A stretch of DNA of 36,199 nt from Thermoleophilaceae bacterium (GTDB taxonomy: Bacteria; Actinomycetota; Thermoleophilia; Solirubrobacterales; Thermoleophilaceae), in NCBI GenBank assembly GCA_025937135.1, contig JAICRZ010000008.1, positions 1-36,199 on the forward strand, in the 5' to 3' direction. Every line of letters starts with the position of its first letter. Position 1 is the stretch's first letter. Below the pieces are notes generated by a model. That model ran no database searches. It worked only from the letters and a program-made list of their open reading frames with translations, and had not been told where the DNA came from. Made by a program: the position numbers and the translations under genes. This document shows, piece by piece, positions 1 to 36,199 of the stretch.

Positions 1-42
1 CGCCTCGGTTACGGCAGCCAGCGCGTCGTCACCGACCCCTGA
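1..42 (+). CDS. C-terminal tail of an upstream gene (partial, uncertain)
   Basis: Frame 1 is open from the first base and ends in a TGA at 40-42, giving a tail of 13 residues ending QRVVTDP. Nothing can be said about function. Another frame is also open over this short span, so the call rests mainly on plausibility. A perfect 7-bp inverted repeat follows at 54-70 and would fit the end of a transcription unit. Confidence 0.3.
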   Translation, partial: RLGYGSQRVVTDP

Positions 43-53
43 CCCGTCTGTGA

Positions 54-70
54 GGTTCGCCATGCGAACC
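54..70. repeat. Inverted repeat between the upstream gene and the DUF2294 cluster
   Basis: GGTTCGC and GCGAACC face each other around a 3-nt CAT spacer. No T-run follows on either strand. It may be a weak terminator for the upstream gene or an operator. The arms can be extended with one mismatch. A second inverted repeat, GTAGCG/CGCTAC, lies at 151-168, closer to the first DUF2294 gene. Confidence 0.35.
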
Positions 71-200
71 GCCTCTCGACCGTCCTCAGGTAATCGGACC
101 GCGCGGAGGGCTGAGGACGGGAAAACCGAGCGCCGGTGCTTCTGCACACGGTAGCGGCCAGACGCTACAGTCGCGAGTACCCCACGCTGACGACTCTCCC

Positions 201-584
201 GTGCAAGACGACCGCTCACACGACGGGTTCGCCGCATCGACCGGCGACGTGCGCACCGCGATCTCCGACGGCCTGGTCGCGCTGCTCAAGGAGTACTACG
301 GCCGCGGCCCTGACAAGGCGAAGACCTATGTCAGCGACGACCTCGTCGTCTGCGTCCTCCGCGGCGGCTTCACACGTGTCGAGCAGACCCTGAAGGAAGG
401 CGGCCACGGGGACGAGGTGATCCGCCAGCGGATGGCGTTCCAGGACGTGATGCGAGACCGCTTCGAGCAGGTCGTCGAACACGCCACCGGCCGCAAGGTC
501 ATCGGCTTCATGTCAGGCAACCAACAGAACCCCGACATGATCTCCGAGGTCTTCGTGCTGGCCCCGAACGAGCTGACGGACTGA
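201..584 (+). CDS. DUF2294 domain protein 1
   Basis: A 127-residue soluble protein made almost entirely of one DUF2294 domain (Pfam PF10057, now labelled MpsC-like). The hallmark GRGPDKAK near residue 35 is followed by a conserved strand (DDLVVCVLRGGFTRVEQTL) and by a C-terminal TGRKVIGFMS...EVFVLAP segment. No signal peptide or membrane helix is seen. The biochemical role of this family is not established. The GTG at 201 is used because it opens the frame just before the domain; no good Shine-Dalgarno is visible, so the start is uncertain and the message may be leaderless or start elsewhere. It is first of four consecutive paralogues, with a 79-nt gap to the next. Confidence 0.85.
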   Translation: MQDDRSHDGFAASTGDVRTAISDGLVALLKEYYGRGPDKAKTYVSDDLVVCVLRGGFTRVEQTLKEGGHGDEVIRQRMAFQDVMRDRFEQVVEHATGRKVIGFMSGNQQNPDMISEVFVLAPNELTD

Positions 585-663
585 CACGTCCGCGCGTAGG
601 CCGGAGGAGAATCTGCGGGACGCTCCACGCGGCGCGACAACGCATTGGAGCGAGAGGAGGCCG

Positions 664-1059
664 ATGCGCGACGACACCGCAGTGGACATGAGTGACGGGC
701 CTCAACTCGAGACCCCGGCTCATCGCTCACCGCTGCTCGAGATTTCAAATGCGATGGTCGGCATCCACAAGAGGACGTTCGGGCGGGGGCCGACCAAGGC
801 ACGCACCTCGGTGACGGGCGACCTGGTCGTCTGCCTGCTCGAAGGCGGGTTCACCCGGGCGGAGGAAACGCTTGCGCAATCGGGGCATGTCGACAGCGTG
901 GTCCAGACGCGTCTGCGCCTGCACGCGCTCGCGGAGGAGGAGATGATCGCGACGGTCGAACAGATCGTGGGCCGCACCGTTCGATCCGTCATGAGCGCCA
1001 GCCGGCCCGACCAGGATGTCCAAATCGAAGCCTTCGTTCTGGAGGCCGATCATGGATGA
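664..1059 (+). CDS. DUF2294 domain protein 2
   Basis: A 131-residue paralogue of its neighbours. It starts at an ATG with a strong ribosome binding site (GAGAGGAGG ending five bases upstream). About 20 residues precede the domain, which carries GRGPTKARTSV, GDLVVCLLEGGFTRAEETL and a C-terminal VGRTVRSVMS...QIEAFVLE strand. It is predicted to be cytoplasmic and the function is unknown. Its last codons overlap the start of the next gene: the ATG at 1052 lies inside the final codons before the TGA at 1057-1059, and the GGAGG at 1041-1045 serves that start. The two proteins are therefore probably made in a coupled fashion. Confidence 0.88.
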   Translation: MRDDTAVDMSDGPQLETPAHRSPLLEISNAMVGIHKRTFGRGPTKARTSVTGDLVVCLLEGGFTRAEETLAQSGHVDSVVQTRLRLHALAEEEMIATVEQIVGRTVRSVMSASRPDQDVQIEAFVLEADHG

Positions 1060-1834
1060 TCGACCGGCGGCGGACGCGAGTCCTGGCGAGCACGGCACAT
1101 CCCGAGAGCTCCCTCTCGAGATTTCCGACGCCGTCATCCGCCTGCACAAGCAATACGTCGGACGCGGGCCGACCAGGGTCCGCACCTACCTGAACGACGA
1201 CCTCGTTACCTGTGTGCTCGAAGGCGGCTTCACCCAGGGGGAGCGGAACCTACAGGCGCACGGTGAGCACGGTCTGATCGTCGAGAACCGGCGGCTGTTG
1301 CAAGGAGCGGCGAAAGACGCCCTGGTCGCCGCCGTGGAAGCCATTCTCGGCCGCCGGGTCCGAGCCTTCATGAGCGCCGCCGACCCCCGCCAAGAGATGC
1401 AGGTCGAAGCCTTCGTGCTCGCACCACGAGACGAAGAATGGCGCCGATTCCGCGACAAGTTCGAGGCGGACTTCGGCAGTCTCACCGAACTGGCATTGAT
1501 CGTCGATGACAACCGGCGCTACGTCGACGCCAACCGAGCCGCGTGCGCAACCCTCGGCGTAGAGCACGCCGAGTTGGTCGGACGCCGTGTCGAAGACTTC
1601 ACTCCGGAGGGATTGCGCGACCAGGTGCCAGACATGTGGAGCGCCTTTCTGCGCGATGGTGAGCAAACGGGCGAATACCAGCTGCTGAGCGCAGGTGGCG
1701 ATCTGCACACCCTGCGATATCGCGCTCAAGCCGATTGGGCCCGCGGCTTCCACCTGTCCGTGCTGGCGCCGGCAGCAGAGGACAGCGCCGACTGCACGTC
1801 TGGCGGCTGCTCGACGTCCCCCTTTCAGGTGTGA
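1052..1834 (+). CDS. DUF2294-PAS fusion protein
   Basis: A 260-residue two-domain protein. Residues 22-125 are a DUF2294 domain (GRGPTRVRTYL at 38-48, LVTCVLEGGFTQGE, then RRVRAFMS). Residues 140-240 look like a PAS sensor domain: LALIVDDNRRYVDANRAAC, then LGVEHAELVGRRVEDFTP, and a C-terminal strand GFHLSVLAP. The last 20 residues contain two cysteines (C248, C253). No kinase, cyclase or DNA-binding output domain is present, so the DUF2294 part may itself be the output or the partner-binding module. That is an inference. The start at 1052 has GGAGG six bases upstream and overlaps the preceding gene by 8 nt; an in-frame ATG at 1016 would add 12 residues without a ribosome binding site. Confidence 0.88.
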   Translation: MDDRPAADASPGEHGTSRELPLEISDAVIRLHKQYVGRGPTRVRTYLNDDLVTCVLEGGFTQGERNLQAHGEHGLIVENRRLLQGAAKDALVAAVEAILGRRVRAFMSAADPRQEMQVEAFVLAPRDEEWRRFRDKFEADFGSLTELALIVDDNRRYVDANRAACATLGVEHAELVGRRVEDFTPEGLRDQVPDMWSAFLRDGEQTGEYQLLSAGGDLHTLRYRAQADWARGFHLSVLAPAAEDSADCTSGGCSTSPFQV

Positions 1835-1842
1835 TGAGGATC

Positions 1843-1871
1843 TTCTCGAACCGCCCGTTCCGAGCTAGACT
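1843..1871 (+). promoter_or_regulatory. Possible promoter upstream of the fourth DUF2294 gene
   Basis: TTCTCG at 1843-1848 and TAGACT at 1866-1871 are separated by 17 nt, compatible with a housekeeping-type -35/-10 pair. Transcription would begin near 1878, downstream of the GTG at 1874. The longest reading of the DUF2294 frame would then be excluded. The -10 lies in a CCGAG/CTCGG inverted repeat. The -35 match is weak. Confidence 0.3.
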
Positions 1872-1964
1872 CGGTGCACCTGGAGGGCAGCGAGCGGGGC
1901 TCCTGGGCTAGGGGCAGCGCTTCACCGACTTCCCGACCGCATGAGTACGCGAGCGGAGAGCGCC

Positions 1965-2048
1965 ATGCCCACAGTTTCATGTTGTTCTCACCCGGCGAAG
2001 CGGCCCGCCTGGTGGCGCGTCATCAACGCCTGGGAGCAGCGGAGATGA
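1965..2048 (+). CDS. 27-residue upstream ORF coupled to DUF2294 protein 4
   Basis: A short ORF with a very good ribosome binding site (GCGGAGAG, with four bases before the ATG). It begins MPTVSCCSHPAKRP and ends AWWRVINAWEQRR, and its TGA (2046-2048) overlaps the ATG at 2045 of the next gene in an ATGA junction. It contains adjacent Cys-Cys and Trp-Trp codons. It may be a real small protein or a leader peptide whose translation controls the downstream gene. Cysteine-rich leader ORFs that act as attenuators are known in mycobacteria, but only two Cys codons occur here. Too short for coding statistics; the case rests on the ribosome binding site and the junction. Confidence 0.5.
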   Translation: MPTVSCCSHPAKRPAWWRVINAWEQRR

Positions 2049-2629
2049 TCGCCCTGAACGGCGCCGAACGCGCGCTCGCGATCACGAACGTCGTGGTCGA
2101 GCTGCTGCGCGCGCACTCCGGACGGGGGCCGACGAGAGCCAGGACGGTTGTCTCGCCCGACCTCGTCGTCGTCCACCTGCGCGACTGCCTGACGGTTGCC
2201 GAGAAGAGCATTCAAGAACACGGTTGTGCCGACCTCGTCGTGCGAGGACGGGACGTGCTTCACGCGGCGATCCGCGAGGAGGCGACCGCGGCGGTCGAGC
2301 GGATTACCGGCCGGCAGGTGGTCGCATACCTGTCCACCCAGGAGACGAACCCCGACCATGGGCTGATCGTCGTTGTCCTCGACGGGTGCGAGAGCGCTTC
2401 CGCGATGACCCTCGAAGCGGCTTTTCTCGAACGGACGCTCCCGGCCGAGCGGGACTGGCGCGACGAGAACGCGGACGAGGTTCGCGAGTACACCCAGCAC
2501 CTGACTGAGACGGCGGCGGCGTCGCGCCGCAGGCGACGCTTCGCGCGCCGCGCTCTCGAGCAGGAGGGAGTCGAGACCGAGGAGGTCCGGCTGTACCTCG
2601 ACCCGGACGATGGCGTTGGACGCGATTGA
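2045..2629 (+). CDS. DUF2294 domain protein 4 with charged C-terminal extension
   Basis: A 194-residue protein when read from the ATG at 2045, which has GGGAG eight bases upstream and forms an ATGA junction with the 27-residue ORF. In-frame starts at 1874 (GTG) and 1979 (ATG) would lengthen it to 251 or 216 residues, but the extra residues match no paralogue. The DUF2294 domain spans about 10-115 (GRGPTRARTVV at 27-37, SPDLVVVHLRDCLTVAEKS, TGRQVVAYLST). It is the most divergent of the cluster. Unlike the others it continues for about 75 residues as a highly charged, probably helical tail containing a five-arginine run at 161-165 and an acidic end. Function unknown. Confidence 0.82.
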   Translation: MIALNGAERALAITNVVVELLRAHSGRGPTRARTVVSPDLVVVHLRDCLTVAEKSIQEHGCADLVVRGRDVLHAAIREEATAAVERITGRQVVAYLSTQETNPDHGLIVVVLDGCESASAMTLEAAFLERTLPAERDWRDENADEVREYTQHLTETAAASRRRRRFARRALEQEGVETEEVRLYLDPDDGVGRD

Positions 2630-2696
2630 CGACGCCCCGTCCGGGCCGCGAGCCATCACGACCTCGACGGTCGCGTTGGACGAGATCGGTGACGCC
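2613..2696 (+). repeat. Imperfect 24-bp direct repeat past the DUF2294 cluster
   Basis: Bases 2613-2636 and 2673-2696 both begin GCGTTGGACG and end GACGCC, agreeing at 20 of 24 positions with a 60-bp period. The first copy spans the stop codon of the fourth DUF2294 gene. The rest of the 204-base stretch up to the copA stop at 2834 shows no convincing gene or terminator. The repeat may be a relic of a duplicated 3' end or a paired protein-binding site. Confidence 0.35.
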
Positions 2697-2833
2697 GGGG
2701 CGATAGCTGTCCATAGACGTCGACCACCTGGCTCGAGATCGCGGGCTGCTCAGTCGTGAACCTATCGCGATCGGCACAGCCACCGCCGGAGCGGCTCGCG
2801 CCCGTCACCGCCGGCGCACGCTGAAGGAGCAAT

Positions 2834-5137
2834 TCACCGTTTCCGCTCCGGTGCCCGTGGCGGTACTGCCTGCGGCGCCGCGCGGAAGCTGCGCAGTCGC
2901 AGCGCGTTACCGACCACCGAGAGGCTCGAGAAGACCATCGCGGCCGCGGCGAGGATCGGGTTCAGCAGGCCGATCGCCGCGAGCGGGATCAGGACGACGT
3001 TGTAGCCGAACGCCCAGACCAGGTTCTGCTTGATCGTGCGGAGCGTGGCGCGGCTGAGGCGGATGGCGTGGGCGGCCGCGCGCAGGTCGCCGGACACCAG
3101 GGTCAGATCGGAGGCCTCGATGGCCACGTCGGTGCCGGTGCCGATCGACAGCCCGAGGTCCGCCTGCGCGAGCGCGGGCGCGTCGTTCACGCCGTCGCCC
3201 ACCATCGCCACGACCGCGCCGTCGCGCTGGAGGCGCTTGATGGTGTCGGCCTTGTCCGACGGCAGCACCTCGGCGATGACGTCGTCGATCCCCACCTCGG
3301 CCGCCACCGCCCGCGCGGTGATCTGGTTGTCGCCGGTGAGCAACACCGGGCGCAGGCCGAGCCGCTTGAGCGAGACGATCGCTTCTGCCGAGCTCGGCTT
3401 GAGCGTGTCGGCCACCACGAACAGCGCGCGCAGCTCGCCGTCCCAACAGGCCGCGATGGCGGTCTGGCCGCGTGCCTCGGCGGCGGCCTTGGCCGACTCG
3501 AGCTCCGGCGGCAGGTGCATGGCCCAGTCGCTCAGCAGCGCCGGCCGGCCGGCGACGACCGCGTGGCCGCCGACGATGCCCTCCACCCCGAGCCCCTCGC
3601 GATTCGCGAACGACTCGACGGCGGGAAGCGGACCGGTCTCGTCCTCGGCCGCACCGGCGATGGCGCGGGCGATCGGGTGCTCCGACGCGTGCTCGAGCGC
3701 GCCCACCAGGCGTAGCGCCTCCTCGCGCGCGACGCCGCCGGCGAACACCACGTCCACCAGGCTCATCCTGCCGCTCGTGACGGTGCCGGTCTTGTCGAGC
3801 ACGATCGTGTCGACGCGGCGGGTGGACTCGAGGATCTCCGGCCCCTTGATCAGCAGGCCGAGCTGAGCGCCGCGGCCGGTGCCGACCAGCAGCGCGGTGG
3901 GCGTGGCCAGGCCGAGCGCGCAGGGGCAGGCGATGATCAGGACGGCGACGGCGGCGGTGAAGGCGAAGTTCGCGCTCTCCCCCGCGCCAAGCCAGAAGCC
4001 GAGCGTGCCGAGTGCGACCGCGATCACGATCGGCACGAAGATGCCCGAGATGCGATCGGCCAGCCGCTGCACCGGCGCCTTGCCGGTCTGCGCGTCGGTC
4101 ACGAGCTTCGCGATCTGGGCCAGCGCGGTGTCGGCGCCGACCTTGGTGGCGCGCACGACCAGGCGGCCGCCGGCGTTGACGGTGGCACCTGCCGCCTCGG
4201 AGCCCGGGCCGACCTCGACCGGCACCGGCTCGCCCGTGAGCATGCTCAAGTCGAGCGCCGAGGAGCCCTCCTCGACGACGCCGTCGGTGGCGACCCTCTC
4301 GCCCGGGCGCACCACGAAGCGGTCGCCCACCGTCAGCCGCTCGATCGGCACGCGGCGCTCCGTGCCGGCGGCGTCGAGTACGGCCACGTCCTTGGCACCG
4401 AGCTCGAGCAGCGCGGCGAGCGCGTCGCCGGCGCGGCGCTTGGCGCGCGCCTCGAAGTAGCGGCCGGCCAGGATGAAGGTCGTGACGACGCCCGCGATCT
4501 CGAGGTAGATCTCGTCGCCGCCGCCGGCGTTCGACGGCAGCAGGACGAAGTCCATCCGCATGCCGGGCACGCCGGCGTCGCCGATGAACAGCGCGTACAG
4601 CGACCACAGCCACGCCGACAGCGTGCCGAGGCTGATGAGCGTGTCCATCGTGGCGCTGCCGTGCTTGAGGTTGGCCCACGCCGCCCTGTGGAACGGCCAC
4701 GCGGCCCAGAGCACGACGGGGGTGATCAGCTGGAGGCTGAGCCACTGCCAGTTGTCGAACTGGAGTGGCCGGACCATCGACATCGCGAGCACGGCCAGCG
4801 ACAGCGGCGCGCTCACGAGCAGGCGGCGTCGCAGCGACGCCGCGGCGTCGCTCTCGGCCGGTTCGGCTGCCTCCGCCTCGTTACCCGCGGCGCCCGGGAG
4901 GACGGCCTGGTAGCCCGCCGCCTCGACCGCGCCCAGCAGCGCCTCCGGGTCGACCGCTTGCGGGTCGTAGCTGACCGCAGCCTTCTCGGTGGCGTAGTTC
5001 ACCGTCGCGTCGACGCCGTCGAGCTCGTTCAGCTTGCGCTCGATCCGGTTGGCGCACGAGGCGCATGTCATGCCACTGATCGGCAGCTCGAGGTGCTCGG
5101 TGATCGGGTGGTCGGCGGTGCTGTGCATTTTCGTCAC
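2834..5137 (-). CDS. copA: Copper-translocating P1B-type ATPase (CopA-like)
   Basis: A 767-residue ATP-driven heavy-metal exporter of the inner membrane. One N-terminal HMA metal-binding domain carries GMTCASC (residues 22-28). Membrane helices follow, then the actuator loop with TGEP (301-304), the ion-binding CPC in helix six (C404-P405-C406), the phosphorylated aspartate in DKTGT (D448), the SEHPIARA motif of P1B pumps, and GDGVNDAP near the end. CPC with one CxxC domain is the pattern of Cu(I) pumps; silver is also possible. The GTG at 5137 and the ATG at 5128 are both usable starts. The gene is divergent from the BrkB gene across 85 bp that hold a possible copper-repressor site. No CsoR or CopZ gene is in the window. 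Confidence 0.95.
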
Positions 5138-5138
5138 G

Positions 5139-5155
5139 ATACTGGGTGGGGGTAT
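5139..5155. promoter_or_regulatory. Possible CsoR-like operator at the copA start
   Basis: Read on the - strand this is ATACCCCCACCCAGTAT, an inverted ATAC/GTAT pair flanking C-rich arms, two bases before the GTG start of copA. Copper-sensing CsoR operators have comparable ATAC-C-tract...G-tract-GTAT palindromes. A TAGATA that could serve as -10 lies at its edge. The inner arms are not symmetric, so this is only a resemblance. Confidence 0.3.
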
Positions 5156-5222
5156 CTAAGGTATAGCACCTGAAGGTGGGGCGTGTGCTCGCGGGAGACG
5201 GGTAGCTTTCGCCCGACTTCCC

Positions 5223-6197
5223 ATGGACCTCCTCGCCCCACTCAAGGCCGTAGACCGCATGCAGCGGCGTCACCCCGCGCTCGCGGTCCCTTTCGCCGTG
5301 ATCAAGAAGTTCGGCGACGACCAGGGCGGGAACCTGTCGGCGCTGATCGCCTACTACGCATTCTTCTCCCTGTTTCCGCTGCTGCTCGTCTTCGTGACGG
5401 TGCTCGGCTTCGTGCTGGACGGCAACCCGGGCGCCCAGCACGCGATCGTCAACTCCGCCGTCAAGCAGATCCCGATCGTCGGGGACCAGGTCCGTAACGG
5501 ATCCCTCAACGGCAACGTGATCGCGCTCGTCATCGGCATCGTCGGTGCGTTGCTCTCGGGGCTGGGCGTGACGCTGGCCGCCCAGACGGCCTTCAACCGC
5601 GTCCACGCGATCCCTCACCGCGATCGCCCCGATTTCCTGTTCTCGCGCGTGCGCGGGTTGGGGCTGCTCGCCGCGCTCGGAACGCTTCAGGTCGTCTCCA
5701 CCGTGGCCGCCGGCCTCGTGACCGGCGGCCTGGGTGGCCCGCTCCTGACCGTGGCGGGCATCGCCGTCTCGCTGCTCCTCAACGTGGTGCTGTTCTTCGC
5801 GGCCTTTCGCCTGCTCACCGACAAGACGATCCCGACGCGCGAACTGTGGCCCGGCATCGGCGTGGCGACGGTGCTGTGGACGGTCCTCCAGAGCGTCGGC
5901 GGCGCCTACATCGGCCACGTGGTCAAGGGCGCCGGGCAGACCTACGGGACGTTCGCCACGGTGATCGGCCTGCTCACCTGGCTCTTCCTGGGCGCGCGGA
6001 TCGTCGTCTACTCGGCGGAGGTCAACTCTGTGCTCTCGCGGCGACTGTGGCCGCGCAGCCTGTTCGACCCGCCCGAACCGGCCGACCGCAAGGCGCTGAG
6101 CGCGCTCGCTCGGATCGAGGAGCGCAACGACCGGGAGACGGTCGCGGTCTCGTTCGAGAAGGATCCGGACGACACGCCGCCGGCGGCGCCGAAGTAG
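5223..6197 (+). CDS. YihY/BrkB family membrane protein
   Basis: A 324-residue integral membrane protein of the YihY/virulence-factor BrkB family. The diagnostic N-terminal LSALIAYYAFFSLFPLLLV follows a short cytoplasmic start, and about six hydrophobic segments end with LLTWLFLGARIVVYSAEVN. A charged cytoplasmic tail of about 50 residues closes the protein. The family is usually annotated as a putative transporter or envelope protein, and its substrate is not established; the older name ribonuclease BN is a misassignment. The ATG at 5223 is chosen because the family motif lies about 40 residues downstream. It faces copA divergently and ends 12 nt before the convergent molybdoenzyme gene. Confidence 0.9.
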   Translation: MDLLAPLKAVDRMQRRHPALAVPFAVIKKFGDDQGGNLSALIAYYAFFSLFPLLLVFVTVLGFVLDGNPGAQHAIVNSAVKQIPIVGDQVRNGSLNGNVIALVIGIVGALLSGLGVTLAAQTAFNRVHAIPHRDRPDFLFSRVRGLGLLAALGTLQVVSTVAAGLVTGGLGGPLLTVAGIAVSLLLNVVLFFAAFRLLTDKTIPTRELWPGIGVATVLWTVLQSVGGAYIGHVVKGAGQTYGTFATVIGLLTWLFLGARIVVYSAEVNSVLSRRLWPRSLFDPPEPADRKALSALARIEERNDRETVAVSFEKDPDDTPPAAPK

Positions 6198-6209
6198 CAT
6201 CGCGCCGCC

Positions 6210-7295
6210 TCAGCCGCGAGCGTGGACGGTGATCCTTCCCCACGCGTTGTTGACGTAGCCCTTCGGGTTCCAGAGGCTCTCGGCGCGCTCCGGCTGCAGC
6301 CCGCCCGCGCTGTCCCAGGCGCGGACCACGATCTCATTCGCCCCCGAGGCGAGGTCGAACTCGATGCGCCAGAGCCGCCAGGCCCACGGGCCCAGATCGT
6401 CGAGCAGTTCCGCCTGGCGCCAGGTCCGGCCGCCGTCGGCCGACACGTCCACCCGGCCGATGTGCCGTTCGCCGCCGGCGAACGCGTACCCGCTCACCTC
6501 GACCGGGCCGGGCTCGACCTGGGCACCGTCGTCGGGGATCAGGATGTCGGCGTTCACCGCCACCAGGCCGAGCGCCATCCCCGCCAGCGGAGCCGGCTCG
6601 CCGTCCGGCGGCAGCAGCCGGTACGCGGTCGACTGGAAGTAGCCGTCCCACGGCTCGGCGCGCAGCTCGATCCGCTCGAGCCACTTGACGCTGCGCGCGC
6701 CGATATAGCCGGGTACCACGCAGCGCAACGGCGCGCCGTGAACCGGCACCAGCGGCGCCCCATTCATCTCAGAGGCGAGCATGACCTCGGGGCGCAGCGC
6801 CTTGCGCAGCGGGATCGACGCGCCGTAGAGCTGCGGCGGCTTCGCCTCCTCCGACCTGTCGGCCCCGACGAACGCCACGTGGCGGGCCTGGGGCCGCGGA
6901 CCCGCCGCCGCGAGCACATCGCCGAGCGCGATGCCGCCCCAGCGCGCCGTGGCGGTGGCGCCGGGCCCCCAGGGCGCCTCACCGGGAATGTCGCGGACCG
7001 CGATCAGGCCCGCGCGCCGGTTGCCCGCGCATTGCAGCGTGACCACCTCCTCGCACCGTTCGAAGCGGCCGCCGAGCAACTCGCCCAGCCCGAGCTCGAG
7101 CTCGCGCTCCACGAGCCCGCCGACCCGCAGTCGCCAGCTCCCCGGATCGAGGTCCGGGACCGGCCCGTGATTGCGCGCGTAGAAGGTGTCGAGCGGCGTG
7201 ATCGGCGCAGCCCCCAACGCGGCGCGTGCCGGCTCGGCGTTGAACGGATCCTGCTCGTGCACGATGGTGTCGGGGCGTTTGCCGAAGCCGGTCAT
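6210..7295 (-). CDS. Sulfite-oxidase-family molybdopterin oxidoreductase
   Basis: A 361-residue enzyme with an oxidoreductase molybdopterin domain (about 30-200) and a Mo-co dimerisation domain (about 215-340). The molybdenum-ligating cysteine is C89 in TLQCAGNRR. Further family signatures are PITPLDTFYARNHGPVP near the N-terminus, VHGAPLRCVVPGYIGARSVKW in the middle and WNPKGYVNNAW close to the end. It probably oxidises sulfite or a related oxyanion and passes electrons to a separate acceptor. No heme or membrane domain is fused to it. No Sec or Tat signal is visible, so a cytoplasmic location is inferred, unlike the exported SorA and YedY types. It starts at the ATG at 7295 and diverges from the phosphatase gene. 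Confidence 0.92.
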   Translation of the reverse strand: MTGFGKRPDTIVHEQDPFNAEPARAALGAAPITPLDTFYARNHGPVPDLDPGSWRLRVGGLVERELELGLGELLGGRFERCEEVVTLQCAGNRRAGLIAVRDIPGEAPWGPGATATARWGGIALGDVLAAAGPRPQARHVAFVGADRSEEAKPPQLYGASIPLRKALRPEVMLASEMNGAPLVPVHGAPLRCVVPGYIGARSVKWLERIELRAEPWDGYFQSTAYRLLPPDGEPAPLAGMALGLVAVNADILIPDDGAQVEPGPVEVSGYAFAGGERHIGRVDVSADGGRTWRQAELLDDLGPWAWRLWRIEFDLASGANEIVVRAWDSAGGLQPERAESLWNPKGYVNNAWGRITVHARG

Positions 7296-7330
7296 GCCTG
7301 ACTTCTACCAGCGTTCAGAATTAGGAGAAG

Positions 7331-7381
7331 ATGCGAAGACGCGCGCGGTGGCGTGTCCGAGCCGCCCGGCGATCGCGATGA
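7331..7381 (+). CDS. 16-residue arginine-rich upstream ORF coupled to the phosphatase gene
   Basis: An ATG preceded by TTAGGAGAAG, the best ribosome binding site in this intergenic region, opens a 16-codon ORF encoding MRRRARWRVRAARRSR, nine of whose residues are arginine. Its TGA at 7379-7381 overlaps the phosphatase ATG at 7378 in an ATGA junction. The phosphatase start has no ribosome binding site of its own, so ribosomes finishing this ORF would be its natural source. The spacing from AGGAG to the ATG is short (3 nt). It may act as a leader that senses translation rate or arginine supply, or simply as a coupling device. Both readings are inferences. Confidence 0.5.
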   Translation: MRRRARWRVRAARRSR

Positions 7382-8256
7382 CCGAAGAGTCCGACAAGAA
7401 CGAACCGGAAGCCCCGGGGACGCAGGCCGACGCGGGGACTCGCGAGCACCGCCAGGAAATCCTGATCGCGCGCCTTCGCCATGAGGCCAACCTCCGCGGC
7501 GAGGAGGTCGCCGGGCTGCGCAAGCGCCTGGCGACGGCCGAGCATGAGGTGGCCGATCTCCGCGCGATCCGGGACGCCCTGACCCCGCCACAGTTGCCGG
7601 AGCGACCCGGGCTGGAGCTGGCCGCGGCGTTCCTGCCCGCCGCCGAACAGGTCAGCGGCGACTTCTACCTGGTCGCCCAGGGGCCGCAGGACTCCACGGT
7701 GCTGGTCGTGGGCGACGTCGTCGGGCACGGCGTGCAGGCGGCGCGACGTGCAGCGTTCGTTCGCACGACGTTCGCCGCGACCGCCCCCTTCTCCGACGAC
7801 CCCTGTCAGTTGCTGAACTGGGCGAACACCGCCCTGGTAGAGCGCGCCGGCACCGGCAGCGATTTCGTCACCGCCGCGTGCCTGACGTACCTGCCGAGCG
7901 AGCGACTCCTGCGATTCGCCTATGCCGGCCATCCGCCGGTCCTGCGGCTGGAGGAGGGCACGGAGCTCGCGACGCCCAGACAGGGCACCCCCCTCGGACT
8001 CGGGGTCGACCCCGGCGGGATGGAGGGGTCGATGCACTGCACGGGCCGGACCGGGCTGCTGCTCTATACCGACGGTCTGACCGAGGCCAGGCGCGAGGGG
8101 CAGCTGTTCGGCATCGAGGGGGTGAGCGCCGTGCTCGCCGAGCTTCGTGACCCCTCCCCCGCCGAGGCCATCGCGGTCCTGCGAACGCGCGTCGCCGAGT
8201 TCGCCTACGGCAACCTGACCGACGACCTCTGCATGCTCGCCGCACGGATCGCCTGA
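7378..8256 (+). CDS. SpoIIE-type PP2C serine/threonine phosphatase
   Basis: A 292-residue cytoplasmic protein. Residues 20-60 form a heptad-like coiled coil (RLRHEANLRGEEVAGLRKRL), followed by a SpoIIE/RsbU-like PP2C domain. Metal-binding and core motifs are visible: GDFYLV, VVGDVVGHGVQAA, FAYAGHPPVL, LLYTDGLTEAR and the terminal LTDDLCMLAARI. Such phosphatases typically dephosphorylate anti-anti-sigma factors in partner-switching stress pathways. No kinase or anti-sigma gene lies nearby, so the target is unknown. The N-terminal sensor domain of many relatives is missing, and the coiled coil probably mediates dimerisation or partner contact. The ATG at 7378 is preferred: longer in-frame readings would run back into the divergent molybdoenzyme gene. 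Confidence 0.92.
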   Translation: MTEESDKNEPEAPGTQADAGTREHRQEILIARLRHEANLRGEEVAGLRKRLATAEHEVADLRAIRDALTPPQLPERPGLELAAAFLPAAEQVSGDFYLVAQGPQDSTVLVVGDVVGHGVQAARRAAFVRTTFAATAPFSDDPCQLLNWANTALVERAGTGSDFVTAACLTYLPSERLLRFAYAGHPPVLRLEEGTELATPRQGTPLGLGVDPGGMEGSMHCTGRTGLLLYTDGLTEARREGQLFGIEGVSAVLAELRDPSPAEAIAVLRTRVAEFAYGNLTDDLCMLAARIA

Positions 8257-8271
8257 TCGCCCTCGCGCTCG

Positions 8272-9144
8272 TCAGATGCTGGGCGCCATCTCCGCCGGCA
8301 TCGTGCGCGTTGGCGCAGGCATCAGCGCGGCGCCGGCGATCACGAGGATGAAGGCGATGAGGCGCCCGACGATCTCCACCGGGCCGGACCCGACCGTGTC
8401 GTGGAAGACGAGGATTCCGCCCATGATCGCCACGGTGTTCGCCGACACCGCGGTGAGCGCGATGACCTCGAGGCCGGGACCGAGCTGGAGGCTGCGGGCC
8501 GAGACGTAGAAGGAGACGATCCAGGCGGCGATGGCGGTCAGGAGCCACGGGCTGACGAGCGCGAGCACTCCGGTCGCGGCCGCATGCGTCAGGTACTTGA
8601 TCGCGATGTCGGAGACCCCGAACAGCGCACCCGCTGCAAGGCCGAGCGCCATCCCCTCGCGGCGGTGGGAGCAGTCGATCCGGATCGAGCCGAGCACCAG
8701 CAGGGCCCCGAGGGCGAACACGCCCGCCTCCACCGCGATCAGCGCGGCCAGCGACGAGTGGCCGCTGTTGGCCGTGTGACCGCTCGTGATGCCGATCACC
8801 GCGAGCCCGGTCGAGGTGATGACGAGGCCCGTCCATTGGCGGCGCTCGAGCTTGAATCCGAAGAAGCGCTCCGCCAGGACGGCGAGGAACACGAGGCCGC
8901 CCGAGAGCACCGCCTGCACGATCGACAGGGGAGCGAGCGCGAGCGCCCCGATGTGCAGCAGCCACGCTCCGAGTGCGACGAGCCAGCCGATCGTCCACCA
9001 GCGCGAGCGAAAGAGGTCGGCGGCGCTGCGCAGCGGGTGGCGGGCGCTCACCGCAGGGGCTTCCAGCGCGCCTCGGCGCTTGAGCAGGAAGCTCGCGTTG
9101 GTGGCGAGCGCGCACGCGAGCGCGAAGGCGAGTCCGACGAGCAC
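8272..9144 (-). CDS. DMT-superfamily (EamA/NIPA-like) membrane protein
   Basis: A 290-residue protein with about nine or ten hydrophobic segments in the two-fold arrangement of drug/metabolite transporters. It begins MLVGLAFALACALATNASFL; ALAPLSIVQAVLSGGLVFLAV closes the first half and a second half follows a cytoplasmic loop containing CSHRREG. The NASFLLKRRGA segment and overall layout resemble NIPA-type putative magnesium transporters as much as classical EamA permeases, so the substrate is left open. The GTG start at 9144 lies 10 nt downstream of the desaturase stop on the same strand, making the two a likely operon. A function in envelope lipid physiology or metal transport is speculative. 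Confidence 0.85.
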   Translation of the reverse strand: MLVGLAFALACALATNASFLLKRRGALEAPAVSARHPLRSAADLFRSRWWTIGWLVALGAWLLHIGALALAPLSIVQAVLSGGLVFLAVLAERFFGFKLERRQWTGLVITSTGLAVIGITSGHTANSGHSSLAALIAVEAGVFALGALLVLGSIRIDCSHRREGMALGLAAGALFGVSDIAIKYLTHAAATGVLALVSPWLLTAIAAWIVSFYVSARSLQLGPGLEVIALTAVSANTVAIMGGILVFHDTVGSGPVEIVGRLIAFILVIAGAALMPAPTRTMPAEMAPSI

Positions 9145-9154
9145 CTGTCGCGGC

Positions 9155-10039
9155 CTATGCCGGCAACGCCTTGGTCTGAAGGCGGTCAGGGCTGACCCCG
9201 ACCACGTTCCACGCCAGCCCGACCCGCTCCATCCCCGCGATCACGAGCCCCGCGATGTCGATCTCCGTGCGCCGGAGGCCGTGCTGGGCGGAGGTGGGAA
9301 AGGCGTGGTGGTTGTTGTGCCACGCCTCGCCCAGCGACGGAAGCGCCAGCCAGAACACGTTTCGCGACTGGTCCCCGGTGAGGAATCGCCGCCGGCCGGT
9401 GAAGTGGCAGATCGAGTTGATCGAGAACGTCATGTGGTGCAGGAAGAACACGCGTACGAGCCCGCCCCAGACCAGGGCGGTCAGCGCGCCCCACCAGGAC
9501 CCCGAGATCAGCAGGCCGAGGCCGGCGGGGATGAGGAACGTGAGCACGGCGAACAGCGGGAACAGATCCGAGATCAGATTCATGCCGCGGTCGTCCTTGA
9601 GGTCGCCGAGGTAGCGCTCGCGGTCCTGCTGGCGCTCGCCGAAGAGCACCCAGCCGAGGTGCGCGTGTGCGAGGCCCCTGAGCGCGCCGCGCAGGCCGTC
9701 GCCGTATCCGTGGGGAGAGTGCGGGTCGCCCGACGCGTCGGAGAAGGCGTGGTGCTTGCGGTGGTGCGCGACCCAGGGGATCACCGACCCCTCCAGCGCG
9801 AGCGAGCCGAGGATCGCCCACATGTAGCGCAGGCCGCGGTAGGTCTCGAACGCGCGGTGCGTGAGCAGACGGTGATAGCCGACGGCTATGCCCAGGCCGC
9901 TGAGGGTGTAGAGCGAAGCCATGATCGCGAGGTCTGCGACCGACACGCCGTGCCCCCAGAACAGCCAGACGGCGAGCGGCAGCCCGAGAAAGGGCAGCCC
10001 GACGCCGACGAAGTGGAATACCTGCTGGTAGCGCCGCAT
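9155..10039 (-). CDS. Acyl-CoA/acyl-lipid delta-9-type fatty acid desaturase
   Basis: A 294-residue integral membrane di-iron desaturase. All three histidine boxes are present: GYHRLLTHRAF, WVAHHRKHHAFSD and EAWHNNHHAFP. They lie between hydrophobic segments in the order typical of stearoyl-CoA desaturase-like enzymes. It introduces a double bond in a fatty acyl chain and so adjusts membrane fluidity; an electron donor must come from elsewhere, because no cytochrome b5 or ferredoxin domain is fused. The ATG at 10039 has AGGAGG nine bases upstream. A TTG two codons earlier would sit only three bases from that site. The DMT transporter gene follows in the same direction after 10 nt. Confidence 0.93.
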   Translation of the reverse strand: MRRYQQVFHFVGVGLPFLGLPLAVWLFWGHGVSVADLAIMASLYTLSGLGIAVGYHRLLTHRAFETYRGLRYMWAILGSLALEGSVIPWVAHHRKHHAFSDASGDPHSPHGYGDGLRGALRGLAHAHLGWVLFGERQQDRERYLGDLKDDRGMNLISDLFPLFAVLTFLIPAGLGLLISGSWWGALTALVWGGLVRVFFLHHMTFSINSICHFTGRRRFLTGDQSRNVFWLALPSLGEAWHNNHHAFPTSAQHGLRRTEIDIAGLVIAGMERVGLAWNVVGVSPDRLQTKALPA

Positions 10040-10291
10040 GATCAACGGCCTCCTGGTCTCCAGCCCGACGGACGGCGTCCTTCGGACGTGAATCCCCTTG
10101 AGGGACGGGCGGAAGCCAATCGCGGTGGCGAGTCTCTCTGCGACTGGTCAGGGTGAGTCAGCGACCGTCCACGACGGAGGCTACTCCTTCTCCGACGCCG
10201 CGAGTCCTCCGAGGTACGCCGTCGCCACGGCTTCGCGTCGCCGGAAGGGCGATGCGCGCAGCCAGTGAACCGATCGCCGCCGCGCGGCGCA

Positions 10292-10325
10292 GTACCCCTA
10301 CAGCGACAACGGATCAAAGGGGTAC
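10292..10325 (+). promoter_or_regulatory. Inverted repeat that includes the ribosome binding site of the first ferritin-like gene
   Basis: GTACCCCT at 10292-10299 is perfectly complementary to AGGGGTAC at 10318-10325, with an 18-nt loop. The right arm contains the AAAGGGG ribosome binding site seven bases before the ATG at 10330. If transcribed, the stem would hide that site. It could also be a DNA operator. The 290-base gap between the divergent desaturase and this gene holds no other clear gene. Confidence 0.4.
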
Positions 10326-10329
10326 AGAC

Positions 10330-11007
10330 ATGTCTGACTCGACCCACGGGCTCCCTCGCATCGAGGAGCTCGACCGGGACGGCGCGCTGCGCGAGGCGGC
10401 CGACGCCGTCGACGGCGACACGCGTGCGAAGTTCTTCATGAAGTCCGGCGCGTTCGTCGCCGGCGGAATGGCGCTCGGCGCGCTGCCGGTCGGCCTGGCG
10501 CTCGGGCAGGGCGGAACGCCGAAGTCCGACGTGAAGATCCTCAACTTCGCGCTGACGCTCGAGTACCTCGAGTCGTCGTTCTACGCGGAGGCCGTGAGCA
10601 AGGGTGCGCTGAAGGGCGAGATCGCCACGTTCGCGCAGGTCGTGTCACAGCACGAGTCGGCTCACGTCGCCGCCCTCCAGAAGGCGCTCGGCAGTGCCGC
10701 CACGAAGAAGCCGTCCTTCGACTTCAAGGGCACCACGAGCAACAGCAAGCAGTTCGTGAAGACGGCGATCACGCTCGAGGACACGGGCGTCGCCGCCTAC
10801 GAGGGCCAGGCGCCCAACATCAAGACCCCGGCGGTGCTGATGGCCGCCGGCTCGATCCTGCCCGTCGAGGCGCGCCACGCGGCATGGATCCGCGACATCA
10901 ACGGCCGCGGCCACGGCTCGTTGCCGGCGCCGGCTGCCTTCAACCCGGCGATGTCGATGGCCCAGGTCCTGAGCGCGGTGAAGTCCACCGGCTTCATCAA
11001 GGGCTAG
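10330..11007 (+). CDS. Ferritin-like domain protein 1 (Ferritin_2 family)
   Basis: A 225-residue protein of the ferritin-like Ferritin_2 (PF13668) type. The first 40 residues are hydrophilic. Then RAKFFMKSGAFVAGGMALGA leads into a hydrophobic stretch that may be a Tat-like signal or anchor, although only one arginine is present. The four-helix part carries candidate metal ligands in LTLEYLESSFY, QHESAHVAAL, ITLEDTG and PVEARHAAW. A di-metal site and a role in metal or oxidative stress handling are plausible, but the substrate is not known. The ATG at 10330 has AAAGGGG seven bases upstream. The next gene is a close paralogue 41 nt downstream, indicating tandem duplication. Confidence 0.9.
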   Translation: MSDSTHGLPRIEELDRDGALREAADAVDGDTRAKFFMKSGAFVAGGMALGALPVGLALGQGGTPKSDVKILNFALTLEYLESSFYAEAVSKGALKGEIATFAQVVSQHESAHVAALQKALGSAATKKPSFDFKGTTSNSKQFVKTAITLEDTGVAAYEGQAPNIKTPAVLMAAGSILPVEARHAAWIRDINGRGHGSLPAPAAFNPAMSMAQVLSAVKSTGFIKG

Positions 11008-11048
11008 CCCGGACCCGTCAAGAGCTTTCTGAAAGGACTGACCCAACA

Positions 11049-11780
11049 ATGTCTGACATGAACTACGAGCGCCCGACGCTCGAGGAACTCGACAAGGACG
11101 GCGCCATCCGCGAGTACGGCGAGAAGGTCGGCGGCAACACGCGCGCGGCGTTCGTCCGCAAGGCCGGTGCCTTCGCGGCCGGCGGCTTCGCGCTCGGCTC
11201 GCTGCCGATCTCGCTGGCGCTGGGCCAGGGTGGCGTGCCGAAGGGCGACATCGACATCCTGAACTACGCCCTGACGCTCGAGTACCTCGAGGCGGCCTTC
11301 TACAAGGAGGCGGTCAGCAAGGGCGCGCTGAGCGGCGAGACGAAGATCTTCGCCGGCGTGGTCGCCCAGCACGAGGCCGCGCACGTGGCGGCGCTGAAGA
11401 AGACGCTGGGCAGCAAGGCCGTCAAGAAGCCGAGCTTCGACTTCAAGGGCACGACCGCCAGCCAGGCGACGTTCCAGAAGACCGCGCTGCTGCTGGAGGA
11501 CACAGGCGTCAAGGCGTATCTCGGGCAGGCCGGCAACATCAAGGCCACGCCCGTGCTGAAGGCCGCCGCGTCGATCCTGCCGGTCGAGGCGCGCCATGCC
11601 GCCTGGATGGCGGACATCATCGGCAAGGGGACCAACCCCTCGCCGGCCCCGGCCGCGTTCCAGCCGTCGGCGACGATGAGCGAGGTGCTCGCAGCGGTGA
11701 AGAGCACCGGCTTCATCACGAACCTGCCGGCCGCGGCCGCCGGCTCCGCCACCTCCGGCACGCCGAGCATGACCGGCTGA
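11049..11780 (+). CDS. Ferritin-like domain protein 2 (tandem paralogue)
   Basis: A 243-residue paralogue of the preceding protein with the same order of parts. A hydrophilic N-terminus (RPTLEELDKDGAIREYGEKV) is followed by RAAFVRKAGAFAAGGFALG and a hydrophobic segment, then the ferritin-like helices with LTLEYLEAAFY, QHEAAHVAAL, LLLEDTGVKAY and PVEARHAAW. It differs by an extra 18-residue Ala/Ser/Gly/Thr-rich tail. The ATG at 11049 follows AAAGGA at a long spacing of 11 nt, and the two genes are probably cotranscribed. A strong hairpin terminator follows at 11798-11827. The export or anchoring of this family is uncertain, because the hydrophobic segment starts about 40 residues in. Confidence 0.9.
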   Translation: MSDMNYERPTLEELDKDGAIREYGEKVGGNTRAAFVRKAGAFAAGGFALGSLPISLALGQGGVPKGDIDILNYALTLEYLEAAFYKEAVSKGALSGETKIFAGVVAQHEAAHVAALKKTLGSKAVKKPSFDFKGTTASQATFQKTALLLEDTGVKAYLGQAGNIKATPVLKAAASILPVEARHAAWMADIIGKGTNPSPAPAAFQPSATMSEVLAAVKSTGFITNLPAAAAGSATSGTPSMTG

Positions 11781-11797
11781 CGGAGGCCCGTCAGGGA

Positions 11798-11827
11798 CCC
11801 CGGCGCCACCCCCCTCCGGCGCCGGGG
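11798..11827 (+). terminator. Hairpin terminator after the ferritin-like pair
   Basis: A perfect 10-bp stem CCCCGGCGCC/GGCGCCGGGG with a 10-nt loop lies 17 nt after the stop codon. It is followed by a C/T-rich stretch without a real T-run, as is common in very GC-rich actinobacteria. Confidence 0.65.
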
Positions 11828-11842
11828 CTCCCGTCTCTTCCC

Positions 11843-12637
11843 ATGACCAGGCTGAAGCCACGCAACCCGAAGCAGTCCGCGGCGTTCCTCGCGATCGTGC
11901 TCGTGGCGATGGCGGCCGGCCTGTTCGCGGGCCCGGCGCTGTTCGGCGGCAAGAAGGCGCAGGACGGGCTGTCGGGCGCAGCGAACAGCCCGCACGAGTT
12001 CGACCTGACGGCGGCCGAGGCGCGCGGCCACAACGGGGTGCTCGTGGGCCGCGCCAAGGCACGCAGCGTCGCGGTCTACCGAACACCGCACTCGCGCAAG
12101 CCGTACCGGAGGATCGCGGCACGCACGCTCGACGGGCACCGCCTCCCGCTCGTGTTCCTCATCAAGGCGCGCCGCGGCGGCTGGGTGAACGCGTACCTCC
12201 CGACCCGCCCCAACCTCAGCACCGGCTTCATCCGCACGCGCGACCTCAGGCTCGCCACCGACTGGTACCGGATGGAGGTGCAGCTCCGTCGGCACCGGCT
12301 GGTCGTCTGGCGCGGGGGTAACAAGATCGTGGACGACCCGATCGCCGTGGGCAAGGCGGTCTCCCCCACGCCGACCGGCCACTACTACGTGACCGACCTG
12401 ATCCGGCCGCCGGACCCGCGCGGCTTCTACGGCCCCTACGCGTTCGGCCTGTCGGCCCACTCCAAGGTGTTCACGACCTTCGAGGGCGGCGACGGGCAGG
12501 TGGGCATCCACGGCACCAACAACCCGTCGGTGATCGGCGGCAACGCCAGCCACGGCTGCATCCGGGTCCGCAACCGCACGATCAGGAAGCTCGCCAAGCA
12601 GGTCCCGATCGGGACACCGGTGCGGATCGAGCGCTGA
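11843..12637 (+). CDS. L,D-transpeptidase (YkuD domain)
   Basis: A 264-residue membrane-anchored cell-wall enzyme. A positively charged start and one hydrophobic helix (about 12-32) act as signal or anchor. A linker with an SH3-like part (about 60-135) is followed by the YkuD catalytic domain (about 142-264) with H223 in GIHGT and the active-site motif SHGCIRV (S236-H237-G238-C239). Such enzymes form 3-3 crosslinks in peptidoglycan, or attach proteins to it, outside the membrane. The ATG at 11843 follows the terminator of the ferritin-like pair by 15 nt, so it should have its own promoter inside or beyond that short space. No lipobox is seen. Confidence 0.93.
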   Translation: MTRLKPRNPKQSAAFLAIVLVAMAAGLFAGPALFGGKKAQDGLSGAANSPHEFDLTAAEARGHNGVLVGRAKARSVAVYRTPHSRKPYRRIAARTLDGHRLPLVFLIKARRGGWVNAYLPTRPNLSTGFIRTRDLRLATDWYRMEVQLRRHRLVVWRGGNKIVDDPIAVGKAVSPTPTGHYYVTDLIRPPDPRGFYGPYAFGLSAHSKVFTTFEGGDGQVGIHGTNNPSVIGGNASHGCIRVRNRTIRKLAKQVPIGTPVRIER

Positions 12638-12680
12638 GCCCCGCGGGGTTCGCCCGGCCGCCGGCGGGTAACAGAACGCC

Positions 12681-13751
12681 ATGTCCAGCCTGCCGCTCGG
12701 TCTCCTGCTGGTCATCTTCGCGGCGGCTGCGGTGGCCATCTGGATTGCCGGGATCCAGCTCTCCAAGCAGACCGACGTGCTGTCGACGCGGCTGCACCTC
12801 GGGGCGGCGCTCGGCGGGCTGATCATGCTGGCGATCGCCACGAACCTGCCGGAGATCGCGATCACGGTGAGCGCAGCCCTGTCCGGCGACGTCGGCGTGG
12901 CGGTGGGCAACATCCTCGGCGGGATCGCGATTCAGACCGTGGTCCTGGTCGCGCTCGACGCCTTCGGCGTGCGCGGCGAGCGCCCGCTGACGTACAGAGC
13001 GGCATCGCTCGTGCTCGTGCTCGAGGCAGCGCTCGTGGCGGCCGTGCTGGCGGTGGTGGTGGCCGGCACGCAGATCCCCGCGGACGTGATCCTGTGGCGG
13101 TTCGCGCCCGGATCGGTGCTCATCGCGGTGATCTGGATCGTCGGGCTGCTGCTGCTCCAGCGCGCCGGCAAATCGCTGCCGTGGCACGAGTCCGGGCAGG
13201 CGCCGGACGGCCAGGAGCACCCGCGCGGCCACCGGCGGCACGCGACCGAGCAGCAGGAGCGGGCGAAGGGGACGAGCACCGGACGCTCGGCCGCGATCTT
13301 CGGCGTCGCGGCGATCGTCACGCTGGTCGCGGGCGTGATCCTCGAGCGCAGCGGCGAGGCCGCCGCCGGCGACGTCGGCCTGTCGGGCGTGCTCTTCGGA
13401 GCGACGGTGCTGGCCGCCGCGACGTCGCTGCCGGAGCTCTCGACCGGGCTCGCGTCGGTCAAGACCGGCGACTACCAGCTCGCGATGAGCGACATATTCG
13501 GCGGCAACGCCTTCTTGCCGGTCCTCTTCCTGGTGGCGACGCTGCTGTCCGGCAAGGCGGTCCTTCCGCAAGCGCACGCGAGCGACATCTACCTCACGGC
13601 CGTCGGCATGCTGCTGACGCTCGTCTACGCGGCCGGCCTCGTGTTCAGGCCGCAGCGCCGGATCTTCCGGATGGGGATCGACTCCCTCGTCGTGCTCGTG
13701 CTGTACCTGCTCGGTGTGGCAGGGCTGTTCGCCATCGCGAACGCCGGCTGA
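12681..13751 (+). CDS. Sodium/calcium exchanger family cation antiporter
   Basis: A 356-residue integral membrane protein of the Ca2+:cation antiporter superfamily. The two inverted alpha repeats are clear: the first around 43-85 (LIMLAIATNLPEIAITVSAA, then GNILGGI) and the second around 235-280 (TVLAAATSLPELSTGLASVK, then SDIFGGNAF). Each keeps the acidic residue used for ion binding (NLPE, SLPE). A charged cytoplasmic loop (about 170-210) rich in His, Arg and Gln lies between the halves. It probably exchanges Ca2+ or another cation for Na+ or H+. It is separated by 43 nt from the preceding transpeptidase gene and runs toward the second desaturase on the same strand. Confidence 0.92.
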   Translation: MSSLPLGLLLVIFAAAAVAIWIAGIQLSKQTDVLSTRLHLGAALGGLIMLAIATNLPEIAITVSAALSGDVGVAVGNILGGIAIQTVVLVALDAFGVRGERPLTYRAASLVLVLEAALVAAVLAVVVAGTQIPADVILWRFAPGSVLIAVIWIVGLLLLQRAGKSLPWHESGQAPDGQEHPRGHRRHATEQQERAKGTSTGRSAAIFGVAAIVTLVAGVILERSGEAAAGDVGLSGVLFGATVLAAATSLPELSTGLASVKTGDYQLAMSDIFGGNAFLPVLFLVATLLSGKAVLPQAHASDIYLTAVGMLLTLVYAAGLVFRPQRRIFRMGIDSLVVLVLYLLGVAGLFAIANAG

Positions 13752-13763
13752 CGCTGATCCGAA

Positions 13764-14795
13764 GTGCTCGCGGGAGCGAAAGCTTCCGTAGTGCAGACCA
13801 CGAGCGTCCCCCATCGCAAGAGCTGGAAGCAGGACCTCGCCCCCTACCTGGAGATCGACCGGCGGCGCAGCCTCGGGCAGATCGCGAGCGTCGTGCTGCC
13901 CTACGTCGGCGTCTGGGTGGTCGCCGCGATCGTGCACCCGAGCGCGTTGATCGGAGTCGGTCTCGGCCTGGTCGCGACGGTGTTCCTCCTGCTCTTCACG
14001 CCCTACCGCTGGTGGCAGCGCGAGCACAGCCTCCACCACGCGCACACCGGCAACCTCGACGCCCGCGGCCCCGGCGAGATCTACACGATGACCCTCGCGG
14101 AATACGAGAGCGCCTCGCGCATCCGCCGGCTCGGCTACCGCGCCTACCGCAACCCGCTGCTGATGCTGCTGCTCGGGCCGAGCCTCGTCTTCCTCTTCGA
14201 GCGCCGCTTCCCGCAGCGCGGCATGACGCGGCGGATCCTCTTCAGCGTGGTGCTCACCAACGTCGCGCTCGCCGCGTGGGCGACCGGCTGGAGCGCGCTG
14301 GTCGGCTGGGGCCCCTACCTGCTGATCCAGGGCACGACGCTGGTGGCGGGCGGCGCCGTGGCCGCGTGGATGCTCTACGTCCAGCACCAGTACGAGGACA
14401 CCTACTACCGCGCGGCCGGCGACTGGCAGTTCGAGCTCGCGGCGCTCCAGGGCAGCTCATTCCTCGCGCTGCCGCGCGTGCTGGCCTGGGCGGTCGGCAA
14501 CGCCAACTACCACCACGTCCATCACCTCAGCGCGAAGATCCCGAACTACCGGCTGCGCGCCGCGCACGAGCAGCAGCCGATGTTCGCCCGCACTCCCGTG
14601 GTCACCGTCCGCGGCAGCGTCGCAGCGCTGCGCCTGAAGTTGTGGGACGAGGAACGCGAGTGCCTGGTGCGCTTCCCGTATCGAAGCGCGAACGTTCGGG
14701 TAGAAGCCCCCGCATGTCCGAACACGCGGTCCACTCCCACGGCCTGGTCCACGACTCGATCAAGCGCTCGCGCGAGGGTGTCCGAGCAGTCCTGA
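13764..14795 (+). CDS. Fatty acid desaturase-like protein lacking the first histidine box
   Basis: A 343-residue membrane protein of the omega-6/DesA-like desaturase group. The second histidine box (HSLHHAHTGNLDARG, H88-H92) and third box (NYHHVHHLSAKIPNY) are intact, as is the FYVQHQFE-like motif (LYVQHQYEDTYY). The region that should hold the first box, HDCGH, is absent: the hydrophobic stretch at 61-77 runs directly into FTPYRWWQREH, where relatives have roughly 30 more residues. No other reading frame there encodes the missing box. Loss of those iron ligands should abolish ordinary desaturase activity. The start may be the GTG at 13764 or at 13791. The last 27 residues run into the next gene in another frame and look non-native. 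Confidence 0.85.
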   Translation: MLAGAKASVVQTTSVPHRKSWKQDLAPYLEIDRRRSLGQIASVVLPYVGVWVVAAIVHPSALIGVGLGLVATVFLLLFTPYRWWQREHSLHHAHTGNLDARGPGEIYTMTLAEYESASRIRRLGYRAYRNPLLMLLLGPSLVFLFERRFPQRGMTRRILFSVVLTNVALAAWATGWSALVGWGPYLLIQGTTLVAGGAVAAWMLYVQHQYEDTYYRAAGDWQFELAALQGSSFLALPRVLAWAVGNANYHHVHHLSAKIPNYRLRAAHEQQPMFARTPVVTVRGSVAALRLKLWDEERECLVRFPYRSANVRVEAPACPNTRSTPTAWSTTRSSARARVSEQS

Positions 14796-15352
14796 CGTCG
14801 CTCGCGGTCCTCGCGGCCGCGGCCATCGCCCAGACGCTGATCTTCGTCCTGTCGGGCAGCGTCGCGCTACTCGCCGACCTGATCCACAACTTCGGCGACG
14901 CGCTGACCGCGGTGCCGCTGGGGATCGCCTTCCTGCTGCGCTCGGAGCGGGCCGAGCGCGGTGCCGGGCTGTTCGTGGTGGCGGCCATCTTCATCAGCGC
15001 CTGCGTCGCGGCGGTCGAGGCGATCAGCCGCCTGATCCACCGCACCCCGCCCACGCACCTGTGGGCGCTGGCGGCGGCGGGCGCGATCGGCTACACGGGC
15101 AACTACGTGGCCGCGCGCGTGCGCACGCGCGCGGGAAAGCGGCTCGCGAGCCCGGCTCTCGTCGCCGACGGCAACCACGCGCGCGCCGACGCGTACGTAT
15201 CGCTGGCGGTGATCGCCTCAGCCGCGGTCGTGGCGATAGGCGCGCCGATCGCCGACCCGCTCATCGGCCTGGCCATCACCGTCGTGATCCTGCGCATCAC
15301 CTGGCAGTCGTGGCTTACCGTGCGCGGCCACGACCATCACCACGTCCACTGA
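14714..15352 (+). CDS. Short cation diffusion facilitator (CDF) metal exporter
   Basis: A 212-residue protein of the CDF family, shorter than the usual 300 residues because the C-terminal cytoplasmic metal-binding domain is missing. Hydrophobic segments are interspersed with the intramembrane metal site, LADLIHNFGDALTAVPLG in helix two and DGNHARADAYVSLAVI in helix five. Histidine-rich ends (HAVHSH and GHDHHHVH) could bind metal. Zn2+ is the most likely substrate for an H-N-F-x-D arrangement, but Fe, Co or Mn cannot be excluded. The ATG at 14714 gives the start seen in this subgroup (HSHGLVHDSIKRSREG). It overlaps the desaturase frame by 82 nt and converges on the ZIP gene with a 10-nt gap. 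Confidence 0.9.
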   Translation: MSEHAVHSHGLVHDSIKRSREGVRAVLTSLAVLAAAAIAQTLIFVLSGSVALLADLIHNFGDALTAVPLGIAFLLRSERAERGAGLFVVAAIFISACVAAVEAISRLIHRTPPTHLWALAAAGAIGYTGNYVAARVRTRAGKRLASPALVADGNHARADAYVSLAVIASAAVVAIGAPIADPLIGLAITVVILRITWQSWLTVRGHDHHHVH

Positions 15353-15362
15353 TGCGACCGGC

Positions 15363-16220
15363 TCAGCCGCCGCCGTAGGCCACGACGAGGTCGGTCACGA
15401 TCCCCACCATGAAGCCGGCCGAGACCAGCCACAGCCCCAGCTCGCGGTGCCCGAAGCGGCGCATCCCGTTCCAGACCTCGCCGATCACGTAGAGGATCGC
15501 GCCGCCCGCGACGGCGTAGAAGAGCAGCTCGAGCGGCTCCGAGGTGACGTTGTAGCCGACGATCGAGCCGAGGAACGTGGGCCCGCCGCCGATCAGCCCG
15601 ACCGCTGCCAGCCAGCGCCACGACGGGCGTACGTCGCCGAGCGGACCGACGATGCCGAAGCCCTCGGTGGCGTTGTGCAGGGCGAAGCCGATGATCAGAA
15701 CCGTTGCCAGGCCGATCTCGCCGGTGCTGGCGGAGACGCCGATCGCGAGGCCCTCGGCGAAGTTGTGGATCCCGATCGCGATCGCGATGACGAGCGACGT
15801 CTGGAGCGCCCGTCCGCGCGCGGCATCGCGCTCGGCCCCGAGCCGTGCGGCCGTCTCAGCGTCGAGGACGTCGGTGGAGCCTCCCGCCACGGGTGGCCGC
15901 GTCGGGCCCTTCGGCCGCGCGCGCTGAAGCGTGGCGAGGCCCGCGGTGCCGGCCGCGAAGCCGACCCCGAGCATGACCGTGAGCCCGAGCGGGCGGCCGA
16001 ACCCGTCGTGGCCGTCCTTGAACGACTCGACGGCGTGCTCGACGATCTCGAACGCGTGCTCGAGCACGTCGACGAACAGGAAGGCCAGCACGCCCACCGC
16101 GAACATCGACAGCGCCACGCGCATGCGCACGCTCACGATCTCCATGCGGGCGAATGGCAGGCCCAGGTAGATGGTGAAGCCGGCCAGGGCTCCGAGCAGG
16201 GCTGTCTCCGCAAAGCTCAC
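15363..16220 (-). CDS. ZIP-family metal transporter
   Basis: A 285-residue integral membrane protein of the ZIP family. Helix four carries IAIAIGIHNFAEGLAIGVS and helix five IIGFALHNATEGFGIVGPL, which together form the metal-binding site (HNFAEG and HNATEG). A His/Glu-containing loop (EHAFEIVEHAVESFKDGHDG) follows helix two. It probably moves Zn2+, Fe2+ or Mn2+ into the cytoplasm. The GTG at 16220 is chosen because a promoter-like TAATAT and a palindromic operator lie just upstream, leaving almost no leader. It converges with the CDF exporter, giving an importer/exporter pair. It also follows the propeller operon on the same strand but appears separately controlled. Confidence 0.92.
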   Translation of the reverse strand: MSFAETALLGALAGFTIYLGLPFARMEIVSVRMRVALSMFAVGVLAFLFVDVLEHAFEIVEHAVESFKDGHDGFGRPLGLTVMLGVGFAAGTAGLATLQRARPKGPTRPPVAGGSTDVLDAETAARLGAERDAARGRALQTSLVIAIAIGIHNFAEGLAIGVSASTGEIGLATVLIIGFALHNATEGFGIVGPLGDVRPSWRWLAAVGLIGGGPTFLGSIVGYNVTSEPLELLFYAVAGGAILYVIGEVWNGMRRFGHRELGLWLVSAGFMVGIVTDLVVAYGGG

Positions 16221-16229
16221 GCCGCAGGG

Positions 16230-16246
16230 ATATTAGGGCACCCTAA
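16230..16246 (-). promoter_or_regulatory. DtxR/MntR-like palindromic operator and -10 element of the ZIP gene
   Basis: TTAGGGTGCCCTAA (16246 to 16233 on the - strand) is a perfect inverted repeat with 6-bp arms. It merges with TAATAT (16235 to 16230), a good -10 element placed so that transcription would start within a few bases of the GTG at 16220. The TTAGG...CCTAA form resembles sites of iron- or manganese-responsive DtxR/IdeR/MntR repressors, whose full sites are usually somewhat longer. Metal-dependent repression of metal uptake is the natural reading. Confidence 0.6.
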
Positions 16247-16266
16247 CCGCGGGCGCGCCGCCGCTG

Positions 16267-17415
16267 TCAGCGAAACACGCCGGTGTGGCCCAGCGAGTAG
16301 CGCCCGGGCTGCGGGTAGACGCACAGCCCGTGCGGCCCCAATCCGACCTTCACGCGCCGGATCAGCCGGCCCGTGCGCGTCGAGATCGCGTAGACGACGC
16401 CGTCGTAGCGCCCGGACAGCCAGAGCACGCTGCCGTCGGCGGAGACGCCGCCCATGTCCGGGCTGCCGCCGCCGGGGATCCGCCACTTGCGCACGGCCTT
16501 GCGCGTGGCGAAGTCGATCAGCGACACCGATCCCTCGTCGCGGTTGGAGACGTACAGGTAGCGTGCGTCGCGGCTGGCGTACAGGCCGTGCGCGCCGCGG
16601 CCGGTGGGGATGAAGCCACGCTTGCGCATCGAGCGCGCGCCGATCTCCCACACCCCGTTCGAGATCATGTCCGCCACGTAGAAGATGCGCCCGTCGGGTG
16701 ACAGCTTCACGTCCTGCGGCTTGGCCGCAGGCGACAGCGCGAACGTCTTCACCACACGCTCGTGCGCGACGTCCACCACGATCATCCGGCCGTTGAACTC
16801 GCAGCTCGCGAGCATCAGGCGCCCGTCGGCCGTGAAGTCCGCGTGGTTCACGCCCTCGCAGCCGGGCACCTCGAGCGTGTGGTGGAGGCGCATCGTGTGC
16901 GCATCGCGGAAGTCGATCCGGTGGAGCGCTTCGGCCATCACCACCGCGTAGTGGCCGTCGGGCGTGAAGTAGAGGTTGTAGGGGTCGGTGACCGGGACGG
17001 CCTTGCCCGGCTTGCCGTTGCGCGGGTTGATCGGCGTGAGCTCGTTGCCGCGGTCGTCGTTGACCCAGAGCGTCTTCAGGTCGTACGACGGCACCACGTG
17101 CTGCGGCAGCTGCGCGACCGAGAAGCGCCGGACGATCCTGTAGGTGTGCGGGTCGATCTCGTCGACCGTGTTCGACTGCGTGTTGGGCACGTAGATGAGC
17201 GGCCGGTCATGTCGCACCGCAGGGCTGAGGCGGTTGGCCGCGTCGGCGGCGTAGACGTTGCGCCGGTCGAGGAGCGGCGGCACGCGATAGCCGGAGAAGC
17301 GCTTCGACCGTTGTGCATGGTGGGTGACGTGCAATTTCGCCGTCCTGCCGCCGCCGCTGCATCCCGCCACGGCCACGGCCACGAGGGCGATCGCCACCAG
17401 CACGAGCCGACTCAT
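16267..17415 (-). CDS. YVTN/YncE-like beta-propeller lipoprotein
   Basis: A 382-residue exported lipoprotein. The N-terminus has a signal peptide ending in a lipobox (VAVAGC, with C19 as the lipidated residue) followed by a Gly/Ser linker. The rest is a seven-bladed-type propeller of roughly 40-residue repeats with signatures such as RPLIYVPNTQSNTVDEID, GRIFYVADMISNGVWEI, ARYLYVSNRDEGSVSLID and SVLWLSGRYDGVVYAIS. Proteins of this type bind ligands or partner proteins outside the membrane; no catalytic residues can be assigned. It is the last gene of the regulator-kinase-Kelch operon, overlapping the Kelch gene by 4 nt, which suggests a signal-sensing or target role with that two-component system. 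Confidence 0.88.
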   Translation of the reverse strand: MSRLVLVAIALVAVAVAGCSGGGRTAKLHVTHHAQRSKRFSGYRVPPLLDRRNVYAADAANRLSPAVRHDRPLIYVPNTQSNTVDEIDPHTYRIVRRFSVAQLPQHVVPSYDLKTLWVNDDRGNELTPINPRNGKPGKAVPVTDPYNLYFTPDGHYAVVMAEALHRIDFRDAHTMRLHHTLEVPGCEGVNHADFTADGRLMLASCEFNGRMIVVDVAHERVVKTFALSPAAKPQDVKLSPDGRIFYVADMISNGVWEIGARSMRKRGFIPTGRGAHGLYASRDARYLYVSNRDEGSVSLIDFATRKAVRKWRIPGGGSPDMGGVSADGSVLWLSGRYDGVVYAISTRTGRLIRRVKVGLGPHGLCVYPQPGRYSLGHTGVFR

Positions 17416-18443
17416 CGCGGCGACAGCAGCCAGACGTCGTCGCGAACGCGGCCGGCGAAGTCGCGCCCACCCGCCAGGAGGATGCCGCGCCCGCTCGCCG
17501 CGGCGCCCGTGTCCGACACCGGCACCGGGAGACGCCCGGCGCGCGTGACGCGGCGCGCGCCCGGCGCGAGCGCGAGGATCGCGTCGGTCTGAGAGTCGAG
17601 CGCCGAGCCGCGACCCCCGATCACGTAGACGGTCGACCCGAGCGCTGCCGCCGCGGCATGCGTGAGCGGGCGCGGCAGCGAGGCGAGGCGCGTGACCCTG
17701 CGCGTCGCGGGATCGAAGCCATAGACGGAGCGGCTGGCCGTGACGCCGCTGGTGCCGCCCGCGATCACGAGCCTGCCGCCTGCGGTGGCCGCGACGGCCG
17801 CGTAGCGAAGCGGCTTCGGCAGCCGGCCCACCACGCGCGCCCGGCTATCGCCTGGCCGCCACGCCTGGATCGTCGCGAGCGGGACGCTGCCGGTGTAGCC
17901 ACCCACGACGTAGACCGTCCCGTCGATCGAGGCGGCGCCCACGTCGGACGCCGGCGCGGCGATCCGGCCGACCTGGCGCGCGACGCCGCCGGGACGCAGC
18001 TCGAGGATCGCGTCGTGCGACGGCTCGCCGCCGCCGAAGAAGTACGAGCGCCCGCCCACGGTGGTAGCGGCCGCGTCGTGCACCGGCGCGGGCAGCGACC
18101 CGTCGCCGCGTGCACCGCTCGGACCCGCCAGCCACAGCTCGGCCAGGGACGTGTCGGCGCTGCTCAGGCCGCCGGCCAGGAGGGCGCGTCCGCCGGGCAG
18201 CGGCGCGACCGCGGGCAGCTGGACCGGAGCCGGAAGCCGCGCCACACGGCTCGCCGCGAGCGTGGCCGGGCGCGCGGGAGCGGGCGCCACCCTTGGCGCG
18301 GGTGCCGCGGCGCTGCGCGCCGCCCCGGCGGAGTGATCGCCTCCCCCGCGCGTGGCCAGCACGAGAGCCAGCAACGCAACGGCCGCAGCCGCCACCGCTG
18401 CGGCGGCGAAGGGATGGCGCAGTCGTGGTCGTGCGGAGCTCAC
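17412..18443 (-). CDS. Membrane-anchored Kelch-repeat propeller protein
   Basis: A 343-residue protein with one N-terminal hydrophobic helix (about 12-31) acting as anchor or signal and an Ala/Pro-rich linker to about 65. A Kelch-type beta-propeller follows, with repeated blades such as GRSYFFGGGEPSHDAILEL, GTVYVVGGYTGSVPLATIQA, GRLVIAGGTSGVTASRSVYG, STVYVIGGRGSALDSQTDAI and GILLAGGRDFAGRVRDDVWL. It probably sits outside the membrane. It starts 12 nt after the histidine kinase stop and overlaps the propeller lipoprotein by 4 nt, so all four genes are likely one transcript. Its partner or ligand is unknown. Confidence 0.87.
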   Translation of the reverse strand: MSSARPRLRHPFAAAAVAAAAVALLALVLATRGGGDHSAGAARSAAAPAPRVAPAPARPATLAASRVARLPAPVQLPAVAPLPGGRALLAGGLSSADTSLAELWLAGPSGARGDGSLPAPVHDAAATTVGGRSYFFGGGEPSHDAILELRPGGVARQVGRIAAPASDVGAASIDGTVYVVGGYTGSVPLATIQAWRPGDSRARVVGRLPKPLRYAAVAATAGGRLVIAGGTSGVTASRSVYGFDPATRRVTRLASLPRPLTHAAAAALGSTVYVIGGRGSALDSQTDAILALAPGARRVTRAGRLPVPVSDTGAAASGRGILLAGGRDFAGRVRDDVWLLSPR

Positions 18444-18455
18444 CGCCGGCCCACG

Positions 18456-19817
18456 TTACGGCGCGCGCCTGAACGCCACCTGAGCGCGTCGCGCTCCCGG
18501 CAGCTTCAGCCCGAAGCAGCCACCCGGCCCGTCCTCCACCACCACGTCGCCGCCGCAGCTACGGGCCAGCCGGCGTGCGAGCGGCAGGCCCAGGCCGGCG
18601 CCGCCGCTGCTGCTCACGCCCGGGGCGAACAGCGACTCGGGATCGCGCCCGTCGAGGCCGGGTCCGTCGTCGCGCACCGACACCGTCACGTCGTCGCCGC
18701 CGCCGCTCGCGACGGCGACCTCGACGCGGCTGCGCGCGTGCCGCAGCGCGTTCTCGAGGAGCGGATACAGCGCCTGGGTGACCACGTCCGGATCCGCGTC
18801 CACGACCACGCCCGGGCCGCCTTCCGCGAGCCGGACGTCGACGTCGCGGGAGCGCGCGGAGTTCGCGACCGCGGCGAGCGCCTCGCGCACCGCGGGGAGC
18901 GGGTCGCAGGACCGCGGCGGGCTCACGTCCGCCTCCATCCGGGCGCTCGAGAGCAGCGTCTCGATCACCGTCTGCATCCTGCTGCTGCTCTCGACCACGC
19001 GCTGGAACGCGGTGCGCGACTCCTCGTCGAGGTCATGGCGGGCGAGCGCCAGCTCGGCCTCACCGCGCAGACCGGTCAACGGTGTGCGCAGCTCGTGCGC
19101 CAGCTCGGCCGAGAAGCGCTGCTCGTGGCGCAGCACAGCCTCGATCCGGCGCAGCAGCCCGTCGAACGTGGCCGCCAGCGTGGTCAGCTCGTCGCGCGGC
19201 TCACCGAGGTGGAAGCGCCGGTGCAGGTCGTGCTCGCTCCAGTCGGCCGCCCTCGCGGTCATCTCCGCGATGCGCCCGAGCGCCGAGCGCACCGACCAGC
19301 GAACCGCGATCGCCGCGCCCAGCAGCAGCAGGAGGCTGAGGATGGCGGTGCCCACGAGCGCGATCTGCCGCGTGTGCTCGTACGGGACGAGCGAGACGCC
19401 GACGACGACGGTGCCACGACGCACGCCGGCGGCGTCGCGGACGGGGACCGCGCGCAGCCGGATGTCGTCGCCCAGCGTCCGCTCGGTCGGTCGCGGCACG
19501 CCGGCCAGGCCCGCGACTGCCCGCGCCTGCGCGGCCGGCGCCGCCGCCGGCTTCTCGACCACGCGCGAGCCGGCGAGCACCCACGTGTCGCGGTCGAGCA
19601 GGGCGTCGCTCGGACCCTCGACCGCGCGCAGCCGGCCATGGCTGAGGTCGAGGGTGGCGAGCTGCGCCGCGGCGCGGCTGCGCAGGACCGATGACGCGTC
19701 GGCGTCGAGCCGATGCGCCAGCAGCACGTTGAAGAGGATGCTGAGCGCCGCCAGCCCGACGGCCAGGACGGCGACCGCGGCGAGCGTCACGCGGCCGCGC
19801 AGGGTCAGCCGGCTCAT
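18456..19817 (-). CDS. Sensor histidine kinase of an OmpR-type two-component system
   Basis: A 453-residue membrane kinase. Helix one is at about 8-34 and helix two at about 152-178, flanking an extracytoplasmic sensor of about 115 residues. A HAMP domain (about 172-230) leads to the dimerisation domain with the phosphorylated H241 (SAELAHELRTPLTG). The ATPase domain has N356 in the N box (LLENALRHAR), G1 at 383-387 (DDGPG) and G2 at 405-410 (GGAGLGLPLA). The start at 19817 forms an ATGA overlap with the response regulator stop. An upstream extension of the frame would lie wholly inside that regulator gene and is rejected. The signal is unknown. Confidence 0.93.
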   Translation of the reverse strand: MSRLTLRGRVTLAAVAVLAVGLAALSILFNVLLAHRLDADASSVLRSRAAAQLATLDLSHGRLRAVEGPSDALLDRDTWVLAGSRVVEKPAAAPAAQARAVAGLAGVPRPTERTLGDDIRLRAVPVRDAAGVRRGTVVVGVSLVPYEHTRQIALVGTAILSLLLLLGAAIAVRWSVRSALGRIAEMTARAADWSEHDLHRRFHLGEPRDELTTLAATFDGLLRRIEAVLRHEQRFSAELAHELRTPLTGLRGEAELALARHDLDEESRTAFQRVVESSSRMQTVIETLLSSARMEADVSPPRSCDPLPAVREALAAVANSARSRDVDVRLAEGGPGVVVDADPDVVTQALYPLLENALRHARSRVEVAVASGGGDDVTVSVRDDGPGLDGRDPESLFAPGVSSSGGAGLGLPLARRLARSCGGDVVVEDGPGGCFGLKLPGARRAQVAFRRAP

Positions 19818-20485
19818 CGCAGCACGTAGCCGACGCCGCGGACCGTCTCGAGCGCCTCGGCGCTCGCCACCTCGGCGAGCTTGCGCCGCAGACGGACCAC
19901 GTAGGCGTCGATCGTGTTGTCGTGCACTATCGCGCCGTCGGGCCACGCCGCAGAGCGCAGCTCCGCGCGCCGGACGACCTGCCCCGGCCGCGCGGCCAGC
20001 GCGGCCAACATCCGGAACTCGGTCGGCGTGAGCTGCACGGTGCGCTCGCCGTTGCGGACGGCGTGCACGACCGGATCGACCTCGAGGCCGCCCGCCGCCG
20101 GCTCGGCCGCCGTCTCCGCCCGCCGGCGCGCGGCCACGCGGATCCGCGCGATCAGCTCGGCCACGGCGAACGGCTTCGTCACGTAGTCGTCGGCGCCCAC
20201 GTGGAAGCCCGACAGCCGGTCGGTGAGCGCGCTGCGCGCCGTTAGGAAGATCACCGGGCTGCTCACGGAGTTCACGCGCAGCGCCTGGCAGACGTCGCGC
20301 CCGTCGGCGTCCGGCAGCCCGATGTCGAGCACGAGCAGGTCCGGCGGCGCAGCCGAGAAGACCTCGACCGCCTCGCGGCCGGACGCTGTCACGCGCACCG
20401 CGAAGCCCTCGCGCCGCAGCGCGCGCTCGAGCACGGAGCGCAGCTGAGCGTCGTCCTCACAGATTCCGACCTGGAGCGTTTCCAC
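19814..20485 (-). CDS. OmpR-family response regulator
   Basis: A 223-residue DNA-binding regulator. The receiver domain has the acidic pair (E10, D11, D12), the phosphorylated D54 (LLVLDIGLP), T82 and K104. A winged-helix domain follows with LTPTEFRMLAALAARPG and DNTIDAYVVRLRRKL. The GTG at 20485 starts directly before the conserved first strand; the longer reading adds 13 residues with no support. It heads the operon regulator-kinase-Kelch-propeller lipoprotein and is divergent from the COG4705 membrane protein across 82 bp. An 11-bp-spaced direct repeat in that gap is the obvious candidate for its binding site, controlling both directions. Confidence 0.93.
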   Translation of the reverse strand: METLQVGICEDDAQLRSVLERALRREGFAVRVTASGREAVEVFSAAPPDLLVLDIGLPDADGRDVCQALRVNSVSSPVIFLTARSALTDRLSGFHVGADDYVTKPFAVAELIARIRVAARRRAETAAEPAAGGLEVDPVVHAVRNGERTVQLTPTEFRMLAALAARPGQVVRRAELRSAAWPDGAIVHDNTIDAYVVRLRRKLAEVASAEALETVRGVGYVLR

Positions 20486-20520
20486 GCCGCCAATGATGTC
20501 GCCCCGGCGGCCGGGGCCCC

Positions 20521-20548
20521 ACAACCGTTCAGGTACGGCTCAGGTTGT
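20521..20548. promoter_or_regulatory. Direct repeat with 11-bp spacing between regulator and COG4705 gene
   Basis: TTCAGGT at 20528-20534 and CTCAGGT at 20539-20545 agree at six of seven positions and are exactly 11 bp apart, one helical turn, the layout used by dimers of OmpR/PhoB-family regulators. The pair is enclosed by an inverted repeat ACAACC (20521-20526) and GGTTGT (20543-20548). It lies 20 bp before the ATG of the COG4705 gene and about 36 bp before the regulator start. Confidence 0.5.
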
Positions 20549-20567
20549 TCCAGCCACCCTGCGGCCC

Positions 20568-21461
20568 ATGTCCACACTCACATCACGCCTCACGGCGGCC
20601 GACTCCCCCGCGCGGCGCATGTTCAACAAGGTCCCGGAAGTCACCCTCTACTTCTGGGTCATCAAGATCATGTGCACGACGATCGGCGAGACCGCTGCCG
20701 ACTATCTCAACGACAACCTCGGCTTCGGCCTGACCAACACCACCTACGTCGCCGGGGCGCTGTTGATCGCGCTGCTGGTCGCGCAGTTCAGGCTGCGCCG
20801 GTATGTGCCACCCGTCTACTGGGCGGTGGTCGTGGTGATCAGCGTCTTCGGCACGCTCATCACCGACAACCTCACCGACGGCTACAACGTCCCGCTGACC
20901 ACCACCACACCGATCTTCGCGGTCGTCCTGGCGGTCGTATTCGCGATCTGGTGGGGCTTCGAGCGCACGCTCTCGATCCACTCGATCGGCACCACCCGGC
21001 GCGAGGGCTTCTACTGGCTCGCGATCCTGTTCACGTTCGCCCTCGGCACCGCCGCGGGCGACCTCACCGCCGAGAAGGCCGACCTCGGCTACGGCGTGTC
21101 GATCGCGATCTTCGGCGGCGTCATCGCCCTGGTCGCATTCGCGCACTACGCGCTGAAGCTGAACGCGGTGCTGTCGTTCTGGCTCGCGTACATCCTCACG
21201 CGCCCGCTCGGCGCGTCGATCGGCGACTTCATGTCGCAGAAGAGCCACAAGTACGGCGGGCTCGGGCTCGGCACCACGGGGACGAGCTACATCTTCCTCG
21301 GCTGCATCATCGCGCTGGTCGCCTTCCTCAGCATCACCAAGCGCGACCAGACGCCGCCCGAGCTGGTCCTGGCAGACGAGGCAGCGGCGGGCGGGCGCCC
21401 GCACGAGCTTCATCTGCGGCTGCCGCACTCTCCGGCCGACCCCCTCGGCCAGGAGGGCTGA
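20568..21461 (+). CDS. COG4705-type multi-pass membrane protein
   Basis: A 297-residue protein with about eight hydrophobic segments. The N-terminal KVPEVTLYFWVIKIMCTTIG and the following GETAADYLNDNLGFGL are hallmarks of the COG4705 family of uncharacterised membrane-anchored proteins. Internal similarity is visible: GETAADYLNDN, FGTLITDNLTDGY, GTAAGDLTAEKADLGYG and PLGASIGDFMSQK all place acidic residues in or near membrane segments, which suits a cation transporter. No function is established here. The ATG at 20568 directly precedes the family start. Divergent pairing with a two-component system suggests induction by the signal that system senses. A bidirectional terminator separates it from the convergent DUF6351 gene. 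Confidence 0.85.
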   Translation: MSTLTSRLTAADSPARRMFNKVPEVTLYFWVIKIMCTTIGETAADYLNDNLGFGLTNTTYVAGALLIALLVAQFRLRRYVPPVYWAVVVVISVFGTLITDNLTDGYNVPLTTTTPIFAVVLAVVFAIWWGFERTLSIHSIGTTRREGFYWLAILFTFALGTAAGDLTAEKADLGYGVSIAIFGGVIALVAFAHYALKLNAVLSFWLAYILTRPLGASIGDFMSQKSHKYGGLGLGTTGTSYIFLGCIIALVAFLSITKRDQTPPELVLADEAAAGGRPHELHLRLPHSPADPLGQEG

Positions 21462-21467
21462 CGGACT

Positions 21468-21501
21468 GGGGGCCGCCCGGAGAAAGAGCCGGGCGGCCCT
21501 C
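21468..21501. terminator. Bidirectional terminator between convergent genes
   Basis: GGGCCGCCCGG at 21470-21480 pairs perfectly with CCGGGCGGCCC at 21489-21499 around an AGAAAGAG loop. One G-T wobble and one more pair extend it to 13 bp. It sits seven bases after the COG4705 stop and touches the stop codon of the convergent DUF6351 gene, so it can serve both. Confidence 0.75.
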
Positions 21502-23704
21502 AGCGTCCGTGCTTGTGCGACCGGCGCGGCCTGATCGCCTTCGAGCGCGGCGCCGCGCCGAGCGGCTTGCCGCCGTAGACCACCTTGCCGTCGGCGCGCT
21601 GATAGGTCTGCCACGGGATCGTGCCGCGCTGGTCGACGCCGGGCTTCGAGAAGTCGCAGACGCCGGTCGGGAAGATCCGCTGGAGCTGCGCCCACTGGTC
21701 GTCGGTGAACGGGATCGGGCCGTAGTCGTCGCCGCGGTCGAGCGGCTTCAGCCGGCACTTGTTCTTGTCGGTCGTGATCGCGTCGCCGGCCACCGTGCGC
21801 GGCGTTCCGTAGATCGGAACGACGCCCGCGGGGCAGAGGCCGTCGGAGACCTTGTCGCCCTTGCCGTCGTAGCAGCGGTCGCCGATGTCGCCGGGCTTGT
21901 CGCGCGCGATCTTCTGCTCGATCGGCGCCCTGGACCTGTCCTTCTCGACGGCGGTGAGCCAGCGGTCCATCGCCAGGAAGCTGTTCTGCTCGCACTGTGT
22001 GTCGCCGATGATCAGCGTCGGCCCCTCCCAGATCGACTGGTTGGCGTGGCCGCCGTTGGCGCGATCGAGCCGGGCCCTGACGGCGAACGCGCGGTAGGCG
22101 TCGTGGAAGGCGCCCGGATCGGGGCCGCGGCAGTCGATGATCGCCGTGCGGTCGAGGTTGTTGGTCTCGTTGATCATGCCGCTGCGGTAGGCGTTGGCGA
22201 GCGCCGGCTCGTCGGCGAGGATCCGGTTCGGCACCGGATTCGTGTCGATGTCGAGCCCGCCGATCTTCACGTTGAGGTCGACGAACTGCGCGGGCGTGAT
22301 CTTCGCGCTGCGCAGCGCGCCCAGCCCGTACTGCACGCCGATGTTGTCCACCGGGAAGCCGGCGAAGCCGTGGCCGATCTTCTTCTCCTGGGGCGACCAC
22401 ACCGAGGCCGGCCGCGGGCCGAAGACGTTGATGGCGGCGTCGAGGATCGAGCAGCGCACGCCGGCGGGATTGGTGTTCGGGTCGTAGCGCTGCTGGTCGC
22501 TGATGCCGTTGCAGTGGTCGGTGGGCACGACCACGTGGAACTGCGCGCTGTCGCTCACCTGGGAGTTCGCGATCGAGATGTGGCCCTGGACGTCGGCCAT
22601 CTGGGTCGGCGACCAGACCACGCCCGTGCCCCACCTCGACGGGTCCTTGAAGTACGCGAGCGTGAGGTGGTAGTCGAGGAACTGCGTGGCCGTGCTCCAC
22701 GCGTCGGGGAACGAGCAGGTCGGCAGGATTCCCTGGTAGACGCCGGGGTAGGCGTTCGCGATCCACTGCTCCGCCAGCGAGCCGCCCGAGCAGCCGGTCC
22801 CGATCGTGTAGCGCAGCGTGCCGTAGGTCTTGATCAGGTGCTCCTTGGCCATCAGGAGCGACTCGGCCTGGAGCGGGAGGTTGCAGTTGTGGCCGCTGTT
22901 GTCGAGCGCCGTCGACATCGTCGCGAAGCCGCGGCCGAGCGCCGTCGCGGCGGCTCCGCTCGTCACGTCGGGCGCGTTGCCGGTCTGGTAGTCGATGCCG
23001 CACGACGCGCCATGGGTGATCAGCAGCTTGCGATCGAACTGCTTCTGCGGCGCCGGCGCGGTCCACGACCTGCCGGGCTGGAAGAGCACTGCCACCTGGT
23101 ACTGGTCGCGGTCCATGTAGCCGGTCTCGATCCGGACGACGAACGGCACCGTCCTGCCCTGGTCGGTCGTGGTGCTGGCCACGTCGGACGGCGGGTTGGC
23201 CGGGTCGTATGGCTGGAAGCCGGACTTGCTCGCGTCGGTGGACTTGTAGACGAACCTGTAGGAGGCGGGCTGGTTGCACTGGGCGTCGCGCGCGCTCGGC
23301 TGGCACTTCCACGGCTGGAGCTGCGGCCCGGAGAGCAGCGGGCCGCCGATCGGGTGGTTGACAAGGGTGATGCGCGCGCCGCGGCCGCCGGGAAGCGTGA
23401 CGCGCAGGACGTTGCGACCCGCGTGGAGCCCGGTGACCACGCCGACGAGGCGCCGGCGCCCGCTGCGCTTGAAGAAGCGCTTGACGTTGCGCCTGCCCAC
23501 GCGGACCTTCGACGTCCTGAGCAGGGAGCGGCGCGAGAAGTCGAGCTGCACGAAGCTCGTGCCGCCGCTGACGAGGTCGGCGCGGCTCGACAGGACCTTG
23601 ATCGAGACCTTCGGCGCGGACCGGTGCTTGGCGGCGCCGGCCGGCACGGCCGCCATCAGAACAGCGGCCAGCGCCGCGAGCGCGATGAGCATCGATCGGC
23701 GCAT
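21500..23704 (-). CDS. Secreted DUF6351 protein with an alpha/beta-hydrolase-like elbow
   Basis: A 734-residue exported protein. A signal peptide (about 1-25, ending in PAGAA) is followed by a basic beta-rich N-terminal domain to about 120 and a large DUF6351-type region. Features of a hydrolase fold are KLLITHGASCG (about 226-236) and GTGCSGGSLAEQW, with S306 in GCSGGS as candidate nucleophile. Paired cysteines throughout suggest disulfides, consistent with secretion. The tail is rich in Lys/Arg/His. Substrate and activity are unknown; an esterase-like or depolymerase role is only an inference. It follows the 73-residue gene by 13 nt and is probably the last gene of the DUF2294-73aa-DUF6351 operon. 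Confidence 0.88.
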   Translation of the reverse strand: MRRSMLIALAALAAVLMAAVPAGAAKHRSAPKVSIKVLSSRADLVSGGTSFVQLDFSRRSLLRTSKVRVGRRNVKRFFKRSGRRRLVGVVTGLHAGRNVLRVTLPGGRGARITLVNHPIGGPLLSGPQLQPWKCQPSARDAQCNQPASYRFVYKSTDASKSGFQPYDPANPPSDVASTTTDQGRTVPFVVRIETGYMDRDQYQVAVLFQPGRSWTAPAPQKQFDRKLLITHGASCGIDYQTGNAPDVTSGAAATALGRGFATMSTALDNSGHNCNLPLQAESLLMAKEHLIKTYGTLRYTIGTGCSGGSLAEQWIANAYPGVYQGILPTCSFPDAWSTATQFLDYHLTLAYFKDPSRWGTGVVWSPTQMADVQGHISIANSQVSDSAQFHVVVPTDHCNGISDQQRYDPNTNPAGVRCSILDAAINVFGPRPASVWSPQEKKIGHGFAGFPVDNIGVQYGLGALRSAKITPAQFVDLNVKIGGLDIDTNPVPNRILADEPALANAYRSGMINETNNLDRTAIIDCRGPDPGAFHDAYRAFAVRARLDRANGGHANQSIWEGPTLIIGDTQCEQNSFLAMDRWLTAVEKDRSRAPIEQKIARDKPGDIGDRCYDGKGDKVSDGLCPAGVVPIYGTPRTVAGDAITTDKNKCRLKPLDRGDDYGPIPFTDDQWAQLQRIFPTGVCDFSKPGVDQRGTIPWQTYQRADGKVVYGGKPLGAAPRSKAIRPRRSHKHGR

Positions 23705-23717
23705 GCGGCGCGGAATC

Positions 23718-23939
23718 CTAGTCGCCGAACGTCAGCCGCGCCCCACCCACGGCGCGCCCCTCCTCGAGGAAGCTGCCGGTCGCGGGGCTCAGCGCGAACC
23801 TGATCCGCTCGCCGTCGTCAGTCGTCACCACGAGCCGGCGGCCGCCGTCGGCCAGCTCCTCGATCGTCCCGCCCACTCGCCGGGCGAGGAACACGACCGT
23901 CACCCGGGCTCCCACGAACGGCGCGCGCCGAAGCGACAT
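23718..23939 (-). CDS. Small hypothetical protein (73 aa)
   Basis: A 73-residue protein beginning MSLRRAPFVGARVTVVF. Its sequence suggests a small all-beta barrel: alternating strands (VTVVFLA, GTIEELADGG, RRLVVTTDDGERIRFAL) and a final GARLTFGD. I do not recognise a family. It starts 4 nt after the stop of the fifth DUF2294 gene and ends 13 nt before the DUF6351 gene, so its place in an operon supports it being real. The ribosome binding site GGAGGAG lies rather far upstream (about 14 nt), so translation may depend on the preceding gene. Longer in-frame readings overlap DUF2294 in another frame and are rejected. Confidence 0.62.
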   Translation of the reverse strand: MSLRRAPFVGARVTVVFLARRVGGTIEELADGGRRLVVTTDDGERIRFALSPATGSFLEEGRAVGGARLTFGD

Positions 23940-23943
23940 GCGC

Positions 23944-24336
23944 TTAGGCCGTCTCCTCCGGCTCCAGGTAGAACACCTCGACCGACACGTCCTCGCGAAC
24001 GTCCATGCCACTGACGAACGCCCATACCCTGCGGCCCGTGATCTCCTCGACCGCTGCCCGGAACTGGTCTTCCGTCGCGTGCTGGAAGAACAGCCGCACG
24101 TCGCGAAGCCGGTGCTCCTCCCCCATCTTCACCAGGTTGCGCTCGGCCGGCGTCAGGCTGTCCTCGAGCGTGCACACGAGGGTGTCGGGGCCGGCGAAGC
24201 CGGACCTCGCCTTCGTCGGGCCACGCCCGAACTGCTCCTTGTACAGCCTGACCATCGCGTTGGACACTTCCATCATCTGAACCGATGGCGCGTCTCGAGC
24301 GTCGACGTTCAATCCGTCGCTCATGAGGCTCCCCAT
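23944..24336 (-). CDS. DUF2294 domain protein 5 (distant from the main cluster)
   Basis: A 130-residue member of the family found four times at the left end of the window. Signatures are SNAMVRLYKEQFGRGPTKAR, DTLVCTLEDSLTPAERNLVK and ITGRRVWAFVSG...VSVEVFYLEP. It has one residue more than the others between the GRGPTKAR motif and the next strand. It is predicted cytoplasmic and of unknown biochemical function. Two ATG starts, at 24336 and 24324, each have a purine-rich site upstream (AGAGGG and GGGGAG). It heads a probable operon with the 73-residue protein and the secreted DUF6351 protein, a different context from the other four copies. Confidence 0.87.
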   Translation of the reverse strand: MGSLMSDGLNVDARDAPSVQMMEVSNAMVRLYKEQFGRGPTKARSGFAGPDTLVCTLEDSLTPAERNLVKMGEEHRLRDVRLFFQHATEDQFRAAVEEITGRRVWAFVSGMDVREDVSVEVFYLEPEETA

Positions 24337-24433
24337 CTACGTCCCTCTGAGGCTGGAACCGCGCGAAAGGAAGAGGGCCGAGAGAAGAACCAGGCGTGCG
24401 GCTACTGTCGAACGAGTGTAGACGCGGTTCGCG

Positions 24434-25588
24434 TCACTGTGTCGGCGTGATCTCACGCCAGGTTCCCTGCACCGTTGCGGCACTGGCGTACCCCTGAACG
24501 GCGTTGAAGACGTTCGGGTCGAAGATGATGTTCGCCTTGCTCGAGCCGGCGCTCACGCCGCCGCCGCCGTCGACCGCCACCGCGCCGACGATCTGCGACG
24601 TGCCGCCGAGCGAGATGACGTACCCGGTGGAGCCCTGGAGGTTGGCGCCGTAGACGAGCCCGTAGAAGGTGAAGTTGCCGCCGAGCGACAGCGTGCCGTT
24701 GCCGATCACGACCATGCCGGGCACCGATGCGGTGTTGGCCGAGCCGGTGTTGTAGCTGCAATTGCCGGACTCGATGAACACCACGGCGCCGGCGATGCTG
24801 CCGGGGCAGCTCGTGAAGTACGTGCCGTTCGACCGCGCGACGGTGCGCAGCCCGTCGAGCTGATCGGAGGACAGCGCGGGCCCGCCGCCGTAGCCGCCCG
24901 CGGCGGTGTCCGGCGAGATCTGGCCCTTGCCCGGCGGGTAGTTGAGGCAGGACGACGGCGCCGGCTGGTTGCAGCGCACCGTGAGGCTCCCCGCCTGGCC
25001 GGCCTTGCCCTTGGTGTCGACGATCACCTTCTTGCCCTGGTTGGTGGTGCCGAAGAAGCCCGCCGTCACGACGTTGCGAGGGAACGGCTGCGGCGCCAGC
25101 GTCGCCTTGACCTGGGTGATGAGAACGCGCGTGCGGCCACGAACGGTCGCCTGCGCGCGCAGCCAGATGCGGCCGTCGCCGTTGGCGTCGTAGCTCGGCT
25201 GCCCGGCCGCGCCGGCGCTCGTGTAGTAGTCGCTGACGCTGCCGCCGTTGTCCTGCGCCTTCACGTTCCAGTCGATGCCGCTCGCGTAGTCGGGGCCGCT
25301 GAACTGGGCGCTGAGCGTGGCCGGGACGGGACACCCCGAGCTCGTGGAGCTGGGGTCGCAGGAGGCCGGGAGCGCCGTCGAGGCTGAGCCGGGCCACGAC
25401 TGCGCCACCACGTAGAGCTCGCTCTTCATGACGGCGTCGACGAGGTTGAAGGTGGACTCCGCCACGCGCTCGGTGCCGGAGGCCTTCGACTGGCCGTCCG
25501 ACGTCGACAGCGCGGCCAGGCCGAACATGAGCATCACCATCATCACCAGCATCGCCACGACCAGGGCGGACCCGCGCTCGTTCCTCAT
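24434..25588 (-). CDS. PilX-like minor pilus protein
   Basis: A 384-residue exported protein. The N-terminus MRNERGSALVVAMLVMMVM, with one long hydrophobic helix to about 27, is typical of PilX N-terminal-domain proteins. It lacks the +5 glutamate of true prepilins. After a helical stem (GQSKASGTERVAESTFNLVD) comes a beta-rich body. Glycine-rich repeats near the end (VVIGNGTLSLGGNFTFYGLV, YVISLGGTSQIVGAVAVDGG) suggest a right-handed beta-helix. It probably belongs to the tip complex of a type IV-like pilus. Its start overlaps the PilW-like gene by 4 nt. No pilus ATPase, platform, secretin or peptidase gene is in the window. Confidence 0.85.
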   Translation of the reverse strand: MRNERGSALVVAMLVMMVMLMFGLAALSTSDGQSKASGTERVAESTFNLVDAVMKSELYVVAQSWPGSASTALPASCDPSSTSSGCPVPATLSAQFSGPDYASGIDWNVKAQDNGGSVSDYYTSAGAAGQPSYDANGDGRIWLRAQATVRGRTRVLITQVKATLAPQPFPRNVVTAGFFGTTNQGKKVIVDTKGKAGQAGSLTVRCNQPAPSSCLNYPPGKGQISPDTAAGGYGGGPALSSDQLDGLRTVARSNGTYFTSCPGSIAGAVVFIESGNCSYNTGSANTASVPGMVVIGNGTLSLGGNFTFYGLVYGANLQGSTGYVISLGGTSQIVGAVAVDGGGGVSAGSSKANIIFDPNVFNAVQGYASAATVQGTWREITPTQ

Positions 25589-26460
25589 GTGACGTTCACC
25601 GTCCGGGTCGTGGTGGAGGTGAGCCCCGCCGCGTTGGCGACCGTGAGCGTGAAGGTGCGCGTGCCGGTGGCCGGCGCGAGGTAGTTGAGCAGCGCCGAGC
25701 TGCCGATCTTCGTCGCGCCGTCGTACCAGGTGTAGGTGAGCGCCTGGTCGCTCGGATCGGTCGAGGCGCCGCCGTTCAGCAGCACCTGGCGATTGCCGAG
25801 CGCGGTGGCGGTGGCGGACGCCGTGGGCGCCTGCGCGGTGCTCCTGATCGCCACCGTGGTCCTGAGCGTCGACGGTCCGGGCGCCGTGCCGGGGTGGTAG
25901 TCCACGAAGAGGTTGGCGCTGACCTGCGTGATGTTCGCGGGATTCGCGCTGTCGTAGCTGAAGATCGGCTGGCTCGCGGAGTTGACGATGTGGTCGGCCA
26001 CGATCACCGGCTGCGGGTTCCACGAGAAGTCGGGACAGAAGCTCGACGCGGACAGCGCCGGCGGGGTGGCGGTCGTCCACGTCTGGACGCCGCGCCAGAG
26101 CTTCTCGTTGGTCGGCACCGAGGTGTCGAGGCAGTAGCGAACGCGGCGCAGCCGGTTGACGTTCGCCCCGCCGCTCGTGCCGGTCGGGTCGACCATCGTG
26201 AAGACGAGGTCGTTGCCGCCGGCCCGCTCGAACGCGGTGGGCTGGCCCGGGCTCGCCGCGTTGCGCAGCTCGCGGGCGAAGCGGTCGACCTCCGTCCGCG
26301 CGGCGTCCTGGGCGTCGTTCTGCGTGGAGTTGCGCTGGTGCGTGTGCAGCGAGGAGTCGAACACCGCGAGCGTCGCCAGCAGGATCACGACCATGATCGC
26401 GGCGGCGATGAGCAGCTCGATCAGCATGAAGCCGCCCTCGCGGCGCACCGCGGTCCTCAT
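25585..26460 (-). CDS. PilW-like prepilin with a PKD-like C-terminal domain
   Basis: A 291-residue type IV prepilin-like protein. The processing site GG/FMLIELLIAAAIMV has the cleavage glycine at residue 10, phenylalanine at +1 and glutamate at +5 (E15), followed by the hydrophobic helix. A helical stem (DAQDAARTEVDRFARELRNA) and a beta-rich domain follow. The final 85 residues (from about STAQAPTASATATALGNRQV to TSTTTRTVNVT) resemble a PKD or Ig-like domain, an addition that ordinary PilW proteins lack and that points to surface adhesion. It overlaps both neighbours by 4 nt (ATGA), forming a tight three-gene operon. Confidence 0.85.
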   Translation of the reverse strand: MRTAVRREGGFMLIELLIAAAIMVVILLATLAVFDSSLHTHQRNSTQNDAQDAARTEVDRFARELRNAASPGQPTAFERAGGNDLVFTMVDPTGTSGGANVNRLRRVRYCLDTSVPTNEKLWRGVQTWTTATPPALSASSFCPDFSWNPQPVIVADHIVNSASQPIFSYDSANPANITQVSANLFVDYHPGTAPGPSTLRTTVAIRSTAQAPTASATATALGNRQVLLNGGASTDPSDQALTYTWYDGATKIGSSALLNYLAPATGTRTFTLTVANAAGLTSTTTRTVNVT

Positions 26461-28487
26461 CCGGTCACCGTGGAGGTCGCCGAGGACTCGGCCTCGTGTG
26501 TGTCCACCGCGCGGATCACGTAGCTGTGCGTGGTGCCGCCCGGGTTGGAGTCCACGTACGTCGTGTCGGTGCCGGTGCCGGTCGTGTCGTAGCGCTGGCC
26601 GTCCCGGTAGATCCGGTAGAACGCGACGGAGTCGCCCGAGTCGGGGTCACCGGGCGACAGGTTCCATGCGAGCTGCGTCGAGCCGTTGGCGAGCTTGGTC
26701 AGCGGCGTCGTGGCCCACGTCGGCGGGCTCGGCGCGTTGTTCGGCGCGTAAGCGTTGAGCGCTGTCGATGCGACGCTGTCACGCAGGTTGCCGCTGGGGT
26801 CGCGGTCAACCGCGGTCACCCAGTAGTTGACCTTGAACTGGCTGGCCGGCCGCAGCGCGATCGTGTGCGCCACCCAGCCGGTGTCCGTGCCGTTCGGGAC
26901 CGTGGTGAAGGTTCCGGTCGCGCCGGGGACCGCCTGGGCGGAGTCCGCCAGGACGGTCACGTTGGCGTTCGAGTTCGCGCGGAGGCGCAGGGTGCTGCCG
27001 CCCGGGACGGTCGGCACCCACGAGTTCGTGCCCGACCCGCCGAAGACGGCCGCCTGGATGACCCGGTCGTACGCCTGCGTCGTCGTGAGCGACGGGCTCA
27101 CCGCGTTGCCACTTATGCCCGCTCCGAACTGGATCCCGTCGAACGGGTTCGAGGTGTCGACGTTCGAGTACGCCTGGATCCCGCCGGTGGCGGCCTGTGA
27201 CGTCATGCTCGTGAACGTGTAGGACGCCGGCTCGCTCGCGGTCGCGACCTTGTAGAAGACGGCACCGAGCAGCGTCGCGGTCGGCGAGTACCACGCGGAC
27301 ACGAAGTTCCAGCCGCTCGGCCAGGTGCCGATCGGGATGCCGGAGGCGCCGATCGCCGCCACCATCACGTCGCCGGCCGCCACGCCCACGGGCTTGTTCA
27401 GCGTGAGCGAGGTCGAGTTGTTCGCCGCGGCCGTGGTCGCCGCCCCGGGTGTGACCAGCGCGGCCGGCTGGCCGAGGGGCGTCGCGTCCGTGCAGCTCGT
27501 GGTCTGCACGAGGTACACGGGGGCGGCCGCGGTGCCGCAGTTGACGGCCTCGATCGATCCGGTCGTCGGGCTCGTCTGCTGACGCCAGACGTGGTAGCCG
27601 AGGATGTCGCCCTCGGTGTTGCCCAGCCACTCCGCGTCGACGCTCGAGTCGGCGGGATTCCAGCCGGCGTTGAAGCCGGTCGGGGCGAGCGGGACGTTGC
27701 GGTTGAGCGTGTAGCTGAGCTGATAGGGCGCGCCGTAGGCGCCGCTCGAGTTGTAGGCGCGCGCACTGACCACATAGGTGCCGTCCGGCAGGCTGCTGAT
27801 CGGCCACGTGAACGACCAGCTCGTCCCGCTCCCGGAGGCCGTGCCCTTGGGGTTGTCGTCGATGAACCATTCGACGCCGCCGGTCGGCGCGCGGTCGGTT
27901 GTGAGCGTGAAGCTCACCGACGTGTTCGCGGAGCTCGTGATCGGCGAGGCCGGGCTACCGACCATGTTCGTGACCGACGCGACCGTCGTGTTGCCGGACG
28001 GGAACATCAGCGTCGACTGGCGCACCTGCGTGATCGCGGAGTTGCCGGAGTTGGTCGTGACCGTGACGCGCTTGTAGTCGACCGGCTGCCCGTCCGTGGT
28101 GCCCGCGGCCGTCCCGCCCGAGCAGAACGAAGCGTCATGCGTGCCGGCGCCGTCGCGCGGGTCGTCGATGTTGCAGACCGTGGCCGTGACCGTGTAGCTG
28201 ACGCCGCGCCGGACCACGACCCAGCTCGCGCCCCCGCCGGCATTCGCAAGCTGCGGCTTCGACTGGAGCGTGGCGACGAGGGTCGACGGGTCGATCGCGC
28301 TGTACGGCAGCGCGTCGACGTTCTCGATCACCTCGCGCGCGAGGTTCGTCGCCCCCTCGCGAAGTTTGTTCTTGCCGGTCGTCGCGTTGGCCGCGTCGAT
28401 CATCGCGAGGACGCCGAGGACGCCGACCGCGAGGATCGCGGCGGCGACCATGACTTCGACCAGCGCGAAGCCACGCTGTGCTCTCAT
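26457..28487 (-). CDS. Large PilV-like prepilin with Ig/FnIII modules and a nested domain
   Basis: A 676-residue pilin-type protein. The processing site MRAQRG/FALVEVMVAAAIL has E11 at +5. A pilin head with cysteine-containing loops runs to about 165. An Ig-like domain occupies about 178-262 (GGVEWFIDDNPKGTASGSG...LPDGTYVVSARAYNSSG). A fibronectin type III domain begins at about 266 (LAPTGFNAGWN, ILGYHVWRQQ) and breaks off at about 338. It seems to resume at 551 (FKVNYWVTAVDRDPSGNLRD). Residues 339-550 are a separate module with GDVMVAAIGASG and GWVAHTIALRP. A second complete FnIII fills 584-676. Typical PilV is under 200 residues, so this is probably a tip adhesin. It is first in the pilin operon. 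Confidence 0.85.
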   Translation of the reverse strand: MRAQRGFALVEVMVAAAILAVGVLGVLAMIDAANATTGKNKLREGATNLAREVIENVDALPYSAIDPSTLVATLQSKPQLANAGGGASWVVVRRGVSYTVTATVCNIDDPRDGAGTHDASFCSGGTAAGTTDGQPVDYKRVTVTTNSGNSAITQVRQSTLMFPSGNTTVASVTNMVGSPASPITSSANTSVSFTLTTDRAPTGGVEWFIDDNPKGTASGSGTSWSFTWPISSLPDGTYVVSARAYNSSGAYGAPYQLSYTLNRNVPLAPTGFNAGWNPADSSVDAEWLGNTEGDILGYHVWRQQTSPTTGSIEAVNCGTAAAPVYLVQTTSCTDATPLGQPAALVTPGAATTAAANNSTSLTLNKPVGVAAGDVMVAAIGASGIPIGTWPSGWNFVSAWYSPTATLLGAVFYKVATASEPASYTFTSMTSQAATGGIQAYSNVDTSNPFDGIQFGAGISGNAVSPSLTTTQAYDRVIQAAVFGGSGTNSWVPTVPGGSTLRLRANSNANVTVLADSAQAVPGATGTFTTVPNGTDTGWVAHTIALRPASQFKVNYWVTAVDRDPSGNLRDSVASTALNAYAPNNAPSPPTWATTPLTKLANGSTQLAWNLSPGDPDSGDSVAFYRIYRDGQRYDTTGTGTDTTYVDSNPGGTTHSYVIRAVDTHEAESSATSTVTG

Positions 28488-28538
28488 GCTCAGGTCATCG
28501 GCTTGGCGCGAATGCGCTTGAGGCCTGGCCGCAGCGGC

Positions 28539-29702
28539 TTACCGCCCCAGTTTTCGCTCCAGCAGCCGCCGTTCGGGCTGGTCGGCCGTCAGGGCGAGAG
28601 CGCGCTCGTACGCGGCGCGCGACTCGCCGGCCCGGCCCAGGCGCTCCAGCAGCTCTCCGCGCGCGGCGTGGAGGTAGCGGTAGTCCGCCAGCGGCAGGCG
28701 GTCGATCAGCGCGAGCGCCGCCTCCGGTCCGTCGACCTCGGCGATGGCGATCGCGCGGTTCAGCTCGACCACCGGCGAGCCGGTCAGGCGGGCGAGCTCC
28801 CCGTAGAGCGCGGCGATCTCGCTCCAGTCCCGCTCTTCGTCGGCGTGCAGCGACGCGATCGCAGCCTGAAGCACGTACGGCGCGCGGCCGTGGAGAGCGA
28901 GCGCGCGATCGAGGGCGGCGCGGCCGGCTTCGATCTTCGCGCGGTCCCAGAGTGCGGGGTCCTGGTCGGCCAGCAGGACGCGCTCGCCGTCACGGAAGCG
29001 CGCGTCACGGCGCCCTTCCAGCAGCAGCATCAGCGCCAGCAGCCCGTGCACCTCGGGCTCGTCCGGCATCAGCTCGGCAAGGGCGCGGCCCAGCCGCAGC
29101 GCGTCCTCGGCCAGGTCGCCGCGACCGCCGTAGCCCTCGTTGAAGATCAGGTAGACGACGGCCAGGACCGCCGCCAGCCGGTCTGGCAGCAGGTGGTCGG
29201 CCGGGACGCGGAACGGGATCCCGGCCGCCTTGATCTTGCGCTTGGCGCGCACGAGCCGCTGCGCCATCGTGCCCTCCGGCACCAGGAACGCGCGGGCGAT
29301 CTCGTCCGTCGAGAGACCGCCGAGCGTGCGCAGCGTGAGCGCCACCTGCGCCTCGGTCGCGAGCGCCGGATGGCAGCAGGTGAAGACGAGCTCGAGCCGC
29401 TCGTCGTGAAAGGTCGTCTCGTCCACGTCGTCCTCCACCGCCTCGGGCACGTCGAGCAGCCGCGTCTTGGCGGCCAGCGTGCGGTCGCGCCGGATGCGGT
29501 CGACGGCCCGATTGCGGGCGGTGGTCATCAGCCACGCGCGCGGGTTCGACGGCTCACCGTCCCGCGACCACCGCTCGGAAGCGATCGCGAACGCCTCCTG
29601 CGCGGCCTCCTCGGCGAGGTCGAAGTCGCCGAGGAGGCCGATGAGCGCAGCGAGGACGTAGCCCCAGTGATCGCGGAATGCCTGCTCGAGCGGGGCTACC
29701 AC
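28539..29702 (-). CDS. ECF42-type RNA polymerase sigma factor with TPR extension
   Basis: A 387-residue sigma factor. Sigma region 2 is at about 8-75 (AEEAAQEAFAIASERW, WLMTTARNRAVDRIRRD) and region 4 at about 113-165 (LSTDEIARAFLVPEGTMAQR). These are followed by the long C-terminal extension characteristic of ECF42: a DUF6596 domain (from about 183, YLIFNEGYGG) and TPR-like helices to the end. ECF42 factors have no classical anti-sigma factor; the extension is required for activity in characterised cases, and they sit next to YCII/DGPF proteins, exactly as here. The GTG at 29702 overlaps the YCII stop by 7 nt, giving translational coupling. Earlier in-frame codons lie inside the YCII gene. 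Confidence 0.92.
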   Translation of the reverse strand: MVAPLEQAFRDHWGYVLAALIGLLGDFDLAEEAAQEAFAIASERWSRDGEPSNPRAWLMTTARNRAVDRIRRDRTLAAKTRLLDVPEAVEDDVDETTFHDERLELVFTCCHPALATEAQVALTLRTLGGLSTDEIARAFLVPEGTMAQRLVRAKRKIKAAGIPFRVPADHLLPDRLAAVLAVVYLIFNEGYGGRGDLAEDALRLGRALAELMPDEPEVHGLLALMLLLEGRRDARFRDGERVLLADQDPALWDRAKIEAGRAALDRALALHGRAPYVLQAAIASLHADEERDWSEIAALYGELARLTGSPVVELNRAIAIAEVDGPEAALALIDRLPLADYRYLHAARGELLERLGRAGESRAAYERALALTADQPERRLLERKLGR

Positions 29703-30055
29703 TCCATGATCGGCCGCACCTCGACCGCGCCGCCCAGCCGTGCCGCGGGGATCCGCGCAGCCAGCTCGATCGCAGCGTCGAGGTCGTCCGCCTCGAACAG
29801 CAGCCAGCCGCCCACGGCCTCCTTGATCTCCACGAAGGGACCGTCGGTCGTGAGCGTCCTGCCGTCCTGCACCCGCACCGTGGTCGCCGTCTCGGGCTCG
29901 TCGAGCGCGAGTCCCGGCGTCACACCCGGCGTCTCGTTGAGCGCCTTGTAATCGGCGAACACCGCCTGCTGCTCTGCCTCCGGCAGTCGCGCCCACGCCT
30001 CGGGGTCGCGCGGCGTCGGGGCGTCGCCCTGGTGGATCAGCATCATGTACTTCAT
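29696..30055 (-). CDS. YCII/DGPF-domain protein paired with the sigma factor
   Basis: A 119-residue soluble protein of the YCII-related (PCG/DGPF) family. It begins MKYMMLIHQGD and contains the eponymous DGPF in TLTTDGPFVEIKEAVGGWLL. It continues with an alpha/beta ferredoxin-like pattern (DLDAAIELAARIP) and ends in EVRPIMEW. The family resembles small dioxygenase or hydrolase-like folds but its biochemical role is unknown. It is a conserved neighbour and regulatory target of ECF42 sigma factors. The ATG at 30055 has an excellent ribosome binding site (GAGGAGG, five bases upstream). Its stop overlaps the sigma gene start. Confidence 0.92.
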   Translation of the reverse strand: MKYMMLIHQGDAPTPRDPEAWARLPEAEQQAVFADYKALNETPGVTPGLALDEPETATTVRVQDGRTLTTDGPFVEIKEAVGGWLLFEADDLDAAIELAARIPAARLGGAVEVRPIMEW

Positions 30056-30086
30056 CGCGTCCTCCTCGGTGGATGGTCGCGTATGA

Positions 30087-30113
30087 GACGAACGGCGGGC
30101 GCGGAAATAGACA
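30087..30113 (-). promoter_or_regulatory. Possible ECF42-dependent promoter of the YCII-sigma operon
   Basis: On the - strand TGTCTA (30113-30108) is followed after 17 nt by CGTC (30090-30087), 31 bp before the YCII start. As I recall, ECF42 promoters have TGTCGA-like -35 and CG(A/T)C-like -10 elements, so this fits autoregulation with one mismatch. The spacer length is at the long end of what I would expect. Confidence 0.35.
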
Positions 30114-30223
30114 GGGACGCGAGTCCAACCCGGCCGCCCAGTTGAAGGTACGGCACCCCGTGTCCCCACGCCCCCGCCCCGGGCGTACCCAGAGGCGCGG
30201 GAGCACAACCGCCTACACTCGCT

Positions 30224-30240
30224 GCTTACCTCTTGTAAGC
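30224..30240. repeat. Inverted repeat in the YCII/DUF427 divergent region
   Basis: GCTTAC and GTAAGC flank a 5-nt CTCTT loop, 19 bases before the DUF427 ATG at 30260. TACACT at 30214-30219 could be a -10 for DUF427, which would place the repeat at the very start of its message. It may be a repressor site or an RNA hairpin. The remaining divergent region of about 200 bases contains only the sigma promoter candidate. Confidence 0.35.
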
Positions 30241-30259
30241 CACGCGAAGCAGGTGCCCG

Positions 30260-31096
30260 ATGAGTCTCACCCTCGGCAGCGGCCCGTTCGGGCATCACCC
30301 CGCCGGCGCCTTCAACGGGACGTTCGACGGCCCGAAGCACATCCTCTACTTCGAGGACTTCCCGCGCCGCATCCGCGCCCTCTTCGGCGGCGAGACTCTG
30401 ATCGACACCACGCGCGCGCGGCCCCTCTACGAGTCGTCCCTGCCGCCGGTCCTCTACGTCCCGCTCGAGGACGTGCGCCAGGACCTGATCGCGCCGACCG
30501 ATCACACGACGCACTGCCCGTTCAAGGGCGACGCTTCGTACTGGACGATCGCCGCCGGCGGCAAGACAGCGGAAAACGCGCTGTGGGGCTACCCCGAGCC
30601 GCTCGACAGCGCTCCTTGGCTCGAGGGCTATGTCGCCCCCTACTGGGACCGGATGGACGCCTGGTACGAGGAGGCCGAGGAGCTCTTCGGCCACCTGCGC
30701 GACCCCTACCACCGCGTCGATGTGCGCACGACCGACGCGCGCGTGACGGTGCGCGCTCACGGCGAGGTCGTCGCCGAGTCGGCGCGCGCCAAGCTGCTGT
30801 TCGAGACGAGCCTGCCGCCGCGCGCCTACATCCCGCTCGACGACGTGCGCCAGGAGCTGCTCGACCCGAGCGACACCACCAGCGTCTGCCCCTACAAGGG
30901 CACGGCGAGCTACTGGTCGCTGCGCACGAGCAGCGGCGACGTGCTCGGCGACGTCGCCTGGACCTACACGGAGCCGCTGCGCGAGTCCGCCGACGTCGCG
31001 GACTACGTGAGCTTCCTGGGCGAGGGGATCGAGGTCGAGCTGGACCGCGACGGGACGGCCGCCGAAGCGCTGGCGCCTAGCGGCGCCGCAGCGTGA
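30260..31096 (+). CDS. Tandem DUF427 domain protein
   Basis: A 278-residue soluble protein made of two DUF427 domains (PF04248). Each copy carries parallel signatures. Copy one has ALFGGETLIDTTRARPLYES, PPVLYVPLEDVRQDLI and CPFKGDASYWTI. Copy two has VRAHGEVVAESARAKLLFET, PPRAYIPLDDVRQELL and CPYKGTASYWSL. The family is small, beta-rich and of unknown biochemical function. The ATG at 30260 follows only a weak ribosome binding site (GCAGG). Its last 20 bases overlap, in antisense, the end of the convergent secreted protein gene, so convergent transcription could matter here. Confidence 0.9.
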   Translation: MSLTLGSGPFGHHPAGAFNGTFDGPKHILYFEDFPRRIRALFGGETLIDTTRARPLYESSLPPVLYVPLEDVRQDLIAPTDHTTHCPFKGDASYWTIAAGGKTAENALWGYPEPLDSAPWLEGYVAPYWDRMDAWYEEAEELFGHLRDPYHRVDVRTTDARVTVRAHGEVVAESARAKLLFETSLPPRAYIPLDDVRQELLDPSDTTSVCPYKGTASYWSLRTSSGDVLGDVAWTYTEPLRESADVADYVSFLGEGIEVELDRDGTAAEALAPSGAAA

Positions 31097-31790
31097 GCGT
31101 CCAGCTGAGCGTGTAGGACGAGTCGCTCGTCACATCCCCGTCGTTCTCGTGCTTCGAGTCGCTGACGCCGCCGTGCACGACGATCTTCTTCACGCCGCGG
31201 CGAAACAGCTTCGAGATCTTCACGGGGCCGACGCCGTTCTGCTGGAGCTGCCCCGGCCAGGTGCCACCGGCGAGCGGGCAGTTGTGGAACGGATCGTCCG
31301 GATAGAAGGTCGAGAAGTGCCGCGTGAAGAGGTACGAGAAGCCGGCGTGATCCTGCCGCCCGTAGACCCGCAGCGGGAAGGTCACCGTCTTCGTGCCGCA
31401 ATCCGACGGTGAGGGGTCGAAGCCGGAAGGCCGGCAGTCGCGCGGGGTGTCGGTCCCATCCATCTCGCTCGTGCGGTTGAGCGTGAAGCGCGTCTTGAGG
31501 TTCGAGAACGACCCGGCGAGGAAGGTGCGGTCGCCGCCCATGCGGCTCACCACCAGCTTGATCGGCTTGACGCTGCGAAAGCTGTCGTTCTCGCTCGCGG
31601 CCGCGGACTTCGTGAAGTACGTGACGTCGTCGTTGTCGTTCGTGGTGTAGCAGCGCGTGTCGGTGACGGTGCCGTGCTGCGTGTAGGTGCCGGCGATGCT
31701 TGCGTTGAAGGTGGCGCGCGCCGCCCAGGCGGGTGAGGCGGCAGCGAGCGCGAGGACGCTGGTGGCGAGCGCGAGGCGGGAGGCGTGCAT
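31077..31790 (-). CDS. Secreted hypothetical protein
   Basis: A 237-residue exported protein. A Sec signal peptide (about 1-23) ends in PAWAA, just before ARATFNASIAGTYTQ. The mature part is polar and beta-rich, with strands such as KPIKLVVSRMGG, TVTFPLRVYG and SSYTLSWTLTLRRR at the end, and four cysteines that could form two disulfides. It has no membrane anchor or lipobox, and I do not recognise a family. It converges on the DUF427 gene with a 20-bp 3' overlap. The following minus-strand coiled-coil gene lies upstream with a 46-nt gap. Confidence 0.78.
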   Translation of the reverse strand: MHASRLALATSVLALAAASPAWAARATFNASIAGTYTQHGTVTDTRCYTTNDNDDVTYFTKSAAASENDSFRSVKPIKLVVSRMGGDRTFLAGSFSNLKTRFTLNRTSEMDGTDTPRDCRPSGFDPSPSDCGTKTVTFPLRVYGRQDHAGFSYLFTRHFSTFYPDDPFHNCPLAGGTWPGQLQQNGVGPVKISKLFRRGVKKIVVHGGVSDSKHENDGDVTSDSSYTLSWTLTLRRR

Positions 31791-31836
31791 GGCGCCTTTT
31801 GTACACGCGGACCCCGCCGCGCGCCAGTGAGTCCGG

Positions 31837-31989
31837 CTAGCCCGGCCCCTCCTCGAGCCGCCGCTTCTCCTCCTCGGCCTCGGCTATCCGGCGGTCCATC
31901 GCCTGCTCCATCTTCTTCAGCCGCGCGAGCTCGTCGTCGAGCGCCCTGAGGTGCTCCTCGACCGCCGCGTCGCGCTCGTCGTCGTTCAC
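31837..31989 (-). CDS. 50-residue coiled-coil small protein
   Basis: A short ORF read from the GTG at 31989: it begins VNDDERDAAVEEHLRALDDE, continues with LARLKKMEQAMDRRIAEAEE and ends KRRLEEGPG. The composition (mostly Glu, Arg, Asp, Lys, Leu, Ala) and heptad spacing of Leu/Ile/Met predict one long amphipathic helix or coiled coil. A TTG at 31998, with AAGG at suitable spacing, would add three residues. It has strong coding character (third-position GC) and no competing frame on either strand. Function unknown. It faces the 67-residue gene divergently. Confidence 0.55.
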   Translation of the reverse strand: MNDDERDAAVEEHLRALDDELARLKKMEQAMDRRIAEAEEEKRRLEEGPG

Positions 31990-32093
31990 ACGCGCCAAGC
32001 TAGCGCCTTATCAGCGCAATTTGGGCGGAAAAGCTCCCCAATCCGTCCACCTCGGCTTGACGCGGGCACCGATCAGCGGAAACTCCGCGGTTG

Positions 32094-32297
32094 ATGGCTG
32101 TCCTGACCCCAGACGGCGAGACCTCTGCCCTGCACGAGGCGGCCTACGACCTCATCGCGGGCGGACGGTCGCCCGACGAGGTGGTCGAGCGCCTGCCCGC
32201 GCGCGGCGAGGAGGACGACGCGGCACTCTGGCTGTACAGCTGGGCGGTCGCCCAGCAGCTCGACGAGCGCCCCGCCGTTCCCCGCCTCAGCGCGTAG
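32094..32297 (+). CDS. Small hypothetical protein (67 aa)
   Basis: A 67-residue acidic protein beginning MAVLTPDGETSALHEAAYDL and ending ERPAVPRLSA, predicted largely helical (VVERLPARGEEDDAALWLYS). No signal peptide or known motif. TTGACG at 32057-32062 could be a -35, but the -10 is poor. A small GCGGA/TCCGC hairpin sits just before the ATG and no good ribosome binding site is seen. The stop overlaps the end of the convergent DUF892 gene by 11 nt. Likely real because the frame is open and codon-typical where no other gene lies. Confidence 0.6.
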   Translation: MAVLTPDGETSALHEAAYDLIAGGRSPDEVVERLPARGEEDDAALWLYSWAVAQQLDERPAVPRLSA

Positions 32298-33270
32298 CGC
32301 TCAGGTCGCGTGCCTCGAGCGTCGCGTCGACGGCGTCGTCCCAGTGCGCCGCCACCGACGCGCCCGCGGCGCGCTCCTCGGCGATGATCCGTTCGGCGAT
32401 CCGGACCGTCTCGTCGTCGCCGGCGCGCTGTGCGACGCGCTTGAGCTGCTCGTAGGCGCCCACCTCGAGGAACTCGACGGCGTGCGCGAACGCGGCGAGC
32501 TTGGCCGGCGTGTCCGGCTGGGCGGCGAAGAAGCTGCCCCAGTTGAGCGCGCCGAGCCGCAGCGCGGCGTCCTTGAGCTTGTTCGGGGACCCGCCGAGGG
32601 CCTCGAGGCGCGCCTCGACCGCCGCCTGCTGCGCACGCGACTCGTCGAGGTGCTCGTCCATGATCTTCGCGAGCTCGCCCTCGCCGACGATCTTGCGGCC
32701 CGACTGAAGCAGCTGGATCGACTGGTTCTCGATCGCGTGGACGTCGGTCAGGTACTTCACGACCGCTTCCTCGAGGTCGTCGGGCGACTTGTCGCGCAGC
32801 GACGCATCGACGGTGTCGTCGAAGTGCGACTCGATCCGCTCGGCCATCGCAAGCTCCTGCTCGGCGACCGTGCGCGCGACGCGGGCAGTCTCCTCGTCGC
32901 CGGCGCGCTCGGCCACGCGCTGGAGCAGCTCGTAGCCGGCGTACTCCATGTGCTCGTAGGACAGCGCGTGGGTGGCGAGCTTGCCGGGCGTGTCCGGCTG
33001 TGACTTCGCGAACAGGACGAACGGGACCGCGGTGGCGCCCGCCACGACGTCCTTGAACTTCGACGGCGACTCACCGAGCGCCTCCAGGCGCTCGGTGACC
33101 ATGCGCTTCTGCTCGGCGGTCACGCGCTCGTGCTCCTCGTACATGCGCGCGAGCTCCTCCGTGCCGGCCAACTTCGGCGCGGCCTTCATCTGAGCCTGCG
33201 CCTGCACCTCGATCGAGTGCATGTCGGTGAGGTGCTTGACGAGTTGCTCTTGGATGTCGCTTGCGGGCAT
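32287..33270 (-). CDS. Duplicated DUF892 (YciE/YciF) ferritin-like protein
   Basis: A 327-residue soluble all-helical protein of two DUF892 (YciE/YciF ferritin-like) copies. Copy one (about 1-160) has LVKHLTDMHSIEVQAQAQM and YEHMEYAGYELLQRVAERAG. Copy two (about 165-327) has VVKYLTDVHAIENQSIQLL and HAVEFLEVGAYEQLKRVAQR. The conserved Glu and His of the four-helix bundle (DMHSIE, YEEHER, EHMEYAGYE) indicate a di-metal site in each half. The family is linked to stress responses, but its substrate is not settled. Single-domain relatives are about 160 residues, so this is an internal duplication and fusion. The ATG at 33270 has AAGGAGG eight bases upstream. Confidence 0.92.
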   Translation of the reverse strand: MPASDIQEQLVKHLTDMHSIEVQAQAQMKAAPKLAGTEELARMYEEHERVTAEQKRMVTERLEALGESPSKFKDVVAGATAVPFVLFAKSQPDTPGKLATHALSYEHMEYAGYELLQRVAERAGDEETARVARTVAEQELAMAERIESHFDDTVDASLRDKSPDDLEEAVVKYLTDVHAIENQSIQLLQSGRKIVGEGELAKIMDEHLDESRAQQAAVEARLEALGGSPNKLKDAALRLGALNWGSFFAAQPDTPAKLAAFAHAVEFLEVGAYEQLKRVAQRAGDDETVRIAERIIAEERAAGASVAAHWDDAVDATLEARDLSATR

Positions 33271-33323
33271 GGCGGGGGCCTCCTTCTGGGGACTACGAAG
33301 GGGCTACCCGGGCGCGGGACGGG

Positions 33324-33773
33324 CTAACAGGTGGCGTAGGCGCGCTCGACCTCGCGCGCCACGCCCTGCACGGCCATGTTGAGCGCCCCGCCCGCGAGCA
33401 GCGCGTCGGTGGCGCTCGAGAGCATGCGGCCGAGCAGGCCGCCGCCGCTGCGAACGGCCACGGAGGCCACGACCTCGGTCGCGTCGCCCGCGGCGACCGC
33501 GTCGTAGGCCACGTCCATCTCGACCGGGCCGACCGCGCGCAGTTCGAGCTGGCCGTCGCTCGCCTTGATCACCTCGACGTCGAAGCTCACTCCACGGCCT
33601 GCGATCCGGCCCGACAGCACGGCGCGCGTACCGCTGCGGAGGCGGTCGCCCTCGATCTGCTCGAGCTCGAATCCGACGGGCGACCAGCGCCGCGCCGCCG
33701 CCGGGTCGGTGAGCACCTCGAGCACATCCTCGGGGGCGCCGTTCACGATGGTGCGTGTCTCCCAGACGGCCAT
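33324..33773 (-). CDS. SRPBCC-family (polyketide cyclase/START-like) protein
   Basis: A 149-residue soluble protein with the helix-grip layout of the SRPBCC superfamily. It opens with MAVWETRTIVNGAPEDVLEV, a first strand and helix over the hydrophobic cavity. DPAAARRWSPVGFELEQIEG follows, then a series of long strands and a final helix (MLSSATDALLAGGALNMAVQ). Such proteins bind a hydrophobic ligand or act as cyclases; none can be named here. The ATG at 33773 starts at the family's first strand; AGGAGG lies 13 bases upstream, a long spacing. A reading from 33812 would only add an Arg-rich leader. Divergent from the kinase gene across 135 bp. Confidence 0.87.
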   Translation of the reverse strand: MAVWETRTIVNGAPEDVLEVLTDPAAARRWSPVGFELEQIEGDRLRSGTRAVLSGRIAGRGVSFDVEVIKASDGQLELRAVGPVEMDVAYDAVAAGDATEVVASVAVRSGGGLLGRMLSSATDALLAGGALNMAVQGVAREVERAYATC

Positions 33774-33908
33774 TGCACGGCCAACCCTCCTACGCCGGAA
33801 AGGCCGGCGCATCGCCCATCACGGCGATCTTGTCGTCATCCTTGGGGATGAGATCGCGTACTCGTTTCGGACGATGACTGTGCGTGTATACGCGGCTACG
33901 TTCGAGTC

Positions 33909-35087
33909 GTGCGCACCGTCCGTGCCATACGACGCCGCCGCAGCGGCCCCTTCTCGATCGACGGGTTGATCGCGTTCGCGGCGTGCGCGGCCTGCGAGCT
34001 GGAGCTCGCGCTGAGCAACCACATCGACGGGCCGCGCTGGGTGAACGTGGTCGCCGCGGTCGGCGTCACCCTGCCGGTCGCCTGGCGCCGGCGCTGGCCC
34101 CTGGCCATGGCGCCGCTGATGGTCGCGGTCATCGCCTGGCAGCAGATCCTGAACGGCGACCTGATCGAGAACGCGGTCACGCCGATGATCACGGTCCCCC
34201 TGGCGGTCTACTCGCTCGGCGTCCTACTCGACCGCCGCCTCGCGACCAGCGGGTTCGTCGCCACGCTGGGGCTGCTCTTCGTCGCGGTCGCCGTCGGCGA
34301 CGACCACTCGCTCGACACGTTCGTCTTCATCCTCCTGCTCGTCGGCGGCCCGTATCTCGTCGGCCGGATCGTGAACGCGCGCATCCAGCTGGCCCGCGCG
34401 CTGCGCGAGAAGGCGAGGCGCCTCGAGAGGGAGAGCGCCGAGCAGCAGAAGCTCGCCGTGGCGGAGGAGCGCGCTCGCATCGCGCGCGAGATGCACGACG
34501 TGGTGGCGCACAACGTGAGCGTGATGGTGGTCCAGGCGTCGGCGGCGCGGCGGATGCTCGACCATGACCCCGCGCGCGCCCGCGAGGCGCTGACGTCGGT
34601 GGAGCAGACCGGCCGCGAGGCGCTCGCCGAGATGCGGCGGATGCTCGACGTGCTGCGCGCCGAGGACGAGCGCGCGGCGCTCGCGCCGCAGCCGTCGATC
34701 GACGAGCTCGAGTCGCTGATCGCGCTGGCCCGCGAGGCCGGCCTGAACGTGGACTTCGAGGTGGAGGGCGAGCGCCGCCGGCTGTCGTCCGGCGTCGACC
34801 TGTCCGCGTTCCGGATCGTGCAGGAGGCGCTCAGCAACACGATCAAGCACGCCGACGCCGCGCATGCCCGCGTGCGGCTGCGCTACGGCGACGACGAGAT
34901 GGAGGTCGACATCGTCGACGACGGCCATGGCGCACGGACGGGATCCGGCAATAATGGCCGTGGCCAGGGGCTCGTGGGGATGCGCGAGCGGGTCGCGATG
35001 CTTGGCGGGCGCCTCGAGGCCGGGTACCGTGCGAACGGAGGCTTCGAAGTGCGGGCCACACTTCCACTCAAGACAGAGGACCTATGA
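33909..35087 (+). CDS. NarL-type sensor histidine kinase (HisKA_3)
   Basis: A 392-residue membrane kinase. Six hydrophobic segments fill 16-155, forming a membrane-embedded sensor without a large external domain. A coiled linker (ALREKARRLERESAEQQKLA) leads to the HisKA_3 dimerisation domain with the phosphorylated H196 (REMHDVVAHNVSVMV). The ATPase domain carries N310 (QEALSNTIKHA), DDGHG at 337-341 and the GLVGMRERV motif at 354-362. The GTG at 33909 directly precedes an arginine-rich start (MRTVRAIRRRR). No clear ribosome binding site is seen, so a leaderless message is possible. It overlaps the response regulator by 4 nt and forms a classic pair with it. Confidence 0.93.
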   Translation: MRTVRAIRRRRSGPFSIDGLIAFAACAACELELALSNHIDGPRWVNVVAAVGVTLPVAWRRRWPLAMAPLMVAVIAWQQILNGDLIENAVTPMITVPLAVYSLGVLLDRRLATSGFVATLGLLFVAVAVGDDHSLDTFVFILLLVGGPYLVGRIVNARIQLARALREKARRLERESAEQQKLAVAEERARIAREMHDVVAHNVSVMVVQASAARRMLDHDPARAREALTSVEQTGREALAEMRRMLDVLRAEDERAALAPQPSIDELESLIALAREAGLNVDFEVEGERRRLSSGVDLSAFRIVQEALSNTIKHADAAHARVRLRYGDDEMEVDIVDDGHGARTGSGNNGRGQGLVGMRERVAMLGGRLEAGYRANGGFEVRATLPLKTEDL

Positions 35088-35755
35088 GCGTTCGAGTACT
35101 GATTGCAGACGACCAGGCGCTCGTCCGGGCGGGCTTCAAGATGATCCTCGAGGCGGAGCCGGAGATCGAGGTGATCGGCGAGGCCGAGGACGGCGTCGAG
35201 GCCGTGGAGATGATCGAGCGGCTCAAGCCAGACGTCGCGCTGATGGACATCCGGATGCCGCGGCTCAACGGGCTCGAGGCCACACGCCAGATCGTGAACG
35301 ACGGCGGCGACACGCACACGCGCGTCCTGATGCTCACCACCTTCGACCTCAACGAGTACGTCTACGAGGCGCTGCGCGCCGGCGCGTCGGGCTTCCTGCT
35401 CAAGGACGTGCCCGCCGAGCAGCTCGTGGCCGGGATCCAGGTCGTGGCCCGCGGCGAGGCGCTGCTGGCCCCGTCGATCACGCGCCGGCTGATCGAGGAG
35501 TTCGCCAAGAACTCGCCCGTCGAGCGCGTGGCCCCCAAGGAGATCGAGGAGCTGACCACCCGCGAGTTCGAGGTCTTCAAGCTGATCGCGCGCGGCATGT
35601 CGAACGCCGAGATCGCCGCCGAGCTGATCGTGAGCGAGACCACGGTCAAGACCCACGTGGCTCGCATCCTCATGAAGCTCCACCTGCGCGACCGCGTGCA
35701 GGCGGTCGTCTACGCGTACGAGTCCGGGCTCTCGCAGCCGGGCGTGCCGTCCTGA
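35084..35755 (+). CDS. NarL/LuxR-family response regulator
   Basis: A 223-residue transcription factor. The receiver domain has the acidic pair D9/D10, the phosphorylated D55 (VALMDIRMPRLNG), T85/T86 and K107 (SGFLLKDVP). The C-terminal LuxR-type helix-turn-helix (about 158-213) has LTTREFEVFKLIARGMSNAE and VSETTVKTHVARILMKL. It overlaps the kinase stop in an ATGA junction, and the two are certainly cotranscribed. No target is evident nearby, although the DsrE-fold gene follows 23 nt downstream in the same direction and may be cotranscribed. Confidence 0.95.
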   Translation: MSVRVLIADDQALVRAGFKMILEAEPEIEVIGEAEDGVEAVEMIERLKPDVALMDIRMPRLNGLEATRQIVNDGGDTHTRVLMLTTFDLNEYVYEALRAGASGFLLKDVPAEQLVAGIQVVARGEALLAPSITRRLIEEFAKNSPVERVAPKEIEELTTREFEVFKLIARGMSNAEIAAELIVSETTVKTHVARILMKLHLRDRVQAVVYAYESGLSQPGVPS

Positions 35756-35778
35756 CCGCGGCCGATAGCGTCCGCGGC

Positions 35779-36144
35779 ATGAAAATCGCATACGTCTTCA
35801 GCACGTCGGGACACACCGCCAGCTACAAGCTCGGGAAGATGATCCTTCCCCAGCTCGAGAGCGGGACCCACGGCGTCGACGTCGTCGGGATGTTCTTCTT
35901 CGACGACAACAACTACGTCCTGCGCAAGGGCGACCCGCTCGGCGAGCGGCTTTCCAAGGTCGCCCGGCAGAACGGGATGCTGCTGATGATGTGCGACCAG
36001 TGCGCGCTCGAACGCGAGCTCGCGACCGGTGAGCCGGGCGACTGCGAGCCGAGCGGCACCGTCGACGGCGTGAGCGTCGGCTGCTTCCCGGACCTCTACG
36101 GCGCGCTCGCGCCCGCGGCGCCGGACCACGTCATCACGCTCTGA
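35779..36144 (+). CDS. DsrE-fold (SaoD/DsrE-like) protein
   Basis: A 121-residue protein that begins MKIAYVFSTSGHTASYKLGK and continues LPQLESGTHGVDVVGMFFFD, typical of DsrE/F-like alpha/beta folds. Four cysteines are present (C72 and C75 in MMCDQCALE, C89, C102 in GCFPDLY). Paired cysteines in this fold often carry or relay sulfur or redox equivalents, so a sulfur-relay or thiol role is plausible but unproven. The ATG at 35779 is preferred; the CCGCGG sequences just before it form a small hairpin. A weak stem-loop (TTCGCC/GGCGAA, 36158-36180) follows the stop and may end the transcript. Confidence 0.85.
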   Translation: MKIAYVFSTSGHTASYKLGKMILPQLESGTHGVDVVGMFFFDDNNYVLRKGDPLGERLSKVARQNGMLLMMCDQCALERELATGEPGDCEPSGTVDGVSVGCFPDLYGALAPAAPDHVITL

Positions 36145-36157
36145 CGCCTGCGGGTTC

Positions 36158-36180
36158 TTCGCCCAGCCTCTATAGGCGAA
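36158..36180 (+). terminator. Weak stem-loop after the DsrE-fold gene
   Basis: TTCGCC and GGCGAA pair across an 11-nt loop, 13 bases beyond the stop codon. There is no T-run and the stem is only 6 bp, so it is a low-confidence terminator. Confidence 0.3.
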
Positions 36181-36199
36181 TCCTCAGGGTGCCGATACG

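What the first reader, a model, noticed from the sequence alone, without database searches (positions are those of the whole stretch)
13962..14055. Desaturase homologue that has lost the first histidine box
The second and third His boxes and most of the chain are intact, but the stretch that should carry HDCGH plus about 30 residues is missing cleanly and in frame, between a hydrophobic segment and FTPYRWWQREH. No other frame holds it. Either this is an in-frame deletion allele or the protein has been repurposed. The gene otherwise shows no decay, which favours selection.
Basis: partly seen in the sequence, partly recalled or inferred. Interest (0 to 1): 0.6.

Follow-up and report, generated by a model that had tools for sequence, protein, structure and literature searches.

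The report
Desaturase gene missing catalytic segment
A lipid-desaturase gene in an uncultured actinobacterium has lost a clean 93-base in-frame piece that carries two of its iron-binding histidines, which most likely makes it a recently broken (or mis-assembled) copy of an ordinary enzyme and not a new kind of protein.

Summary
The PF00487 desaturase gene at 13764-14795 (+) lacks exactly 93 nt (31 codons) at 13988/13989. The same-genus ortholog carries VRMYSFFHDLAHNSMLASRASNSRWGYALGF there, including the first histidine box. All 36 homologs collected here keep box 1; only this sequence lacks it. The segment is nowhere else in the window, the bin shows no second allele, and the junction 21-mer is unique in the bin.

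Substitutions on this branch (29 nonsynonymous, 26 synonymous) match the intact sister branch (41 and 40), so there is no sign of relaxed or changed constraint. That is expected if the deletion is recent; it also fits retained function or an assembly error.

A model shows the deletion cutting transmembrane helix 2 from 26 to 13 residues and removing two ligands of the di-iron site. Four other desaturase genes in the bin keep box 1.

Best reading: a recent in-frame deletion, perhaps between short near-repeats, leaving a dead or nearly dead desaturase allele. Assembly or strain-chimera error is the main rival: there is one MAG contig and no reads. Repurposing is not excluded but has no positive evidence.

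The parts
13764..14795 (+). PF00487 membrane desaturase homologue, 343 aa from GTG 13764 (GTG 13791 is another possible start); lacks His box 1
13988..13989 (+). deletion junction: 93 nt (31 codons, including HDLAH in the same-genus ortholog) absent between CTC and CTG; near-repeat TCgTGC/TCcTGC at the two breaks in the ortholog
   Evidence: junction 21-mer unique in the bin
14025..14039 (+). His box 2 (HSLHH), intact
14385..14387 (+). conserved His of QHQYED, intact
14511..14525 (+). His box 3 (HHVHH), intact
9155..10045 (-). second PF00487 protein of the window, with HRLLTH / HRKHH / HNNHH boxes all present

Best explanation
A genuine, evolutionarily recent 93-bp in-frame deletion in an otherwise ordinary acyl-lipid-type desaturase gene, perhaps by slippage or recombination between two near-identical 6-mers 93 nt apart. 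It removed the second half of transmembrane helix 2, the whole first histidine box and the helix after it. Shown: the sequence difference, and the intact state in every relative examined. Inferred: the protein can no longer hold the normal di-iron centre and is a catalytically dead or nearly dead allele on its way to a pseudogene, with the cell covered by its other desaturase genes.
For: Exact 93-nt, codon-clean gap against the same-genus ortholog and two further subfamily members. 36 of 36 homologs keep both box-1 histidines. The best-scoring listed PF00487 matches across 232 genomes of the order all begin at profile position 9 or earlier, whereas the window's begins at 48. Near-repeat TCgTGC/TCcTGC at the breaks; at least 5/6 identity at 93-nt spacing holds for 0.8-1.6% of positions in the three intact genes. 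Substitution pattern unchanged on the branch, as expected for a young lesion. The model shortens the TM2 helix from 49-74 to 49-61. Four other desaturase genes in the bin keep box 1: C180 HDCAH, window 9155-10045 HRLLTH, C150 HRLFTH, C263 HNVLH. Literature: the conserved His clusters coordinate the di-iron centre (PMC9825965); in the eight-His desaturase TMEM189 each of the eight histidines is essential (PMC7149458).
Against: No read data; one contig of a MAG (82% complete, 5.3% contaminated) is the only witness. No further inactivating change is present, so there is no independent sign of pseudogenisation. Loss of activity is inferred, not measured.
Confidence: 0.6

Rival explanations
1. Assembly or strain-chimera artefact: the population carries the intact gene, and the contig drops 93 bp because of a local assembly error or a minority-strain path.
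For: The contig belongs to a fragmented, partly contaminated MAG. The rest of the gene evolves like an intact one. No relative shares the deletion.
Against: The junction is codon-clean and in frame (1/3 by chance). The junction 21-mer occurs once in the bin, even with two mismatches allowed. The only shared sequence at the break is about 6 bp, shorter than usual assembler k-mers (general knowledge). No second allele or orphan fragment of the segment is in the bin.
Confidence: 0.23
2. Repurposed pseudo-desaturase: the protein lost catalysis but is kept for another role, for example lipid or metal binding, or as a partner of an active desaturase.
For: Remaining invariant residues are kept as well as in the intact ortholog (42 of 44 in both). 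dN/dS against the ortholog is 0.30. The gene sits between a Na/Ca-exchanger-type gene and a cation-efflux gene, with a ZIP-like gene next.
Against: The same statistics follow if the deletion is young: one within about the last third of the branch would not show. There is only one example. The neighbouring transporter genes are not conserved around the orthologs.
Confidence: 0.12
3. The protein keeps some oxidase or desaturase activity with a rearranged metal site.
For: Box 2, box 3 and the extra His remain. AlphaFold still builds the fold with mean pLDDT 87.
Against: The first-box histidines are ligands of the centre, and the histidines are essential in tested relatives. No other His replaces them. 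The model's confidence is driven by the alignment of intact relatives.
Confidence: 0.05

Closest known systems
Membrane acyl-lipid desaturases of PF00487 (Bacillus DesA type, NCBIfam NF052548)
   Same: Matches NF052548 over profile positions 96-325 and PF00487 over 48-236; boxes 2 and 3 and overall fold shared
   Different: Box 1 and half of TM2 missing; score 278 against the NF052548 cut-off of 500, so not an equivalog
Intact orthologs in the same genus (G001:C120, L017) and in Solirubrobacter soli DSM 22325 (L007)
   Same: 81% (C-terminal part) and 68% (best segment) identical; same subfamily motif FTPYRWWQR.HSLHHA
   Different: They contain the 31-residue box-1 segment
Desaturase-fold chain of the chloroplast Orf2971/Ycf2-FtsHi motor complexes (PDB 8xks_K, 8xqw_M)
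   Same: Best fold matches of both the deleted and the intact model (E 1.7e-6 and 4.3e-8)
   Different: 16% sequence identity; no functional link implied, and the intact ortholog matches it better

Membership tests
PF00487 FA_desaturase (homology) | Significant profile match above the gathering score | tested here: met
   73.5 bits against a cut-off of 29.7, profile positions 48-236
Functional membrane di-iron desaturase | His box 1, HX3-4H | tested here: not met
   Absent; present in 36 of 36 homologs
Functional membrane di-iron desaturase | His box 2, HX2-3HH | tested here: met
   HSLHH, residues 88-92
Functional membrane di-iron desaturase | His box 3, (H/Q)X2-3HH | tested here: met
   HHVHH, residues 250-254
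Functional membrane di-iron desaturase | Full-length TM2 that leads into box 1 | tested here: not met
   Helix 49-61 in the model against 49-74 in the intact ortholog; models only
Functional membrane di-iron desaturase | Desaturase activity | not testable with these tools
   Needs expression and lipid analysis
NF052548 DesA delta-5 desaturase equivalog | Score above the curated cut-off | tested here: not met
   277.7 bits against 500
Pseudogene | Further inactivating mutations or relaxed constraint | tested here: not met
   Frame open, nonsynonymous/synonymous ratio as in the intact sister branch; uninformative if the deletion is recent

The most novel reading that the evidence does not exclude
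A fixed, selectively maintained pseudo-desaturase that has shed its first histidine box and half of TM2 and acts non-catalytically, for example as a regulatory or scaffolding partner of an active desaturase or as a metal-site protein among cation transporters.
Probability: 0.1. Interest if true: 0.5.

Novelty: new member of a known kind. Interest (0 to 1): 0.15.

Why it matters
Mainly as a caution: the gene is named a desaturase by profile search, yet it lacks two metal ligands, so lipid-phenotype predictions from this genome should not count it. If the deletion proved fixed and maintained, it would be a natural test of whether a membrane di-iron fold can be kept without its active site.

Tried and rejected
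Segment displaced to another place or frame: a six-frame motif scan of the window found nothing in context, and own-genome searches with the intact ortholog as protein and as DNA found no copy of the segment. Deletion shared by relatives: searches of family, order, class and phylum found only intact subfamily members apart from the window. Repeat-induced assembly collapse: junction 21-mer unique with up to 2 mismatches. Relaxed constraint: not seen. Conserved metal-transport operon: the exchanger's ortholog in the same-genus genome lies on another contig (C111, L067) with neither the desaturase nor the cation-efflux gene in the 12 kb fetched, and the desaturase ortholog's own neighbourhood differs. 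Profile search of solved-structure sequences gave no hit. A literature search for the chloroplast motor's desaturase-fold subunit found nothing in the held library, nor did searches for a described desaturase lacking box 1 turn up a clear precedent by title and abstract.

Full report
Observation. The window is the whole contig C108 of a 2.97-Mb, 273-contig bin, 82% complete and 5.3% contaminated. A same-order genome (G223) carries the related gene on a contig of the same length (736,579 bases) as the Solirubrobacter soli DSM 22325 contig that holds L007, so the bin belongs to the order of Solirubrobacter (inference). The ORF 13764-14795 (+) encodes 343 aa. Pfam FA_desaturase matches only from profile position 48, while the other desaturase genes in the bin match from position 4 to 10.

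The gap. Against the same-genus ortholog (G001:C120, L017; 81% identical in the C-terminal part), S. soli (L007) and a further same-order genome (L018), the window protein lacks 31 residues in one block. At codon level the window has GTG TTC CTC CTG CTC TTC ACG where the ortholog has GTC TTC CTC, then 93 nt, then CTG CTC TTC ACG. The missing peptide in the ortholog is VRMYSFFHDLAHNSMLASRASNSRWGYALGF. In an alignment of 37 proteins both box-1 histidines are present in all 36 others, and the window is the only exception; the histidines of boxes 2 and 3 and the H of QHQYED are intact.

Is it elsewhere? A six-frame scan of the window finds no such box in context. Searching the whole bin with the intact ortholog as protein or as DNA returns only the two flanking pieces on C108, a distinct paralog on C180 and, for DNA, short weak matches that are not this segment. 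The junction 21-mer is unique in the bin, even with two mismatches allowed. So there is no second allele and no obvious repeat that would explain an assembly collapse. Reads were not available, so an error or a strain chimera cannot be ruled out.

How it arose. The ortholog has TCGTGC at the left break and TCCTGC at the right break, 93 nt apart. Six-mers at that spacing with at least 5/6 identity make up 0.8-1.6% of positions in the three intact genes. This is suggestive of deletion between short near-repeats, but the comparison uses extant relatives in place of the true ancestor and is not a strong test.

Selection. Over 306 aligned codons dN/dS between window and ortholog is 0.30, at the low end of the six pairs (0.30-0.46). 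Polarised with S. soli, the window branch has 29 nonsynonymous and 26 synonymous changes and the intact sister branch 41 and 40 (Fisher p = 0.86). If the whole window branch had been neutral, about 77 nonsynonymous changes would be expected; with 30% of it neutral, about 42; 29 were seen. So either the deletion is no older than roughly the last third of the branch, or constraint continued, or it is an artefact. Intactness of the rest of the gene is therefore not evidence for a new function. Being in frame has a prior chance of 1/3.

Structure. AlphaFold with 33 aligned sequences gives mean pLDDT 86.9 for the window protein and 88.3 for the ortholog. The ortholog's helix 49-74 (TM2, which leads into box 1) becomes 49-61, and the helix 82-95 is absent. 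Both models find the same desaturase-fold PDB chains, the deleted one less well (E 1.7e-6 against 4.3e-8). The prediction leans on intact relatives and does not show that the deleted protein folds. In membrane desaturases the three histidine clusters bind the di-iron centre (PMC9825965). In a Euglena desaturase the residues between the two box-1 histidines can be varied, and its authors propose that those two histidines bind the metal (PMC3423564). In TMEM189, a different eight-histidine family, each histidine is essential (PMC7149458). Loss of catalysis is thus the expected result, by inference.

Context. Neighbours are two ferritin-like genes, an L,D-transpeptidase, a Na/Ca-exchanger-type gene, a cation-efflux gene and a ZIP-like gene. 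The same-genus ortholog also has ferritin-like genes within about 2 kb and shares a 2.9-kb stretch matching window 18496-21427, but not the exchanger or efflux genes; the exchanger's ortholog lies on another contig there. The cation-transporter setting is therefore not a conserved operon. Four other desaturase genes in the bin keep box 1: C180 HDCAH, window 9155-10045 HRLLTH, C150 HRLFTH and C263 HNVLH, so loss of this one could be tolerated. The subfamily itself is rare: 4 of 232 genomes of the order, counting the window.

Verdict. The most economical reading is a recent in-frame deletion that gives a dead or nearly dead desaturase allele, with an assembly or strain artefact second and repurposing a distant third.

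Noticed in passing
window 14714-14795: The desaturase ORF runs about 80 nt into the start of the cation-efflux gene (ATG 14714), whereas in S. soli the ORF ends soon after RFP. The C-terminal tail of the window protein has no counterpart in relatives, so either the stop was lost or the efflux gene starts later.
   Followed up: partly
window 10153-11780: Two neighbouring, slightly overlapping Ferritin_2 (PF13668) ORFs about 67% identical to each other; a similar pair lies near the desaturase ortholog in the same-genus genome (L046:7252-8768).
   Followed up: partly
L005:343-1923 (G000:C263): A 526-aa desaturase with an insertion between two PF00487 pieces (profile 10-112 and 163-251), with first box HNVLH.
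   Followed up: no
L046:5111-12513 against window 10153-21427: Neighbourhoods with shuffled gene order: desaturase and ferritin-like pair change order and strand, while the block matching window 18496-21427 is conserved at 82% DNA identity.
   Followed up: partly
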